Source: Flavimaribacter sediminis (GTDB lineage Bacteria; Pseudomonadota; Alphaproteobacteria; Rhizobiales; Rhizobiaceae). From it: DNA of 64,000 nucleotides. Positions 1-64,000 of the stretch are shown piece by piece. Position 1 is the first letter of the stretch; each line of letters opens with the position of its first letter. Below the pieces are notes generated by a model. That model did not search any database. It was not told the origin of the DNA and was given only the letters and a program-made list of their open reading frames with translations. Where the stretch lies: NCBI RefSeq assembly GCF_019492055.1, contig NZ_JAICBX010000007.1:1-64000 (forward strand). The letters run 5' to 3'. The position numbers were made by a program, and so were the translations under genes.

Positions 1-30
1 GCGGGGGCGGGCCTCCCCCCCCCCCCGCCG
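1..30. repeat. GC-extreme hairpin with C12 run
   Basis: A G-rich segment (gcggggg) faces a run of 12 C (about 15-26) ending in cgc, so the two sides can fold into a very GC-rich hairpin. It lies just beyond the stop of the TRAP binding-protein gene, so it could act as its terminator. A run this long at a window edge is also a typical place for sequencing or assembly length error. The segment to position 81 contains no gene that I can support. Confidence 0.4.
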
Positions 31-81
31 GTTTCCTTTGACTCGTCGCTCATTGCGCTCCCCGCCGCAGAAGCCCGGCCA

Positions 82-1062
82 TCAGTTGGCGAGCGCCTGC
101 ATGCGCTCGAAATGGCTCTTTTCGTACGGGACCTTCGATTCGTCCGTCAGGATAGGATAGACGGCGTCCTGGAAAGCCTGCTTGTCGACCTCGTTGACCT
201 GGATGCCCTCGTCGCGGAACCATTGCACCAGATCAGTCTCGGCCTGGTTGATCTCCTCGGCGCACATGGCTGCTGCTTCCTTCATGACGGTTTCGACCGT
301 CGCGGCGTCGTCGCCGATCTTGCCCATCGCGCTGTCCGACACGATGATAATCAGCGAATTGCCGATGTGGCCAGTCAGGTTGATGTTCGACTGCACTTCG
401 TAGAACTTCTTGAACTTGATGGTCGGAAGCGGATTCTCCTGGGCGTCGACCACGCCCTGCTGCAGGGCGAGATACACCTCCGCGAAGGCGATCGGCGTAG
501 GATTGGCGCCCACGGCGTTGGGGAACATGACCATGACCGGGGAATCCGGCACGCGGATCTTCAGCCCCTTCATGTCGTCAGGCTTCAAGATCGGAAATTT
601 CGACGTCACGTGGCGATAGCCGTACCAGGTGATCGCCATGACGGTGTGGCCGGTCGCGTCCTTGTAGCCAGCGGCCAGATCCGTGAACAGGTCGCTGTCG
701 CGATAGGCTTTCCAGTGATCGTAGTTCTTCAGCATGAAGGGATAGTCGGAAATGGCGATCGGTCCGTAGTCGCGCTCGGCGAAATTCGGTCCGGTGTAGA
801 TGATGTCGACCGATCCGATGGTCAGGCCTTCATTGATGTCGGATTCGTTTCCGAGCTGAGAGGCTGGAAATACGGTAATATTGACCCGCCCGTCTGTTCT
901 TTTACCGATCTCGTCGGCCGCCCACAGGGCGCATTTGTGATAGGACGAACCTTCCTCGTAGACATGGGCCCACTTCAGATCGACAGCATGGGCAACGCCA
1001 AGAGCGGCAAATAGCGACGCCGCAGCCAGCACAGCCGGCCTCAACAGTTTCGCAATCATCAT
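82..1062 (-). CDS. TRAP transporter substrate-binding protein (DctP family)
   Basis: Periplasmic solute receptor of a tripartite TRAP importer, about 326 aa, the usual length. The chosen ATG follows a strong AGGAGG-like site (gggaggaa), and the N-terminus is a clear signal peptide (MMIAKLL, then a hydrophobic stretch ending AHA). The segment KIRVPDSP carries the conserved Arg that binds the substrate carboxylate in this family. The gene diverges from a GntR regulator and from kduI/kduD, so a hexuronate or oligouronate substrate is likely by inference. The DctQ and DctM membrane subunits are not seen; they may lie to the left of the window. Confidence 0.9.
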   Translation of the reverse strand: MMIAKLLRPAVLAAASLFAALGVAHAVDLKWAHVYEEGSSYHKCALWAADEIGKRTDGRVNITVFPASQLGNESDINEGLTIGSVDIIYTGPNFAERDYGPIAISDYPFMLKNYDHWKAYRDSDLFTDLAAGYKDATGHTVMAITWYGYRHVTSKFPILKPDDMKGLKIRVPDSPVMVMFPNAVGANPTPIAFAEVYLALQQGVVDAQENPLPTIKFKKFYEVQSNINLTGHIGNSLIIIVSDSAMGKIGDDAATVETVMKEAAAMCAEEINQAETDLVQWFRDEGIQVNEVDKQAFQDAVYPILTDESKVPYEKSHFERMQALAN

Positions 1063-1119
1063 TTCCTCCCTTATCCGGCCCTCGGGTTCCTCCACCGTCG
1101 GGCAGGTGATGAAAATTAA

Positions 1120-1131
1120 CTGGTATACAAG
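1120..1131. promoter_or_regulatory. Putative GntR/FadR-type operator
   Basis: The 12-mer CTGGTATACAAG is a near-perfect palindrome around TGTATACNA, the kind of site bound by FCD-type GntR regulators. It sits in the 115-bp gap between the divergent TRAP gene and the GntR gene. A second AT-rich partial dyad (gatatatcagatatactag) follows directly, so a dimer or tandem binding arrangement is possible. Assignment to the neighbouring regulator is inference. Confidence 0.5.
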
Positions 1132-1177
1132 ATATATCAGATATACTAGATTGTAGGGAGGCGCAAGAGGAGTCCTG

Positions 1178-2032
1178 ATGGCGCACGTCATAATTGTGCG
1201 CGGAGCGGCTTCGACAGGGAGATACGGGCAGGCGATGGCAGAGACAGAAACGGATGCGGTTTCGGAGAATCGGATGAAACGGAAGCCGAGGGCCGCCAAT
1301 GCGCCGCCGGCGGCAGGATCCGGAATGCGGGTTCGCAGCGCCGCCAAGAACTCCGACATTGTCTATCGCGATCTCCACAAGGCCATCGTCACGATGGAGC
1401 TCACGCCGGGCGCTCCGGTTCTCGAACGCAAGCTGACCGAGCAATATGGCGTCAGCCGGACGCCGGTCCGCGAAGCCGTGCTTCGGCTCGTCGAGGACGG
1501 CCTTGTGGAAGTGGCGCCGAAATCCGGCACCTTCGTTGCGCGCATACCGCTTTCGGTCGTTCGCGAGGCGCTGGTCGCGCGGCGGGCCCTGGAGGAAGTC
1601 ACCGTGCGCGCTGCGACCGAACTTTCCAGTGAAAGCCAGATCATGCAGATGCGGGCGATCATCCAGCATCAGCAGGAGATGGCGGACGCTGGCGACGAGG
1701 AGGCGTTTCACCAGGCCGATGACAAGTTTCACGCCAGCATCGCGGCGGCCGCGCGATATCCTGGCATCTGGAAGATGATACAGCAGGTTCGAATCCAGGT
1801 CGAACGCTACCGGCGTCTGACCTTGCCCCAGAACGGACGCATGCCAATGGTCGTCAAGGAACACACGGCGGTCCTCGACGCCATGGCCGCGCGCGACGCC
1901 GACGCCGCCGTCGCCCGGATGAACGAACATCTCGACAAGCTGCAACTCGACATTTCGATCTTCCGGGATTTGTGGCCGGATTATTTCGCGATCGATCCGT
2001 CGCTCGACGAAAAACTATTTGCCGGCAAATAA
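1178..2032 (+). CDS. GntR-family regulator, FCD (FadR/UxuR) type
   Basis: 284-aa transcription regulator. The N-terminal winged helix (about residues 60-130) contains the typical run LERKLTEQYGVSRTPVREAV. The C-terminal FCD domain has the family's Asp/His positions (DDKFHASI, then KEHTAVLDAM and MNEHL), which usually bind metal and a sugar-acid ligand. The start at 1178 is set by AGAGGAG five bases upstream; an ATG at 1235 is a weaker alternative. It precedes kduI by 26 bp and diverges from the TRAP gene, so it most likely controls this uronate locus, probably through the palindrome at 1120-1131. Confidence 0.88.
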   Translation: MAHVIIVRGAASTGRYGQAMAETETDAVSENRMKRKPRAANAPPAAGSGMRVRSAAKNSDIVYRDLHKAIVTMELTPGAPVLERKLTEQYGVSRTPVREAVLRLVEDGLVEVAPKSGTFVARIPLSVVREALVARRALEEVTVRAATELSSESQIMQMRAIIQHQQEMADAGDEEAFHQADDKFHASIAAAARYPGIWKMIQQVRIQVERYRRLTLPQNGRMPMVVKEHTAVLDAMAARDADAAVARMNEHLDKLQLDISIFRDLWPDYFAIDPSLDEKLFAGK

Positions 2033-2058
2033 AATTTATAATCCATGGGGAGGATATC

Positions 2059-2895
2059 ATGACCATGCCAGTAAGACAGGCGATCAGCCCGGTCGAGGCG
2101 CGCGGATTCGATACGCAGGAACTCAGGCGAAATTTCCTGATTGAATCGATATTTACGCCCGGCCGGATCGGGCTGACCTACAGTCATCTCGACCGGACGA
2201 TCGTCGGAGGCGCCATGCCCCTGGCCGGGGAAATTGTTCTGGCGACCGAAAAGCAGGTTGGCTCTGATCCGTTCCTGAAGCGCCGTGAAATGGGGGTCTT
2301 CAATATCGGCGGCGCCGGAGAGGTGGTGATCGACGGAGAAGCGATGATCGCGGAAAGCACTGACTGCATTTATGTTCCGGCGGGAACCGGCGACGTGCGC
2401 TTTCGCAGCCGCAGCAGCGACGACCCGGCCAAATTCTATCTGGTGTCGACGCCCGCGCACACGGCGCATCCGGTAAGGCGCATCACCGCCGAAGACGCCA
2501 ACCGTCTTGATCTTGGCGCGCAATCCGACGCCAACCGGCGAATTCTGCGGCAATATATTCACCCGGATATCTGCGAAACCTGCCAACTGGTGATGGGCAT
2601 GACCGTGATTGAAGACGGCAGCGTCTGGAACACGATGCCCTGCCATACGCACGACCGGCGCACCGAATTCTATCTCTATTTCGACATGGCGTCGCAGACG
2701 CGGGTCTTTCATTTCATGGGCGAACCGGACGAGACCCGTCATCTCGTGGTCGCCAACGAACAGGCGATCCTGTCGCCAGGCTGGTCGATCCACTGTGGCG
2801 CGGGCACCGGGCGATACGCGTTCATCTGGTCGATGGCCGGGGACAACCAGGATTTTAATGACATGGATTTCGTCGCCATGGAGGACCTGCGGTGA
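2059..2895 (+). CDS. kduI: 5-dehydro-4-deoxy-D-glucuronate isomerase (KduI)
   Basis: 278-aa cupin-fold zinc isomerase that converts 5-keto-4-deoxyuronate to 2,5-diketo-3-deoxygluconate in pectin and uronate breakdown. With the ATG at 2059 (preceded by GGGGAGG), the zinc ligands fall at His196, His198, Glu203 and His245, the same numbers as the E. coli enzyme. That supports both the identity and the start. A longer reading from 1972 would run into the gntR end and has no such support. It overlaps kduD by 4 bp. Confidence 0.95.
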   Translation: MTMPVRQAISPVEARGFDTQELRRNFLIESIFTPGRIGLTYSHLDRTIVGGAMPLAGEIVLATEKQVGSDPFLKRREMGVFNIGGAGEVVIDGEAMIAESTDCIYVPAGTGDVRFRSRSSDDPAKFYLVSTPAHTAHPVRRITAEDANRLDLGAQSDANRRILRQYIHPDICETCQLVMGMTVIEDGSVWNTMPCHTHDRRTEFYLYFDMASQTRVFHFMGEPDETRHLVVANEQAILSPGWSIHCGAGTGRYAFIWSMAGDNQDFNDMDFVAMEDLR

Positions 2896-3650
2896 GCGTC
2901 ACGTCAATGGATTTCCGCCTTGACGGCAAAGTCGCGATCGTGACCGGCGCCAACACCGGCATCGGTCAGGCGATAGCCGTCGCTCTTGCGGCGTCGGGCG
3001 CGAATGTGGCCGCGGTCGGACGTTCGTCGATGGACGAAACGGCGGCGATGATCGGTGATGGCGCCATGATCGAGATTCGCGCCGATCTTTCGACGACGGC
3101 GGAGCACGGCCGCATAGTCGAGGAGACAGTCGCCTGGAGCGGCGGCGTGGATATCCTCGTCAACAACGCCGGCGTCATCCGGCGTCGCGACGCGATCGAT
3201 TTCACCGAAGATGACTGGGATACGGTCATCGACACAAATCTCAAATCCGCATTCTTCCTGTCGCAGGCGGTAGCCCGGCGGATGATCCCCAGTGGCGGCG
3301 GCAAGATCGTCAACATCGCCTCGCTGCTATCCTTTCAGGGCGGGATCCGCATCGCCTCCTACACGGCGTCCAAAAGCGGTCTTGCCGGTCTGACGCGCCT
3401 GCTCGCCTGCGAATGGGCCGGCAAAGGGGTCAACGTGAACGCCATCGCGCCCGGCTATGTGGTCACCAACAACACGCAGGCGCTTCGAGACGATCCCGAT
3501 CGTTCGCAAGCGATTCTTGATCGCATTCCCGCCGGACGGTGGGCCACGCCGGACGATATTGCAGGCGCGGCCGTGTTTTTGTCCTCCCGGGCGGCGGACT
3601 ACGTCCACGGTTCGGTTTTGCCTGTCGATGGCGGCTGGCTTGCGCGTTAG
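2892..3650 (+). CDS. kduD: 2-dehydro-3-deoxy-D-gluconate 5-dehydrogenase (KduD)
   Basis: 252-aa short-chain dehydrogenase acting after KduI, reducing 2,5-diketo-3-deoxygluconate to 2-keto-3-deoxygluconate. It shows the Rossmann motif TGANTGIG (18-25), NNAG (91-94) and the catalytic Ser144, Tyr157 and Lys161. Translation probably starts at a GTG that overlaps the kduI stop; an ATG at 2907 is an alternative that fits the family N-terminus (MDFRLDGKVAIVTG). The last gene of the gntR-kduI-kduD run. A 6-bp-stem hairpin lies just after its stop. Confidence 0.92.
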   Translation: MSVTSMDFRLDGKVAIVTGANTGIGQAIAVALAASGANVAAVGRSSMDETAAMIGDGAMIEIRADLSTTAEHGRIVEETVAWSGGVDILVNNAGVIRRRDAIDFTEDDWDTVIDTNLKSAFFLSQAVARRMIPSGGGKIVNIASLLSFQGGIRIASYTASKSGLAGLTRLLACEWAGKGVNVNAIAPGYVVTNNTQALRDDPDRSQAILDRIPAGRWATPDDIAGAAVFLSSRAADYVHGSVLPVDGGWLAR

Positions 3651-3651
3651 A

Positions 3652-3667
3652 ACCGCCTATCGGCGGT
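3652..3667 (+). terminator. Short hairpin after kduD
   Basis: ACCGCC-TATC-GGCGGT forms a perfect 6-bp stem with a 4-base loop two bases after the kduD stop. There is no T tract behind it, so it is at best a weak or Rho-assisted end signal. Confidence 0.3.
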
Positions 3668-3773
3668 CGCAGAGAATCAGTCGCAAAAACTGCAATTGAA
3701 CCGGCGCACAGCCTCCGGCATAGTCCTCCGGGTTTTGCCAGGAGGGCGGCATGACAACATTGGCGGAGAAGCT

Positions 3774-5369
3774 GTGAACGCTTCACCTAATCTGGCGCGG
3801 GATATCGGCAGTTGGGGCATGCTGCTGACGGGGCTGACCGGAATCATCGGCTCCGGCTGGCTCTTCGCAGCGCTTTTCGCCGCCCAGTTGGCCGGCCCGG
3901 CCGCGATCGTTTCCTGGTTCATCGGGTGTCTGCTGGCGATCTCGCTCGCCATTATTTATGCAGAGCTCGGAGCGATGATTCCGGAAGCCGGCGCGCTTTC
4001 GCGCGTGCCCTATGTGGCGATCGGACCGCTTGGGGGATTCGTCAGCGGCTGGTTGTGCTGGGTCGCCTATGTTGCGACGGTTTCCATCGAGGTGGCGGCC
4101 ATTCTCCAGTACGCCGGAAACTATTTGCCATGGCTGACGGCTGTGCGTAACGACGATTCGGTCCTCACGGCAGCCGGGATTGCTGTCGCGGCCGCGTTGA
4201 TCGCGGTTTTCACAGTGGTCAATCTTGCCGGGGTCAGATGGCTCATTCGCTCCAATGTGACCATTACGATCTGGAAGCTTGTCATTCCGGTTCTTGTGCC
4301 CGCCGTGATCATCATTGTCGGGTTCAGGCCGGAAAACTTCACCGAATTCGGCGGTTTTGCCCCTTACGGGATAAACGGCATACTGGCGGCCGTCTCGAGC
4401 GGCGGCATAATCTTCTCTTTTATCGGCTTTCGCGCGGTGCTCGATCTCGCAGGCGAGGCGAGAAATCCCGCGCGCAACGTGCCGCTGGCTCTGGTCGGCT
4501 CCGTGGTCATCTGTCTGCTGATCTATGTGTTGCTGCAGGTGGCTTTCATCGGCGTCGTTCCCCCGGAACATCTGCAAAATGGCTGGGCGGGCGTCGTCGA
4601 AAACTTCGCCGCGGGACCGTTCGCCGGGCTTGCCCTGCTGCTTGGGCTCCAATGGGCGGCGATCCTTATCTATATCGACGCCGTCGTCTCGCCAGGCGGC
4701 ACTGCGCTGGCCTATGTCGGCACAGCCGGGCGCATCAACTTTTCGATGGCCCAGACGGGATTGTTTCCAAAATTCTTCGCCCGTTTGAACCGTCATCGCG
4801 TTCCGGGGATCGCCATGATCGTCAATTCGGCGATCGGCGTCATCATCCTTGCGCCGCTTCCCGGCTGGTCGCAATTGGCCGGCTTCATCTCCTCCGCGGC
4901 TGTCCTGTCCCTGGCTATCGGACCGGTCGCCTTGATGGCGCTGCGCCGGCAGGCGCCGGACTATGAGCGGCCCTTCAGCGTCCCGTTCGCCCGGATCACT
5001 GCTCCTTTGTCATTCACCTTCGTCGGCTTTATCGTGTATTGGTCCGGCTGGGACACCAACTGGAAGCTGATGCTGATCGGGCTTGCGGGTGTTTTGTATT
5101 TCCTGGCGCAAAACATGGCTTCGAACAGCCGGGAGCCACTGTATCTCAAACATGCGAGCTGGATAATCGTCTATTACCCGGCGCTTGCTGCGATATCGTG
5201 GCTTGGAAATTTTGGCGGCGGGCTCGGCGTTCTTCCAAGGGGCGTCGACACTGTAATCCTCGTCGTTGTGTCGCTGGCCGTTTTCTATCTTGCAGAACGG
5301 CAGTTGTTTCCTATTGCAAAAGCCCGACAGCTTCTTGCCGAGACGAAAGCCCGGCGGCTTGGAGGGTAA
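3774..5369 (+). CDS. APC-superfamily amino acid/polyamine permease
   Basis: About 531-aa inner-membrane permease with more than ten hydrophobic segments. The N-terminus carries the helix-1 motif typical of the family (TGIIGSGWLF), where the broken helix binds the substrate amine. A GTG at 3774 with GGAG six bases before it gives the expected short cytoplasmic N-terminus; the upstream ATG at 3696 would add 26 polar residues. Substrate unknown. It follows kduD after about 120 bp and probably has its own promoter, so a link to uronate use is not implied. Confidence 0.82.
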   Translation: MNASPNLARDIGSWGMLLTGLTGIIGSGWLFAALFAAQLAGPAAIVSWFIGCLLAISLAIIYAELGAMIPEAGALSRVPYVAIGPLGGFVSGWLCWVAYVATVSIEVAAILQYAGNYLPWLTAVRNDDSVLTAAGIAVAAALIAVFTVVNLAGVRWLIRSNVTITIWKLVIPVLVPAVIIIVGFRPENFTEFGGFAPYGINGILAAVSSGGIIFSFIGFRAVLDLAGEARNPARNVPLALVGSVVICLLIYVLLQVAFIGVVPPEHLQNGWAGVVENFAAGPFAGLALLLGLQWAAILIYIDAVVSPGGTALAYVGTAGRINFSMAQTGLFPKFFARLNRHRVPGIAMIVNSAIGVIILAPLPGWSQLAGFISSAAVLSLAIGPVALMALRRQAPDYERPFSVPFARITAPLSFTFVGFIVYWSGWDTNWKLMLIGLAGVLYFLAQNMASNSREPLYLKHASWIIVYYPALAAISWLGNFGGGLGVLPRGVDTVILVVVSLAVFYLAERQLFPIAKARQLLAETKARRLGG

Positions 5370-5372
5370 GGA

Positions 5373-6242
5373 CTACTCGGCTTCACCTTCCGCCGGGCCG
5401 GGGAACGGTCCCATGCAGCCAGTCTTGTTCTCCGACTGGATGACGTGATTGTAGAGCTGCGCGACCCATTGCTTGCCCTCAAGCGTCTGCTCCAGATAGT
5501 TCAGCGCCGGGCCGATATAGGGCTGTACCTTGGACCAGAAGAATTGCGGATAGCGCTCGACCATGTCCATGGGCGAGGTGTAGCCCAGCATGTCGGTGAC
5601 TCCGAGTTCTGTGAACTCGTAGTAGAGAGCGTTTATCTTGCGGTGGTAATAGGGGTCGGCCATCTGGCCGATCAGGTCGGCGGCCCGCACCAGCGCCGGC
5701 TCCGTATCGGTTTTGAGATAGTCAGGATCGTCAGGCACGGGGAACCGCGTGCATTCTATGGCGCGCGCAATACGTTCGTGGTCGATCAAATCGACATTTG
5801 CAAAACGCTCGCGGACGAAAATCTTGCCGCGATCGACATGAAACGGCGCCAGGCTGGCGTCTGAAGCACCGCGCTGAGGCATGATCGTGTCGCCCTTTTC
5901 ATTGATCACCAACGCGCACGGGCCATCGCCCTCGCAAATCCCGCGGGTATAGCCGATGTCGTGCATCAGCAAGGCGAGTATGTAGTGGGCCCAGTCTTCA
6001 GGCTCCAGGGACGTAGTCAGAAGGCGGCCTTCGATGATCTGCTGGCCAACCAGCGTGACCATGATCGTGTGCTCTGTGTTGTGGTAGAGCGCGTCGGAAT
6101 TGTTAAGGCGCTCAAGCGCCAATCGGGCCACATTTCCAATGATTGGGCCGAACGCCGGCTTCCGTCCCGAGAAAAATCGCAGATAAGTATCGGTCAGATG
6201 GTCGGCGAAAGTGGATGCGACGACTGTCGATGGATTATACAT
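5373..6242 (-). CDS. HD-domain metal-dependent phosphohydrolase
   Basis: 289-aa soluble protein. HD-superfamily metal ligands are visible: His54 and His58 in YHNTEHT, and His94-Asp95 in LMHDIGYT; the later Asp is probably in the AADLIGQM segment. This is a phosphohydrolase fold, but nothing around it shows the substrate. The C-terminus ends in a loop with GCMGPFPG and acidic residues. It converges with the APC permease, and its upstream side borders the decayed region. No signal peptide. Confidence 0.72.
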   Translation of the reverse strand: MYNPSTVVASTFADHLTDTYLRFFSGRKPAFGPIIGNVARLALERLNNSDALYHNTEHTIMVTLVGQQIIEGRLLTTSLEPEDWAHYILALLMHDIGYTRGICEGDGPCALVINEKGDTIMPQRGASDASLAPFHVDRGKIFVRERFANVDLIDHERIARAIECTRFPVPDDPDYLKTDTEPALVRAADLIGQMADPYYHRKINALYYEFTELGVTDMLGYTSPMDMVERYPQFFWSKVQPYIGPALNYLEQTLEGKQWVAQLYNHVIQSENKTGCMGPFPGPAEGEAE

Positions 6243-6530
6243 GCCCGGATTCAGTCACTCCGTTTGCCCGATGCCGGAGACTGGCGTTGCGGATCTGACG
6301 TTGGTTGGTAGTTGCGCGTTCTCATCATCAAATGTCAAATCCAGGCGGCACACCAGAAACTTTACTTGGCCAGTGTTCTCATAGGCGCCAAAGCCCGTTC
6401 GTTGTCAGCCGCAAAGGAAACAAACCTCGGCGACGGAACACTAGCGCCAATCAGCGCGGATGGTAAAGTCCCGGAATGACGACACGCTGCAAGAGGTCGC
6501 CAAACCTTCCTGCTTTTCATGCCGAATCGC

Positions 6531-6718
6531 CTATTGAATCGCCTTGTCAAAATGCAATTTCCACCGCCTGTCGGTATTTTCGAACAAGGCGTGGACGTGT
6601 GGATGTCCCATCCGTTTTCGTTGTCGCGTAAGGCCTTTGTTGCCGGCCCTGCGGCGTCGAGACGCGCCTCCAAGGTCGTCGCGTGCGCTTCGAATTCCGC
6701 AATTATAGTCTGCGGCAT
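6531..6718 (-). pseudogene. Frameshifted remnant of a small protein
   Basis: An ATG-started reading frame (MPQTIIAEFEAH... to DNENGW) has gene-like composition. Near 6595-6605 the sensible reading seems to shift to another frame, ending HPHVHALFENTDRRWKLHFDKAIQ... at a stop at 6531. The parent family was not recognised. It lies next to two other broken genes, which supports decay rather than a real short gene. The open frame continuing to 6362 after the shift has no protein-like character that I can support. Confidence 0.35.
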
Positions 6719-6769
6719 CGCGTCTCCTCCTCGTCCGAAAGCTGGCTTTGCCGATGCTATCGGTCAATC

Positions 6770-7054
6770 TCAGGTAGGATTTTTATCGTGGAAATCAACC
6801 TGTTGCGAGACGCCCTGTCCGGACCAGGAACGCCGCCGCCGCCATTCTCCCGGCCCGAAACCGTACGTGTCGGCGATCTCGGCCATGTCCAGCCCGTCGA
6901 TACGCAAAAACTCGCCTGCCTTCACCTTTCGCCAACGGGTGAGATAGGCGAATGGCGTCATGCCTACGGTTTGTGCAAACCGAGCGGCGAAACGCGAATC
7001 CGAGAGGCCTGAAACAGGCGCCAGATTCTCGACATTCCAGTTCCCCTGCGGCAT
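6770..7054 (-). pseudogene. AraC-family regulator, C-terminal DNA-binding remnant
   Basis: The first part encodes the helix-turn-helix region of an AraC regulator (NWNVENLAPVSGLSDSRFAARF, then MTPFAYLTRWR and DMAEIADTYGFG). The whole N-terminal sensing half is missing: a TGA lies a few codons upstream of 7054. After GFGPG the frame goes astray, and a neighbouring frame continues with AAFLVRTGRLATG, which resembles the usual second recognition helix. So there is a 5' truncation and probably a frameshift. Its truncated end abuts the truncated end of the LysE remnant on the other strand. Confidence 0.72.
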
Positions 7055-7320
7055 TGCTGCAACTGGTCAATCCCAAGGCCTGGGCCGTGGCGCTGATCGT
7101 GTCAGCCTCCTATGTGGATGTGGCGGCTCCGCGCAAGAGTCTTGCAATTCTTGTCGGGCTTTTCGCCCTCATGAACATCTCTTCGATCAGCGTGTGGGCG
7201 ATTTCCGGATCCGCCCTCAAGCGCTATCTGGCCAGGGGGCGCAGGATCGCCGTCTTCAATCCTTCAATGGCAATCCTGCTGCTCGTGTCCATGATCCCGG
7301 TGCTGATGGTTCCGTCCTAG
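7054..7320 (+). pseudogene. LysE/RhtB exporter, C-terminal remnant
   Basis: From LLQLVNPKAWAVAL onward this reads as the C-terminal third of a LysE/RhtB amino acid exporter, including the conserved NPKAW and two membrane segments, to a TAG at 7318-7320. The N-terminal two thirds are absent; upstream sequence in this frame is the antisense of the AraC remnant. The stop shares the CTAG palindrome with the ppk2 stop on the opposite strand. Not expected to make a functional exporter. Confidence 0.72.
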
Positions 7321-8237
7321 TACTTCTCCGGAACATAGAGGTCCCCCGGCAGGACCTGTCGTTCGTAGTCGGGATTGAACACGCGTTCGGGCAACGCCAC
7401 TTCCTCGTGCGGCACCTCCGTATAGGGAATCTGGTTCAGGAAATGGTCGATGCAGTTCAGCCGCGCGCGCTTCTTGTCGTTGCCCTGAACGATGTACCAG
7501 GGCGCCTCGGGTATGTTGGTGCGCGCGAACATCTCTTCCTTGGCCTTGGTGTAGGCTTCCCAGCGCACCCGTGACTGAAGGTCCATCGGGCTCAGCTTCC
7601 ACTGTTTCAGCGGATCGTGAATGCGCATCAGGAATCGCATCTGCTGTTCCTCGTCGGTGATCGAGAACCAGTATTTGATCAGGGTGACGCCCGAGGAGAC
7701 GATCATCTTCTCGAATTGCGGCACATCGGTCAGGAACTGCTCCACCTGCTCGTCGGTGGCGAAGCCCATCACCCGCTCGACGCCTGCGCGATTGTACCAG
7801 GACCGGTCGAACAGGACGATTTCACCGGCCGCCGGCAAATGCGGCACGTAGCGCTGGAAATACCATTGCGACTTTTCCCGGTCAGTGGGCGCCGACAGCG
7901 CGACGACGCGGCAGATGCGCGGGTTCAGTCGCTGGGTGATGCGCTTGATGACGCCGCCCTTGCCGGCGGAATCGCGTCCCTCGAAGACGACGACGATCTT
8001 GGCGCCGGAATAGGAGACCCAGTCCTGCAGCTTGATGAGCTCCGCCTGCAGCGCAAGCAGGCTGCGGAAATAGACCTGCCGATCGATCATCTGCGGATGA
8101 TGGCGTCGGTAGATCTTGCGGATCTCCATCGAAAGCGCCGGCTCGGACATTTCCAGCTCGTAATCCTCGTCCAGCGTATCGGCCAGTTCGGCCTCCAGCC
8201 AGTCCATCGAATGTTCGTCCGTATCCTTGTCCGCCAC
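7317..8237 (-). CDS. ppk2: Polyphosphate kinase 2 (PPK2 family)
   Basis: 306-aa cytosolic enzyme that transfers phosphate between polyphosphate and nucleoside diphosphates. It shows Walker A (VFEGRDSAGKGG), the following KRITQRLNPR, and the Walker B/lid region FDRSWYNRAGVERVMGF, all characteristic of PPK2. A single catalytic domain with a short acidic N-terminal extension suggests the class I type that usually makes NDP from NMP or NTP from NDP. The start is supported by ggaaagg upstream. It converges on the decayed LysE remnant and diverges from the F420 operon. Confidence 0.92.
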   Translation of the reverse strand: MADKDTDEHSMDWLEAELADTLDEDYELEMSEPALSMEIRKIYRRHHPQMIDRQVYFRSLLALQAELIKLQDWVSYSGAKIVVVFEGRDSAGKGGVIKRITQRLNPRICRVVALSAPTDREKSQWYFQRYVPHLPAAGEIVLFDRSWYNRAGVERVMGFATDEQVEQFLTDVPQFEKMIVSSGVTLIKYWFSITDEEQQMRFLMRIHDPLKQWKLSPMDLQSRVRWEAYTKAKEEMFARTNIPEAPWYIVQGNDKKRARLNCIDHFLNQIPYTEVPHEEVALPERVFNPDYERQVLPGDLYVPEKY

Positions 8238-8627
8238 GCCGTATTTCCTTTCCTTCCAGGCCCCGATGCGTCTTGTGTCCCGATTTGCAGAACGCCTGTT
8301 CCGATGTCCAGAACGTTTGGTTCACATATCGCATTCTATGCGATCTATCGCCGGTTTCCGGGCCTTTTGTGATTTACAAGTTCCTGTTTCCTGTATGAGA
8401 CTGCTGAAACGATGATGAATATCTTCAAACATGTCCAAACAGCCGCCGGAGTAAGTTTAGCGCCCCGGCGCGCCGTGGCGATAGTGCCAAAATCAGGTGA
8501 CGCTTTTGTATCAGCCGTTTGAAGACGCCAGAACGGCGCAGCGCGGTGGCTTTTGCTTCGGCGGATATCCCTGCTTGACTATATTTTATCATTTGGTAAA
8601 AAATTTTGCCGAAGGGAAAGAGAGCTC
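8238..8627. other. Intergenic region between ppk2 and cofG
   Basis: 390 bp without a supportable gene. It holds a perfect inverted repeat TCGCAT-TCT-ATGCGA at 8329-8343, about 90 bp upstream of the ppk2 start, which could be an operator or a leader hairpin. At its right end it holds a likely cofG promoter and palindrome, listed separately. Confidence 0.5.
8575..8602 (+). promoter_or_regulatory. Putative cofG promoter with overlapping dyad
   Basis: TTGACT (8575-8580) is followed after 16 bases by TAAAAA (8597-8602). The spacer and -10 region contain the imperfect palindrome TTTATCATTTGGTAAA (8585-8600; arms TTTAyCA and TGrTAAA). This AT-rich patch stands out in GC-rich surroundings and ends about 25 bp before the cofG ATG. 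A repressor site covering the promoter is plausible, but no regulator gene lies alongside. Confidence 0.45.
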
Positions 8628-9779
8628 ATGATGACGCCGGAAGCTGCACTGGCTCTGGACACTGTCAGCGATGATCAACTGGCCAAACTGATGGCCGGCG
8701 CCGCAGCCATGCGCAAGACGCATTGGGGCGACGTGATCACCTATTCGCGCAAGGTCTTCGTGCCGCTCACCAACATGTGTCGCGACACGTGCGGCTATTG
8801 TACCTTCGTCAAGCATCCGGATTCGCCGCTGGCAAACATCATGACGCCGGACGAGGTTTTGAAAGCCGCTCGCCGCGGCGAGGAAAAAGGCTGCAAGGAG
8901 CTCTTGTTCAGCCTCGGAGAGAAGCCGGAGCGCCGCTACGAAAAAGCGAAGAAGGGCTTGCAGGCGCTCGGATACGAGACGATGTCGGACTATCTCGCCG
9001 CCATGTGCCGGCTGGTGATCGAGGAGACGGATCTGCTGCCGCACGTCAACGCCGGCACGCTGACGGAAGACGAGATTCAGCTGCTGCGCCCGGTCAGCGC
9101 TTCCATGGGCATGATGCTGGAAACCGTCAGCCGCCGCCTGATGCGCGAAGGCGAGGCGCATCACGCCTGTCCGGACAAGGTTCCGCTGCAGCGGCTGCGC
9201 ACCATCGAACGCGCCGGCGCGCTCGGCGTGCCCTTCACCACCGGGCTCCTCATCGGCATCGGGGAAACCTGGGCCGAACGGGTGGAGAGCCTCGCCGCGA
9301 TCGAGGCGGCGCACCGCCGTCACGGTCATATCCAGGAGGTGATCGTCCAGAATTTCCAGCGCAAGCCGGATATCGCCATGGCGGACCATCCCGAGCCGCC
9401 GCTCGAGGACATGCTCAAGACGCTGGCCGTCGCGCGGCTGATGCTGTCGCCGGAGATCAGCCTGCAAGCGCCGCCCAATCTAAGCGAGCGCCACATCGAA
9501 TATCTCGCCGCCGGCATCAATGACTGGGGCGGGATTTCGCCTGTCACCATCGATTTCATCAATCCGCAGCATGAGTGGCCGGAGATCGTCCAGCTCGCCC
9601 GATCCACCGCGCAGGCCGGATGCCGGCTGCAGGAACGGCTGACGGTCTATCCCGCCTATCTGGCGCAGGCCGGCCACTATCTCGATCCGCAGATTGCGCG
9701 ACGCGCCAACAGCATGGCGCGGCCGGACGGCCTTGCCCGTCGCCAGGTCGAAGACCTTCTCCCAGGAGCCGCCGAATGA
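8628..9779 (+). CDS. cofG: Fo synthase subunit CofG (radical SAM)
   Basis: 383-aa radical SAM enzyme that, with CofH, builds the deazaflavin chromophore Fo (7,8-didemethyl-8-hydroxy-5-deazariboflavin). The iron-sulfur motif CX3CX2C is at Cys51, Cys55 and Cys58 (CRDTCGYC). Family runs such as EKGCKELLFSLGEKPE, GETWAERVESLAAIE and INDWGGISPVT are present. The start at 8628 follows gaaggga; upstream in-frame residues look non-coding. It is the first gene of the F420 run and overlaps cofH by 4 bp (ATGA). Confidence 0.95.
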   Translation: MMTPEAALALDTVSDDQLAKLMAGAAAMRKTHWGDVITYSRKVFVPLTNMCRDTCGYCTFVKHPDSPLANIMTPDEVLKAARRGEEKGCKELLFSLGEKPERRYEKAKKGLQALGYETMSDYLAAMCRLVIEETDLLPHVNAGTLTEDEIQLLRPVSASMGMMLETVSRRLMREGEAHHACPDKVPLQRLRTIERAGALGVPFTTGLLIGIGETWAERVESLAAIEAAHRRHGHIQEVIVQNFQRKPDIAMADHPEPPLEDMLKTLAVARLMLSPEISLQAPPNLSERHIEYLAAGINDWGGISPVTIDFINPQHEWPEIVQLARSTAQAGCRLQERLTVYPAYLAQAGHYLDPQIARRANSMARPDGLARRQVEDLLPGAAE

Positions 9780-11044
9780 ACCATTTCGAACCGAACCCGC
9801 CGCGTCCGGCCTCGCTTTCCGACCTCGTCGAGGTGACCGGACTGAGCCCGACTGTCCGCCGCATCCTCGACGGCGTGCTCGAAGGCCGGGAGGCGAGCGA
9901 GGCGGACGGCGTCGCGCTGTTTGCGGCGACCGGAAACGATATCGCGGCGATCGTCGCGGTCGCCGATCATCTGCGCGAGCGGGTCAATGGCGACCGGGTC
10001 AGCTTCGTCGTCAACCGCAACATCAATTTCACCAATGTCTGCTACATGGGGTGCCGTTTCTGCGGCTTCGCCAAGCGCAGCGAGGAGGAGGGCGCGGAAT
10101 GGCTCTCCCTCGACCAGATCGTCGGCCGCGCATCGGAAGCCTGGTCGCGGGGCGCCACGGAGGTCTGCATCCAGGGCGGGCTGCATCCTAAGATGGAAGG
10201 GACCTATTATCGCGACATCGTTCTCGCGCTGAAGGCCGAATTGCCGGACATGCACATCCATGCATACTCGCCCTTCGAGATCTGGTACGGCGCGTCCAAG
10301 CGGCGCATGTCCTACGAGGATTTTATCGCCGATCTCATGGAATGCGGGCTCGGCACGATTCCCGGAACCGCCGCGGAAATCCTCGACACGGACATCCGAA
10401 AGCAGTTGACGAAGAACAAGCTGAGCGCGGAACGCTGGGTCGAGATCATTCGCGCCGCCCATTCCGTCGGCATGAAGACTACGGCGACGATCATGTACGG
10501 CCATATCGACGGGCCGGAAACCTGGGCGGCGCATATCTGCCTGCTGCGCGACATCCAGAAGGACACCGGCGGCTTCACCGAACTCGTGCCGCTCAGTTTC
10601 GTCCATACCGAATCGCCGCTCTTCACGCAGTCGCCGGACACGGTGCGCCCCGGCCCCACGGTCGACGAGGTGACGAAGATGCACGCGGTCTCGCGCATTC
10701 TTCTGCATGGCTGGATCGACAACATCCAGGTGTCGTGGACGAAGCTCGGTCCGAAGGAAGCCCATCGCATGCTGGCCTGCGGGGTCAACGATCTTGGCGG
10801 CACGCTGATGAACGAAAGCATTTCGCGCGCAGCCGGCGCAAAGAACGGCCAGGAGGTGACGGCGCACGAGATGGTGCAGATCATCCGCTCGGCCGGCCGC
10901 GTTCCCGTCCAGCGCAACACGCCCTATGACGTTCTGGAGGTCTTCGACGATCACGACCCGGTCGTCATCGCGCCGCTCGTCGAACGCGCCGGCGCCAGTC
11001 CCGTCGATTTTCTCTCGATGTTTCCCGATGCGAGGCAGGCCTGA
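9776..11044 (+). CDS. cofH: Fo synthase subunit CofH (radical SAM)
   Basis: 422-aa radical SAM partner of CofG that joins a tyrosine-derived unit to the pyrimidine precursor. Cluster cysteines are Cys89, Cys93 and Cys96 (CYMGCRFC). The motifs CIQGGLHPKM, IHAYSPFEI and GTIPGTAAEIL are typical of the subfamily. CofG and CofH are separate proteins here, as in archaea and cyanobacteria, not the fused FbiC of actinobacteria. The start is the ATG overlapping the cofG stop; the stop overlaps cofD in TGATG. Confidence 0.95.
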   Translation: MNHFEPNPPRPASLSDLVEVTGLSPTVRRILDGVLEGREASEADGVALFAATGNDIAAIVAVADHLRERVNGDRVSFVVNRNINFTNVCYMGCRFCGFAKRSEEEGAEWLSLDQIVGRASEAWSRGATEVCIQGGLHPKMEGTYYRDIVLALKAELPDMHIHAYSPFEIWYGASKRRMSYEDFIADLMECGLGTIPGTAAEILDTDIRKQLTKNKLSAERWVEIIRAAHSVGMKTTATIMYGHIDGPETWAAHICLLRDIQKDTGGFTELVPLSFVHTESPLFTQSPDTVRPGPTVDEVTKMHAVSRILLHGWIDNIQVSWTKLGPKEAHRMLACGVNDLGGTLMNESISRAAGAKNGQEVTAHEMVQIIRSAGRVPVQRNTPYDVLEVFDDHDPVVIAPLVERAGASPVDFLSMFPDARQA

Positions 11045-12009
11045 TGGCGGATGAGCGCTGCAAGGTGGTGTTGCTTGCCGGCGGCGTCGGCGGCGCCAAG
11101 ATGGCGGAGGGTCTGGACGGCCTCGACGATATCGATCTCGCGATCATCGGCAATGTCGCCGACGACGCGGAGTTTCACGGCCTGTGGGTCTCACCCGACA
11201 TCGACACCGTCACCTATACGCTCGCCGAACGGATCGACCGCAAGCAGGGCTGGGGCGTGGCCGACGAGAGCCATCGCGCGCTGTCCGTGCTGGCCGAACT
11301 CGGCAAGGATGCCTGGATGTCGCTGGGCGACCGCGATTTCGGTCTGCATATCTATCGCACGGAGCGCATCCGCAACGGCGACAGGCGCAGCGAGATTGCA
11401 GCCGATGTCGCGAAGGCCTTCGGCGTGAAGAGCCGGATCCTGTTGCCGACCGACGACATCCTCCAGACACAGATCAAAACCGATCCGGGCTGGATGTCTT
11501 TCCAGGAATATTTCGTGCGTGAAGCCTGCCGGCCGGACGTGCAGGACATCCGGTTCGAAGGCGCGGAAAAAGCACAGGCGACGCCGGAAGCGCTGGCCGC
11601 CATCGCCGAAGCCGACCTGATCGTGATCGCGCCGAGCAACCCGCTGGTCAGCATCGCGCCGATCCTTTCGGTTATTGGAATGAAACAGGCCTTGCAGGCT
11701 GCAGCCGCACCGAAGATTGCGGTCTCGCCGATCATCGCCGGCAAGGTCGTCAAGGGACCGGCGGACCGGATGATGGCGTCGCTCGGGCTTGAAGCCACCG
11801 CCCTCGGGGTCGCGCGGCATTACGCGGATCTTGCAGACGCAATCGTTATCGACCGTCAGGACGCGGCGCTTGAAGCGTCGGTCGAGGCGCTGGGCCTTCG
11901 CTGCATTGTCGACGACATCCTGATGAAAAATCGCGAAGACAAGTTGCGGCTCGCCCGTTTCGTGGTCGATTGCGCCGCCCTTCCCGCTTCGCGGAGGGCC
12001 TGCGCATGA
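11044..12009 (+). CDS. cofD: 2-phospho-L-lactate transferase (CofD)
   Basis: 321-aa enzyme that moves the activated phospho-acid side chain from a guanylyl donor onto Fo to give F420-0 or a variant of it. The N-terminal nucleotide-binding loop LAGGVGGAKMAEGL is diagnostic. Other family runs are GNVADDAEFHGLWVSPDIDTV, MSLGDRDFGLHIYRTE and APSNPLVSI. The real donor acid (2-phospholactate, phosphoenolpyruvate or 3-phosphoglycerate) cannot be read from this gene. Coupled to its neighbours by overlaps on both sides. Confidence 0.94.
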   Translation: MADERCKVVLLAGGVGGAKMAEGLDGLDDIDLAIIGNVADDAEFHGLWVSPDIDTVTYTLAERIDRKQGWGVADESHRALSVLAELGKDAWMSLGDRDFGLHIYRTERIRNGDRRSEIAADVAKAFGVKSRILLPTDDILQTQIKTDPGWMSFQEYFVREACRPDVQDIRFEGAEKAQATPEALAAIAEADLIVIAPSNPLVSIAPILSVIGMKQALQAAAAPKIAVSPIIAGKVVKGPADRMMASLGLEATALGVARHYADLADAIVIDRQDAALEASVEALGLRCIVDDILMKNREDKLRLARFVVDCAALPASRRACA

Positions 12010-12635
12010 GCCGTGACATGCTCTTCGTTATACCGATGAAGGATCCAGAGCGCGCCAAATCCCGGCTGCAGCCGATCCTTTCGCAGCCGGTTCGCAAGAA
12101 GCTGGCGCTGGCGCTGTTTCGCCAGACCATCGATTTCATCCGCGCAAGCCATGGCGACGCCGATATTCTGGTGGTCACCGGATCCCGACAGATCGCCGGT
12201 CTCGCCGCCGCCCTCGAGGTGAAGGTGCTGGCCGAAATGGATGTGACCCATCTGTCGGAGGCCGTGGAACAGGCGGCGCGCCACGCTGAAGATCAGGGCT
12301 ATCGCTCGATCTGCGTTTTGCCCGCCGACCTCGCCAATCCGCAAAGTTATGATCTCGAACAGCTGTTGTCGGCTGCGCGCGACACGCCGTCCGTCATTCT
12401 GTGCCCGGCGCATGACGGCGGCACCAATGCGCTGGTCGCCACGCCGCCCCGGGCGATCCCGTTCCGATACGGGTACCAGTCCTGCACATCGCACGAGCAG
12501 GAAGCCATTCGCGCCGGCGTGTCCTGCATGGTGCTGCGGCTTGAAAGTCTGGCGCACGACATCGATGTCGCCAACGACCTCTATCTGCATCTGGCTCCCT
12601 CGATCAACCAGCTTCTGGACGCCGAATTGCCATGA
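12006..12635 (+). CDS. cofC: Phospho-acid guanylyltransferase (CofC family)
   Basis: 209-aa nucleotidyltransferase that activates the phospho-acid with GTP for CofD. It shows the N-terminal VIPMKDPERAKSRL motif and LPADLANP with the metal-binding Asp. In bacteria the natural substrate differs between lineages (phosphoenolpyruvate, 2-phospho-L-lactate or 3-phospho-D-glycerate), so the specificity here is open. The ATG at 12006 overlaps the cofD stop; the end overlaps cofE by 4 bp. A longer frame from 11970 lies inside cofD and is not needed. Confidence 0.92.
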   Translation: MSRDMLFVIPMKDPERAKSRLQPILSQPVRKKLALALFRQTIDFIRASHGDADILVVTGSRQIAGLAAALEVKVLAEMDVTHLSEAVEQAARHAEDQGYRSICVLPADLANPQSYDLEQLLSAARDTPSVILCPAHDGGTNALVATPPRAIPFRYGYQSCTSHEQEAIRAGVSCMVLRLESLAHDIDVANDLYLHLAPSINQLLDAELP

Positions 12636-13405
12636 TATCGCCGGTCGAAATCCATGTGGTTCCGGGGCTGCCGGAAATCCGGCCCGGCGATGATCTGGCG
12701 GCGATGATCGGCGACTGCCTGGAAAAAGCCGGCCTCGGGCTGCGCGACGGAGACGTCTTGACGTCGGCGCACAAGGTGGTTTCCAAGGCCGAGGGCCAGA
12801 TTGTGCGGCTTGCCGATGTGGAGCCGTCCGCCGAAGCGCTCGCCTATGCCGAAAGGCTCGCCAAGGACGCCCGCAAGGTGGAGGTCGTGCTGCGTGAATC
12901 CGTGCGCGTGGTCAAGGCATTCAGACATCCCGGCCAGAACGAGGGCACGATGATCTGCGAGCACCGGCTGGGCTTAATCTCGGCCAACGCAGCGGTCGAT
13001 GAATCCAATACCGGCGAAGACGGAACCGTGATCCTGCTGCCGCGTGATCCGGACGCCAGCGCTGAGCGTATTCAACAGGCGCTGGAGCAACGCTTCGGCG
13101 TGTCGATCGGCGTCATGCTGACCGATACGTTCGGGCGCCCCTGGCGTCTCGGCCAGGTCAACATCGCCATCGGTCTCGCCGGGGTCCCCTCCGTAAAGAG
13201 CGAGAAGGGAAAGACGGACGCCTATGGCCGCCGCCTGATGGTCACCGAACCGGCTTTCGCGGACGAAATCGCGGCCGCCTCAGGACTTGTCGTTCGCAAG
13301 GCCGGAAACACGCCCGTGACCCTTTTCAGGGGCCTTGAATGGGAAAAAACACAAAGCCGGGCCGCCGAGATGCTGCGCCCCGCAGGAGAGGATATGTTCA
13401 GATGA
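12632..13405 (+). CDS. cofE: Coenzyme F420-0:L-glutamate ligase (CofE)
   Basis: 257-aa ligase adding glutamate(s) to F420-0 with GTP. Family motifs visible are [29 protein letters not shown] and the metal/GTP-binding run [20 protein letters not shown]. It is a stand-alone CofE of archaeal size; there is no C-terminal FMN-reductase domain as in actinobacterial FbiB. That domain reduces dehydro-F420 in the phosphoenolpyruvate route, so its absence bears on which side-chain route is used. Overlaps both neighbours by 4 bp. Confidence 0.94.
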
Positions 13406-14070
13406 CAATCGCAATTATTGGTGGCACCGGACCTCAGGGCCAGGGACTCGCGCTTCGTTTCGCAAGGGCAGGGGTCGAGGTCGTGCTGGGTTCCAGAGAC
13501 GGCGCGCGGGCGCAGTCGATCGCCGAAGAACTTGTGGCGAAGCTGCCGGCCGGATCGGCCGGGATATCAGGCGCTGACAATGAAGGCGCGGCGCAGGCGG
13601 CGGACGAATTCGTCATCCTGGCCGTGCCCTTCGCCGCGCACAATGCGACGCTGGGCGCGCTCAAGCCGCATCTGGCGGGCAAGATCCTGGTCGACATCGT
13701 CGTGCCGCTGTCTCCCAACGACCCAAAGATCGTCGAGATGCCGCCCGAAGGGTCGGCGACGGAAGCGGCCCAGGCGCTGTTGGGCCCTGACATTCCGGTG
13801 ATCGGCGCGCTGCACAACGTGTCGGCGACAACCCTCAACAATCTCGACTGGACCATCAATTGCGACATCCTCGTCTGCGGCAATAGCCTGGACGCGCGCA
13901 AGAAGGTGATGGATCTTGTCGGCAAGCTGGGTGTGACGACCTACAACGCCGGCGGCGCTTCCGCTGCGCGTTCAATCGAGGCGATCACGCCAATACTTAT
14001 CCGGATAAATATCTCCAAAGCGGTGCCCTTTACCCATGCCGGGATAAAGATCTGGGCGCCGGATCACTGA
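13402..14070 (+). CDS. npdG: NADPH-dependent F420 reductase (Fno/NpdG)
   Basis: 222-aa oxidoreductase that exchanges hydride between NADPH and coenzyme F420. The N-terminal dinucleotide-binding motif [24 protein letters not shown] (2'-phosphate-binding region) and the [11 protein letters not shown] segment are typical. The ATG at 13402 overlaps the cofE stop in ATGA, so it is translationally coupled to F420 synthesis and most likely supplies F420H2 to the downstream luciferase-like enzyme. A longer frame starting within cofE is not supported. Confidence 0.93.
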
Positions 14071-14098
14071 CGCAACCACCCTCAAGGAGGATTTCGAA

Positions 14099-15100
14099 AT
14101 GCAGTTTGGAATTTGTTTCAAAGGCTTCATGAAGCCGGAAAGACAGCGCGCCATCGTCCGCCAGGCGGAAAATGGCGGTTTTGAATATTGCTGGTTCTAC
14201 GACAGCCATATTCTCTGGCGCGAAAGCTTCGTGGCGATGGCCATGTGCATGGAGCACACCACGACCATGCGTTTCGGACCCTGCGTCACCAACCCCAATA
14301 CGCGCGACTGGTCGCACGCCGCCAGCCTGTTCGGTTCGCTGGCCATGCAGTCGAACGGCCGTTTCGACATCGGTCTCGGTCGCGGCGACAGCGCAGTGCG
14401 CGTCATGGGCAAGAAGCCGGCGCCGCTGTCGCGACTGGAGGAGTTCACCCATGTCGTCAAGGCGCTGGTGCGCGGCGACGAAGCCCAGTACGGCGAATGT
14501 CCCGAGCCGGTGAAGTTCCCCTGGGCCTGGGGTTACGATCTGCCGGTCTGGGTGGCGGCTTACGGACCGAAGGCGCTGAGTTCCGCCGGCCGGGTCGGCG
14601 ACGGCCTGATTCTGCAGATCGCTGATCCGGGCATCTGCAAATGGCTCGGCGACCAGGCGATCGCCGCCGGCAAGGAAGCCGGACGCGACATGTCGAATTA
14701 CGGAATCATGGCCGCGGCCCCGGCCTATACGGGACCGATCGAGAAAGGTCGCGAAGCCACCAAGTGGTTCCCCGCCATGGTCGGCAACCACGTCGCCGAT
14801 ATCGTCGAGAAATACGGCTCCGACACGGATCTGGTCCCGGCTAGCCTGACGTCCTATATCGAGAACCGCCGCGGCTACGACTATTCCAAGCATGGCCAGA
14901 GCGACAATCCTTATCTCGACTTCATAACCGACGAAATCGTCGACAGCTTCGCTGTTCTTGGCGAGCCGGACGACCACATCGCCAAGCTCAAGGAACTGGA
15001 AGCCGCCGGCATCACCCAGTTCAACATCTATCTCGACAATGGCGACGAGGAACGCATCATCGCTGACTACGCCGAGAAAATCATCCCGGCGTTCCAGTAG
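14099..15100 (+). CDS. F420-dependent LLM-class oxidoreductase (TIGR03842-like)
   Basis: 333-aa luciferase-like (TIM-barrel) oxidoreductase expected to use F420H2. The N-terminus MQFGICFKGFMKPERQ, the WFYDSHILWRESF segment and GRFDIGLGRGDSAVRVMGKKP match what I recall of the CPS_4043-type subfamily. AAGGAGG lies ten bases before the ATG. It comes 28 bp after the F420 reductase and before a strong hairpin, so it looks like the last gene of the operon and the dedicated cofactor user. Substrate unknown. Confidence 0.88.
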   Translation: MQFGICFKGFMKPERQRAIVRQAENGGFEYCWFYDSHILWRESFVAMAMCMEHTTTMRFGPCVTNPNTRDWSHAASLFGSLAMQSNGRFDIGLGRGDSAVRVMGKKPAPLSRLEEFTHVVKALVRGDEAQYGECPEPVKFPWAWGYDLPVWVAAYGPKALSSAGRVGDGLILQIADPGICKWLGDQAIAAGKEAGRDMSNYGIMAAAPAYTGPIEKGREATKWFPAMVGNHVADIVEKYGSDTDLVPASLTSYIENRRGYDYSKHGQSDNPYLDFITDEIVDSFAVLGEPDDHIAKLKELEAAGITQFNIYLDNGDEERIIADYAEKIIPAFQ

Positions 15101-15110
15101 GGCAATGGCG

Positions 15111-15134
15111 AAGGCAGGCGGCCACGCCTGCCTT
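15111..15134 (+). terminator. Perfect 10-bp hairpin closing the F420 operon
   Basis: AAGGCAGGCG-GCCA-CGCCTGCCTT is a perfect 10-bp stem with a 4-base loop, ten bases after the last F420-operon stop and just before the end of the convergent VOC gene. The T tract is weak (ctttgatcc), so it may work as a shared or partial terminator for both strands. Confidence 0.65.
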
Positions 15135-15139
15135 TGATC

Positions 15140-15922
15140 CTACCTTTTGGGCGCAACGAGCGAGAAGGCGGCTCCTTGCGGATCCATGCAGTTGACGATC
15201 CACGAGCCGCCCGGAACCTCCATCGGTCCGTTCAGGATCGCTCCGCCGCCCGCGGTGACGCGATCTGCAGCGGCGTCCAGCGTATCGACGCAGAAATAGT
15301 AGCCCCATGCCGGCGCCGGCATGTCCGGCGTCTTCGTCATCATGCCGCCAATGTCTTTTCCGTCATGGGCAAAAAGCTGGTAGACGCCCATCTCGCCCAT
15401 GTCCATCGCCTCGCCCTTCGTCCAGCCGAACATTGTCGCATAGAAGTCGAACGCCTCCGGGCCGTCGCCGGCGTAAAGCTCGGTCCATCCGACAGCGCCC
15501 TGCTCCGTCTCTTTCGGCATATCGGGAAGCGGTCCTTCCGGCATGTTCGGCCTGAAGAGATAGATTACGGCGCCGTGCGGGTCGGCGACCATGGCGAAGC
15601 GGCCGATATCGGGAATATCCGTTCCGGGCATGTGGATGGTTCCGCCATTATCCGCGAAGAGCGCCGCCTTGGCGTCGACGTCGTCGACGGCGACATAGCC
15701 GAACCACGCCGGCCGGGCGCCGCCGTCCCGCATTTCCTGCGTCAATCCCAGCATGCCGGCGGTCGGCATTTCGTAGCCGGGTATGGAGAACGTCGTATAG
15801 TCGCCGCCAGTCGGCGTCTGCCCCATCGGCTTCGCCTGCCAGCCGATGACGTCCGTGTAGAAACGCGTCGCCGCCTCGGTATTCGTCGTCATCAACTCGT
15901 ACCAGACGAATGATCCCTCCAT
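15140..15922 (-). CDS. VOC-family protein with two glyoxalase-like domains
   Basis: 260-aa cytosolic protein with two tandem vicinal-oxygen-chelate halves, about residues 5-125 (FVWYELMTTNTEAATRFYTDVIGW) and 140-258 (VGWTELYAGDGPEAFDFYATMFGW). This resembles the glyoxalase/bleomycin-resistance or hydroxylase-like proteins of the family. The reaction cannot be told. The ATG is preceded by ggagag. Its promoter region contains a perfect palindrome across the probable -10 box, which suggests repression. Convergent with the F420 operon. Confidence 0.85.
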   Translation of the reverse strand: MEGSFVWYELMTTNTEAATRFYTDVIGWQAKPMGQTPTGGDYTTFSIPGYEMPTAGMLGLTQEMRDGGARPAWFGYVAVDDVDAKAALFADNGGTIHMPGTDIPDIGRFAMVADPHGAVIYLFRPNMPEGPLPDMPKETEQGAVGWTELYAGDGPEAFDFYATMFGWTKGEAMDMGEMGVYQLFAHDGKDIGGMMTKTPDMPAPAWGYYFCVDTLDAAADRVTAGGGAILNGPMEVPGGSWIVNCMDPQGAAFSLVAPKR

Positions 15923-15972
15923 GGAACTCTCCTTCGCTCCTGTCCGCGCCCCGTGGCGGCTCTGCTAAAAAG

Positions 15973-16002
15973 GTTGATATCAACATAAAAAGATTATGTC
16001 AA
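15973..16002 (-). promoter_or_regulatory. Putative VOC-gene promoter with operator over the -10
   Basis: On the minus strand TTGACA (16002-15997) is followed after 17 bases by TATCAA (15979-15974). The -10 lies inside the perfect 12-bp palindrome GTTGATATCAAC (15973-15984). A dimeric repressor bound there would block the promoter. The gap also serves the divergent alpha-2-macroglobulin gene. The regulator is not in the immediate neighbourhood. Confidence 0.55.
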
Positions 16003-16110
16003 ACGGAAGGACGGGGACTGTATATCCATGGTTTCGAAAGATGTTGCCTTGAAATCAACCCGATTTCCTGCTGCTGTTGAAATATTGTTACAGGACGTAT
16101 GGAGGATTTT

Positions 16111-19100
16111 ATGAGCGGGCAGCCAATTGTTTCCCGAAGCCGGATTTTGCGTTTCTTCCGCAACCGGCGATCGCCGATGCTGGCGCTGGCGGCTGTTCTC
16201 CTGGTCCTGACGCCCGTGGGCGCTACGAGCGCCTTCGGCGCCGATGAGCGCCGGATCGAGACCTTTGAGAACCAGGATTTCTTCGGTCACGACCTGCGCA
16301 CCGAACGCGACGTGACGCTGGAAGAGTGCAAGTCCGTTTGTCTGGCTGACGGACGCTGCAAGGCTTTCACCTACAACACCAACGCAGGATGGTGTTTCCT
16401 GAAGTCCGATTTCAGTCAGGCGCAGTCCTTCGATGGCGCTGTTTCCGGCCGGGTGGTGACTGTGGCCGCGGAACCCGATATCGGGCCGGCCGCTGTCCTT
16501 TCCTTCCTGCCCGAGGGCTATGTTCAGGAGGCGAGCCGCTTTCGCGCCACGCTGCCGCGCAGCGACGCCGGTTTTGCACGACTTGTCGCCGCCGCTCAGC
16601 GTCAGATGCAGGCCCGCGACTATCAGCCCGCGATCGCAAACCTGAAAGCGGCGTTGTCGCATCAGCCGGACTCGATTTCGAGCTGGCTCGATCTCGCGCG
16701 GGCGGCCGCGGACAAGTTGAATCTCGACGGCTCCAATGACTGGCAGCTCAAGCAGACGGCGACGGCGGCCGCGCTGAACGCCTATCAGTTGACGCGCACG
16801 GCGACGGAGCGCGCGCAGGCGCTCGATTTGTTGGCCAAGGCCCTGGAAAACCGCGAACAGTATCGCGCGGCCCTGGAATCCTACAAGGAGAGCCTGGCGC
16901 TGGTCGATTCGCAGCAGGTGCTTGCCGATTTTCAGGATCTGAAAGCCCGCAAGGGGTTCCGGGTCGTCGAACACGTCGTCGAGGCTGATGGCCGAACCGG
17001 GCGAATCTGTGTGCGGCTCTCGGATCCTCTCGTCAAATCCGGCGTCGATTACGCCTCCTTCGTCACCGTTGACGGTCAGTCCGCAGCAGCGATCAACGCA
17101 AGCGGCAACGAAGTCTGCGTCGAAGGCCTGGAGCATGGCCGCGAATACCGCCTCACCCTGCGGCCCGGCTTGCCCGCCGCTGTCGGCGAGGTGCTTGAGC
17201 GCCCGATTGTCATCAACGCCTATGTCCGTGACCGTGCGCCTTCGGTGCGCTTTACAGGCGACAGCTTCGTGCTGCCGAATTCGGCCCGTCACGGCATTCC
17301 CGTCGTCAGCGTCAATACATCCGAAGTGGAGATCCGGCTTTACAGGATCGGCGATCGGTCCCTGGCGTCGCTTTTGTCCGGATCGCAGTTCCTGCGGCAG
17401 CTCGACGCCTATGACGCCTCCGGCATACGCGACGATCTTGGTGAACAGGTCTGGGAAGGGACGCTTGACGTCAGCCCGGAGCTGAACGCGGAGGTCATCA
17501 CCGGCTTTCCGGTCGACGAGGCTTTGCCGGAGCGGCGCCCCGGCGTCTACGTCATGACGGCAACGGCCAAGGATGCGCAACTCGACAACTGGTCGGACCG
17601 GGCGACGCAATGGTTCGTGGTCTCCGATATCGGACTGTCGACCTATACGGGCGCGGACGGAATGTCGGTCTTCGCGCGGTCCCTGGCGACCGCCGAACCA
17701 TCGGCGGGCGTCACCCTGCAACTGCTTGCCCGCAACAACGAGGTGCTGGGCGAAGCGGTCACTGACGATCAGGGAAGGGCGCATTTCCCCTCCGGTTACG
17801 TGCGCGGACAGGCGGGGCTGGCGCCTGCCGTCCTGACTGCCGCGGACGGCAGTGAAGACTTTGTCTTTCTCGATTTGACGCGCGCCGGATTCGATCTTTC
17901 GGATCGCGGCGTCACCGGCCGTCCGTCGCCCGGGCCGATCGATCTTTATGCGTGGACGGAACGCGGCATCTATCGCGCCGGTGAGACTGTCCACCTGGCG
18001 GCGCTGGCCCGTGACGACACGGCCGCCACAATCGGCGACCTGCCGCTGACATTCATCGTGACGCGTCCGGACGGCAAGGAGTCGCAACGTATTGTGGAGA
18101 CCGGCGGCCAGGCGGGCGGATACGAACTGGATCTTGATCTTCCTCAAAACGCCATGCACGGCGCCTGGACGGTGGGTATCCATTCCGACCCCGATGGACC
18201 TGCGCTTTCCGAAAAAATGTTCCTGGTCGAGGATTTCCGACCCGACAGGATCGAATTCGATCTCGACGCGCCTGCAGCGCCGATTGAGCCAGGCGGACTG
18301 GCGGAAGTCGGCGTCGACGGCCGTTATCTCTATGGCGCGCCAGCCTCCGGTCTGGCGCTCGAGGCAGATCTGAAGGTCAGGTCGGTTCGTGAACGCGCCG
18401 ATGCGCCGGGTTTCATGTTCGGCCTCGCAGAAGAAGACGACATATCTGCGCAGATTCCGGTCAATCAGCCGGCGCCGCTCGATGCGCAAGGGCAGGGAAC
18501 GGTGGACATTGCCTTGTCCGGGCTTCCTGCAACGACGCGTCCGCTCGTCGCAGATCTGACCGTAAGGATGCGCGAAAGCGGCGGCCGGGCGGTCGAGCGC
18601 AACGCCTCGATGCCGGTTGCGCCAGCCGATGTCATGATTGGCGTGCGTCCGCAGTTCGCGAACGGTAAGCTTGCTGAAAACACCGTCGCCGGCTTTCAGG
18701 TCGCCGCATTCGCTCCCGATGGCGTCCGGCAGGCGCTTGGCGACGTGTCATGGTCGCTCAAGCGGATAGAGCGACACTATCAATGGTATTCGGCGGGCGG
18801 GCGATGGCGCTACGAACCGGTCGAGTTCACGAAGGATGTCGACAATGGCCGAATTGCGCTGTCAGCGGATGCGGTGTCGGAAATTTCCGTTCCGGTCGGC
18901 TGGGGCCGTTACCGGCTCGATCTGGAAACGGACGACGCCATGGGCCCTGCGACCAGCGTCGAGTTCACTGCCGGCTGGTATGTCAGCGCCGCCTCCACCG
19001 AAACGCCGGACGGGCTGGAAATCGCGCTCGACGGGGAAAGCTACGAGCCGGGCCAGACGGCGAAGCTCAATATTTCGCCGCGCTTTGCGGGCGTCGCTTT

Positions 19101-21621
19101 GATCACGGTCGCCAATGATCGCATGCGCGAAGTCCTGACGGCGTCGGTTCCGGCCGACGGCGCGGTGGTCGATCTGCCGGTCGGCGACGACTGGGGCGCC
19201 GGCGCCTATGTGACTGTCACCCTCTTCCGCCCGGGCGAAGATGTCGAAACACGATTGCCGTCTCGCGCGATCGGAGTGAAGTGGCTGACGATCGATCCGG
19301 GCGACCGGGTTCTCGACGTCGCTCTTGATATTCCGGACATGATTCGACCCGACCAGACGCTCAGCGTCCCGGTGAAGATTTCAGGCGCCGGCGCGGGCGA
19401 GGCCCGGTTTACACTGGCGGCTGTCGATGTCGGCATCCTCAATCTTACGGCTTACGAGCCGCCGGACCCTGAGGCGTGGTATTTCGGCCAGCGCCGTCTC
19501 GGCATCGAGATCAGGGATCTGTTCGGCCGGCTCATTGATGGCTCCCAGGGCGTGATGGGCGCCATTCGCACGGGCGGCGACGGGCCGGGCATGGTGCAAC
19601 AGGGCAGCCCGCCAAAGCAGAAGCTGGTCTCGCTTTTCTCAGGTATTGTCGAGACCGACGAGAACGGAGAGGCGAAGGTCGATTTCACCATCCCTCAATT
19701 CAACGGCACGCTGAAGCTGATGGCGGTCGCGTGGACTGCCGCCGGCGTTGGCCAGGCGAACAGGGAACTGATCGTCCGCGATCCGGTTGTCATTACCACC
19801 AGCCTGCCGAAATTCCTGGCTCCGGAGGACGTCTCGGAATTGCGGATCGATCTCGCCAACACGGACGGCCCCGCGGGTCCGTACACGATTTTGGTTGATG
19901 TCGGCGAGGCGATCGAACTCGACACAACAGAACTGCCCGAGACCATTGAATTGGCGCAAGGCGAAAAGACGACGCTGATCGCCGGTCTGAAAGCGGTTCG
20001 TCCGGGCGTCTCCGATATCGTCGTGCATCTGAGCGGGCCTGACGGGTTGAACCTGGTGCATGAAGAGCAGCTTGGGGTGCGGCCGGGCGTGCTGCCCGTG
20101 ACGACGCGCATGGAGTTGCCGCTTGCCGCCAATGGCGGTTCGGCGGTCATCGACAGCGAATTGCTCGCGGCAAGTTACCTGCAGGGCGCGACAGTGACCA
20201 TCGACGTGTCCGGTTCCGGGATCGATGTGCCCGCGCTTCTCATGTCGCTGGATCGGTACCCCTATGGCTGCGCGGAGCAGACCACCAGCCGCGCCCTGCC
20301 GCTTCTCTATCTGAGCGAACTTGATGCGCCAGAATCATTGTTGCGCGACGAAGGCGTGCGCGAGCGCGTTGAGAAAGCCATCGCCCGCGTTCTTTCCTAT
20401 CAGTCGGCGGGAGGAAGTTTCGGCCTCTGGGGCCCTGGCGGGGGAGACCTGTGGCTCGATTCCTATGTCTCGGATTTCCTGACGCGCGCGGTCGAAACCG
20501 GATATGACGTGCCGGATCAGGCCATGCGCCTGTCGCTCGACAATCTCCAGAACCGGCTCTCCTACACCAACGATCTGGAAGACGACGGCGACTCGATCGC
20601 CTATGCGCTCTATGTGCTGGCCCGCAACAAGCGCGCTTCGGCTGGCGACCTGCGCTACTACGCCGACACCCGCATTGGCGATTTCAGTTCGGCCATGGCC
20701 CGGGCGCAGATCGCTGCGGCGCTTTCCATCTATGGCGATGTGGAACGGTCGGCGAGAGCGTTCGATTCGGCATGGTTCCTGGCCTCTGGCGTCGAACAGG
20801 CGAGCCGTCAGACTTCCTGGTACGCTTCGCCGCTTCGGGATGACGCGGCAATGCTGGCGCTCGCCGGTGAAAGTCGGCCCGCCCCGGCGGAAATCGGAGA
20901 CATGATCAAGCTCGTATCGGACGGTCAGAGGCGCAAGCCCGCCCAGTCCACGCAGGAGCAGGCCTGGATGCTGCTTGCAGCCCGCGCCGTTCAGGAAACC
21001 AACGCCGATCTGTCTCTGGAGGTCGATGGCGTCGCCCATGGAGGCAGTTATCGCGCAGAAATCGACGGCGAGGAGCTGGCGGTCAATCCGGTGCGGATCA
21101 AAAATACCGGGACCGAACCTGTCAATGCGGTGGTGACGGCTGTAGCAGCGCCGGTCCAGCCGCCATCAGCGTCCGGCAATGGTTACAAAATTGAGCGTGG
21201 TTACTACGATCTTGAAGGCCAACCGGTCAGCATTGATCAGGTGGAGCAAAACCAGCGTTTCGTCGCTGTGATCACCGTCGCCAAGGACAATCCGCTGCCG
21301 GCCCAGATCATCGTGACGGATCTGCTTCCGGCGGGACTGGAAATCGACAATCCAAGGCTTGTCGACAGCGCGCAACTCAGCGGCTTCTCCTGGCTCGGAG
21401 AAACCAAGGCGGCGCATACGGAGTTCCGCGACGATCGTTTCGCAGCCGCCTTTGAGACCGGATATAAAGCCGGCGAAGTATTCAGGATGGCCTATGTCGT
21501 GCGCGCCGTCTCGCCTGGCCTCTACACCCATCCGGCGGCTCAGGTGGAGGACATGTACCGGCCGGAGTATTCCGCCCGCACGGCGACGCGGTGGATGGAG
21601 GTCAAGGGCGCTGGCCAATGA
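16111..21621 (+). CDS. Alpha-2-macroglobulin family protein with N-terminal PAN domain
   Basis: About 1836-aa periplasmic protease trap. GGAGGA four bases before 16111 decides the start over the ATG at 16099. Order: signal peptide (about 1-43, ending SAFGA), a cysteine-rich PAN/Apple-like domain (about 48-105), a helical TPR-like segment (about 150-280), then the MG-type beta domains. The thioester motif CAEQ is at Cys1387 within YPYGCAEQTTSRALPLLYL. The thioester is intact, so covalent trapping is expected. There is no lipobox Cys, unlike the E. coli lipoprotein. It overlaps pbpC by 4 bp, the classic A2M-PbpC pair. Confidence 0.92.
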   Translation: MSGQPIVSRSRILRFFRNRRSPMLALAAVLLVLTPVGATSAFGADERRIETFENQDFFGHDLRTERDVTLEECKSVCLADGRCKAFTYNTNAGWCFLKSDFSQAQSFDGAVSGRVVTVAAEPDIGPAAVLSFLPEGYVQEASRFRATLPRSDAGFARLVAAAQRQMQARDYQPAIANLKAALSHQPDSISSWLDLARAAADKLNLDGSNDWQLKQTATAAALNAYQLTRTATERAQALDLLAKALENREQYRAALESYKESLALVDSQQVLADFQDLKARKGFRVVEHVVEADGRTGRICVRLSDPLVKSGVDYASFVTVDGQSAAAINASGNEVCVEGLEHGREYRLTLRPGLPAAVGEVLERPIVINAYVRDRAPSVRFTGDSFVLPNSARHGIPVVSVNTSEVEIRLYRIGDRSLASLLSGSQFLRQLDAYDASGIRDDLGEQVWEGTLDVSPELNAEVITGFPVDEALPERRPGVYVMTATAKDAQLDNWSDRATQWFVVSDIGLSTYTGADGMSVFARSLATAEPSAGVTLQLLARNNEVLGEAVTDDQGRAHFPSGYVRGQAGLAPAVLTAADGSEDFVFLDLTRAGFDLSDRGVTGRPSPGPIDLYAWTERGIYRAGETVHLAALARDDTAATIGDLPLTFIVTRPDGKESQRIVETGGQAGGYELDLDLPQNAMHGAWTVGIHSDPDGPALSEKMFLVEDFRPDRIEFDLDAPAAPIEPGGLAEVGVDGRYLYGAPASGLALEADLKVRSVRERADAPGFMFGLAEEDDISAQIPVNQPAPLDAQGQGTVDIALSGLPATTRPLVADLTVRMRESGGRAVERNASMPVAPADVMIGVRPQFANGKLAENTVAGFQVAAFAPDGVRQALGDVSWSLKRIERHYQWYSAGGRWRYEPVEFTKDVDNGRIALSADAVSEISVPVGWGRYRLDLETDDAMGPATSVEFTAGWYVSAASTETPDGLEIALDGESYEPGQTAKLNISPRFAGVALITVANDRMREVLTASVPADGAVVDLPVGDDWGAGAYVTVTLFRPGEDVETRLPSRAIGVKWLTIDPGDRVLDVALDIPDMIRPDQTLSVPVKISGAGAGEARFTLAAVDVGILNLTAYEPPDPEAWYFGQRRLGIEIRDLFGRLIDGSQGVMGAIRTGGDGPGMVQQGSPPKQKLVSLFSGIVETDENGEAKVDFTIPQFNGTLKLMAVAWTAAGVGQANRELIVRDPVVITTSLPKFLAPEDVSELRIDLANTDGPAGPYTILVDVGEAIELDTTELPETIELAQGEKTTLIAGLKAVRPGVSDIVVHLSGPDGLNLVHEEQLGVRPGVLPVTTRMELPLAANGGSAVIDSELLAASYLQGATVTIDVSGSGIDVPALLMSLDRYPYGCAEQTTSRALPLLYLSELDAPESLLRDEGVRERVEKAIARVLSYQSAGGSFGLWGPGGGDLWLDSYVSDFLTRAVETGYDVPDQAMRLSLDNLQNRLSYTNDLEDDGDSIAYALYVLARNKRASAGDLRYYADTRIGDFSSAMARAQIAAALSIYGDVERSARAFDSAWFLASGVEQASRQTSWYASPLRDDAAMLALAGESRPAPAEIGDMIKLVSDGQRRKPAQSTQEQAWMLLAARAVQETNADLSLEVDGVAHGGSYRAEIDGEELAVNPVRIKNTGTEPVNAVVTAVAAPVQPPSASGNGYKIERGYYDLEGQPVSIDQVEQNQRFVAVITVAKDNPLPAQIIVTDLLPAGLEIDNPRLVDSAQLSGFSWLGETKAAHTEFRDDRFAAAFETGYKAGEVFRMAYVVRAVSPGLYTHPAAQVEDMYRPEYSARTATRWMEVKGAGQ

Positions 21622-23714
21622 GACCGGGCAGGCTCATACGCTGGACCGGTTTCGCAAGCGCTTGCGCGCTTGCTCTGGCGCTTCTCGCCTGGCCGGCGGC
21701 GATCTGGCTGGACAAAACCTACCCGCCGCCGCTCGCCGGCTTTGATCGACTGTCGCCCGCGGTTACGGATCGCGACGGCCGCCTGCTCAGGGCCTTTGTC
21801 AATCCGGACGGGCGCTGGCGGTTGCCGGTTACTCTCTCCGAAGTCGATCCCGATTTCATCGATCTTCTGATTTCCTATGAGGACCGGCGTTTCTACCGTC
21901 ATCCGGGGATCGATCTTCTCGCCATGGGTCGCGCGCTTTGGCAGATGGCGCTGCACCGACGGATTGTCTCGGGCGGATCGACCATCACCATGCAGACGGC
22001 GCGCCTGCTCGAGCCGCGGCCGGACAGGACCGTCGGCGCGAAGATCCTGCAGATGGCGCGGGCGTTGCAGCTCGAGAAACGCCTTTCCAAGACCGAGATT
22101 CTGCAGCTCTACCTGACGCTGGCGCCCTATGGCGGCAATCTGGAAGGCGTGCGATCCGCGTCGCTTTCCTATTTCTCGAAAGAGCCGGCCGGCCTGTCGC
22201 TTGAGGAAATGGCGCTGCTTGTCGCGTTGCCGCAATCGCCTGAAACACGACGCCCGGACCGCTTTCCCGAGCGTGCGCGCGACGCCAGTCTGAGGGTCAT
22301 CGAGAGGGCCGCCATGACCGGACTGATCGCCGAAGGCGAGCGCGATCGGGTGGCCGGTCTGCAATACAGGGCGCGCAAACATCCGCTGCCGGCGCTTGCG
22401 CCGCATCTTACCCGTCGCGCATTGCAGGGCGCGCCTGACAAGGTTCGCATATCGACAAGTCTCGTACGGCCGGTGCAACAGCGGCTCCAGAGCCTTGCCG
22501 CCGGCGCGGCCAAACGCATTGGCCCGAATATCTCGGTCGCGATCGTCATGGCCGACAGCCGCGACGGATCCGTGCTGGCGGAAGTCGGCTCCGCCGATAT
22601 TTTCGATGCAAGCCGCGACGGCTGGATCGACATGACGACTGCTGTGCGGTCGCCCGGATCGACCTTGAAACCCTTCATCTACGGTCTGGCGTTTCAGGAA
22701 GGTCTCGTCATGCCGGAAACGGTCATTGCCGACAGGCCGGCCGATTTCAGCGGCTATCGCCCGCAGAATTTCGACATGACATTCCAGGGCGACGTCACGG
22801 TTCGCAGGGCGCTGCAAATGTCGCTGAACGTGCCCGCGGTGCGCCTGCTCGAAGGCGTCGGGCCGCAGCGGCTAACGGCAATGATGCGTCGCGCCGGCGC
22901 CGCCTACAGTTTCAGCGGAGAGGAGGCGCCAGGCCTTTCGGTCGGTCTCGGTGGTCTCGGCATGAGCCTGAAGGATCTTGTGCAGCTCTATTGCGGACTT
23001 GCGGTCGCGCCCGGCCGTGCTCTGCAGCCGCTGGATAATGGCGTTGACCCCGTGCAGCCGGGCTCCGGAAACGGTCCCCTCATGGAAGCGCCGGCGATCT
23101 GGCATGTCACCGATATTCTGCGCGAACTGGCGCCGCCGGCCGGTTCCGCCAATGTCGATATCGCTTACAAAACGGGCACCAGTTACGGCTATCGCGACGC
23201 CTGGGCGATCGGCTATGACGGTCGTTACGTGATCGGCGTCTGGGTCGGCCGGCCCGACAATGGCGCAGTGCCCGGATTGACCGGCTTCACTGCCGCCGCT
23301 CCCGTTCTCTTCGACGCCTTTGTCAGGTCAGGCGTCGATCATGCCGCTTTCACGCCGGCGCCGGCCGGCGCGGTGCATCTGGCGCGCCAGGAATTGCCGC
23401 CGGCCATGCGGTTCTATCGCGGCGCCGGCGAAGCGGCGGCTTCGAGGGGCGCGGTAGAGACGGCTCCGCACATCGCCTATCCGCCAGCCGGCGCCCGTAT
23501 TGCGCTCAGTCAGGGTCGGCGGGCCTACAGTCCTCTGATCGTCAAGTTGCAGGGCGGACGCCCGCCGTTCCGCTGGCTCGCAAATGGCCGCCCGCTTGAC
23601 GAGCCGGGTCGGCGACGAGATCTGACCTGGATGCCTGACGGACCGGGCAGCGCGAACATCCTGGTCATCGACGCAGCAGGACGCACGGCGCGGGTCGATG
23701 TCTTCGTGGAGTGA
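21618..23714 (+). CDS. pbpC: Penicillin-binding protein 1C
   Basis: 698-aa bifunctional peptidoglycan synthase anchored by one N-terminal helix (about 8-30). The glycosyltransferase-51 domain shows EDRRFYRHPG at 88-97 and GGSTITMQTARL. The transpeptidase domain has the SxxK motif STLK at Ser348 and KTGT at 518. A C-terminal beta domain follows (about 610-698). Translation couples to the alpha-2-macroglobulin gene through ATGA, fitting the known partnership in which the trap protects and PbpC repairs the wall. Confidence 0.93.
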   Translation: MRPGRLIRWTGFASACALALALLAWPAAIWLDKTYPPPLAGFDRLSPAVTDRDGRLLRAFVNPDGRWRLPVTLSEVDPDFIDLLISYEDRRFYRHPGIDLLAMGRALWQMALHRRIVSGGSTITMQTARLLEPRPDRTVGAKILQMARALQLEKRLSKTEILQLYLTLAPYGGNLEGVRSASLSYFSKEPAGLSLEEMALLVALPQSPETRRPDRFPERARDASLRVIERAAMTGLIAEGERDRVAGLQYRARKHPLPALAPHLTRRALQGAPDKVRISTSLVRPVQQRLQSLAAGAAKRIGPNISVAIVMADSRDGSVLAEVGSADIFDASRDGWIDMTTAVRSPGSTLKPFIYGLAFQEGLVMPETVIADRPADFSGYRPQNFDMTFQGDVTVRRALQMSLNVPAVRLLEGVGPQRLTAMMRRAGAAYSFSGEEAPGLSVGLGGLGMSLKDLVQLYCGLAVAPGRALQPLDNGVDPVQPGSGNGPLMEAPAIWHVTDILRELAPPAGSANVDIAYKTGTSYGYRDAWAIGYDGRYVIGVWVGRPDNGAVPGLTGFTAAAPVLFDAFVRSGVDHAAFTPAPAGAVHLARQELPPAMRFYRGAGEAAASRGAVETAPHIAYPPAGARIALSQGRRAYSPLIVKLQGGRPPFRWLANGRPLDEPGRRRDLTWMPDGPGSANILVIDAAGRTARVDVFVE

Positions 23715-24043
23715 TTTGGCGGCGGGTTGGCGCTCAGAACAAAGCGTGAATTCGCAGCTGCATTTTTACGCTGAATGTGCTATACCAACTGTGTCGCGCA
23801 GGGCTTGAAATTCGCGCGGTTCACGACGACCAAACCCGAAAATCACGGATTCCCGAAACAAAGCCAGATTGAGTTTTGACTGTGATTTGCCGGAATCCCG
23901 AAACAAAGCCAGATTGGATTTTAGCCCCGGTTTGTCGAAATCCCGAAACAAAGCCAGAATGTTCCTCCAGGTCGCTGTCGCACCGGAAAAATATTGTAAA
24001 TACATGATTTTATTACTAAATTTTTGAAGTCAACAGGCAGGCG
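23715..24043. other. Convergent intergenic region carrying a tandem repeat
   Basis: 329 bp between the 3' ends of pbpC and the lytic transglycosylase gene. Its main content is the 45-bp tandem repeat. The minus strand is open for 79 codons (23766-24005) across the repeats, but no ribosome binding site or known family supports it as a gene. Confidence 0.6.
23851..23965. repeat. Three-copy 45-bp tandem repeat
   Basis: The 18-mer TCCCGAAACAAAGCCAGA occurs identically at 23851, 23896 and 23941, an exact 45-bp period. Copies 1 and 2 stay alike through the rest of the unit (ttttga/ttttag, then gatttgccgga/ggtttgtcgaa); copy 3 diverges soon after the 18-mer. On the minus strand the unit reads as 15-residue repeats starting LALFRD. 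The period is a multiple of three, so it could be coding or a dispersed non-coding element. Confidence 0.85.
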
Positions 24044-25228
24044 TCAGTTGAACACCGCGTTGTAAACGTCCTCGTCCATATGACCGTCCGGCGTCATGCC
24101 GTTGCGGGCCTGGTACATGCGGATGACTTCGCGCATGGGCAAGTTCACGCGGCCGTCGGTCCGCGGCACCGGATAGCCCATCTTCTTCAGTTCATGCTGA
24201 AGGGCGACCCGCTCTTCCTTGTTGAGCGGCCGCTCGACGTTCCAGGTTCCGCTGAAGGAAGGCGTCCGGTCGGCGATCCGGTCGGCGAGATGCGCGACCG
24301 CCAGGGCATAGGCGTCGGAGAAATTGTATTCCTTGATGACGAAGAAATTGTCGGTCACCAGAAAGGCGAGGCCTTCGACGCCGCTTGGAAAGAACAGCGT
24401 CGCGTCGCCCTTCGACGGCAGGGGCTTGCCGTCCGTGCGCGCGACGCCGCGCCGGGTCCAGCCAGCAAAACTGTCGTCCGCCTTTGTCAGGTCGATGTTC
24501 TTCGGCAGCGTCACCTGATAGCCCCAGGGCGCGCCGGGCTTCCAGCCTTTCTGCTTGAGGTAGTTGGCTGCCGAGGCCAGCGCATCCGCCTCGCTGGACC
24601 ACAGATCGCGCTTGCCGTCTCCGGAATGGTCGACCGCGTATTCGATGAAGCTGGACGGCATGAACTGGGTCTGGCCGACCGCGCCGGCCCAGGACCCGCG
24701 CATCTGGCTTCGGCTCATTTTCTCGGTCTGCAGGACAAGGAGGGCGTTGACGAATTCCTTCTCGAAGAGCTCCCTGCGATAGCCGGCGTAGGCGAGCGAC
24801 GCGATGGACCTGAGCGTATCGCTCTTTCCGATGTAGCCGCCATAATTCGTTTCCATGCCCCAGATGGAAACGAGCACGTAGCGGTCGACGCCATATTTGC
24901 GTTCAATGCTATCCAGCGTGCGCTGATACTTTTTGGCCTTTGCGCGGCCATTGTTGATCTGGCCCGACGTGACGCGCTTGTCGAGATACTGCCCGATCGA
25001 CCGTTTGAATTCCGGCTGCGACTTGGTCAGGCCGACGAGCTTGCCGTCATACGTCATGCCTTTGGTGGCGGCGTGGAACGTGTCCCAGCTCACGCCAGCG
25101 GCGGCCGCGGCCGGATAGAGCGATTCGACATAATTTTCGAATTTCGGTTTCGCCGCGGCGATGTCGAAGACAGTCAGCGTGGTCGCGAGAACAGTCAAAG
25201 CATGAAGAAGCAGACGCAATTTTATCAT
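24044..25228 (-). CDS. Lytic murein transglycosylase (MltB-like, with peptidoglycan-binding domain)
   Basis: 394-aa periplasmic enzyme cleaving glycan strands to anhydro-muropeptides. A signal peptide (about 1-26, ending AAA-KP) precedes the SLT-2 type catalytic domain. The catalytic Glu lies in VSIWGMETNYGG, and GAVGQTQFMPSSF and WSSEADALASAANYL are typical. The C-terminus (about 330-394) is a peptidoglycan-binding-1 domain (LQHELKKMGYPV...VNLPMREVIRMYQ). No lipobox, so probably soluble, unlike E. coli MltB. Confidence 0.92.
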   Translation of the reverse strand: MIKLRLLLHALTVLATTLTVFDIAAAKPKFENYVESLYPAAAAAGVSWDTFHAATKGMTYDGKLVGLTKSQPEFKRSIGQYLDKRVTSGQINNGRAKAKKYQRTLDSIERKYGVDRYVLVSIWGMETNYGGYIGKSDTLRSIASLAYAGYRRELFEKEFVNALLVLQTEKMSRSQMRGSWAGAVGQTQFMPSSFIEYAVDHSGDGKRDLWSSEADALASAANYLKQKGWKPGAPWGYQVTLPKNIDLTKADDSFAGWTRRGVARTDGKPLPSKGDATLFFPSGVEGLAFLVTDNFFVIKEYNFSDAYALAVAHLADRIADRTPSFSGTWNVERPLNKEERVALQHELKKMGYPVPRTDGRVNLPMREVIRMYQARNGMTPDGHMDEDVYNAVFN

Positions 25229-25327
25229 GGGATGAGAATAGCAGAAGCAGTCGCGTCCCGATAGCGTCAGGATAAGGATCCATGAAGAGAAACAACTGGA
25301 TTTGCTTGGAACCGTAGCCTACCTGTC

Positions 25328-25348
25328 ATTTTAACCGGACAGTAAAAT
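25328..25348. promoter_or_regulatory. AT-arm inverted repeat upstream of the LuxR gene
   Basis: ATTTTA and TAAAAT arms flank a 9-base centre about 95 bp upstream of the LuxR-type gene, in the gap shared with the divergent transglycosylase gene. It could be an operator or just promoter AT content. I see no classical lux box. Confidence 0.25.
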
Positions 25349-25440
25349 ATGAGATTAGATTGTTGTCCAGACTGGTAGTTCGCATCGCCTGGGCCCAGTA
25401 TTGCGCCGGCGGGCTGGAATGAAACACAAGCAAGTGAATA

Positions 25441-26184
25441 ATGACATCACCTAGACTCGCTACCCTCACGGAATTCACGGCGCAGCTACCTGATATCGAG
25501 ACGGTCAACGAGGTGATCGCTGGCCTCGACGCGGTTATGAACGCCTTCGATATCCGATTTTATGTCATCGTTCGGCATCCGGCGTTTTCACGCGATCTCA
25601 TCGGTCAGGTTCTAGCCGGCCGCTGGCCCGATGGATGGCCGGAACGGTATCTCTCCAGAAACTATGTGCTTGTTGATCCTATCGTCCGCTACATGGGCCG
25701 GTCGCAGGTCGGCTTCAACTGGGCGGATGCGATCCTCGCCTACCATTCCGACCCGGACTACAGCCGGATGCAGAGAATGATGCTCGACGCGTTCAAGCAC
25801 GGACTTGAGGGCGGATACGCCTTTCCCGTACACGGCCGGGGCGGTCTGGTCGGCAATATAAGCCTCAGTGGTCGGGCGGCGGAACTCAAAACGAGTGAAC
25901 TGCAAGCATTCGACACGTTGGCGAAATACGCCTTCTGGCGCCTGCAGGAACTGGCGGGATCAGACGAGGGAACGCCGTCCTACACCGATCCGCATCTCAC
26001 CGTGCGGGAAAAGCAGATCCTGGCCTTTCTCGGCGAAGGTCTGACTTCCAACGAGATCGCGTCGGAACTGGAATTGTCTCGGCATACGGTGGACTGGCAT
26101 ACGGGCTCGCTGCAGGAAAAACTGCAGGCGAAGAACCGCCACCACACGATTGCGATCGCATTTCGCCTCGGGCTTATTTCCTGA
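25441..26184 (+). CDS. LuxR-family regulator with autoinducer-binding domain
   Basis: 247-aa quorum-sensing type regulator. The N-terminal domain keeps the positions that bind acyl-homoserine lactone in TraR-like proteins: Trp66, Tyr70, Asp79, Pro80, Trp94 and a Gly in GLEGGYAFPVHG (121-132). The C-terminal GerE domain (about 184-247) has the full signature (LTVREKQILAFLGEGLTSNEIA, SRHTVDWH, KL, GLI). No luxI-type synthase is in the window, so it is a solo or its partner is distant. The ribosome site is weak. Followed by a palindrome and pyc. Confidence 0.88.
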   Translation: MTSPRLATLTEFTAQLPDIETVNEVIAGLDAVMNAFDIRFYVIVRHPAFSRDLIGQVLAGRWPDGWPERYLSRNYVLVDPIVRYMGRSQVGFNWADAILAYHSDPDYSRMQRMMLDAFKHGLEGGYAFPVHGRGGLVGNISLSGRAAELKTSELQAFDTLAKYAFWRLQELAGSDEGTPSYTDPHLTVREKQILAFLGEGLTSNEIASELELSRHTVDWHTGSLQEKLQAKNRHHTIAIAFRLGLIS

Positions 26185-26191
26185 TATTACA

Positions 26192-26205
26192 GGGCAAATT
26201 TGCCC
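26192..26205. promoter_or_regulatory. Perfect 14-bp palindrome before pyc
   Basis: GGGCAAATTTGCCC is a perfect dyad eight bases after the LuxR stop and about 110 bp upstream of the pyc start. TTGACT follows at about 26234. The site could be an operator for pyc, including one for the LuxR protein itself, or a small stem at the luxR end; there is no T tract. Confidence 0.4.
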
Positions 26206-26314
26206 AGCGAAAAATATTGCGACGCAAAAATTTCTTGACTTTACCTACCGTGTCCGTGGCTTAATGGTCGATGCGCCACAAGGCGCGGTTATGTCTGGAT
26301 ACGGAGCAGTCCTC

Positions 26315-29300
26315 TTGCCGATTTCGAAAATTCTCGTCGCCAACCGCTCGGAAATTGCCATCCGCGTCTTCCGCGCCGCCAACGAGCTGGAACTGCAAAC
26401 CGTGGCTGTGTGGGCGGAAGAGGACAAACTCGCGCTCCACCGGTTCAAGGCCGATGAGTCCTACCAGGTAGGGCGCGGTCCGCATCTCGAGATGAATCTG
26501 GGGCCGATCGAAAGCTATTTGTCGATCGAGGAAATGATTCGCGTCGCCAGGCTTTCCGGCGCCGACGCAATCCATCCAGGCTACGGACTTCTGTCCGAAA
26601 GTCCGGAATTCGCCGAAGCATGCGCCGAGGCCGACATCGTCTTTATCGGTCCGACGCCGGACACCATGCGTCGCCTGGGCAACAAGGTGGCCGCCCGCAA
26701 TCTCGCCATGGAGGTCGGCGTGCCGGTGGTTCCGGCGACGGACCCGTTGCCCGACGACATGGACGAAATCGCCCGCATGGCCGAGGAGATCGGCTATCCC
26801 GTCATGTTGAAAGCGTCCTGGGGCGGCGGCGGGCGCGGCATGCGGGCCATTCGATCGGCCGACGATCTCGCCCGCGAGGTCACGGAAGCCAAGCGGGAGG
26901 CGAAGGCGGCGTTCGGAAAGGACGAGGTCTATCTGGAAAAACTGGTCGAGCGGGCGCGCCATGTCGAAGTGCAGTTGCTTGGCGACACCCACGGCAACGT
27001 CGTGCATCTCTTCGAGCGCGACTGTTCGATCCAGCGGCGCAACCAGAAGGTCGTGGAGCGCGCGCCGGCGCCCTATCTCACCGATGAGCAGCGCAGTGAA
27101 ATAGCCGGATACGCAATCGCGATCGGCAAGGCGACCGACTATATCGGCGCCGGCACGGTCGAGTTCCTGATGGATTCGGACACCGGGGCCTTCTACTTCA
27201 TTGAAGTCAATCCACGCATCCAGGTCGAACACACGGTGACGGAAGAAGTCACCGGCATCGACATCGTCAAGGCGCAGATTCACATTCTTGATGGTTTCGC
27301 CATTGGCTCCGAGGGCTCCGGCGTTCCCGCGCAGGACGATATCAAGCTCAACGGAAACGCCCTGCAGTGCCGGATCACGACCGAGGACCCGGAACAGAAT
27401 TTCATTCCGGACTATGGCCGGATCACCGCCTATCGCGGCGCGACCGGGTTCGGCATCAGGCTCGACGGCGGAACCGCCTATTCCGGCGCGGTGATCACCC
27501 GCTTCTACGATCCCCTCCTGGAAAAGGTCACCGCTTGGGCGCCGACGCCGGAAGAGGCGATCAGTCGCATGGATCGTGCTCTCAGGGAGTTCCGTATCCG
27601 CGGGGTGGCTACAAATCTGACCTTCCTTGAAGCCATCATCGCCCACCCGAAATTTCGCGACAACAGCTATACGACGAAGTTTATCGACACGACGCCGGAA
27701 CTTTTCGAGCATGTGGGCCGGCGAGATCGCGCGACGCGGCTTCTCACCTATATCGCCGACGTCACGGTCAACGGACATCCCGAAGCGCGCGGTCGCGCAA
27801 CGCCGCCGGAAACCGCGCCGCCGCAGGTTCCCTTCGCCGACGGCGAGGTTCCGGACGGAACCAAGCAGAAACTCGACGCGCTCGGTCCGGAAAAATTCGC
27901 TGAATGGATGCGGGCGCAAAATCGCATCCTGATGACCGACACCACCATGCGGGACGGCCACCAGTCGTTGCTGGCGACGCGCATGCGCACCTACGACATC
28001 GCCCGCATCGCCGGAACCTATGCGCGATCCCTGCCGGAACTGTTTTCGCTCGAATGCTGGGGCGGAGCGACCTTCGACGTATCGATGCGGTTTCTGACCG
28101 AGGATCCCTGGGAACGGCTGGAACTCATTCGCGAAGGCGCGCCCAATATCCTTCTGCAGATGCTTCTGCGCGGCGCCAATGGCGTCGGCTACACCAACTA
28201 TCCGGACAACGTTGTCAGGCATTTCGTACGCCAGGCTGCAACCGCCGGCATAGATCTCTTCCGCGTATTCGACTGCCTGAACTGGGTGGAGAATATGCGC
28301 GTGGCGATGGACGCGGTGTGCGAGGAGGACAAGCTCTGCGAGGCGGCGATCTGCTACACGGGAGACATCCTGAGTTCGGCGCGGCCGAAATACGACATCA
28401 AATACTATGTAAATCTTGCCCGGGAACTCGCGGATGCGGGCGCGCATATAATCGCCGTCAAGGATATGGCCGGGCTACTGAAGCCGGCCGCTGCAGCGCC
28501 GCTCTTCAAAGCGCTGCGGGAAGCGACAGACCTTCCGATCCACTTCCATACACATGATACATCCGGCATCTCGGCCGCTACGGTTCTCGCTGCCGTCGAG
28601 GCCGGCGTGGACGCCGTCGATGCGGCGATGGACGCCCTGTCCGGCAACACGTCACAACCCTGTCTTGGCTCGATCGTCGAAGCATTGCGCGGCACGGAAC
28701 GCGATCCGGGACTCGATCCGGAATGGATACGGCGCATTTCCTTCTACTGGGAATCGGTGCGCTCGCAGTACGCCGCCTTCGAAAGCGATCTGAAAGGACC
28801 GGCCTCGGAGGTCTACCTGCACGAGATGCCGGGTGGACAGTTCACCAATCTGAAGGAACAGGCGCGCTCGCTCGGCCTCGAAACACGCTGGCACGAAGTG
28901 GCCCAGGCCTACGCGGACGCCAACCGGATGTTCGGCGACATCGTCAAGGTGACGCCGTCGTCCAAGGTTGTCGGCGACATGGCGCTGATGATGGTGTCAC
29001 AGGATCTTTCCGTCGCGAATGTCGAAGATCCGGCGCGCGACGTGTCGTTCCCCGATTCTGTTGTTTCCATGATGCGCGGCGACCTCGGGCAACCGCCTGG
29101 CGGTTGGCCGGAGGCCTTGCAGAAGAAAATACTGAAATCGGACAAACCCTACACGGAACGTCCCGGTTCGCTGCTCGAGGATGCTGATCTCGATGCGGAG
29201 CGCAAGACGGTCGAGGATCTCGTCGAGCGCGAGGTCAGCGAATACGAACTGTCATCCTACCTCATGTATCCGAAGGTGTTCACCGACTACGCGCACGCGC

Positions 29301-29779
29301 GCAAGACCTACGGACCTGTGTCCATCCTTCCGACGCCGACATATTTCTACGGTCTGCCGGCCGGTGAGGAGATGTTTGTTGACCTCGAAAAAGGCAAAAC
29401 CCTTGTGGTTCGCAATCTTGCGATCGGGGAGCCGAATGAGAAGGGCATGGTCACTGTGTTCTTTGAACTTAACGGTCAGCCGCGTCGTATCCTCGTTCCC
29501 GACCGCGTCCACGGCGCTGCGGCCTCGGCGCAACGCCGAAAGGTCGATCCGACCAACGAGGCCCATGTCGGCGCGCCGATGCCCGGCGTCGTCTCCTCGG
29601 TGGCTGTGACCGCAGGTCAGGAGGTCAAGGCCGGCGACGTGCTCCTTTCCATCGAAGCGATGAAGATGGAAACCGCGCTCCATGCGGAGCGTGACGGCGC
29701 AGTGCAGGAGGTTCTGGTAGCCTCCGGCGACCAGATCGACGCCAAGGATTTGCTGATCGTCTACGCCTCGGCCGAGTAG
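26315..29779 (+). CDS. pyc: Pyruvate carboxylase
   Basis: About 1154-aa biotin enzyme turning pyruvate into oxaloacetate. Order: biotin carboxylase with ATP grasp (KASWGGGGRGMR), carboxyltransferase (TDTTMRDGHQSLLATRMRT region and CYTGDILSSARPKYD), PC tetramer domain, and C-terminal biotinyl domain with the lysine in SIEAMKMETALHAE. The TTG at 26315 with GGAG eight bases before it gives PISKILVANRSEIAIR, the usual rhizobial N-terminus. An ATG at 26291 adds eight residues and lacks a ribosome site. Stand-alone gene, convergent with the lipid kinase. Confidence 0.95.
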   Translation: MPISKILVANRSEIAIRVFRAANELELQTVAVWAEEDKLALHRFKADESYQVGRGPHLEMNLGPIESYLSIEEMIRVARLSGADAIHPGYGLLSESPEFAEACAEADIVFIGPTPDTMRRLGNKVAARNLAMEVGVPVVPATDPLPDDMDEIARMAEEIGYPVMLKASWGGGGRGMRAIRSADDLAREVTEAKREAKAAFGKDEVYLEKLVERARHVEVQLLGDTHGNVVHLFERDCSIQRRNQKVVERAPAPYLTDEQRSEIAGYAIAIGKATDYIGAGTVEFLMDSDTGAFYFIEVNPRIQVEHTVTEEVTGIDIVKAQIHILDGFAIGSEGSGVPAQDDIKLNGNALQCRITTEDPEQNFIPDYGRITAYRGATGFGIRLDGGTAYSGAVITRFYDPLLEKVTAWAPTPEEAISRMDRALREFRIRGVATNLTFLEAIIAHPKFRDNSYTTKFIDTTPELFEHVGRRDRATRLLTYIADVTVNGHPEARGRATPPETAPPQVPFADGEVPDGTKQKLDALGPEKFAEWMRAQNRILMTDTTMRDGHQSLLATRMRTYDIARIAGTYARSLPELFSLECWGGATFDVSMRFLTEDPWERLELIREGAPNILLQMLLRGANGVGYTNYPDNVVRHFVRQAATAGIDLFRVFDCLNWVENMRVAMDAVCEEDKLCEAAICYTGDILSSARPKYDIKYYVNLARELADAGAHIIAVKDMAGLLKPAAAAPLFKALREATDLPIHFHTHDTSGISAATVLAAVEAGVDAVDAAMDALSGNTSQPCLGSIVEALRGTERDPGLDPEWIRRISFYWESVRSQYAAFESDLKGPASEVYLHEMPGGQFTNLKEQARSLGLETRWHEVAQAYADANRMFGDIVKVTPSSKVVGDMALMMVSQDLSVANVEDPARDVSFPDSVVSMMRGDLGQPPGGWPEALQKKILKSDKPYTERPGSLLEDADLDAERKTVEDLVEREVSEYELSSYLMYPKVFTDYAHARKTYGPVSILPTPTYFYGLPAGEEMFVDLEKGKTLVVRNLAIGEPNEKGMVTVFFELNGQPRRILVPDRVHGAAASAQRRKVDPTNEAHVGAPMPGVVSSVAVTAGQEVKAGDVLLSIEAMKMETALHAERDGAVQEVLVASGDQIDAKDLLIVYASAE

Positions 29780-29789
29780 GAACCGGGGA

Positions 29790-30719
29790 TCATTGCCGTA
29801 AACGCAGCGCTCCGGGCAGAATTTCGAATTCGGCCCTGAGGTGCCCGGGCGATTCGCCGTCGATATCGATCGCCACCCGGTCCGGGCTTTCGGAAACGGT
29901 TTCGGCTACCAAACGACGCCCGCTGAAAAAGGCGATGCTTGGATGTGTCGTATGAGCGCCGCGATAGACCAGCGGCAATTGGCCAATCAGCTGCAGTTTC
30001 GGCGTCTTCTTCAGCACCATGATTTCGAATGCGCCGCTGTCCAGCCGCGCATTCGGAGCGACATGCATGCCGCCGCCGAAATAGCGTCCGTTCGCCACCA
30101 CGGTCAGGGATTGATCAATTACGAAGGATGGCCGGTTGTCGATCGACATCCGTATAGCAAATGGTCGATGCCGCCATACCGTAGTTATCGTCGCAAGGAA
30201 GTAGGCAAGCGTTCCAGGCAGGACATTCGCCGATGACGTGGCGTTGACGGCGCGACAGACCTCTCCGGACAGGCCGAAACCGGCGGCGTTGATGAAAAGC
30301 CGGCTCGCCTGGTCGCCAGTTTCACTGATGAAGGTGATTTTTCCAAGATCAATCGGTCTGACATCGCTCTCGGCGATGCGCAGCACCGGATCAGGCGATG
30401 GCTGTCCGAGGCTTCGGACGAAATCGCAGCCGGTGCCGCCGGCCAGCGCAGCAAAGGCGCAGCACTCCGGCATAATACCGTTTGCATCGGGAAATCCGTT
30501 TACAGCCTCGCCGAAAGTACCGTCGCCGCCCACGGCGATGACCAGCGTCGCGCCGCGCTCGATTGCAGCGCGGACGAGGCGCGTTGCATCGCCTGCAGCA
30601 CTGGTCATGGCGTGGTCAAAGGTTCCAAGCGTTTTGTGGATGCGGTCAGACAGAGCGTGCCATCGCCGTCCTGTGCGCCCGTTGCCTGCATGCGGATTTA
30701 CGACAACGAATATGCTCAT
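29790..30719 (-). CDS. Diacylglycerol kinase-like lipid kinase
   Basis: 309-aa cytosolic or membrane-associated kinase of the DAGK-catalytic/YegS family. It starts MSIFVVVNPHAGNGRTGRRW and has the ATP-binding GGDGT at 64-68; CAFAALAGGTGCDFVRSLG and DLGKI follow as in the family. The lipid acceptor is unknown. It lies 27 bp after the NodT-type outer-membrane gene on the same strand, so it may be the last gene of that operon. Confidence 0.85.
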   Translation of the reverse strand: MSIFVVVNPHAGNGRTGRRWHALSDRIHKTLGTFDHAMTSAAGDATRLVRAAIERGATLVIAVGGDGTFGEAVNGFPDANGIMPECCAFAALAGGTGCDFVRSLGQPSPDPVLRIAESDVRPIDLGKITFISETGDQASRLFINAAGFGLSGEVCRAVNATSSANVLPGTLAYFLATITTVWRHRPFAIRMSIDNRPSFVIDQSLTVVANGRYFGGGMHVAPNARLDSGAFEIMVLKKTPKLQLIGQLPLVYRGAHTTHPSIAFFSGRRLVAETVSESPDRVAIDIDGESPGHLRAEFEILPGALRLRQ

Positions 30720-30746
30720 GCCGTAACAAACGCCGACGCGCTGGAA

Positions 30747-32312
30747 TCAGCTTTCCGGCTGATCGACGCCGTCCGGCGCGCTCTCAAGAAGCTTGCCCCA
30801 GTTGGTGCGCTCTTCCATCTGCGCTCGGGTCTTGTCGTTGACGAAACCCTTCACGTTGGGCGGAATCCAGCCGCCGGCGATGCCCTTGTAGATGGCGATA
30901 AGGTTGGTCAGCACATCCGCGCGGGCGCTCACGAGACGCGATTCGGAGGTGAATATCTGTCGCTGCGCATCCAGCACGCGGTCATAGCCAGCCGTGCCGT
31001 CGCGATACTGGTCAAGCACGCGCGCCTCCGCATCCTTTGCGGCCTTGACGCTGCGATAAAGATAGACTGTCTGCTGCTTTGCCTTGAAGAAGGCGGTGAT
31101 CGACGTTTCCACCTCCGCATAGGCTTTCAGCACGGTGTTTTGATAATCGAGCAGCAGTTCCTGGAACTTGGCGTCCTGGGCGCGAACATTGTTGCGGATA
31201 CGCCCATAGTTCAGGAAATTCCAGGTAAAGCCGGGATTGATGAAGGCGTCGAAGCTGTTTTTGGTGAAGAGCGTCGCGACATCCTTGGAATTCACGGCTA
31301 TCGCGCCGCTGATCGTGAAGGCCGGATACAGGTCGGCCTGTGCCACGCCGATTTGCGCCGATTGCGCCGCCGCCCGGTATTCTGCGGCGCGGATATCGGG
31401 CCGGCGTCGCAACATATCGGCGGGAACGCCGACAGCAACCTGGGCCGGAATGATCGGCATACGCGCGTATCGCTTCTCCATGCGCGGCTTGATCTTGCCG
31501 GGTGTCTCGCCCAGGAGAACGCTCATGGCGTTGTAGGCTTCGGCCAGCTCGCCCTCAAGTTCCGGTATGATCGACAAAGTGTCATTGTATCGGGCGGTCG
31601 CCTCGTCGATATCGAGCTCGGTGGTCGTGCCGTTTTCGAATTTCAGTTTGGCGATATCCAGGCTCTTCTTCTGCAGGGCCGCATTGTTTCTCGCCACGGA
31701 AATAAGCGCCTGCAATTCCCGAATGGTGACATAGGTCACGGCAATATCGCCGGTCAGCGTCACCAGAACATCATCGTAGCTTGCGATCTTGGCGGCCAGG
31801 TTCGCCTTGGCCGACTGCACGTCGCGGCGAATCTTGCCCCAGATGTCGATTTCCCAACCGGCGTCGAAACCCACCTGATAACGCGTGAAATTGGTGTTGA
31901 GGTCGACGAAGCGCTCGGCTTCCTGCACGAAAGGATCATTCTTGCTGATCGACAGGTATTTGCCGTCGGCGAAGCCCTGCTGTTGCTGCGGAAACAGTTC
32001 GCCGCGCGCAATGCCGAGCTGGGCGCGCGCCTGGTAGACGCGGGCGCCGGCCGCCTCGAGCTGCAGGTTCTGTTGGTAGGCCTCGTTGACGAAGGCGTCG
32101 AGCGTCGGATCCTTGAACAGGGTCCACCAGTCCGCCACTGCCTCGCTGCGGGAGGTAAAGCCGGTTTTGCTGTTGACCTGGAGCCCGCTGGCGCCTTGAG
32201 TCCAGGTATCGAGATAGGGCGCCTCCGGACGGACGAAGTCCGGCCCGACCATGCAGCCGCCGAGAAGCAGCGTAGCCGTGAAGATGACGGGAACACAGAA
32301 TTGTCGGGTCAT
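30747..32312 (-). CDS. NodT-family outer membrane efflux lipoprotein
   Basis: 521-aa TolC-like outer-membrane channel. The signal peptide ends with lipobox LLGGC, so it is lipidated; CMVGPDFVRPEAP is the typical NodT start. Two outer-membrane efflux repeats with long helices follow (VYQARAQLGIARGELFPQQ and the second half around TLSIIPELEGELAEAYNAMSVLLG). Co-directional with the HlyD-type gene 11 bp upstream, with which it probably forms a periplasm-spanning conduit. Confidence 0.92.
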   Translation of the reverse strand: MTRQFCVPVIFTATLLLGGCMVGPDFVRPEAPYLDTWTQGASGLQVNSKTGFTSRSEAVADWWTLFKDPTLDAFVNEAYQQNLQLEAAGARVYQARAQLGIARGELFPQQQQGFADGKYLSISKNDPFVQEAERFVDLNTNFTRYQVGFDAGWEIDIWGKIRRDVQSAKANLAAKIASYDDVLVTLTGDIAVTYVTIRELQALISVARNNAALQKKSLDIAKLKFENGTTTELDIDEATARYNDTLSIIPELEGELAEAYNAMSVLLGETPGKIKPRMEKRYARMPIIPAQVAVGVPADMLRRRPDIRAAEYRAAAQSAQIGVAQADLYPAFTISGAIAVNSKDVATLFTKNSFDAFINPGFTWNFLNYGRIRNNVRAQDAKFQELLLDYQNTVLKAYAEVETSITAFFKAKQQTVYLYRSVKAAKDAEARVLDQYRDGTAGYDRVLDAQRQIFTSESRLVSARADVLTNLIAIYKGIAGGWIPPNVKGFVNDKTRAQMEERTNWGKLLESAPDGVDQPES

Positions 32313-32323
32313 TCACGCAACCC

Positions 32324-33472
32324 TCAAAGGAAGTCCATCGGGAACAGGAAGTTCGACCAGCTGTAGAGCCGGATGTTAATGCGTCTCAGAAATGCAAAAT
32401 TCTGGCCGCCTCCGGTATAGATCGCAACGGCGCCGTGGGTGCCCGCTGGAAGCCGCTTCATGTTTGGATCGTCGATATTGATCTGAACCGCAAACCGGCC
32501 CTGCAGGCTCGGAAAGCGGAAGGTCGGAACGTTGCCGCTAGGCTTGATCTGGCCCTGGCCGGTGCCCCACCAGACATCCACGACCTTGCCCTTGAAGATT
32601 TCGCCGGGATAGATGTCGAGCGCGACTTCAACATCCTGGCCCGGTTCGACGAATTTCAGGTGCTCCTGGTAGAAGCTGGCGAGAATATATGGGTCATCAT
32701 CGGCGATCAGAACGGAAATCGCCCCGAAGCGCAGCGCGCCGACAACCAGCCCGGGCCGCGCCTGCTGGCTGATGATCACGCCGTCTTCCGGCGCTTTCAT
32801 CGTCGTCTGATCGAGATAGTACTTCGCTTCGTCGAGCTGCGCCTGGGCCGCGACAACCTGCGCATTGACCCCGTTCACCTGTGCGTCGATTGCGATCTGC
32901 GCCTTCTTCACGTTGGCGTTGGCTTCAGCGACCGCGGCGTTGGCGCTCGCCAGATCCGCCGTCCACTTGTCGAGCGATTCCTGTCGGGCGCCGCCCTTCG
33001 GCACCAGATTGCTGTAGCGGTCGAACTGCTGCTGCGCATAGGTCTGTTGTGCCTCGGCCTGGCTGAGCTCCTGTTCGGCAAGGTCAAGGTCTTCCTGGAG
33101 CGCTTGGGCGTTCTGCGTGGCGCCGGCGAGATTGGCTTCGGCTTCCCGGACTTTCGCCTGATAGACGGATGTGTCGAACTGATAAAGCGGATCGCCCTTT
33201 TTGACGGCCTGGTTGTTTTCGACGAACACCTCTTTCAGGAGGGTCGGTCCCTGCAGGCGCGGAACGAGCTGGATCGTGGGGCGGATGATATGCGCGTCCA
33301 TGGAGAATGGCTGGTAGAAGCGTAAAGCGATGATGAAAATCAGCAGCATGTGCACGCCGACCCAGAAGCCGACGACGCCCCAGACAATATTGAACTTGAG
33401 CCATCTGAACCGGAAAAAGACCAGCCAGACGAAGACGACATAGATGAGGACGAGACCGAGAGCGATAAACAT
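32324..33472 (-). CDS. HlyD/EmrA-family membrane fusion protein (YiaV-like)
   Basis: 382-aa periplasmic adaptor anchored by two N-terminal hydrophobic segments (about 1-20 and 30-55). The biotinyl-lipoyl halves surround a long coiled-coil hairpin (about 110-215; repeated QA/AEAN/ANVKKAQ patterns), then a beta-barrel segment with DDDPYILASFYQEHLKFVEPGQDVEVALDIYPG. Pairing with a DUF3302 gene just upstream matches the yiaV-yiaW arrangement of E. coli. No pump gene lies alongside. Confidence 0.88.
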   Translation of the reverse strand: MFIALGLVLIYVVFVWLVFFRFRWLKFNIVWGVVGFWVGVHMLLIFIIALRFYQPFSMDAHIIRPTIQLVPRLQGPTLLKEVFVENNQAVKKGDPLYQFDTSVYQAKVREAEANLAGATQNAQALQEDLDLAEQELSQAEAQQTYAQQQFDRYSNLVPKGGARQESLDKWTADLASANAAVAEANANVKKAQIAIDAQVNGVNAQVVAAQAQLDEAKYYLDQTTMKAPEDGVIISQQARPGLVVGALRFGAISVLIADDDPYILASFYQEHLKFVEPGQDVEVALDIYPGEIFKGKVVDVWWGTGQGQIKPSGNVPTFRFPSLQGRFAVQINIDDPNMKRLPAGTHGAVAIYTGGGQNFAFLRRINIRLYSWSNFLFPMDFL

Positions 33473-33475
33473 GGA

Positions 33476-33877
33476 TTATGCTTTCTCTTCGGCTTGGACC
33501 GCAGGTTCACTCGCCACTGTTTCACCCGTCGCGCTGGTATCGGCCGGCGGCGGCGTCAGGCCAGGCGGGTTCGGCGCGTCGACCTCTCCCGGCGCGCCTT
33601 CTTTTGGCATCTTGCGCACGTCAACGGTGATGGAATCGTGGATCGCCCAGATCAGCGCGTGAATGTAGGGAAATATGGTGAACAGCCCGATCCAGCCGAC
33701 ATATTTCACGGCTTCCGCGTGCGGGTGGTTCCGCCTTTGGGCGATCTTTCCGGGCAATCCGCCGATCTGGATCAGGATATAGAAGAACGCAACGATGCCG
33801 ATGACGCCGAAGAAAAGGGTCCAGAGGTCAAACCGGTCAATCGGAAAATCGACGAGGGCATACTTGTCGCCGTCCAT
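33476..33877 (-). CDS. DUF3302 inner membrane protein (YiaW-like)
   Basis: 133-aa protein with two transmembrane segments (DLWTLFFGVIGIVAFFYILI and YVGWIGLFTIFPYIHALIWAI) around a short basic loop, and a Pro/Ala/Glu-rich tail. It matches the DUF3302 pattern found beside HlyD-type adaptors. The ATG at 33877 with aaaggg upstream is preferred; a longer frame to 33946 adds a non-conserved 23-residue stretch. First gene of the DUF3302-HlyD-NodT run. Confidence 0.75.
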   Translation of the reverse strand: MDGDKYALVDFPIDRFDLWTLFFGVIGIVAFFYILIQIGGLPGKIAQRRNHPHAEAVKYVGWIGLFTIFPYIHALIWAIHDSITVDVRKMPKEGAPGEVDAPNPPGLTPPPADTSATGETVASEPAVQAEEKA

Positions 33878-34030
33878 CGAGACGCCCTTTCTACTCAAAC
33901 AAACCAAACTCAACTGTCGTGACCATAGACTCCGCCGAGTTAACATATTGCAACCGCGGGAGAAGAATGACGCGATTATGACGGAGCAGGATGTATGTTG
34001 GCGTGATCGGACAGAGATGTATTTGGGAAA

Positions 34031-35194
34031 TTATTGCCTGATAAGTTCAAGTGCGTGGCGCGCAATGATGATTTCTTCGTCCGTCTGAATAACGAACAGG
34101 CCGACGCTGGACTGGTCGGTTGAGATGACCGCATCTCCAGAGCGATTGCGCCGGGCGTCGAATTCGACGCCCATCCATTCGAACCCTTCACACACGGACT
34201 TTCGGATTCGCCAGGCGTTTTCGCCGATGCCGCCGCAGAAGATGACGGCGTCCAGCCCGCCCAGCATTGCGGCGAGGGCGCCCAGTTCGATCCGAATGCG
34301 GCCGGTGAAATAATCGATCGCGCGATCGGCTTCCGGCGTCGCAGCGGCCTCCAGGGTCCTGAGATCGTTGGAAAGGCCGGAAAGGCCCTTCAGCCCGCTA
34401 TCGTGATAGAGCATGTCCTCTATCGCATGGGCGCTCATTCCCTTCTCCTGCATGAGGTACAGGACCACGCCCGGATCGAGCTGTCCGCAACGGGTGCCCA
34501 TGGGAAGGCCGTCGAGAGCCGTGAAGCCCATCGTCGATCCGATGCTGCGGCCGTTGTCGATTGCGCACATCGAGGCGCCGTTGCCGAGATGGCAGGCGAC
34601 GACCCTTCCCGATGCATGCGCCGGAGAAATTTCACGCAGGCGGCCGCTCACATATTCATATGACAGTCCGTGGAAGCCGTAACGACGCACCCCTTCCTCG
34701 TAGTAGCGATAGGGCAGCGCGAAGGCGTCGTTGATCCAGGGTTGATCGCGATGAAACGCTGTGTCGAAGCAGCCGACCTGAACGGCGTCGGGAAAGGCTT
34801 CCGCCGCCGCATCGACGCCGGCGAGGTTGTTTGGCTGATGCAATGGCGCGAGCGGGATCAGCGCGCGCAATTTCACCATGGTTTCCTTGTCGAGCACGAC
34901 CGGCTGGCTGAATTGCGTCCCGCCATGAACGATCCGATGTCCCACAGAGGCAATACTGATATCTGGAAACTCGGTGCGCAAAAGATCAAGGATCGCCGAA
35001 AGCGCGGCGCCATGGTCGCTCACGTTTGCATCCTCAAGATGACGGTCGATGACAGTTTCCGCGCTGCGTTTTGCCGAAATGCGCGGCGCCGTTCCAATGC
35101 CGTCGATCTGGCCGCGAAGGACTTCCCGCACGTCGCTGTCGAAAATCGCGAATTTGATTGAGGATGAACCGCAATTCAGCGTTAGAAGATGCAA
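34031..35194 (-). CDS. ackA: Acetate kinase
   Basis: 387-aa ASKHA-fold kinase interconverting acetate/ATP and acetyl phosphate/ADP. It starts with LTLNCGSSSIKFAIF. Other family landmarks are GHRIVHGG, the CFDTAFH motif, YRRYGFHGLSYEY-like RRYGFHGLSYEY, HLGNGASMCAI and GGIGENAWRIR. The usual partner, phosphotransacetylase or phosphoketolase, is not next to it in this window. It is transcribed alone between the DUF3302 gene and the LysR gene. Confidence 0.95.
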   Translation of the reverse strand: MHLLTLNCGSSSIKFAIFDSDVREVLRGQIDGIGTAPRISAKRSAETVIDRHLEDANVSDHGAALSAILDLLRTEFPDISIASVGHRIVHGGTQFSQPVVLDKETMVKLRALIPLAPLHQPNNLAGVDAAAEAFPDAVQVGCFDTAFHRDQPWINDAFALPYRYYEEGVRRYGFHGLSYEYVSGRLREISPAHASGRVVACHLGNGASMCAIDNGRSIGSTMGFTALDGLPMGTRCGQLDPGVVLYLMQEKGMSAHAIEDMLYHDSGLKGLSGLSNDLRTLEAAATPEADRAIDYFTGRIRIELGALAAMLGGLDAVIFCGGIGENAWRIRKSVCEGFEWMGVEFDARRNRSGDAVISTDQSSVGLFVIQTDEEIIIARHALELIRQ

Positions 35195-35271
35195 GGCAGG
35201 CTCCCATGGAAATTGCAGATTGCAGAAAGGATCGTGGAGAAACGGACGGGTTGTTAATGTCTGGCCACACC

Positions 35272-36159
35272 CTATTCGTCAAGCGGCAGGGCGCGTAGGG
35301 CCTCATATAGATAATCCATGGTCCTGCGAATGCGTTGGCTGGTGCGCAGTTCGCTGTGCGAGGCAAGCCACAACGGCAGCGAAGGTATATGGATTTCCGG
35401 CAGAATGCGGATCAGTTCAGGGCAATTTTTTGCAATACACTGCGCGATGAAGCCAATTCCGGCGCCGCTTTTCACAAGTTCGATATAGGCGATCTGGTGA
35501 TCAGTGCGAACAGTGAAGTCGTTTCGCTGAGCCTTGAACCCCAGGCGCGTCATGCTGTCGATGATTAAATCGGAGCGATCCATGCCTATTACCCGGTGCG
35601 CAAGCAGCGCATCGGAAGATTCCGGGACGCCGTCAAGGCGGGCAAGCTCCCGGTGCATGTAGACGCCCATGCTCATGTCGTTCACTTTGCGTGCAATCAC
35701 GTCGTTCTGGTCAGGCCTCACCATGCGTATGGCGATGTCGGCGTCGCGACGAAGCAGGTTTTCGACCGTGTTGCTCGGCGCGAGTTCGATTTCAATGTCC
35801 GGTTCTTCCTGGGCGAAACCGGCGATGATCGGAGGCAGAATGAAAGTGGCGACCACTTCGCTGGCGGTAATACGTACAGTTCCACCGACATTTTCCACTT
35901 TCCCGGCGGCTCGTAGCGCAAAGTGATCGGCGCCGCGGCGCATGTCCCTTGCATCGTTGATCAGGGACAATCCGGCCTCTGTCGGCGTCATGCCATGCCG
36001 GCCGCGCGAAAAAAGCGTCAGGCCGACCTCAGCCTCAAGCGCATCGATATGCCGGCCAATTGTTGGCTGGCTGACGCCAAGCCTCTCCGCTGCCTGCGCG
36101 AGCGTGCCGTTCTCGGCGACCGCAAGAAAACTACGTATGAGATCCCAATCCAACATCAA
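35272..36159 (-). CDS. LysR-family transcription regulator
   Basis: 295-aa regulator. The N-terminal winged helix (about 1-62) reads LIRSFLAVAENGTLAQAAERLGVSQPTIGRHIDALE, and a LysR substrate-binding domain follows (about 90-290). It diverges from an NAD-dependent epimerase-like gene across a roughly 100-bp AT-rich gap. In LysR biology this layout usually means control of the divergent gene; that link is inference. Confidence 0.9.
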   Translation of the reverse strand: MMLDWDLIRSFLAVAENGTLAQAAERLGVSQPTIGRHIDALEAEVGLTLFSRGRHGMTPTEAGLSLINDARDMRRGADHFALRAAGKVENVGGTVRITASEVVATFILPPIIAGFAQEEPDIEIELAPSNTVENLLRRDADIAIRMVRPDQNDVIARKVNDMSMGVYMHRELARLDGVPESSDALLAHRVIGMDRSDLIIDSMTRLGFKAQRNDFTVRTDHQIAYIELVKSGAGIGFIAQCIAKNCPELIRILPEIHIPSLPLWLASHSELRTSQRIRRTMDYLYEALRALPLDE

Positions 36160-36259
36160 TACAATAATGAATGGCTATACTTCGTTTATGTCAATTTAAA
36201 AGACGAAAATGAAATAATATTTATTGCTTGTTCGCAATCTCATCCGAAAGGAAAACCCG

Positions 36260-37234
36260 ATGACAACAGTCGCGATCCTCGGCGCCAATGGGCGTCTTTC
36301 GAACATGACCGCCCGCGCTTTCCAGAACGCCGGTTATCGTGTCCTTGCAGTGACGCGCAATGGCAGGGCGAAGGGACTTCCGGCGGATGTCGAACATCGC
36401 GCCGCCGATGCGCTTGACCGTCAGGCGCTGATCCGCGCAACCGCAGGCGCAGACATCATCTTCAATGGTCTCAATCCGCTCTATCCCGATTGGCGTCGAA
36501 AAGTCATTCCGATGGGGGAAAACGTCATGGCGGCCGCCCGCGCCCATGGTTCGCAGCACATCTTTGCCGGAAATGTCTACAATTATGGTCGCTCCATACC
36601 GGCGACGGTGGTCGACGATACGCCATTTGAGGACTCGACGCGCAAGGGCGCCATCCGCAACAGGCTGGAGGAACTGTTCGCACGCGAGGCGGCTTCCTCG
36701 AATGTTCGGACGATTGTGTTGAGAGCCGGCGACTTCTATGGCGGCGGCGTGCCTGGCTCCTGGTTCGACCTGATGCTCGCAGCACGGTTGAGCAAGGGCA
36801 AATTCACCTATCCCGGTTCAATGGATCTGGTTCACAGTTGGGCCTATCTGCCCGATCTCGCCCGGGCTTTCGTTGCTTTGGCCGATCGCCGGGACGAGAC
36901 GTCGCCATACGAAGCATTTCTTTTCCACGGACACGCAATAACCGGCCATGACATGAAGGCGCATATCGAAGCTGCCATCGGCGACGAACTGGCCGTGGCG
37001 ACCGTGCCCTGGCCGCTATTGCGACTCGGCGGCCTCGTCTCGCCGATGTTGAGAGAAGTGGTCGAGATGAAATATCTCTGGGACAGGCCGCACACGCTTG
37101 ACGGCGGCAAGCTGGAGATGCTGATCGGCGCCGAGCCGCATACCAGGCCGCAGGCGGCGGTCGCCGCCGCGTTGCGCGATCTCGGACTTCTGCGGACAGG
37201 CGGAGGAAGCTATCCGGTGGCCGAAGCAGCGTGA
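36260..37234 (+). CDS. NAD(P)-dependent epimerase/dehydratase-like protein
   Basis: 324-aa atypical/extended SDR protein. It has an N-terminal Rossmann motif (VAILGANGRLSNMTARAFQNAG), NVYNYGRSIP where the family's active-site Tyr region lies, and RAGDFYGGGVPGSWFD. The ATG at 36260 has AAAGGA upstream. Substrate unknown; probably controlled by the divergent LysR regulator. Confidence 0.82.
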   Translation: MTTVAILGANGRLSNMTARAFQNAGYRVLAVTRNGRAKGLPADVEHRAADALDRQALIRATAGADIIFNGLNPLYPDWRRKVIPMGENVMAAARAHGSQHIFAGNVYNYGRSIPATVVDDTPFEDSTRKGAIRNRLEELFAREAASSNVRTIVLRAGDFYGGGVPGSWFDLMLAARLSKGKFTYPGSMDLVHSWAYLPDLARAFVALADRRDETSPYEAFLFHGHAITGHDMKAHIEAAIGDELAVATVPWPLLRLGGLVSPMLREVVEMKYLWDRPHTLDGGKLEMLIGAEPHTRPQAAVAAALRDLGLLRTGGGSYPVAEAA

Positions 37235-37344
37235 CGGTCGAAAGCATTCTGGTCCGGCGGCGGTAGATTCTGCCGCCGGATTGTTGACATCCCGCTCCGA
37301 ATGGCCCACCTCACCGGTAGAAATCGGGTTTTCGGACAGAAACG

Positions 37345-38595
37345 ATGGATTCCTATTACGCACAGGTTTTCGAACGCCGCCAGTCGACGCGCGTTGACGT
37401 CGGCGGCGTGGTGGTTGGCGGACCGAACCCTATCGTCGTCCAGTCAATGACCAATACGGATACGGCGGACGTGGATTCAACGGTCGCGCAGGTCGCCGCT
37501 CTCCACAAGGCAGGTTCGGAAATTGTGCGCATCACGGTCGATCGTGATGAAAGCGCCGCCGCGGTGCCGCGCATACGCGACCGTCTGATGCGGCTCGGCG
37601 TCGACGTGCCGCTCGTTGGCGACTTTCATTACATTGGACATAAATTGCTCGCCGACCATCCGGCCTGCGCGGAAGCGCTGGCGAAATACCGCATTAATCC
37701 GGGAAATGTCGGCTTCAAGGACAAGAAGGACAAGCAATTCGCCGCGATCATCGAAATGGCGATGCGTCACGAAAAACCTGTGCGGATCGGTGTTAACTGG
37801 GGCTCGCTCGACCAGGCGCTGCTTACGCGGCTGATGGATGAAAACCAGGAGCGAGGCGGCCCGATGAGCGCGCAGGAGGTCATGCGCGAGGCGGTTGTCC
37901 AGTCGGCCCTGCTTTCAGCTGAACTCGCCGAGGAACTGGGGCTCGGGCGCGACCGGATTATCCTGTCCGCCAAGGTCAGCCAGGTTCAGGACCTGATCGC
38001 CGTCTACACAGAACTGGCGAAGCGTTCGAACCACGCCCTGCATCTGGGTCTGACAGAGGCCGGCATGGGCACGAAGGGGATCGTCGCTTCGTCAGCGGCG
38101 CTCGCCATACTGATGCAGCAGGGCATTGGCGACACGATCCGCATTTCCCTGACCCCGGAACCCGGAGGCGACCGCACCCGCGAGGTGCAAGTGGCCCAGG
38201 AGCTTCTGCAGGTCATGGGTTTTCGACAGTTTGTTCCCATCGTCGCGGCATGCCCGGGCTGTGGCCGGACAACCTCGACGGTGTTTCAGGAACTGGCGCA
38301 GAAAATACAGGACGATATTCGCCGCAACATGCCGGTCTGGCGGGAGAAATATCCGGGAGTCGAGGCGCTGAACGTCGCGGTGATGGGCTGCATCGTCAAC
38401 GGGCCAGGTGAATCGAAACACGCCGATATCGGCATTTCTCTTCCCGGCACCGGAGAAACGCCTGCTGCGCCGGTCTTTGTTGATGGAGAAAAGGTCAAGA
38501 CGTTGCGCGGAGCAAACATTGCGGCGGAGTTTGAGGCAATGGTGGGCGACTATATCGAAAACCGTTTCGGACAAGAGGTGGAAGCCGCCGAGTAG
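37345..38595 (+). CDS. ispG: 4-hydroxy-3-methylbut-2-enyl diphosphate synthase (IspG)
   Basis: 416-aa iron-sulfur enzyme of the non-mevalonate isoprenoid pathway. It has an N-terminal TIM barrel ([22 protein letters not shown]) and a C-terminal cluster domain with [10 protein letters not shown] and [19 protein letters not shown] carrying the cysteine ligands. Typical length. Convergent with the prenyl synthase gene eight bases away. Confidence 0.96.
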
Positions 38596-38602
38596 AGCGG
38601 TT

Positions 38603-39517
38603 TCAGCTTTCGCGGCGAGCGATGAAAATGGCTGTCTGTCGCAGGACGTCGGCGCGATCGCCAAAGGACTCAAGCAGGGCGCAAGCCTCCCCCACCAATC
38701 CGTCTAGCCGGTTGCGGGCCCAATCCACGCCATTCAAGCCGACCAGCGTGCCCTTGCCGCGCGCGGCGTCCTTGCCGGTCGCTTTGCCCATCTGGCTTGC
38801 GTCCGAGGTGACGTCCAGCAGGTCGTCGGCAAGCTGGAAAGCAAGGCCAATGATCTCGCCGAAGCGCTTCAGTCGGTCGCGTTCCTTTTCCGCTGCGTTG
38901 CCGACGATAGCGCCGGCCTCGCAGGCGTAACGCAACAGCGCGCCAGTCTTCATCGATTGAAGCCGGATGATTGAGGCTTCATCCGGCGCTGAACTTTCGG
39001 CGTCGAGGTCAAGTATCTGCCCTCCCGCCATGCCGCCGATCCCCGCCGCCTGCGCAAGCCCAAGCACCAACGCCGCCTTGCGACCATCGTCCAGCCCGGA
39101 CTGCGGACGGGCAAGAACATCGAAAGCCAGGGTCAGCAGTGAATCGCCGGCGAGAATTGCTGTCGCCTCGTCAAAGGCGATGTGCACGGTCGGCTTCCCG
39201 CGTCTCAAATCGTCGTCATCCATCGCCGGCAGATCATCATGGATCAGCGAATAGCAATGGATGAGCTCGAGCGCCGCACCCGTCGCCAGAGCCGCCTTCA
39301 TATCGGCGTCGAAGATGCGCGCCGCCTCGATGACCAGGAACGGCCGGATGCGTTTGCCGCCGTTCAGAACTCCGTGGCGCATCGCCGCAAGCAGTTTCGG
39401 CGGACGAGTGATCTCCTCCCCGCTGCAATTTGGCGAGAGCAGCCGGTCGAGCACAGCTTCGATCTCGGCGGCCCGCCGGGTCAAAAGCCCGCTGAAACTT
39501 TTCGACGCGTCGTTCAT
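38603..39517 (-). CDS. ispA: Short-chain polyprenyl diphosphate synthase (IspA-like)
   Basis: About 304-aa trans-prenyltransferase, probably farnesyl (possibly geranylgeranyl) diphosphate synthase. The first Asp-rich motif is in HDDLPAMDDDDLRRG, the second in FQLADDLLDVTSD. The ATG at 39517 gives the usual N-terminus MNDASKSFSGLL; a longer frame to 39565 is possible but unsupported. Product chain length cannot be fixed by eye. Functionally linked with the convergent ispG. Confidence 0.88.
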   Translation of the reverse strand: MNDASKSFSGLLTRRAAEIEAVLDRLLSPNCSGEEITRPPKLLAAMRHGVLNGGKRIRPFLVIEAARIFDADMKAALATGAALELIHCYSLIHDDLPAMDDDDLRRGKPTVHIAFDEATAILAGDSLLTLAFDVLARPQSGLDDGRKAALVLGLAQAAGIGGMAGGQILDLDAESSAPDEASIIRLQSMKTGALLRYACEAGAIVGNAAEKERDRLKRFGEIIGLAFQLADDLLDVTSDASQMGKATGKDAARGKGTLVGLNGVDWARNRLDGLVGEACALLESFGDRADVLRQTAIFIARRES

Positions 39518-39658
39518 GGCCGGCTTATTGACATGGCCGGTGACCGTCGGCAAGCCACAGGACACTCGTATTGACGTGCGGACTGTTATCGCGTCGCAGG
39601 ATGTGCTTTAGAAAGTTCGGCGCATGCGGTGTTCAGGAAAAGGGCGGCAAAGGCGAAG

Positions 39659-40366
39659 ATGGCGACCAGCAAACCCAGATCCTGGATCCGGAAAGCGGTT
39701 CGGTGGATATTTGCTGTCGTCGTCGCCTGGATTGTTCTGGTCGCCGCTCTCGTAGCGCTCTATCGAGCACCCGGCGTTCACCCGGTTTCCACCCTGATGC
39801 TGCGCGATATTGTTTTACTACGTGGCTATGACCGCCAATGGGTGAATTTCGAGGATATCTCGCCGGCACTCGTCCAGTCCGTGATGATGTCGGAGGACGG
39901 CCAGTTTTGCGCCCATGGCGGCGTGGACTGGGACGCTCTCGATAGCGTCATCGACGACGCCCTCGAAGGCGAACGGACCCGGGGCGCCAGCACGATCGCC
40001 ATGCAGACAGTGAAGAACCTCTATCTGTGGTCCAGCCGATCCTATATCCGCAAGCTGCTAGAAGTTCCGCTCGCCATGGTGGTCGATGCGGTCTGGTCAA
40101 AACGCAGGACCATGGAAATCTACCTCAATATCGCCCAGTGGGGGCCTGACCTTTACGGGATCGGCGCAGCCTCAGAACGGTATTTCGGCGTATCGGCCAC
40201 GAAATTGTCGCGGCGGCAGGCGGCCTATCTTGCGGTTGCGCTCCCTAATCCAATCGAACGAAATCCGGCTAAGCCGTCGAGCGGCATGAGTCGCCTTGCA
40301 GGCATTGTGGAGAAACGGGCCGCGCAATCGGGCGAATATATCAAATGTCTTGATGAGGCCGGTTAA
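39659..40366 (+). CDS. mtgA: Monofunctional peptidoglycan glycosyltransferase
   Basis: 235-aa membrane-anchored glycosyltransferase-51 that polymerises lipid II. One helix (about 17-38) is followed by the catalytic motif [15 protein letters not shown] with the Glu, then [34 protein letters not shown] and the [17 protein letters not shown] block. The ATG at 39659 matches the usual short N-terminus; a GTG at 39629 is an alternative. Confidence 0.92.
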
Positions 40367-40440
40367 TATTAGTGGCTGGTCGGCGCATAGGCCTCGCGAT
40401 AGAAGAAGCATTCAAGGGCTCTTCGAATACAGGACCGACG

Positions 40441-41166
40441 ATGCAGACAGACACAGCGATCGAAGCGCTGCGCGCCTATGGCGCCTCAGGCAAGTCAGGT
40501 CCGCCCCGGCATTTCGGAACCCGTTTCGACAGCAAGGGCAATTTCCTGAATGAACCAGGCAACACCGTTGTCAGCCATGTGACAAACGGTTCTGCGACGC
40601 AAGCAGCTCTCGTCGATGTCCGTGCGCGGATGATGGGCCTTCCCTTTGCGCATCACTTCTCGTTCACTCCGGTTTCAAGCCTTCACATGACCCTTGCCCA
40701 GGGCGTCATCGAATTCCGGCGCAAGGACAATTTTTGGCCGGAAGGGGTCGATCATGACGCCGATATTGGAGGCATCACGGACCTCTATTGCGATCGCCTG
40801 AAGACATTTCCGGATTTCGGCGCATTCCGCACACGGGCGGTGGCGGTGACGCCGCTTGGCGTCACTCTCGCCGGAGCGACCGGGGAGGACGAGTCAACGC
40901 TTCGTCGCTGGCGCGACGAACTCTGCAGACCGCTCGGCTTCCGGCATCCGGACCATGACGACTACGTGTTCCACATTACACTCGCCTATCTCATAGACTG
41001 GCTGCCCGACGAGGCGCTGCCTGTCTATGCCGGGGCAGTGGCCGACTGCACGGCGTTGTTGCAGGCAAGAGCGCCGACGCTGGAACTCGATGATCCATAT
41101 TTTTGCAGCTTCGAGGACATGAACCACTTCGAGCCGCTGCTCAATCTCAGGCGCGCAGACAGGTAG
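40441..41166 (+). CDS. DUF1868 / 2H phosphoesterase-like protein
   Basis: 241-aa protein with the two H-x-T motifs of the 2H phosphoesterase (2'-5' RNA ligase-like) fold: SSLHMTLAQG and YVFHITLAYL. The spacing and flanks fit the DUF1868 branch. RNA or cyclic-phosphate substrates are possible, but none is established here. The ATG has AGGA seven bases before it. Lies between mtgA and a GST gene on the same strand. Confidence 0.78.
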   Translation: MQTDTAIEALRAYGASGKSGPPRHFGTRFDSKGNFLNEPGNTVVSHVTNGSATQAALVDVRARMMGLPFAHHFSFTPVSSLHMTLAQGVIEFRRKDNFWPEGVDHDADIGGITDLYCDRLKTFPDFGAFRTRAVAVTPLGVTLAGATGEDESTLRRWRDELCRPLGFRHPDHDDYVFHITLAYLIDWLPDEALPVYAGAVADCTALLQARAPTLELDDPYFCSFEDMNHFEPLLNLRRADR

Positions 41167-41173
41167 ACAGGCA

Positions 41174-41821
41174 ATGGTCGATCTTACTCTCTACATCGGT
41201 AACAAGAACTATTCGTCCTGGTCCTTCCGACCGTGGATCGCAATGCGTCACTTCGATATCCCGTTTGATGAAGAACTTGTTCCGTTCGACTTTGCAGCGG
41301 GCAACCCGGCTTTCGCAGCCTTTTCGCCGACCAACCGGGTGCCGGTGCTCAAGCATGGCGATCTGACTGTCTGGGAGAGTCTCGCTATTCTGGAGTATCT
41401 CGCCGATCTCTACCCGGAAAAGCAGATCTGGCCAGCCCGGTCCGACTTGCGCGCGCAGGCGCGCTCCGTCAGCGCTGAAATGCTCGGCGGATTTTCCGCC
41501 CTGCGGTCCGAATGTCCGATGAACATGCGTCGCGAGCCCTCCGTTCTCGATATATCAGAGGCCGCCAAGCGCGACGTGGGGCGTATCGAGCGGATTTGGC
41601 GCGAGTGTATTGAAACCCATGGCGGACCCTATCTTTTCGGCGATTTCTCGATAGCGGACGCCATGTATGCGCCGGTGGTCAACCGCTTGGCAATCTATAT
41701 GCTCGCGAGCGATCCGGTGGCCTGCGAATACATGAAAACAATAAAGGCGCTCCCGGCCTGGCGGGAATGGGAACTGGCCGGCAGGCAAGAGCACTGGATC
41801 ATTGAAGAGGACGAGGTCTGA
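41174..41821 (+). CDS. Glutathione S-transferase family protein
   Basis: 215-aa protein with a thioredoxin-like N-terminal domain (LYIGNKNYSSWSFRPWIAMRH, then NRVPVLKHGD and WESLAILEYLADLYPE) and an all-helical C-terminal domain with LFGDFSIADAMYAPVVNRL. Ser/Asn-rich residues near position 12 take the place of the classical catalytic Tyr. It begins 7 bp after the 2H-phosphoesterase gene, probably in the same transcript. Substrate unknown. Confidence 0.9.
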   Translation: MVDLTLYIGNKNYSSWSFRPWIAMRHFDIPFDEELVPFDFAAGNPAFAAFSPTNRVPVLKHGDLTVWESLAILEYLADLYPEKQIWPARSDLRAQARSVSAEMLGGFSALRSECPMNMRREPSVLDISEAAKRDVGRIERIWRECIETHGGPYLFGDFSIADAMYAPVVNRLAIYMLASDPVACEYMKTIKALPAWREWELAGRQEHWIIEEDEV

Positions 41822-41985
41822 GACCATTCGAAGAGATTCGTCAGGGCGCTTAAAAAAATGTGCGGTAATGCTGGTCAAACGATGAAATCCGCTGTATAAG
41901 CCCGCCCAATTTCCGAGATTGACATGCGCTCGATCCGGCCGCGTCGGCTGGAACCGGCGCTTTGATCCATGAGTGGAGTAGTAAT

Positions 41986-42171
41986 ATGGCTGTACCAAAG
42001 AGAAAAGTGACCCGCTCGAAGCGTGGCAATCGCCGCTCGACCGACGCTCTGGAAGCTCCGACTTATGTCGAGGACCAGACCTCAGGTGAATTGCGCCGTC
42101 CGCATCATATCGATCTGAAGACCGGCATGTATCGCGGTCGTCAGGTTCTGAAGGTCAAGGAAGACGCCTGA
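41986..42171 (+). CDS. rpmF: 50S ribosomal protein L32
   Basis: 61-aa ribosomal protein with the standard start [20 protein letters not shown]. The ATG at 41986 has GGAG about seven bases upstream; the eight residues before it in frame are not part of the protein. It is the alphaproteobacterial form without a zinc CxxC ribbon. Followed by an excellent intrinsic terminator. Confidence 0.97.
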
Positions 42172-42197
42172 CGCGGGCGTTAATCGTTGTTGAAAAT

Positions 42198-42221
42198 GGC
42201 CGGCCGCGCGCCGGCCTTTTT
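42198..42221 (+). terminator. Intrinsic terminator of rpmF
   Basis: GGCCGGC-CGCGC-GCCGGCC followed directly by TTTTT: a perfect 7-bp GC stem with a 5-base loop and a T tract, 26 bp after the rpmF stop. Confidence 0.92.
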
Positions 42222-42341
42222 GTTGTTGGTCAAACCGGTTGGAACGTCTGGCCGCAATTCTGACACGGAATTTATCCTTCATATTCGGAACAAATACTAC
42301 TTACATGAGTAGTATTCGGGTGTCATGAAGCAGGTTCCCAG

Positions 42342-42749
42342 ATGATTGCAACTATTCCACTGATGATCATTCCGCTGATCGCCTACAACGCCATCCTGTT
42401 CGCGCCCGTGCTTGGACAGGATTTCGGGGCGCTCACGTCGACGATGTTCAGCCTGGAAATGCTGTCCGGCGCTGTCTGGACCATGGACCTCTCGGCGATG
42501 CTGATCGCCGCAGCGCTTGTCCTGTTATTTGTAGAAATATTGAAGGCGACCCGGACCGGCTCCTGGTCGCTTGTCGATCACCTGCTGTCGACGCTCGTTT
42601 TCATCGCGTTTCTTGTCGAATTCCTCACCGTCAGACAGGCTGCGACCGGAACCTTCTTTCTACTCACCGCAATCGCGCTGATTGACCTGGTGGCCGGGTT
42701 CTCGGTCGCGATCCGGTCCGCCGGCCGCGATGTCGCAATCGGCTTGTGA
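42342..42749 (+). CDS. Small four-helix membrane protein, unknown function
   Basis: 135-aa protein with about four hydrophobic segments (5-25, 43-66, 80-98 and 103-125) and few charged residues. It begins MIATIPLMIIPLIAYN. I do not recognise a family. It has its own upstream gap after the rpmF terminator and converges on the M20 hydrolase gene. Confidence 0.65.
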   Translation: MIATIPLMIIPLIAYNAILFAPVLGQDFGALTSTMFSLEMLSGAVWTMDLSAMLIAAALVLLFVEILKATRTGSWSLVDHLLSTLVFIAFLVEFLTVRQAATGTFFLLTAIALIDLVAGFSVAIRSAGRDVAIGL

Positions 42750-42754
42750 ACAGT

Positions 42755-43918
42755 TCAGTTCGCCAGCGCCGTTTCTGCGAGCCGAACCCAGTATGATACG
42801 CCGTAGCTGATCGCCTCGTCGTTGAAATCATATTCCGGGTGATGCAGATTCGCCGAGTCGCCATTGCCAACGAAGATGAAGGCGCCCGGACGCGCCTCCA
42901 GCATGAAGGAAAAATCTTCTCCGCCCATCGTCGGTTCGGTCTCCGTATCCACCCGGTTCGGTCCTGTGATCTGCTCGGCGACGGCGATCGAAAAATCGGT
43001 CTGTTCGTCATGATTGTAGGTCACGGGATAGCCGCGGTGGAAGTGTATCGACGCCGAGGCGTCGTGTGACGCGGCGATCCCGGTCGCGATTTGCTTGAGG
43101 CGATCCTCGGCCATCTTGCGGACATCGGCGGACAGGGTCCGGATGGTGCCGCCAAGTTCTACTTCGGTGGGGATTACGTTATGTGTCGTGCCGCCCTGGA
43201 ATTTCGTCACCGAAACGACGACGGAGTCGATTGGGTTCGTGTTTCTCGAGGCGATCAGCTGCAGGCTTGAGACGATCTGTGCCCCGATTGCGATTGGATC
43301 AACCCCCTGATGCGGCATTGCGGCGTGGCCGCCGCGCCCCTTGAGCTTGATTGTAAATTCGTCGGTCGCAGCCATGATGGGGCCCTTGCAGATCGCAAAT
43401 TCACCAACCGCAAGCCCCGGCAAATTGTGCATGCCGTAAACTTCGGCGATGCCAAAGCGCTCCATCATGCCGTCATTGACCATTTCGCGACCGCCAGCGC
43501 CGCCTTCTTCCGCCGGTTGGAAAATTACAGCAACGGAACCGCTAAAATTGCGGGTTTCAGCGAGATATTTGGCGGCGCCCAGCAGCATGGCCGTGTGGCC
43601 GTCATGGCCGCAGGCGTGCATCTTGCCATCGGTTTCTGAGCTCCAGGGTTTACCCGTGGCTTCAGTGATCGGCAGCGCGTCCATATCAGCGCGCAGGCCG
43701 ATAACCCGGTCTCCCTCGCCGGATCCCTTGATAATCCCGACCACGCCGGTGCGCCCGATTCCGGTGATGACCTCGTCGCATCCGAACGCCTTCAACTTCT
43801 CCGTGACGAAACCCGCAGTCTTGTGGACATCATAAAGCAGTTCAGGTTGCGTATGGAGGTGGCGGCGCCACTGAGAGATTTCTTCCTGCATTTCTGCGGC
43901 GCGATTCAATATCGGCAT
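42755..43918 (-). CDS. M20 family amidohydrolase (hippurate/N-acyl amino acid hydrolase type)
   Basis: 387-aa metal-dependent amidohydrolase. Landmarks are GLRADMDALPI, the metal motif MHACGHDGHTAML, PAEEGGAGG with the catalytic Glu, GRGGHAAMPHQGVDPI in the lid domain, and the final His in NLHHPEYDFND. The ATG at 43918 follows gaggtt; a frame to 43999 would add an unlikely leader. Acyl amino acid substrate unknown. Confidence 0.92.
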   Translation of the reverse strand: MPILNRAAEMQEEISQWRRHLHTQPELLYDVHKTAGFVTEKLKAFGCDEVITGIGRTGVVGIIKGSGEGDRVIGLRADMDALPITEATGKPWSSETDGKMHACGHDGHTAMLLGAAKYLAETRNFSGSVAVIFQPAEEGGAGGREMVNDGMMERFGIAEVYGMHNLPGLAVGEFAICKGPIMAATDEFTIKLKGRGGHAAMPHQGVDPIAIGAQIVSSLQLIASRNTNPIDSVVVSVTKFQGGTTHNVIPTEVELGGTIRTLSADVRKMAEDRLKQIATGIAASHDASASIHFHRGYPVTYNHDEQTDFSIAVAEQITGPNRVDTETEPTMGGEDFSFMLEARPGAFIFVGNGDSANLHHPEYDFNDEAISYGVSYWVRLAETALAN

Positions 43919-44016
43919 TAATAATAACCTCGTTTTGTAGGTATTGGTTATTTTGCTATATGGCATATATGCCAGCTTGTCGGTACACACAATTCGCATT
44001 CTGCGAGAGGTTCGAT

Positions 44017-45198
44017 GTGACGATTTTTCGAAATAGGGCCAATCCGGGTCTATTGTTTATGTTGCTGAGCCTGCTGCTCCTGGCGACAGGACCGGCCCAG
44101 GCCGCCGGACCTACGATCGTGGTGGATGTCGAAAGCGGCCGGGTGCTGGAACACAACGACGCTTTCCAGCGGTGGTATCCGGCGTCGCTGACAAAATTGA
44201 TGACGGCTTATGTCGTGTTTCGGGCGGTGCGCTCCGGTCAGGTCAGCATGGATTCGCTCGTCACGATCAGCGCCAACGCGGCCAAGGCGCCGCCCAGCAA
44301 AATGTATTACAAGCCGGGTTCGCAGCTTACCCTCGACAACGCCTTGAAGATCATTCTTGTGAAATCGGCCAATGACGTGTCGGCGGCGATCGCCGAGTCC
44401 GTCGCCGGATCGCAGCAGGCCTTTGTCGATCGAATGAACGCCGAAGCCCGTCGTCTTGGCCTCATGGATACGCGCTTCATCAATCCGCACGGTTTGCCGG
44501 GAAAGGGCCAAAGCACGACTGCGCGCGACATGGCGGTGCTTGGGATGGCCATACATAACGAGTTTCCGCAATTTGCTCCCTATTTCAACCTGGAGGCGAT
44601 CTCCACAGGAAAACGGACCTATGAGAATTACAATATTCTCATCGGTCGGTTTCGCGGCGCCAACGGCATGAAAACCGGCTTCATCTGCTCCTCCGGCTTC
44701 AATCAGGTTTCGTCTGCGACCCGCAATGGACGCACTGTGGTGTCGGTCGTTCTCGGAGCAAAGGATCAGGAAGAAAGAGCCAGTGAATCGGCTCGGTTGC
44801 TGCAAAAGGGGCTGACCGCATCGAAAATCGGCGCTCCAAAGCTGGCTTCCCTGAAACCCTACGGCGCCAACCGGCTTCAAACGGTCGATATCAGACCGCA
44901 GATCTGTTCGGCGGAAGCGCGCAAGAACCGCAATCGGGTTACCGATGAGAGCGGCAATCTCAGCGTCACGTCCGCCTATATTCATCCGATGCGCCGACCA
45001 GCGCGCGCGGTGTCCGTTGGCCTCGTCGGCAGCGTCAATCCGGCGCTCGCCGGGAGAAGGATTCCGGTGCCGAAGCCCCGGCCAGCCCAGATTGGCCGTG
45101 GTGTCGTCGCAATCACGGCAGGCGCCTCCGCTGCGCCTGTATCGACCGGGCAGCCGGCGCCGGGTATGCCGGTGCCCCGGCCGAAGCCGCGGCGATAG
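44017..45198 (+). CDS. D-alanyl-D-alanine carboxypeptidase with Pro/Arg-rich tail
   Basis: 393-aa periplasmic PBP5/6-like enzyme trimming stem peptides. It has a signal peptide (about 1-30, ending AQAA), active-site Ser57 and Lys60 (SLTK), SAN motif at 117-119 and KTG at 219-221. The usual C-terminal beta domain and membrane helix are replaced by a Pro/Arg-rich tail with IPVPKPRPAQ and MPVPRPKPRR. The GTG at 44017 has AGAGG six bases before it. Precedes the COG0523 GTPase by 17 bp. Confidence 0.9.
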   Translation: MTIFRNRANPGLLFMLLSLLLLATGPAQAAGPTIVVDVESGRVLEHNDAFQRWYPASLTKLMTAYVVFRAVRSGQVSMDSLVTISANAAKAPPSKMYYKPGSQLTLDNALKIILVKSANDVSAAIAESVAGSQQAFVDRMNAEARRLGLMDTRFINPHGLPGKGQSTTARDMAVLGMAIHNEFPQFAPYFNLEAISTGKRTYENYNILIGRFRGANGMKTGFICSSGFNQVSSATRNGRTVVSVVLGAKDQEERASESARLLQKGLTASKIGAPKLASLKPYGANRLQTVDIRPQICSAEARKNRNRVTDESGNLSVTSAYIHPMRRPARAVSVGLVGSVNPALAGRRIPVPKPRPAQIGRGVVAITAGASAAPVSTGQPAPGMPVPRPKPRR

Positions 45199-45215
45199 CG
45201 CGGGAGTTCGTGGGC

Positions 45216-46316
45216 ATGGCTCCGTCAACGCCAATACCGGTTTCGATCGTTACAGGATTTCTCGGGAGCGGCAAGACGACGCTCCTCAATCGCCTTCTGA
45301 AAGATCCGTCTCTCGTCGACACCGCTGTGATCATCAACGAGTTCGGCGATGTCGGCATCGATCATCTTCTGGTCGAGCAGTCCAATGACGGCGTGATCGA
45401 ACTCTCGGACGGTTGTCTGTGTTGCACCATTCGCGGCGATCTCGTGGATACGCTGGCTGATCTGATCGATCGTCTTCAGACCGGTCGCATCAGGGCGCTT
45501 AGCCGCGTGATAATTGAAACGACGGGGCTCGCCGATCCTGCGCCGGTGCTGCAGGTCATCATGGCGCAGCCCGTGCTTTCGCAGGTCTATCGTCTTGATG
45601 GCGTGATCGTCACGGTCGACGCCGTCAGCGGGCCGGCGACGCTTGACAACCACGAAGAAGCAATCAAACAGGTCGCAATGGCCGACAGGATCGTTCTGAC
45701 CAAAACGGATCTTGTCGATCGGGATTCACCGGAATTCGCACGCTTCACGACACGGTTGATGCAGCTCAACCCGGGCGCGCCACAGGTGTCCGCCCAGGAT
45801 GGCGAAGGGATCAAGGCGGAGCTGTTCGATTGCGGCCTCTACGATCCGGAGACCAAGACGGCTGATGTCTCCCGATGGCTGAGAGACGCAGCTGTCGAAG
45901 AACATCACCATCACCATGGTCATGACGTAAATAGACACGACAGCCGTATCCGCGCCTTCACGCTGCAACATGACCAGCCGATCGATCCGGGCGCCTTTGA
46001 AACATTTGTCGATCTGCTTCGATCGGTCCAGGGCGAGCGGTTATTGCGTTTCAAGGCGATTGTGTGTCTTGCGGACAACCCCGACCGACCGCTGGTCGTC
46101 CATGGCGTGCAGAGCGTTTTTCATCCGCCCGCGAGACTGGCCGCGTGGCCGGACGAAGATCGCAGAACGCGGCTCGTGATTATTTCCCGCGATATCGATG
46201 AAAACTACGTCCGCAGGCTGTTCGACGCCATTCTCGATACGCCTAGCGTTGACACGCCGGATCGCGAAGCTCTTGAAAACAATCCGCTCGCCGTCCCGGG
46301 CGTCCGGATGGGCTGA
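45216..46316 (+). CDS. COG0523 (CobW/ZNG1-like) metal GTPase
   Basis: 366-aa G3E-family GTPase, a candidate metallochaperone. Walker A is GFLGSGKT (14-21), the metal-binding CLCC motif is at 67-70, and TKTD gives the guanine base contact. A His-rich loop (EEHHHHHGHDVNRH, about 228-241) separates it from the CobW C-terminal domain. These features fit zinc or cobalt handling; the client is unknown. ATG 45216 with GGGAG at nine bases is preferred over GTG 45210. Confidence 0.88.
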   Translation: MAPSTPIPVSIVTGFLGSGKTTLLNRLLKDPSLVDTAVIINEFGDVGIDHLLVEQSNDGVIELSDGCLCCTIRGDLVDTLADLIDRLQTGRIRALSRVIIETTGLADPAPVLQVIMAQPVLSQVYRLDGVIVTVDAVSGPATLDNHEEAIKQVAMADRIVLTKTDLVDRDSPEFARFTTRLMQLNPGAPQVSAQDGEGIKAELFDCGLYDPETKTADVSRWLRDAAVEEHHHHHGHDVNRHDSRIRAFTLQHDQPIDPGAFETFVDLLRSVQGERLLRFKAIVCLADNPDRPLVVHGVQSVFHPPARLAAWPDEDRRTRLVIISRDIDENYVRRLFDAILDTPSVDTPDREALENNPLAVPGVRMG

Positions 46317-46322
46317 TGAGCG

Positions 46323-46559
46323 CTATCTCTTTTCTACAAGGAAGCGATTGCCGCCCGCAATCGTTGTGGTCTCGACCAGAACGTGACCCGCCTCCTTGCA
46401 AAAATGCGGAATGTCGATAACGGCGAGCGGGTCGCTGGTCTCGACCCAGATCCGGTCGCCTGTCTTCAGACCCTGCAGGCGACGACGCGTCTTGAGGACA
46501 GGTAGCGGACATTTCAGTCCGCGAAGATCATAGATCTCGGTCGTTGAAGACCGGGTCAT
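46323..46559 (-). CDS. TusA-family sulfur carrier
   Basis: 78-aa SirA/TusA-fold protein with the CPxP motif in LRGLKCPLPVLKTRRRL, where the Cys carries persulfide sulfur. The ATG at 46559 overlaps the stop of the upstream L,D-transpeptidase gene in ATGA, so it is translationally coupled to that gene. This is an unexpected pairing by function. Convergent with the COG0523 gene. Confidence 0.9.
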   Translation of the reverse strand: MTRSSTTEIYDLRGLKCPLPVLKTRRRLQGLKTGDRIWVETSDPLAVIDIPHFCKEAGHVLVETTTIAGGNRFLVEKR

Positions 46560-47749
46560 TCTCTTTTCCAGACTTTCCACCAGGTCTTTTTGGATTTTGC
46601 ATCCTGGGGCTGGACGGCCTGCTGGTCTTCGGTGATTTCGGCCGTCTCCCGGGTTTCAGGCAGTTCTGGAGCCGCGCCGGGCGCCGCCGTTAAAGGTTGC
46701 TCCGCCTGTGGCGCGTCCGCAGGCGCGACCTCGCCGGTCGGCTGTCTGGCCGCTTCTTCAAGGAGGCCTGCCGTCGCCGGAACGTTACGCGCATTCCGGT
46801 TGTTCAGCTCCGGCGTGCTTTGTTCGGGCGTCGCCTGGGCTTCGGGAACGATCGAAACGACTCTCGGTTTCCTCTTTGCCTCCAGCTTGCTGACTTCAGC
46901 GGCGAATTCCGTGTTATAATTATCCAGATAGGACGCGTAGGCGAGCCGCAGCGATTGCGGCGCTTCCGACGGTGGGCAAGCCTGCCGGGCGTTGAATTCC
47001 TTGCCGTCGTCGGCGACCTGGTTGAACACGTATCTGCGGTCGCAGATGTCAACTTTCGGCGGCATCTTCGTGAGTTCGAAGTGGTCGTAGCCGACTTTGA
47101 GCATCTCCCAGAATTCATAGTGATCGTTGCCGCGGTGCCGCGCCATGTTTTCGGCCGTCATGCGGAACGGATAGGCCTGCACCTGGAAGAAAGGCTGTCC
47201 GCCACGAAAGGCTTCGCGCGCAAAGGCGTAAATCTCGAGGACCTGTTCGTCGGTCATCGAATAGCATCCGGCGGAAGAACAGGCGCCGTGCACCATAAGA
47301 TTGCTTCCCGTCCGGCCATGGGAACGATCATAGGTGTTTGGATAACCCATATTGAATGCGAGATAATAGTTCGACTTGGGATTCATCTGGTAAGGACGAA
47401 TCTCGTAATAGCCCTCGGGCGCCTGCCGGTCGCCTTCCTTGAATTTCGGGCCAAGCTTGCCGGACCATTTGCAGATCTCGTATTCCTTGACCATAGCGTA
47501 TCGGCCATTGGTCTTGGCTTTCCAGATTTCGAGAACGCCCTCTTCCTTGAAGATGCGCATCATGATCGGCGCGCGAACCCGCTGGTCGTGCGCCTTCATC
47601 TTGTTCACCAGCTTGTCCGGGAGAGGGTATTCAGCCTTGTTGTCGACCGACTCCAGCACATCCTGGCAGGCCGTCAGCGCAAGGGACAGACCTATGACTG
47701 CGATAATCGTTTTCAGACGACGGGCTTTGGCGAGGTTTGCGACTGGCAT
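46556..47749 (-). CDS. YafK-type L,D-transpeptidase lipoprotein
   Basis: 397-aa periplasmic protein. A signal peptide with lipobox LTAC (Cys28) suggests a lipid anchor. The YkuD/YafK catalytic motif is HGACSSAGC with His154 and the likely nucleophile Cys162. The C-terminal third (about 290-397) is low complexity, rich in Ala, Pro, Glu and Gln, and ends in the basic/aromatic KKTWWKVWKRE. May cross-link or trim stem peptides or release bound lipoprotein, as known for relatives. Confidence 0.85.
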   Translation of the reverse strand: MPVANLAKARRLKTIIAVIGLSLALTACQDVLESVDNKAEYPLPDKLVNKMKAHDQRVRAPIMMRIFKEEGVLEIWKAKTNGRYAMVKEYEICKWSGKLGPKFKEGDRQAPEGYYEIRPYQMNPKSNYYLAFNMGYPNTYDRSHGRTGSNLMVHGACSSAGCYSMTDEQVLEIYAFAREAFRGGQPFFQVQAYPFRMTAENMARHRGNDHYEFWEMLKVGYDHFELTKMPPKVDICDRRYVFNQVADDGKEFNARQACPPSEAPQSLRLAYASYLDNYNTEFAAEVSKLEAKRKPRVVSIVPEAQATPEQSTPELNNRNARNVPATAGLLEEAARQPTGEVAPADAPQAEQPLTAAPGAAPELPETRETAEITEDQQAVQPQDAKSKKTWWKVWKRE

Positions 47750-47931
47750 TTCCGTCCCGGTTTTCGAAGTAGCCCTCTAGGGGGCCTCACCCTGATCGAC
47801 CAGAATTATGGCGAATATGGTTCACGAATCTTTACCACATTGCCGAATTTTGTACTGTGGAACGAAAATATAAAGCAAAAACTGTGTCTGTTGAACTCAA
47901 TTTGATCTGACGGCTGGTAACGAATTGATCG

Positions 47932-48885
47932 CTATCCGCTGCGGCCGATCGCCAGAAACTTCTGTCGTCTTTCTGCAAGCAACGTATCTGGGTCTTTAGA
48001 CATCAGTTCCTGCAGCGCCTTGTCGATGGTGTCGCCGGTCGCTGCTATGACAGCCTTGGCGTCCCGATGAGCGCCGCCAACCGGCTCCTTGATAACGCCG
48101 TCGACGACGCCGAGCGCCTGCAAATCCTGCGCTGTGATCTTCATGTTGGTCGCCGCGTCTTTTGCGCGGGTGGCGTCTCTCCACAGAATTGAGGCGGCCC
48201 CTTCCGGTGAGATTACGCTGTAGATGGCGTGTTCGAGCATGAAAACCCGATTGGCGGTCGCAATGGCGATCGCGCCGCCCGATCCGCCTTCGCCGAGAAT
48301 AACCGAGATGATCGGAACCTTGACCTTCAGGCACACTTCTGTGGAGCGGGCGATGGCTTCGGCCTGTCCGCGCTCCTCCGCGCCGATGCCCGGATAGGCG
48401 CCGGACGTGTCGACCAGCGTGATGACGGGAAGCGAGAACCGGTCAGCAAGTTCCAGGATCCGGACCGCCTTGCGATAGCCTTCCGGTCTGGCGCTGCCGA
48501 AATTGTGTCGGATACGGGTTTTCGTATCATGGCCCTTTTCCTGGCCGATGATGGCGACCGCCTGTCCCCGAAAACGTCCGAGCCCGGCCTGGATGGCTTC
48601 GTCATTGGCGAATTTGCGGTCGCCGGCCAGTGGCGTGAACTCGTCGAAGAGCGCGGCGGTGTAATCGACAAAATGCGGGCGATCGGAATGACGGGCGACC
48701 TGCGTCTTCTGCCAGGGCGTGAGCTTGGAATAGAGTTCGGCCAGCGTATCGCGGGCCTTGATTTCGAGCTTCGCGATTTCCGAAGACGTGTCGATAATTT
48801 CGCCGTCTCCCGCGACTTTGCGGAGTTCGCGTATTTTTCCTTCAATATCGGAAAGAGGTTTTTCGAAATCGAGATAATTGTGCAT
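47932..48885 (-). CDS. accA: Acetyl-CoA carboxylase carboxyltransferase subunit alpha
   Basis: 317-aa subunit of the enzyme making malonyl-CoA. It starts [21 protein letters not shown] and carries [25 protein letters not shown]-like sequence, [22 protein letters not shown]-like sequence, and the oxyanion region [12 protein letters not shown]. Standard length. Its usual genome separation from accD holds; only accA is here. Downstream of xerD on the same strand. Confidence 0.96.
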
Positions 48886-48990
48886 GTCTCTGTTTTTTTC
48901 GGATTGCAGGTGAGACGAAATGTGTTTCTTGGCTAAAAGTCAACGCGGCCTAAAGCAAGTAAAAACCGAAAAACCGGTCCAAAATGCTCA

Positions 48991-49944
48991 TTATCCGGTT
49001 TTTCTTGCAAGCGGATGGTGGTCCCTGACCAGACTCTGCAACCGCTCCTCCAAAACATGCGTGTAAATCTGCGTCGTTGAAATGTCGGAATGACCGAGCA
49101 ATTCCTGCACGACGCGCAGATCCGCGCCATTTTCGAGGAGGTGGCTCGCGAATGCGTGGCGGACAACATGCGGTGAGAGCTGTGATGATCGCATTCCACA
49201 GCGCGCCGCCAGCGCCTTGAGGTCCCTTGCGAACACCTGGCGGGGCAGATGTCCGTCCACCGATCGTGAGGGAAACAGGAACGCCTGCCGTTGCGGCGGC
49301 GTGTCGTTACCGCATAACGTCATGGCGTCCAGATAGGCGGTCATCGCTTGGCGGGCGGTTTCCGACAGCGGCACGAGCCTTTCCTTGCCGCCTTTGCCGC
49401 GAACGATCAGGAAGCGCTTTTCTTCCTGCAGAGCAGCCGACAGCGGCAGCGTAACCAGTTCGCTCACCCGCATGCCGGTGGCGTAGAGCAGTTCGAGAAG
49501 CAGCCTCAGACGCAGTCTGCCAAGCCTGGTTCGCGCATCCAGCCCCGGGATCTCGCATTCGAGTTGCGCCCTGTCGAGCAGTTGGCTCACTTCCTTCGAG
49601 GAGATTGTCTTCGGCAGGCTGCGCGTTTTACGCGGGGCGTCGAGATCGCCGGTCGGGTCATCGCCGCGTAGACCTTCCGAGTAGAGAAAACGGTAGAACT
49701 GACGCATGGACGACAATCGTCTCGCCTGGGAGCTTGCGGCAAGGCCGCGGCCGGCGATGTCGGCCAGATAGGCCCGCAGATCCTCGGTGGCCGCCCCTGC
49801 CAGACCGCTTTTTCGACCGGTGAGAAATGCGTGCAGATCGACAAGGTCGTTGCGATAGCTGGCGAGCGTGTTCTTTGACGAACCCCGCTCGGCGCTCATC
49901 ATTTCCAGAAAGGTTTCGAGGTAGGTTCTGCCCGAATCTGACAC
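48991..49944 (-). CDS. xerD: Site-specific tyrosine recombinase XerD
   Basis: 317-aa chromosome-dimer recombinase. The N-terminal SAM-like core-binding domain (about 5-90) precedes the catalytic domain with Arg in [11 protein letters not shown], Lys in VRGKGGKER, HxxR in [12 protein letters not shown], His in [14 protein letters not shown] and its nucleophile Tyr. Complete catalytic set. Its position next to aroK/aroB and accA is common in rhizobia, so this is the core Xer enzyme and not an element's integrase. Confidence 0.94.
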
Positions 49945-50018
49945 TTTGCTCCCGCTATTGCTTAGGCCGCTGGAGGCACAGTAGCCGGGACGTGGTTAAG
50001 AAGCCGCAAATTGCAGCG

Positions 50019-50165
50019 CTAATCCGGATTCACCCTGTTGGTCGGAATCCGGATGGTTATTTCCCGCGGTTTCGGCTCGACATAGGTCGTCAGCGCATAC
50101 ATCGACCCGTAGATCAGGCCGGCGACGACGGCGCAAAAAACCACAAGTCGGATCAGTGAAGGCAT
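50019..50165 (-). CDS. 48-aa single-span membrane protein
   Basis: A small gene between xerD and aroK. The product MPSLIRLVVFCAVVAGLIYG... has one hydrophobic segment (about 4-26) followed by a charged tail with VEPKPREITIRIP and a stop after NPD. A purine-rich site (cggaag) precedes the ATG. As I recall, very similar short proteins occur at this place in other rhizobia, sometimes mislabelled histidine kinase. Function unknown. Confidence 0.7.
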   Translation of the reverse strand: MPSLIRLVVFCAVVAGLIYGSMYALTTYVEPKPREITIRIPTNRVNPD

Positions 50166-50352
50166 CGGCGCTTCCGTTTCCTGCATCCCATTCAGGCGAT
50201 TGCAACATTCGCCCTGGCTCTTTCAACTCTCTTTATGGCCCGAGCCTGTTGGCGATTTCAAGACGGGCTATCGCCCGATACCGTCCCGGTCGGCTGCTTG
50301 ACGGGGGCTCGAGATTTGTTGATATCGGGACCCATGTTGCACGGTTCGATCC

Positions 50353-50964
50353 ATGAAATCCCGATCTGAAGACAAGTCGTCGGCCCACGCCGAATTGGTG
50401 CGCGACCTGCTGGGGAAGCGCGCGCTGGTCTTTGTCGGGCTGATGGGCGCCGGAAAATCCGTTATCGGAAAGATGGTGGCCAACGCCATCGGCGTCCCTT
50501 TTATCGATTCCGACAACGAGATCGAAGAAGCCTCGCGCATGCCGATTTCGGACCTGTTTGCATCGTATGGCGAGCCGGAGTTCCGGGCGCTGGAGGGACG
50601 GGTGATCAGCCGGCTCCTGAAGGACGGGCCGATTGTCCTGTCGACTGGAGGCGGCGCCTTCATCAACCCGGCCACACGTCAGGAGATCCGGCAAAGGAGC
50701 CTGTCGGTCTGGCTGAAGGCCGATCTTGACGTTCTCTGGGAGCGCGTGCGCCGGCGTAGCCACAGGCCATTGTTGCAAACAGAAAATCCCAGACAGACCT
50801 TGCGAAATCTTATGGAGCAACGATATCCGATCTATGCTGAAGCCGATCTGGTGGTGAATTCGCGTGATGTCTCAAAGGACGTGATCGTCGGCGAGGTGAT
50901 AGACGCCGTCCTTCAGACGAAGAAGAGCCATATGGATGCAGCGGGAGTAGCCAATGATAAGTGA
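50353..50964 (+). CDS. aroK: Shikimate kinase
   Basis: 203-aa kinase of aromatic amino acid synthesis. Walker A GLMGAGKSVIGK (about 29-40), the shikimate-binding DSDNEIE and STGGGAF motifs, and RRRSHRPLL in the lid. The N-terminal extension of about 25 residues is usual for rhizobial forms. It overlaps aroB by 11 bp. Confidence 0.95.
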   Translation: MKSRSEDKSSAHAELVRDLLGKRALVFVGLMGAGKSVIGKMVANAIGVPFIDSDNEIEEASRMPISDLFASYGEPEFRALEGRVISRLLKDGPIVLSTGGGAFINPATRQEIRQRSLSVWLKADLDVLWERVRRRSHRPLLQTENPRQTLRNLMEQRYPIYAEADLVVNSRDVSKDVIVGEVIDAVLQTKKSHMDAAGVANDK

Positions 50965-52084
50965 GGCGATGGAGGACGCGGATCGGGTCTTGGTTGATCT
51001 CGGCAATCGATCGTACGACATCCTGATCGGCGATCGTCTGGTCGATCGCGCCGGCAAGGAGATCGCGGAGCGTTTCCCGGGCGCGCGGGCCGCCATCGTC
51101 AGCGACGAGACGGTCGCAAGCCTTTATCTCGAGCAGCTCCGCAACAGTCTCGCGTCCGCCGGCGTTGACAGCGCGGCGATCATCATGCCGCCCGGCGAAA
51201 AGACGAAAAGCTTTGAGCATCTGATGACCGTGGTTGACGAGATCCTTGCCGCCCGCCTTGAGCGGCGCGACATCGTGATCGCGCTGGGCGGCGGCGTCAT
51301 CGGGGATCTGACCGGCTTTGCCGCCGGCGTCGTCCGCCGCGGCATGCATTTTGTTCAGATCCCGACGACGCTGCTGGCGCAGGTGGATTCCTCTGTTGGA
51401 GGCAAGACGGGCATCAATTCGGCCCGAGGCAAGAACCTCATTGGCGTGTTCCATCAGCCGGCGCTGGTCCTTGCTGACACGAGCGTTCTCGACACGTTGA
51501 GCGCGCGTGAGTTTCGCGCGGGCTATGCTGAAACGGCGAAATACGGCCTTATCGACCAGCCGGAGTTCTTCGCCTGGTTGGAAGGAAACTGGAAGGACGT
51601 CTTCGCCGGAGGAGAAGCGCGCAGACGGGCGATCGCAACAAGTTGCCGGGCGAAAGCGGCTGTGGTCGCCGCCGATGAACGGGAATCAGGCGCGCGGGCG
51701 CTGCTTAACCTGGGACACACGTTCGGCCATGCGCTGGAAGCCGCTGTTGGGTACGACAGCAGCCGCCTCGTGCATGGCGAAGGCGTGGCGATCGGCATGG
51801 TTCTGGCGCATCAGTTCTCGGTGCGGCTCAATCTCGCAAGCGTCGACGACGCAAGACGGGTCGAGGCGCACCTCGCGGATGTCGGACTGCCCACGAGGCT
51901 GTCCGACATACCGGGCGACCTGCCGCCGCCGGACCGTCTGCTGGAGCATATTGCACAGGACAAGAAGGTGGAGCGCGGACGCCTGACTTTCATTCTGACC
52001 AAAGGTGTAGGACAATCTTTCGTCGCCAAGGACGTCCCGGCTTCCGAGGTTGAGCTGTTCCTGAAGGAGAAATACGGGCAATGA
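50954..52084 (+). CDS. aroB: 3-dehydroquinate synthase
   Basis: 376-aa NAD- and metal-dependent enzyme of the shikimate pathway. Landmarks are GEKTKSFEHL, GGGVIGDLTGFAAGVVRRGMHFVQIPTTLLAQVDSSVGGKTGIN, and the zinc ligands in ETAKYGLI and LGHTFGHALE. The ATG at 50954 has GGGAG upstream; an ATG at 50969 is possible. It follows aroK and is coupled to the CorC-like gene through ATGA. Confidence 0.96.
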   Translation: MISEAMEDADRVLVDLGNRSYDILIGDRLVDRAGKEIAERFPGARAAIVSDETVASLYLEQLRNSLASAGVDSAAIIMPPGEKTKSFEHLMTVVDEILAARLERRDIVIALGGGVIGDLTGFAAGVVRRGMHFVQIPTTLLAQVDSSVGGKTGINSARGKNLIGVFHQPALVLADTSVLDTLSAREFRAGYAETAKYGLIDQPEFFAWLEGNWKDVFAGGEARRRAIATSCRAKAAVVAADERESGARALLNLGHTFGHALEAAVGYDSSRLVHGEGVAIGMVLAHQFSVRLNLASVDDARRVEAHLADVGLPTRLSDIPGDLPPPDRLLEHIAQDKKVERGRLTFILTKGVGQSFVAKDVPASEVELFLKEKYGQ

Positions 52085-53361
52085 TCGGCGAATACTGGCT
52101 GATTCTCATTTTCATTCTCGTTCTTGTTGTCGTTTCGGGCTTCTTTTCGGGGTCTGAAACCGCGCTGACCGCTGTTTCCCGGGCCCGAATGCATCAGCTT
52201 GACGCCAATGGAGAGGCGAGGGCCGGCATTGTCACGCGTCTGATTGCTCGCCAGGACCGGCTGATCGGCGCGCTGCTGATCGGAAACAATCTCGTCAACA
52301 TTCTGGCCTCATCGCTTGCAACAAGCCTGTTTCTCACCCTGCTTGGCGACAGCGGCGTGGTTTATGCGACGCTGGCCATGACGGTGCTTTTGGTGATATT
52401 CGCCGAAGTGCTTCCGAAAAGCTGGGCGATTTCAACGCCGGATCGTTTCGCCATGGCTGTCGCTCCGGTGATACGCGTGTTTCTCGTCGTTGTCGGCCCT
52501 TTGTCGACCGGGGTGAACTGGATCGTGCGCAACCTGCTGGCGGCGCTCGGCGTCGAATTCTCGTCCGACCGCTCCATGTTGTCGGCGCATGAGGAGATAC
52601 GCGGCGCGGTGGCGTTGCTGCACCAGGAAGGTTCCGTCATCAAGGCGGACCGTGACCGGCTGGGCGGCGTTCTCGATCTCGGCGAGCTCGAAGTGTCGGA
52701 TATCATGGTGCATCGTACGTCGATGCGCATGATCAATGCCGACGAGCCGCCGGAAGAAGTCGTTCAGCAGATCCTCAAGAGCCCATACACACGCATGCCG
52801 GTCTGGCGCGGCGAGAGCGACAATATCATTGGCGTCATCCACGCCAAGGACGTGCTCAGGGCGCTTGCCGGATCAGGCGCCAGCCCCTCCGAAATCGATA
52901 TCGTCAAGATTGCCCAGAAACCCTGGTTCGTGCCCGACACCACAAATCTGAAAGATCAGCTCAACGCTTTCCTGAGGCGCAAGACCCATTTCGCGATCGT
53001 CGTGGACGAGTATGGCGAAGTGGAGGGACTGGTTACGCTCGAAGACATCCTTGAGGAAATCGTCGGCGACATTTCCGACGAGCACGATCTCGACCTGCAG
53101 GGCGTGCGCCAGGAAGCGGACGGCTCGGTTGTGGTGGACGGCAATGTGCCTATCCGGGATCTCAACCGGGCGCTCGACTGGGAACTCCCCGACGAGGAGG
53201 CCACCACTGTCGCGGGCCTGGTGATTCACGAATCAAAGATCATTCCGGAGGAGCGGCAGGCCTTTACCTATTACGGCAAGCGCTTCATCGTGATGAAGCG
53301 GGACAAGAACCGCATCACCCAATTGCGCATCCGCCCGCTCGCAGCCGATTCGGAACGTTGA
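52081..53361 (+). CDS. CNNM/CorC-HlyC family membrane protein
   Basis: 426-aa inner-membrane protein. It has an N-terminal DUF21/CNNM transmembrane domain (about 1-190), two CBS domains (HRTSMRMINADEPPEEVVQQIL and NLKDQLNAFLRRKTHFAIVVDEYGEVEGLVTLEDILEEIVGDI), and a C-terminal CorC_HlyC domain. The family is linked to magnesium/cobalt handling. Third gene of the aroK-aroB run, an order common in this bacterial order. Confidence 0.92.
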   Translation: MIGEYWLILIFILVLVVVSGFFSGSETALTAVSRARMHQLDANGEARAGIVTRLIARQDRLIGALLIGNNLVNILASSLATSLFLTLLGDSGVVYATLAMTVLLVIFAEVLPKSWAISTPDRFAMAVAPVIRVFLVVVGPLSTGVNWIVRNLLAALGVEFSSDRSMLSAHEEIRGAVALLHQEGSVIKADRDRLGGVLDLGELEVSDIMVHRTSMRMINADEPPEEVVQQILKSPYTRMPVWRGESDNIIGVIHAKDVLRALAGSGASPSEIDIVKIAQKPWFVPDTTNLKDQLNAFLRRKTHFAIVVDEYGEVEGLVTLEDILEEIVGDISDEHDLDLQGVRQEADGSVVVDGNVPIRDLNRALDWELPDEEATTVAGLVIHESKIIPEERQAFTYYGKRFIVMKRDKNRITQLRIRPLAADSER

Positions 53362-53367
53362 TTGGAC

Positions 53368-53664
53368 CTAACGCCGCGGTGCTTCTCCAGACGCGCGCGG
53401 TTCAACGGCGAGCGCATGCACGCCGTCTGCAAGTTCATCGGCAAGGATCTCGTTAACGGCCCTGTGACGGGCCAGTCGCGTCATGCCGTCAAATTTTTCA
53501 CTGGCGACACGAACCCGGAAGTGGGTTTCGCCGGAGCCGTCGAAGACCTCCTGATGGCCTGCGTGGAGATGACTCTCGTTGATCACTTCAAGCTCGGTCG
53601 GCGAAAACGCCGCATGCAGCTTTTTTATAATTCGTGCTTCAATCGTGTCAGATTTGTCTGTCAT
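53368..53664 (-). CDS. BolA family protein
   Basis: 98-aa protein with the BolA fold: IEARIIKKLHAAFSPTELEVINESHLHAGHQEVFDGSGETHFRVRVASEKFDG, with the conserved His. Relatives work with monothiol glutaredoxins in iron-sulfur/iron regulation. Converges on the CorC-like gene and diverges from the J-domain gene, a layout often seen in rhizobia. Confidence 0.93.
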   Translation of the reverse strand: MTDKSDTIEARIIKKLHAAFSPTELEVINESHLHAGHQEVFDGSGETHFRVRVASEKFDGMTRLARHRAVNEILADELADGVHALAVEPRASGEAPRR

Positions 53665-53802
53665 GAACGGTCAATCCTGCTATGCTATCGCGCCTTCGCA
53701 CTTGCGAAGTAATGGCCATCGGCGTCAGCAGTTCCGATAATCGCGCGGATTGCTGAAAGTCAATCCTTGTTCATCGATTGTGAGATCACCATAACTGTGA
53801 CT

Positions 53803-54438
53803 ATGAAGCTGGATTCGAAATATTTTGACAGCATCCGTTCTTCCAAGAAAAAGGGCAAGAAGGGACCGGGCGCCGCAAAGCCCGACACGCCGATTTGCCA
53901 GTGGGACGGTTGCGAAAAGAAAGCCGAACACCGTGCGCCGGTCGGTCGTGACGCGGAAGGTCAGTATTTCATGTTTTGCGCCGAACATGTGCGCGAGTAC
54001 AACAAGGGCTACAATTATTTCTCGGGACTGTCTGACGGCGAGATTGCGCGCTATCAGAAGGAGGCCCTGACCGGCCATCGTCCGACATGGACCATCGGCG
54101 TCAACAATACATCGAAAGCGTCGCCGCAACACGCCCAGACCAGATCAGGCAGCGCAGCGTCCTTCGCGAATATGCGCGATCCTTTCAGGTTGTTCGAGGA
54201 AGGCAAGGCAGGTCGCAAGCCGCAACCCCGGCAGCGCAAGCTCAAAACTCTGGAAGCCAAGGCTTTCGACACCATGGGTCTGGCCGCCAACGCAACCTCC
54301 TCGGACATAAAGTCGCGCTACAAGGAACTCGTCAAACTGCATCACCCGGACGCCAATGGCGGCGATCGCCGCTCGGAAGAGCGTTTTCGGGCTGTGATAC
54401 AGGCCTACCAATTGTTAAAGCAGTCCGGTTTCTGCTAG
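53803..54438 (+). CDS. J-domain protein with N-terminal Cys/His cluster
   Basis: 211-aa Hsp70 co-chaperone-like protein. The C-terminal J domain (about 155-211) holds the HPD motif in LKLHHPDANGGDRRSEERFR-like sequence. The N-terminus has a possible zinc site: Cys32, Cys37, His43, Cys59 and His62 (CQWDGC, then FMFCAEH). The middle is basic and low complexity. The ATG at 53803 removes a non-conserved 12-residue leader. It lies 85 bp before cobS, suggesting a role near cobaltochelatase assembly, by inference. Confidence 0.85.
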   Translation: MKLDSKYFDSIRSSKKKGKKGPGAAKPDTPICQWDGCEKKAEHRAPVGRDAEGQYFMFCAEHVREYNKGYNYFSGLSDGEIARYQKEALTGHRPTWTIGVNNTSKASPQHAQTRSGSAASFANMRDPFRLFEEGKAGRKPQPRQRKLKTLEAKAFDTMGLAANATSSDIKSRYKELVKLHHPDANGGDRRSEERFRAVIQAYQLLKQSGFC

Positions 54439-54522
54439 ACGGTTCCTCAAGAAACCTTTGACTGTCATCAATCAAGCAGAATTGGACGGAGCGACCCCGG
54501 CGAGGATCGCGTTGGAGTTACA

Positions 54523-55512
54523 ATGAACAAGATCGACCTGGACATAAACAACCTGCCGGACAGTACGGTGTCGGTGCGTGAACTCTTCGGTATCGACAGC
54601 GACTGGAAGGCGCCCGCCTACAGCCAGGGCGACGCCTACGTGCCCGATCTCGATCCGGACTACCTGTTCGACAAGGAAACCACGATGGCGATCCTTGCGG
54701 GCTTCGCCCACAATCGCCGCGTGATGATCTCCGGATATCACGGCACCGGAAAGTCGACGCATATCGAGCAGGTCGCCGCCAGGCTCAACTGGCCGTGCGT
54801 GCGCGTCAATCTCGACAGCCATGTCAGCCGTATCGACCTGGTCGGCAAGGACGCCATCGTTCTTCAGGACGGTAAGCAGGTCACGGAATTTCGAGACGGC
54901 ATTCTTCCCTGGGCGTATCAGCACAATATCGCACTCGTCTTCGACGAATATGACGCCGGCCGCCCGGATGTGATGTTCGTTATTCAGCGTGTGCTGGAAT
55001 CGTCAGGCCGCCTGACGCTTCTCGACCAGAGCCGGGTGATCCGTCCGCACCCGGCCTTCCGCCTGTTCGCGACGGCGAACACGGTCGGTCTCGGCGACAC
55101 GACGGGCCTCTATCATGGCACGCAGCAGATCAACCAGGCGCAGATGGACCGCTGGTCGATCGTGACGACGCTGAACTATCTGCCGCATGACAACGAGGTC
55201 GATATCGTTATCGCCAAGGTGAAGAGCTTTACCACGGAAGAAGGCCGCGAAACCGTCTCCAAGATGGTTCGCGTCGCGGACATGACGCGCGCGGCGTTCA
55301 TAAACGGCGACCTTTCGACCGTCATGAGCCCCAGGACGGTAATCACCTGGGCCGAAAACGCCGAAATCTTTGGCGACGTCGCCTTCGCCTTCCGCCTGAC
55401 GTTCCTCAACAAGTGCGACGAGTTGGAGCGCACGCTTGTGGCGGAGCAGTATCAGCGGGCCTTCGGTGAAGAACTGAAGGAAAGCGCCGCCAATATCGTA
55501 CTCGACAGCTGA
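54523..55512 (+). CDS. cobS: Cobaltochelatase subunit CobS (AAA+)
   Basis: 329-aa AAA+ ATPase that, with CobT and CobN, inserts cobalt into hydrogenobyrinate diamide in aerobic B12 synthesis. Walker A is GYHGTGKST (71-79), Walker [11 protein letters not shown], with a sensor in [41 protein letters not shown]-like N-terminus is that of the rhizobial protein. Separated from cobT by 7 bp. Confidence 0.95.
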
Positions 55513-55519
55513 ATACGCC

Positions 55520-57421
55520 ATGGCGGGCCGTGGAGACAATTCGAAGGCAAAGCCGGGCGGACCGGTTGATGTTGAGCCGTTCAAGCGCGCCTTGACCGGT
55601 TGCGTTCGTTCGATCGCCAATGACAGCGAACTGGAAGTCGTGTTCGCCAATGACCGCCCCGGCCTCGCCGGAGAGCGGATGCGTTTGCCGGATCTTCCGA
55701 AAAGGCCGAGCCAGACGGACGTGCAGATCACCCGCGGCGTTGGCGATTCGCTGGCGTTGCGCAAGGCCTGTCACGACGCCACCCTCCACAATACGATGTC
55801 GCCTGCGGGCGAGGATGCGCGGCAGATCTTCAACGCTGTCGAGCAGGCCCGCGTCGAGGCCATCGGCTCGAACCGCATGGCCGGCGTCGCGGATAATCTG
55901 ACCGCCGCGCTTTCCGACCGCTACGCAAAGTCGAATTTCGCCAACCTGACGGACCGGTCCCAGGCTCCTTTGCATGATGCTCTGGCGTTGCTTGTGCGTG
56001 AAAAACTGACGGGCCGCAAAGCGCCGGAAAGCGCCGGTCCAGTGGTCGATCTGTGGCGGGGCTGGATCGAAGAGAAAGCCGGCGAAGACCTCGCCCATCT
56101 GGACGAGAAGATCGAGGACCAGAAAGGGTTCGCCCGGCTTGTGCGGGACATGCTCGCTCATATGGACGTCGCCGAGGAATATGGCGAGGACCAGGAGCAG
56201 TCCGACGACCAGGAAGAAAACAGCGACGACGACCAGCCCAGATCAGAAGAGGAAAACCAGCAGAGTTCGGAAGAAGAAGCCGGCTCTGAAGCCTCGCCCG
56301 CCGATGAGAACGAAACCGCCGACGAGCAGATGGACGACGGCGAGATGGACGGCGCGGAACTGTCCGACGAAGATTCTCCGGACGATCTGGACGATGAAGC
56401 CGAAACGCCTGGCGAGACGCGGCGCCCGAACACCCCTTTCGACGATCTCGACCAGAAAGTCGATTACAAGGTCTTCACGACTGCCTATGACGAAATGATC
56501 GAAGCTGAAGAGCTTTGCGACGAAGCGGAACTGGAACGCCTCCGCAGTTTTCTCGACAAGCAGCTTGCGCATTTGCAGGGCGTCGTCGGACGGCTCGCCA
56601 ACCGGCTGCAACGCCGGCTGATGGCTCAGCAGAACCGCAGTTGGGAATTCGACCTCGAGGAAGGCTATCTCGACTCGGCCCGGCTCGTGCGCATGATCAT
56701 AGACCCGATGCAGCCCTTGTCGTTCAAGATGGAGCGCGACACCAATTTCCGCGATACTGTCGTCACCCTGCTGATCGACAATTCAGGATCCATGCGTGGA
56801 AGGCCAATCACGGTCGCCGCAACCTGCGCCGACATCCTCGCGCGTACGCTTGAGCGCTGCGGCGTGAAGGTTGAAATCCTCGGCTTTACGACAAAGGCCT
56901 GGAAAGGCGGACAATCGAGAGAAAAATGGCTGTCCGACGGCAAGCCCGCCACGCCCGGCCGTCTCAACGACCTCAGGCATATCATTTACAAATCGGCGGA
57001 TGCGCCCTGGCGGCGGGCGCGCCGAAATCTCGGTCTGATGATGCGCGAAGGCCTCCTGAAGGAGAATATCGACGGCGAGGCCCTTATATGGGCGCACAAC
57101 AGGATGCTTGGACGCCCCGAACAGCGCCGGATTCTCATGATGATTTCGGATGGCGCGCCGGTCGACGATTCAACGCTTTCGGTTAATCCCGGCAACTATC
57201 TGGAGCGACATCTGCGGGCGGTGATCGAGGAAATCGAAACCCGGTCGCCGATCGAACTGCTTGCCATTGGCATCGGTCATGACGTGACGCGGTACTATCG
57301 GCGCGCAGTCACCATTGTCGATGCGGAAGAACTGGCCGGCGCGATGACGGAGCAGCTTGCTGCGCTATTCGAGGAGGAGGACAGCTCGGCGAAGGGCGGT
57401 GGATTCCGCCGGGCGGGGTAA
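55520..57421 (+). CDS. cobT: Cobaltochelatase subunit CobT
   Basis: 633-aa partner of CobS. It has an N-terminal domain (1-200), a long acidic linker (about 213-300; runs of Asp, Glu and Ser) and a C-terminal VWA domain with an intact MIDAS DNSGS at 420-424. [18 protein letters not shown] is the usual later MIDAS segment. Full length. The large CobN subunit is not in this window, as is normal in rhizobia. Confidence 0.95.
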
Positions 57422-57427
57422 GATCAT

Positions 57428-58453
57428 TTGAACGGTGGAGCTCTACCAGCCTCGATACTGAAAACCGCATTCCTTGTGCTCAGTCTTGCGCTTGTTTCCT
57501 CTGTATGCGCGCTGGCGGCCCCCGCCGGCACAGAGAGGATTCCCGTCCAGTCGAGTGTAATCGATCGCTTTCGCGTCGGATCGACCGACAAACGTTTCGG
57601 ATCGCTGGAGTTTTTGGGCGGACTGGAACTTTCCTCTCACAGCAGCAAATTCGGCGGCATGTCGGCGATCCGGATGCTGGACGATCTCAACTTCCTGGGC
57701 GTCATGGATACCGGTTACTGGTATTTCGGGACGCTGGAACGCGACGAAGTTGGTCGGCCATCCGCCGTCACGGATTTTGCCGTTGGTAAAATCCTCGGAA
57801 ATGGCGACCATAAATACGATTCCGACGCAGAGGGCATGGTGATTGACGGCAATCGCGCCTTGGTGAGTTTTGAGCGCGACCATCGAATCGGAGCATTCGA
57901 TCTCAACCTCATTCCGCGCAGTGCTGGCAAGACCGTGCCGCATCCCATTCCATTGCACGAATTCCGATCAAACGCCGGAATGGAGGCAATAGCGAAAGCG
58001 CCAGCCGATGGAGCGCTGGATGGATCCATTGTCGTCCTGACTGAAAAAAGCCTGGACAAGAAAGGCGACATATTCGCCGCAGTTCTTTCCGGACCGCAAA
58101 AGGGTGTGTTTTTTGTCAGGCGATGGGGCCGCTATGACGTCACAGACGCAGATTTTTTGCCCGACGGCGATCTTCTGATTCTGGAGCGGCGCTTCAATCT
58201 TGCCGACGGCATCGGTATGCGGATCCGACGTATCGCCGTCGGGGATATCCGGCCTGGCGCGACGGTTGACGGCGAGGTGATCATGGAGGCGAATCTCGCC
58301 AACCAAATCGACAATATGGAGGGGCTTGATGTGTTTGAAGCCCCTGACGGCGGCACGCATATCATGCTGGTGTCAGACGACAATCGCTCGATTTTGCAGC
58401 GAACGCTGATGCTGGAGTTCCGGCTCGTGGAAGAACCGAAGACCGTGAATTGA
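57428..58453 (+). CDS. Esterase-like, phytase-family periplasmic protein
   Basis: 341-aa exported protein with a signal peptide (hydrophobic about 10-30, ending ALAAP) and an esterase-like-activity-of-phytase beta-propeller domain (FGGLELSSHSSKFGGMSAIRM; DAEGMVIDGNRALVSFERDHRI; GMEAIAKAP; NMEGLDVFEAPDGGTHIMLVSDDN). It starts at a TTG six bases after the cobT stop. This neighbour of cobT recurs in rhizobia as I recall. Activity unproven. Confidence 0.82.
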   Translation: MNGGALPASILKTAFLVLSLALVSSVCALAAPAGTERIPVQSSVIDRFRVGSTDKRFGSLEFLGGLELSSHSSKFGGMSAIRMLDDLNFLGVMDTGYWYFGTLERDEVGRPSAVTDFAVGKILGNGDHKYDSDAEGMVIDGNRALVSFERDHRIGAFDLNLIPRSAGKTVPHPIPLHEFRSNAGMEAIAKAPADGALDGSIVVLTEKSLDKKGDIFAAVLSGPQKGVFFVRRWGRYDVTDADFLPDGDLLILERRFNLADGIGMRIRRIAVGDIRPGATVDGEVIMEANLANQIDNMEGLDVFEAPDGGTHIMLVSDDNRSILQRTLMLEFRLVEEPKTVN

Positions 58454-58462
58454 ACAGCTTGC

Positions 58463-59122
58463 TCAGGCTGTCGTCCCGGCCGGATGAGTCCAGGCGATAA
58501 CGACGCGGTAAGGCGCCAGCAAAGCGAGCGCCACCAGCAGCTTCACCGTCAGGTCGCCGATCGCCCAGGAGACCCAGCGCGGCGCATGGATATCGACGAC
58601 GCCGGCAAGCGGCGCGAGATCGATCGCGAAAGCGTCGTTTGGACCGATGAAGCTGAAACTGGCGGCAAATGCCAGCGAGAAGAATATCAGCGTATCGATG
58701 ATCGAGCCGAAAAAAGACGAAACCAGCGGCGCGTGCCACCAGAACGAATTGCGCAACCGGTTGAAAATCGTGACGTCCAGGAGTTGCGCCACCAGAAACG
58801 CGGAGCCCGAGGCAATGGCGATCCGAGGTGTCGAAAGATACCAGGACAGGAAAACGGCGAAAACGAAGCCTGTGAAGACGACGACGCGCGCCCGGCGCGG
58901 CCCGAATTTTCGGTTGGAAAGGTCCGTGACCAAGAAAGCGACCGGGTAGGTAAAGGCGCCCCAGGTCAGAAGGTCGTCCAGCTTCAGTTCACCGATTGTC
59001 AGGAAGACGGGAAACTGAACCAGGTAGTTGGAGGCAATGACAACCAGCGCCATTGCAATGATGAAGGGGACGAGGCGTCCGAACGTCGTTTCTGACGCAG
59101 ATACAGATTTGTTGCTCTGCAT
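58463..59122 (-). CDS. Queuosine precursor transporter (YhhQ/VUT family)
   Basis: 219-aa inner-membrane protein with about six segments that imports preQ0/preQ1-type precursors. Motifs include ASNYLVQFPV, TWGAFTYPVAFLVTDLSNRKFGP and the DTLIFFSLAF region. The ATG at 59122 has AGGAT six bases upstream. I looked for a preQ1 riboswitch in the short leader and did not find one. Confidence 0.9.
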   Translation of the reverse strand: MQSNKSVSASETTFGRLVPFIIAMALVVIASNYLVQFPVFLTIGELKLDDLLTWGAFTYPVAFLVTDLSNRKFGPRRARVVVFTGFVFAVFLSWYLSTPRIAIASGSAFLVAQLLDVTIFNRLRNSFWWHAPLVSSFFGSIIDTLIFFSLAFAASFSFIGPNDAFAIDLAPLAGVVDIHAPRWVSWAIGDLTVKLLVALALLAPYRVVIAWTHPAGTTA

Positions 59123-59176
59123 TTTTTTATCCTGGGTGATGCCACCAGTTTGCCGTTGCCTGAGCAATGGACGTTG

Positions 59177-59207
59177 AAAAAAAGCGGACCGGAAAGCCCG
59201 ATCCGCT
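59177..59207 (-). terminator. Intrinsic terminator of rpmB
   Basis: Read on the minus strand, AGCGGATCGG-GCTTT-CCGGTCCGCT forms a 10-bp stem with one G-T pair and is followed by a run of seven T. It lies 26 bp after the rpmB stop. Confidence 0.92.
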
Positions 59208-59232
59208 GCTATACTTAAAGTTTGTCGCCTAA

Positions 59233-59526
59233 TCAGGCTGCTGCTTCGGCCAGCTTTTTTGCAATTTCGCGTTTGATCAGGCGCGCGCGCTGGGCGAGCT
59301 GCTTCTCGTCAGCCTTCATCAGGAAAGCGTCGAGGCCGCCGCGATGCTCAACGGAACGCAGAGCCGCTGCAGAGATGCGCAGGCGGAAATTGCGGTCGAG
59401 CGCTTCGGAATTCAGCGTGACGTGGCACAGATTCGGGAGGAATTTGCGTCTCGTCTTGTTATTGGCATGGCTTACATTGTTGCCCGACTGGACGGCCTTG
59501 CCGGTCAATTCGCAACTGCGGGACAT
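59233..59526 (-). CDS. rpmB: 50S ribosomal protein L28
   Basis: 97-aa ribosomal protein starting [33 protein letters not shown], with the standard L28 body. A longer frame to 59694 is only upstream readthrough; the ATG at 59526 has gtgaaacc before it. Its own promoter (TTGACG-17-TATAGA) and terminator are both visible, so it is a single-gene transcript. Confidence 0.96.
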
Positions 59527-59619
59527 GGGTTTCACCTTCGGTTTCATTTGCCAATGGCTATGCGTGTCCGGTGCGTATGTCCGGCCGCGCCATTCTGGCC
59601 TGTCATTGGAAGTCGCGGT

Positions 59620-59648
59620 TCTATAGTCGCAGCCGCGCTGGCCGTCAA
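59620..59648 (-). promoter_or_regulatory. Putative rpmB promoter
   Basis: On the minus strand TTGACG (59648-59643) is followed after exactly 17 bases by TATAGA (59625-59620), a near-consensus housekeeping promoter about 95 bp before the rpmB start. Confidence 0.7.
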
Positions 59649-59749
59649 GCCTGTGGTCTGGAATTCCCTGCGGCTTTGCGGTACTTGCGTTCACTCACGC
59701 TTGGCGACGGATCCGACGCCGGTTTACCCGTATATGGGACAGGTTACAG

Positions 59750-60610
59750 ATGCGAGCAACCCTGATCGGCTTCAGCGCCATTTTGATGTGGTCGTTGCTC
59801 GCGCTTTTGACGGCGCTGTCCGGAGCGGTTCCGCCTTTTCAGCTCGCGGCCATCTGTTTTCTCATCGCGACGCTGATCGGTTTGGCGGCCCTGTCGTCAC
59901 GGCCGGGAAGCTACCGCGCATTGCGTCAGCCCTGGCCCGTATGGCTGCTCGGAGTAGGCGGACTATTCGGATACCACTTTTTCTATTTTACGGCGCTGCG
60001 CAACGCGCCGGCCGTGGAAGCAGGTTTGATCGCCTATATCTGGCCCCTGCTGATCGTGGTCGGCTCTGCGCTTCTGCCCGGCGAAAAGCTTGGCTGGCAC
60101 CATGTGGCCGGAACGCTGGCCGGGCTCGCCGGAACCGTGCTGATCATCGCGGGCAAGGGGCTTTCCTTCGAAACGCAATACGTTTTCGGTTATGCGACGG
60201 CGCTCGCTTGCGCGTTCATCTGGTCAACCTATTCGCTGGTGTCCAGGCGTTTCGGGGCTGTGCCGACAGACGCTGTCACCGGCTTTTGCGCAGCAACGGC
60301 GGCGCTCGCTCTCGTCTGCCACCTGATTTGGGAACAGACTGTCTGGCCAACCGGGGCAACGCAGTGGCTTGCCGTTTTTGGTCTCGGTCTGATGCCGGTC
60401 GGCGGCGCCTTCTATGTCTGGGACTATGGCGTCAAGCACGGCAATATCCAGATTCTTGGCGCATTCAGCTATGCAGCGCCGCTGTTTTCGACGCTGATCC
60501 TGATTGCCGCCGGCATCGGCGAGCCAAGCTGGCGCATTGCTGTCGCCTGCGTGTTGATCACCGGCGGCGCGGCGCTTGCCGCCAAGGATCTGTTGCGGCG
60601 CAATCGCTGA
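59750..60610 (+). CDS. DMT-superfamily (EamA) transporter, YddG-like
   Basis: 286-aa inner-membrane exporter with ten hydrophobic segments in two EamA repeats. It shows GVGGLFGYHFFYFTALRNAPAVEAGLIAYIWPLLIV-like sequence and the second-repeat block AFYVWDYGVKHGNIQILGAFSYAAPLFSTL-like, typical of the aromatic amino acid exporter YddG. Substrate inferred only from family. Converges with gloB; stops are six bases apart. Confidence 0.85.
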   Translation: MRATLIGFSAILMWSLLALLTALSGAVPPFQLAAICFLIATLIGLAALSSRPGSYRALRQPWPVWLLGVGGLFGYHFFYFTALRNAPAVEAGLIAYIWPLLIVVGSALLPGEKLGWHHVAGTLAGLAGTVLIIAGKGLSFETQYVFGYATALACAFIWSTYSLVSRRFGAVPTDAVTGFCAATAALALVCHLIWEQTVWPTGATQWLAVFGLGLMPVGGAFYVWDYGVKHGNIQILGAFSYAAPLFSTLILIAAGIGEPSWRIAVACVLITGGAALAAKDLLRRNR

Positions 60611-60616
60611 CGCTCG

Positions 60617-61387
60617 TCAGAAGTTGTCCTTGCGTTTGCGTATCTCGGCAAAAACAGCGACATCGTCCGCATTGGCCATGCCGAGCACCTTGCGGATGCC
60701 CGGGTCGGAAGCTCGCAGGAACGGATTGGTTCGTTTTTCAAGTCCGATTGTCGTCGGAAGCGTCGGTTTGTCTTCAGCCCTGAGCGCCTCGATTTCCCGC
60801 GCCCGGGCTGACAATTCCTCGTTGTCGGGATCAACCGACATCGCGAAGCGGGCATTGGCGAGCGTATATTCGTGGCCGCAATAGACCTGCGTGTCGTCAG
60901 GAAGGGCCGCAAGTTTCTGCAACGAATTGTGCATCTGGGGCGCAGTGCCCTCGAATATTCGGCCGCAGCCCAGCGCAAACAGCGTGTCGGCGGCGAAAAC
61001 TGTCTTCGCGGTGGGAAAATAATAGCTGACATGGCCGAGCGTGTGACCAGGCGTTTCCAGCACCTGAACCTCGAAACTGCCGAAACTGAACGTATCGCCC
61101 TCGCTCACCGGTTTGTCGATGCCCGGAATCTTATCTGCTTCACCGGCCGGACCGATGATCGTGACACCGAATTCTTTTTTCAACGCCTTGTTCGCGTCCA
61201 CATGATCCTGATGATGATGCGTTGTCAGGATGTGGGTTAGCCTCCATCCGGTGCGCTCAAGCGCCTCAAGGATCGGCCCTTTCTGGGGCGCATCGATCGA
61301 GGCGGTGTCTCCGGTTTCGGAATCGTGTATCAGAACGCAGAAATTGTCGCTCCGGCAGATGAACTGTTCGATTTGCAATTGCGGCAA
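60617..61387 (-). CDS. gloB: Hydroxyacylglutathione hydrolase (glyoxalase II)
   Basis: 256-aa metallo-beta-lactamase-fold enzyme hydrolysing S-lactoylglutathione. The metal motif HHHQDH has His57, His59, Asp61 and His62; further ligands are in [27 protein letters not shown] and [14 protein letters not shown]. Full-length C-terminal glutathione-binding part. Diverges from the methyltransferase gene. Confidence 0.95.
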
Positions 61388-61486
61388 GGCGTCCTCCAGT
61401 GTTGTATCATGTGAACTTCATGCATGTATGCAACATGCAGAAGATAACTTCAAACTGCTGTTTTACCGCCATGGCGGGCGTCATCT

Positions 61487-62260
61487 ATGCACACTGATAT
61501 TGTTGAACTGAGACAGTTTTACCAGTCCCATCTTGGTCGTTTGGCGCGCAATGCAATTACCATGGCTCTTTCCACGCTTTGGCCACCGCTCCCTGACGAG
61601 CGCCTCATGGGGCTTGGTTACACGACGCCCTATCTCGACCGGTTCGGTTCGGACGCCGAACGCAGGCTGGCCTTCATGCCCGCTGGCCAGGGAGCGGTTC
61701 GCTGGCCATCCCAAAAGGCGTGCGCCACGGCGCTGGTCTTCGACGAGGAATTGCCATTGCCGGATTCCGTCCTCGATCGAATCCTGATGGTCCACGCGCT
61801 GGAATTCGCTGAAAGCCCGCGCGAAACTTTGATGGAGGCCTGGCGGGTGCTGTCGCCGGGCGGGCGATTGGTGATCGTGGCGCCGAACCGAAGAGGCGTA
61901 TGGGCGCGCATGGAACACACGCCTTTTGGATCCGGAACGCCATATTCGCGCAATCAGCTGACGCGGCTTCTGCGCGACGCGAATTTCACGCCGGAAGCCT
62001 ATTCCGAAGCGCTGATGTTCCCGCCGTCGCGCTGGCGCTCGATACTGAGCGTCACACGTACCCTTGAGCGGGCCGGCCGGCGCTATTGGCCCTTTCTGAG
62101 CGGCGTGGTGATCATCGAGGCGCAGAAGCGGTTGTATCAGGGTCTGCCTGTCGCAGAACGCAGCTCGCGGCGCGTTTTCGTTCCGGTGCTTGCGCCGCAG
62201 GGCGTGTCGCGGGTTCAGCGGGTCACACCAAAACCGGAAGGCAACGCCCACTCAGTTTGA
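61487..62260 (+). CDS. Class I SAM-dependent methyltransferase
   Basis: 257-aa Rossmann-fold methyltransferase-like protein. It has LMGLGYTTPYLDRFG at motif I, LPLPDSVLDRILMVHALEFAE after strand 4, and AWRVLSPGGRLVIVAPN at strand 5, typical of methyltransferase-11. Substrate unknown. It is divergent from gloB, an arrangement I recall in other rhizobia, and overlaps the protease gene end by nine bases on the opposite strand. Confidence 0.85.
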   Translation: MHTDIVELRQFYQSHLGRLARNAITMALSTLWPPLPDERLMGLGYTTPYLDRFGSDAERRLAFMPAGQGAVRWPSQKACATALVFDEELPLPDSVLDRILMVHALEFAESPRETLMEAWRVLSPGGRLVIVAPNRRGVWARMEHTPFGSGTPYSRNQLTRLLRDANFTPEAYSEALMFPPSRWRSILSVTRTLERAGRRYWPFLSGVVIIEAQKRLYQGLPVAERSSRRVFVPVLAPQGVSRVQRVTPKPEGNAHSV

Positions 62261-63832
62261 AGGCGCGTCCACAAGCTTGCGGACCTCGCTTGCCGGGACG
62301 CCGAGATTGGATCCGCCGTATTCCGGCAGGATCGCCGAATTGACGGCGACCACTTCGCCATTGATATCGAGAACAGGTCCACCACTGCCGCCCCGCGTCG
62401 TTTCCGCGTCGTAGGCGATGATCCCCTCGGAAACTCTGGCGACGATGCCGCGGCTGGCGAGCGGTTCGATATGGCCGCTTTCCGCAAGATGCGCCGCCAC
62501 GTCCCAGAAGCCGGTTTCTCCGAGTTTCTTCAGGTCTTCAACGAACCGGCGGCCCGCCTGGACGAGCAGGGCCTTGAGACCAGTCGGATATCCCATCAGG
62601 ATTATGGCGTCGCCCGGTATCGCTTCCCGTTCGGACAGGACGAGGCCATTCGTTTCCCGCGACAGTCCGGGGGTTTCCAGCAGAGCGATGTCCGCGGTTT
62701 CGCTGACACGGACGACCGCGAGATCTATTGCATCGGAAACGCCGGGCGCATAGGCCAGAAACCGGATCATCACCGGCTCCAGGCCGCTTGCACCGAGTGT
62801 CTCGATATTCGCGTCGTTTTGCCATGGAACGCCAACATGTCGATTGGTGACGACGAGGTTGTCGCTCCCGATAAAAAAGCCGGAGCCGGTAAATTGACGT
62901 TCGGCGACCGGGCCGTCGCCTTCCAATGACAGCAATGGCAATCCATTCGGGAGAGTAAGCGGCGCGCCATCGGGGCCGATCACCTGCCGCAGCATGCGTC
63001 CATCGGACGTATTGCGAAATCCGTAGGCGCCCTGGATGAACACCACTGCGGAGCGGGCCGCGGCTATGATTTCGGTGCTCGCTGTCGAACGGCGTTCGAT
63101 TTCGGAGACCCGCTCGGAAGTGACGCCGATGCGGCTTTCGAAGTCACTCTGCAGTGTTTCCAGGTCTTCCGGAGTTATGGCCTCCTGACGAGAGCGGGCG
63201 AGCACACGGGAGAAATGTTCGAGTTCCGCCACACCGCTTTCAATCTGTCGCCGCTGCAATTCGTTCATGCGGTATTGCTGGAAGACGAGAAAGCCGAGCG
63301 CAGCGATGCTTATGAGCATTGCCGCCCGGAACAGCACCGTCGTATCGCGCGTCAGCCGGCGCACAGTCTGGCTGCAGGATCGCATGAGCCTTACCGCCAC
63401 AGGTCGCCGACTGTTGCGGAAGTAGGCGGCCGTGTCGCTGAAGATGCTGGCGACGCTGTCATGCATCTTGCGGCTGTTCGCATAGAGGTAATAGCGCGAC
63501 ATCGGTCCGTTCTCGCCGAACTCGATCATGTCGTGGTGTTCTAGCAACTGGGCGCTGGCCGGCTGTCCGTTGATCCACAAAGGACGGCCGTCAATGGCCT
63601 GTATTGAATAATGATTGCTGTCCGATCTCTTGAGGCGCGCAACAGGCTCGGGCGTTCTGCGGTCCTTGTCCGAGGCCATGCAGATGCGGCCGTCGGCGCG
63701 TAGTCCGAGTTCGATTTCCGGTTGCCAAAGCCACGACACCGAACCGCGCGAGGGGCCGGTCAGGTGCTCAAGAGCCGCCACCGCCTGCGTGTCTTCCAGA
63801 TCGATCGTTCCTTTCGACGCCTCGGCTTCCAT
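62252..63832 (-). CDS. FHA-like, membrane-anchored trypsin-type serine protease
   Basis: 526-aa protein. The cytoplasmic N-terminus (about 30-120) resembles an FHA fold (EIELGLRADGRICM, then LWINGQPASAQLLEHHDMIEFG). One membrane helix lies at about 167-184, a coiled coil at about 188-250, then a trypsin-like periplasmic domain with the full triad His332 (NRHVG), Asp370 (DLAVVRV) and Ser483 (GGSGGPV). No PDZ domain is seen, unlike DegP. The FHA match is degenerate. It diverges from a partial gene at the window edge. Confidence 0.78.
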   Translation of the reverse strand: MEAEASKGTIDLEDTQAVAALEHLTGPSRGSVSWLWQPEIELGLRADGRICMASDKDRRTPEPVARLKRSDSNHYSIQAIDGRPLWINGQPASAQLLEHHDMIEFGENGPMSRYYLYANSRKMHDSVASIFSDTAAYFRNSRRPVAVRLMRSCSQTVRRLTRDTTVLFRAAMLISIAALGFLVFQQYRMNELQRRQIESGVAELEHFSRVLARSRQEAITPEDLETLQSDFESRIGVTSERVSEIERRSTASTEIIAAARSAVVFIQGAYGFRNTSDGRMLRQVIGPDGAPLTLPNGLPLLSLEGDGPVAERQFTGSGFFIGSDNLVVTNRHVGVPWQNDANIETLGASGLEPVMIRFLAYAPGVSDAIDLAVVRVSETADIALLETPGLSRETNGLVLSEREAIPGDAIILMGYPTGLKALLVQAGRRFVEDLKKLGETGFWDVAAHLAESGHIEPLASRGIVARVSEGIIAYDAETTRGGSGGPVLDINGEVVAVNSAILPEYGGSNLGVPASEVRKLVDAPSN

Positions 63833-63907
63833 CGCTTTTCCTGCTAGAGCGGAATGTCATAGATGTAGTGTATCGGGACGATCGTGCAAACTGCCGGGAG
63901 ACAGTCG

Positions 63908-64000
63908 TTGATCGAATACTGGCGCAAGGCTCTGGAAGTGTTCGCCGGCTGGCGCCAGGCCATTGTCGTTGATCTGGTGCGCCAACTCCGCTGGTCGTTC
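63908..64000 (+). CDS. Partial gene running off the window
   Basis: A TTG at 63908 with GGGAG seven bases before it opens a frame that stays open to the end (MIEYWRKALEVFAGWRQAIV..., 31 codons). It diverges from the FHA-like protease. Too short to assign a family; an aromatic, amphipathic N-terminus is all that can be seen. Confidence 0.45.
   Translation, partial: MIEYWRKALEVFAGWRQAIVVDLVRQLRWSF

Follow-up and report, generated by a model that had tools for sequence, protein, structure and literature searches.

At the end of the window analyzed here, a stretch of 64,000 nucleotides from Flavimaribacter sediminis, one gene joins an FHA-like domain through a membrane helix to a trypsin-like protease, and a second gene starts in the opposite direction a few dozen bases away. 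What would an FHA-like domain on one side of the membrane do for a protease on the other, and is the gene at the window edge its partner? The answer to which we give about an even chance is that the protein is an HtrA-like protease of the envelope, anchored in the membrane, whose FHA-like domain serves for docking in the cytosol independently of phosphorylation, and that it works with the MFS protein encoded next to it. The features of the locus are collected in Table 1.

Table 1. Features at the end of the window, with positions, strand and the evidence for each
Feature	Position	Strand	Evidence and remarks
Protease gene, 526 aa: cytosolic FHA-like domain (predicted side), membrane helix, helical linker, predicted periplasmic trypsin-like domain	62252..63832	(-)	ORF and 13 homologs
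FHA-fold domain (predicted), residues 19-120	63473..63778	(-)	Profile-profile comparison and shuffles, fold comparison, residue table, dN/dS 0.06
Juxtamembrane arginine-rich stretch, residues 121-165	63338..63472	(-)	Charge counts
Membrane helix (single), residues 166-187	63272..63337	(-)	Hydropathy, 7 rows and 14 rows
Helical linker / possible coiled coil, residues 188-260	63053..63271	(-)	Weak periodicity; dN/dS 0.03; helix in a very low-confidence model
Conserved lead-in before the catalytic domain, residues 261-310	62903..63052	(-)	Mean pairwise identity 56%
Trypsin/HtrA-like catalytic domain, residues 311-526, without PDZ	62255..62902	(-)	Pfam Trypsin_2 2.7e-17; PDB sequence matches to DegQ/HtrA
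Triad His332	62837..62839	(-)	14/14 rows
Triad Asp381	62690..62692	(-)	14/14 rows
Triad Ser483 (GGSGGP)	62384..62386	(-)	14/14 rows
Short intergenic stretch between the divergent protease and MFS genes	63833..63883 (to 63907 if TTG start)		Sequence, ORFs
BT1-family MFS gene, 5' end, 557 aa	63884..64000	(+)	Runs to 65557 of the contig; Pfam BT1 7.9e-12; adjacency elsewhere

Protein layout and the fold of the N-terminal domain

The reading frame of the protease is real. Thirteen homologs share its layout and align to it over nearly the full length with 40-90% identity, forming together with the window protein the family alignment of 14 rows used below. The nearest relative found, in a Pararhizobium MAG (L007), has a protease 90% identical to that of the window. 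Comparison of these two genes yields a dN/dS of 0.12 for the whole protease and of 0.06, 0.03 and 0.15 for the FHA part, the linker and the protease domain, respectively; purifying selection is thus stronger on the FHA part and the linker than on the protease domain. The slow evolution of the FHA part relative to the protease domain indicates that it probably does something. The anatomy laid out in Table 1 is near certain: the domain evidence bears out the order of FHA-like domain, helix and trypsin domain in one gene that the preliminary description had proposed, and all 13 homologs keep it.

Pfam matches Trypsin_2 over residues 316-497 of the window protein (2.7e-17) and nothing at its N-terminus. 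With H332, D381 and S483 invariant in 14 of 14 rows, the triad is intact as described earlier, and the lack of a PDZ domain likewise holds up, since Pfam returns no PDZ match in the window protein and the protein stops with its catalytic domain. Sequence matches of this domain in the PDB are to DegQ/HtrA chains. At the family level, the TIGR02037 model (HtrA/DegP/DegS) scores 44.9 bits against a cut-off of 416.2, and NF033740 (MarP) gives a weak local match of 35.6 bits, below its cut-off of 250 bits.

A single clear hydrophobic helix is present per protein, both in an alignment of 7 rows and in that of 14. Throughout the 14 rows, the 32 residues that precede the helix have a net charge of +4 to +8 and the 30 that follow it one of -2 to +1, and cysteine is absent beyond residue 169 of each protein. 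On account of this charge balance and cysteine pattern, we strongly infer a topology with the FHA-like domain in the cytosol and the protease in the periplasm, a prediction in line with the one-helix, inside-out arrangement put forward before. The coiled coil that was described after the helix fares less evenly: a helical linker stands, whereas its coiled-coil character is only plausible, with a weak periodicity that was reached by 29 of 1000 shuffles for residues 188-218, by 173 for residues 222-255 and by 73 for the whole stretch 188-255.

The window protein has no match to Pfam FHA (PF00498) at E<=1 and falls short of the curated cut-off; seven of the 14 family members do match at E<=1, the best at 3.7e-4. 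No PDB sequence matches the profile of the N-terminal domain at E<=5, so the fold needed other support. Profile-profile comparison with hhalign aligned residues 18-120 to a 37-row FHA profile with a score of 49.1 (probability 95.9%). Controls remained far below this value, at no more than 17.8 for 200 column shuffles and 17.3 for the reversed alignment, and the same FHA profile scored 13.4 against the linker and 14.6 against the catalytic part. Removal of the two rows that had first matched Pfam FHA still left a score of 46.8.

Structure comparison points in the same direction. The model of the N-terminal domain (residues 14-123, built from two sequences) is of modest confidence, with a mean pLDDT of 59 and a pTM of 0.52. 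In Foldseek it reached a best E of 1.3e-3, with no match at E<=0.001, and most of the best 50 of 328 rows bear the name of an FHA domain; the remaining rows among these 50 are proteins or complexes that contain one. A second aligner, VIA, gave a highest Z score of 9.0 (89 residues, rmsd 3.0) and 21 chains at Z>=8, again FHA-bearing rows; it re-aligns Foldseek matches only, and Z values of 7-8 are usual even where a model has no clear match, so that 9.0 is slightly above this range. The fold matches include YscD (Foldseek) and CT664 (Foldseek and VIA). A full-length model, likewise from two sequences, had a pLDDT of 31.9 and was set aside for fold claims. Combined, the profile comparison and the model settle the predicted FHA fold of this domain well, though not its details, and sustain the FHA-like assignment made at first.

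Phosphothreonine reading

The preliminary description took the domain for a phospho-peptide reader. On the cytosolic side, the FHA-like domain would then bind a protein that carries phosphothreonine and so switch on the periplasmic protease, a design with which the FHA fold and the predicted inside/outside topology agree. The ligand-binding positions speak against it. We take S-R-x-H and S-x-N-G to be the phosphothreonine-binding motifs of FHA domains, and both are also visible in the 37 rows of the FHA profile. Positions 61-64, which align with S-R-x-H, show Ser once, Arg once, a mixed third residue and V, I or L as the fourth, never His, across the 14 family rows. Those aligned with S-x-N-G contain a mixture with Ser once at 81, then G, S or D at 82, followed by R, Q, C, H or a gap at 83 (13 letters and one gap, never Asn) and mostly P at 84, never Gly. 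The invariant residues of the FHA scaffold are N88-G89, L97, D101 and I103-E104-F105. The Gly-Arg with which the third strand of FHA domains ends falls in the stretch 42-50, where the alignment is uncertain, and the loss of the phosphothreonine motif is judged from this same alignment.

In the source genome (5.69 Mb, 99% complete), the search with PF00069, the only kinase family searched genome-wide, found no match at E<=0.001; the same search matches 11 of 14 control genomes, eight of them over the cut-off. No FHA domain in the genome scores over its cut-off, in a search that also misses the divergent window protein. A Ser/Thr kinase or phosphatase, which the earlier account had proposed to look for beside the gene, was not matched among the scanned neighbors of the protease genes; a PAS histidine kinase lies two genes downstream of the protease in G347 (scanned) and in G254 (by similarity). 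On the motif loss and the missing PF00069 matches, the phospho-reader was set aside as unsupported, and we regard signaling by this route as very unlikely. The FHA-like domain would then no longer read phosphothreonine, as far as the alignment allows this to be judged.

Two observations concern signaling genes near other family members. In the genus of G347 and G254, a YjdM/PhnA-domain gene comes next after that of the protease, with the PAS histidine kinase behind it (L017:4459-6857 and L018:10049-12413), and a signaling link is possible there. In G139, contig C50 (of which L016 is a part) carries three FHA domains that score above the Pfam cut-off, starting at 44970, 47314 and 62505, about 20-38 kb from the G139 homolog.

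The divergent MFS neighbor

The preliminary description also saw a possible partner in the unassigned gene at the window edge. Followed to its end at contig position 65557, this gene encodes a BT1-family MFS protein of 557 aa, which has no sequence relative in the PDB at E<=0.1. Its start lies at 63884 or, from a reading of the sequence, at a TTG at 63908, and the two genes thus lie 51-75 bases apart (63833-63907). A purine-rich stretch, also read by eye, precedes both starts (AGGAAAA and GGGAGA).

The pairing recurs in other genomes. Protease and MFS genes are divergent in the window and in L007; in Ruegeria, an MFS relative (62% identity) abuts the protease gene convergently, and in G465 one of 70% follows it in tandem after about 16 bp. 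Adjacency is thus seen in three of 13 lineages (three of 11 genera, the window and L007 being counted once), each time in another orientation. Farther apart, G117 has an MFS relative of 67% on the same contig, about 14 kb from the protease gene, and G466 one of 69% on a different contig. G467 and G570 have only 42% relatives, and the carriers G139, G254, G347, G499, G742 and G761 have none at E<=1e-20. Since the MFS gene is distant in sequence, remote or not found in most carriers, the pair is not obligate. The chance of three adjacencies among the five lineages with both genes is about 1e-9 if the lineages are independent; shared ancestry or joint transfer weakens this independence, yet would itself mean that the pair has been kept together. 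No other neighbor recurs next to the protease beyond one genus at the thresholds used across the 14 protease loci (L009 on one side only), and in G761 the protease gene adjoins an HtrA-PDZ gene instead. With these adjacencies, the suggested partnership gains support, and the MFS protein is the likely partner of the protease.

We hypothesize that the protein is a single-pass serine protease of the inner membrane, with its FHA-fold domain in the cytosol and its HtrA-like domain in the periplasm. The FHA-like domain would be a module for docking or assembly that needs no phosphorylation, a role proposed for PrgH/YscD of the T3SS inner ring, and its partner would be the membrane protein of the BT1-type MFS encoded next door; protease and permease-like protein would then make up one envelope-proteostasis unit. 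A cytosolic contact, acting via the helix and the helical linker, would position the protease or switch it, and the protease would trim damaged or regulatory envelope proteins. Partnership and mechanism are what we infer from the locus; the manner of coupling is a guess. A more specific version, which we hold to be improbable, has a phosphate-blind FHA domain grip cytosolic loops of the permease and thereby couple the state of the transporter inside to proteolysis outside, with HtrA or FtsH substituting elsewhere beside the same MFS family.

The protein may also be an ordinary membrane-anchored housekeeping protease of the HtrA/DegS kind, in which the FHA-like domain has only a structural role as a foot, such as forming rings or clusters, and the MFS neighbor is incidental. 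The scarcity of nearby MFS genes in most carriers fits this possibility, as does the structural role that degenerate FHA domains can take, proposed for PrgH in an excerpt of PMC3635987. The three different arrangements of the adjacent pair, the low chance expectation under independence and the fact that the three MFS proteins group together, with moderate support, argue against it, and we consider it possible but rather doubtful.

The docking reading also draws on the MFS family at large. In the class sample, 17 of 385 genomes, the source genome included, encode the MFS protein at E<=1e-60, and its neighbors were examined in 10 of the 16 others. The MFS gene lies by an HtrA-PDZ gene in G147, with a 91-aa ORF called between them, by ftsH in G238, and in G182 12 bp from an HtrA-type gene that is cut by the contig end and shares 46% identity with the HtrA-PDZ gene of G761. 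At least seven of 15 MFS loci, with the window genus counted once, have an FHA-linked, HtrA or FtsH protease gene as immediate or next neighbor, the remaining eight having been scanned in part. In a midpoint-rooted tree, one group unites the MFS protein of the window genus with those of Ruegeria, G465 and G466 (support 91/89, below the starred level), and another those of G147, G182, G238 and G246 (98/98); G117, in which both genes are present, falls outside both groups. A single clade of the MFS-adjacent proteases was rejected, as it requires at least two changes on starred branches.

Other genes of these neighborhoods are worth recording. Usp genes occur within a few kb in G147, G238, G466 and Ruegeria. 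On a plasmid of Sulfitobacter SK012 (L104:3301-6204), a thioredoxin-domain gene and ftsH are followed by a broken MFS copy (residues 23-90, 73.5%), a set reminiscent of stress-tolerance islands. The pair of G465 (L049:960-13409) lies among genes for a trypsin-like protease that carries a peptidoglycan-binding domain, for a formate/nitrite transporter and for a caspase-like peptidase, and together with these it stands after an ABC/HlyD gene set.

Known systems and distribution

DegS has a single membrane anchor, and the window protease shares with the HtrA/DegP/DegQ/DegS family (TIGR02037) a trypsin-like domain with its triad and local similarity to DegQ/HtrA chains. It differs from that family in the lack of a PDZ domain and in its large cytosolic FHA-like domain and helical linker. 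MarP combines a membrane-anchored trypsin-like domain with a multi-helix N-terminus, unlike the one helix of the window protein, which also misses the cut-off of NF033740. The SctD proteins of type III secretion, PrgH, MxiG and YscD, have one membrane helix, as the window protease does. They resemble it further in their periplasmic part and in a cytosolic FHA fold with poorly conserved phosphothreonine residues (excerpt of PMC3635987); the periplasmic part of the window protein, a linker and a Trypsin_2 protease, has no ring-building modules. According to the same excerpt, mutating these residues in PrgH left secretion unaffected, and deleting the FHA domain affected it (PMC3635987). Closest in domain order is NP_811686.1 of Bacteroides thetaiotaomicron, which an excerpt of PMC2605481 presents with FHA N-terminal to a trypsin domain, although with two FHA domains.

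No secretion-system gene was matched among the five window neighbors scanned. Judged by the features compared, the protein falls outside the HtrA, MarP and SctD families, and its motif positions place it outside the phosphothreonine-binding FHA class. By analogy, and partly on general knowledge of these systems, its way of working would come closest to that of a membrane-tethered protease of the DegS type, equipped with an SctD-like foot. Known control of HtrA-like envelope proteases is mostly periplasmic, via PDZ domains; if the docking reading is true, a cytosolic control domain would be added to it, and the protein would join the T3SS ring proteins as a second example of a phosphorylation-independent FHA fold in a membrane-spanning protein. 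The reading also names a testable partner, the BT1-type MFS family, which in several genomes stands beside quality-control proteases. This family is apparently unstudied in bacteria, the literature found being mostly on parasites and plants.

Homologs of the same architecture were sought elsewhere and found, the 13 described above, scattered over the Alphaproteobacteria. Near-full-length homologs occur in five of 385 genomes of the class sample and in eight of 397 of the order sample, each count including the source genome; in the phylum sample (398 genomes), the N-terminal part reached a convincing score in the source genome only. In these three samples, the best three to six candidates per genome were scored, and weak relatives may therefore be missed. 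The 61 near relatives, again with the source genome among them, hold the protease in that genome and in one of two congeners, the other congener being 79% complete. In a second order, two of 15 genomes carry it, both of the same genus. Among 17 plasmid records, most of the query is present in a single one, from Ruegeria (44% over 96%). No relative turned up when viral contigs were scanned with profiles, and a 20-bit match in G1062 of the phylum sample, to the helix/linker stretch and with an internal stop, was taken as chance. From these low counts, the distribution is sporadic and, as far as sampled, alphaproteobacterial.

Sporadic occurrence would also suit a conflict or defense peptidase. 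As described in an excerpt of PMC7159879, NTP-dependent conflict systems, mostly of Alphaproteobacteria, employ trypsin-like enzymes, several of them membrane-fused, that act with NucA endonucleases. The second trypsin-like gene and the caspase-like gene near the pair of G465 would be in keeping with such a role. The neighbors scanned, which make up part of each neighborhood, contain no NucA, STAND or VMAP-type domain, and a peptidase of this kind is hardly to be expected here.

Within the open-licence literature, as far as the papers listed and their excerpts go, the mention of the Bacteroides FHA-FHA-trypsin protein was the only published description found. The annotated start of the Ruegeria homolog (L010:14938-16530) shows how members could escape notice: RefSeq places it at 15391, which removes the FHA-like domain, and both frame and homology reach back to 14938. 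Late start calls of this type may hide the protease family.
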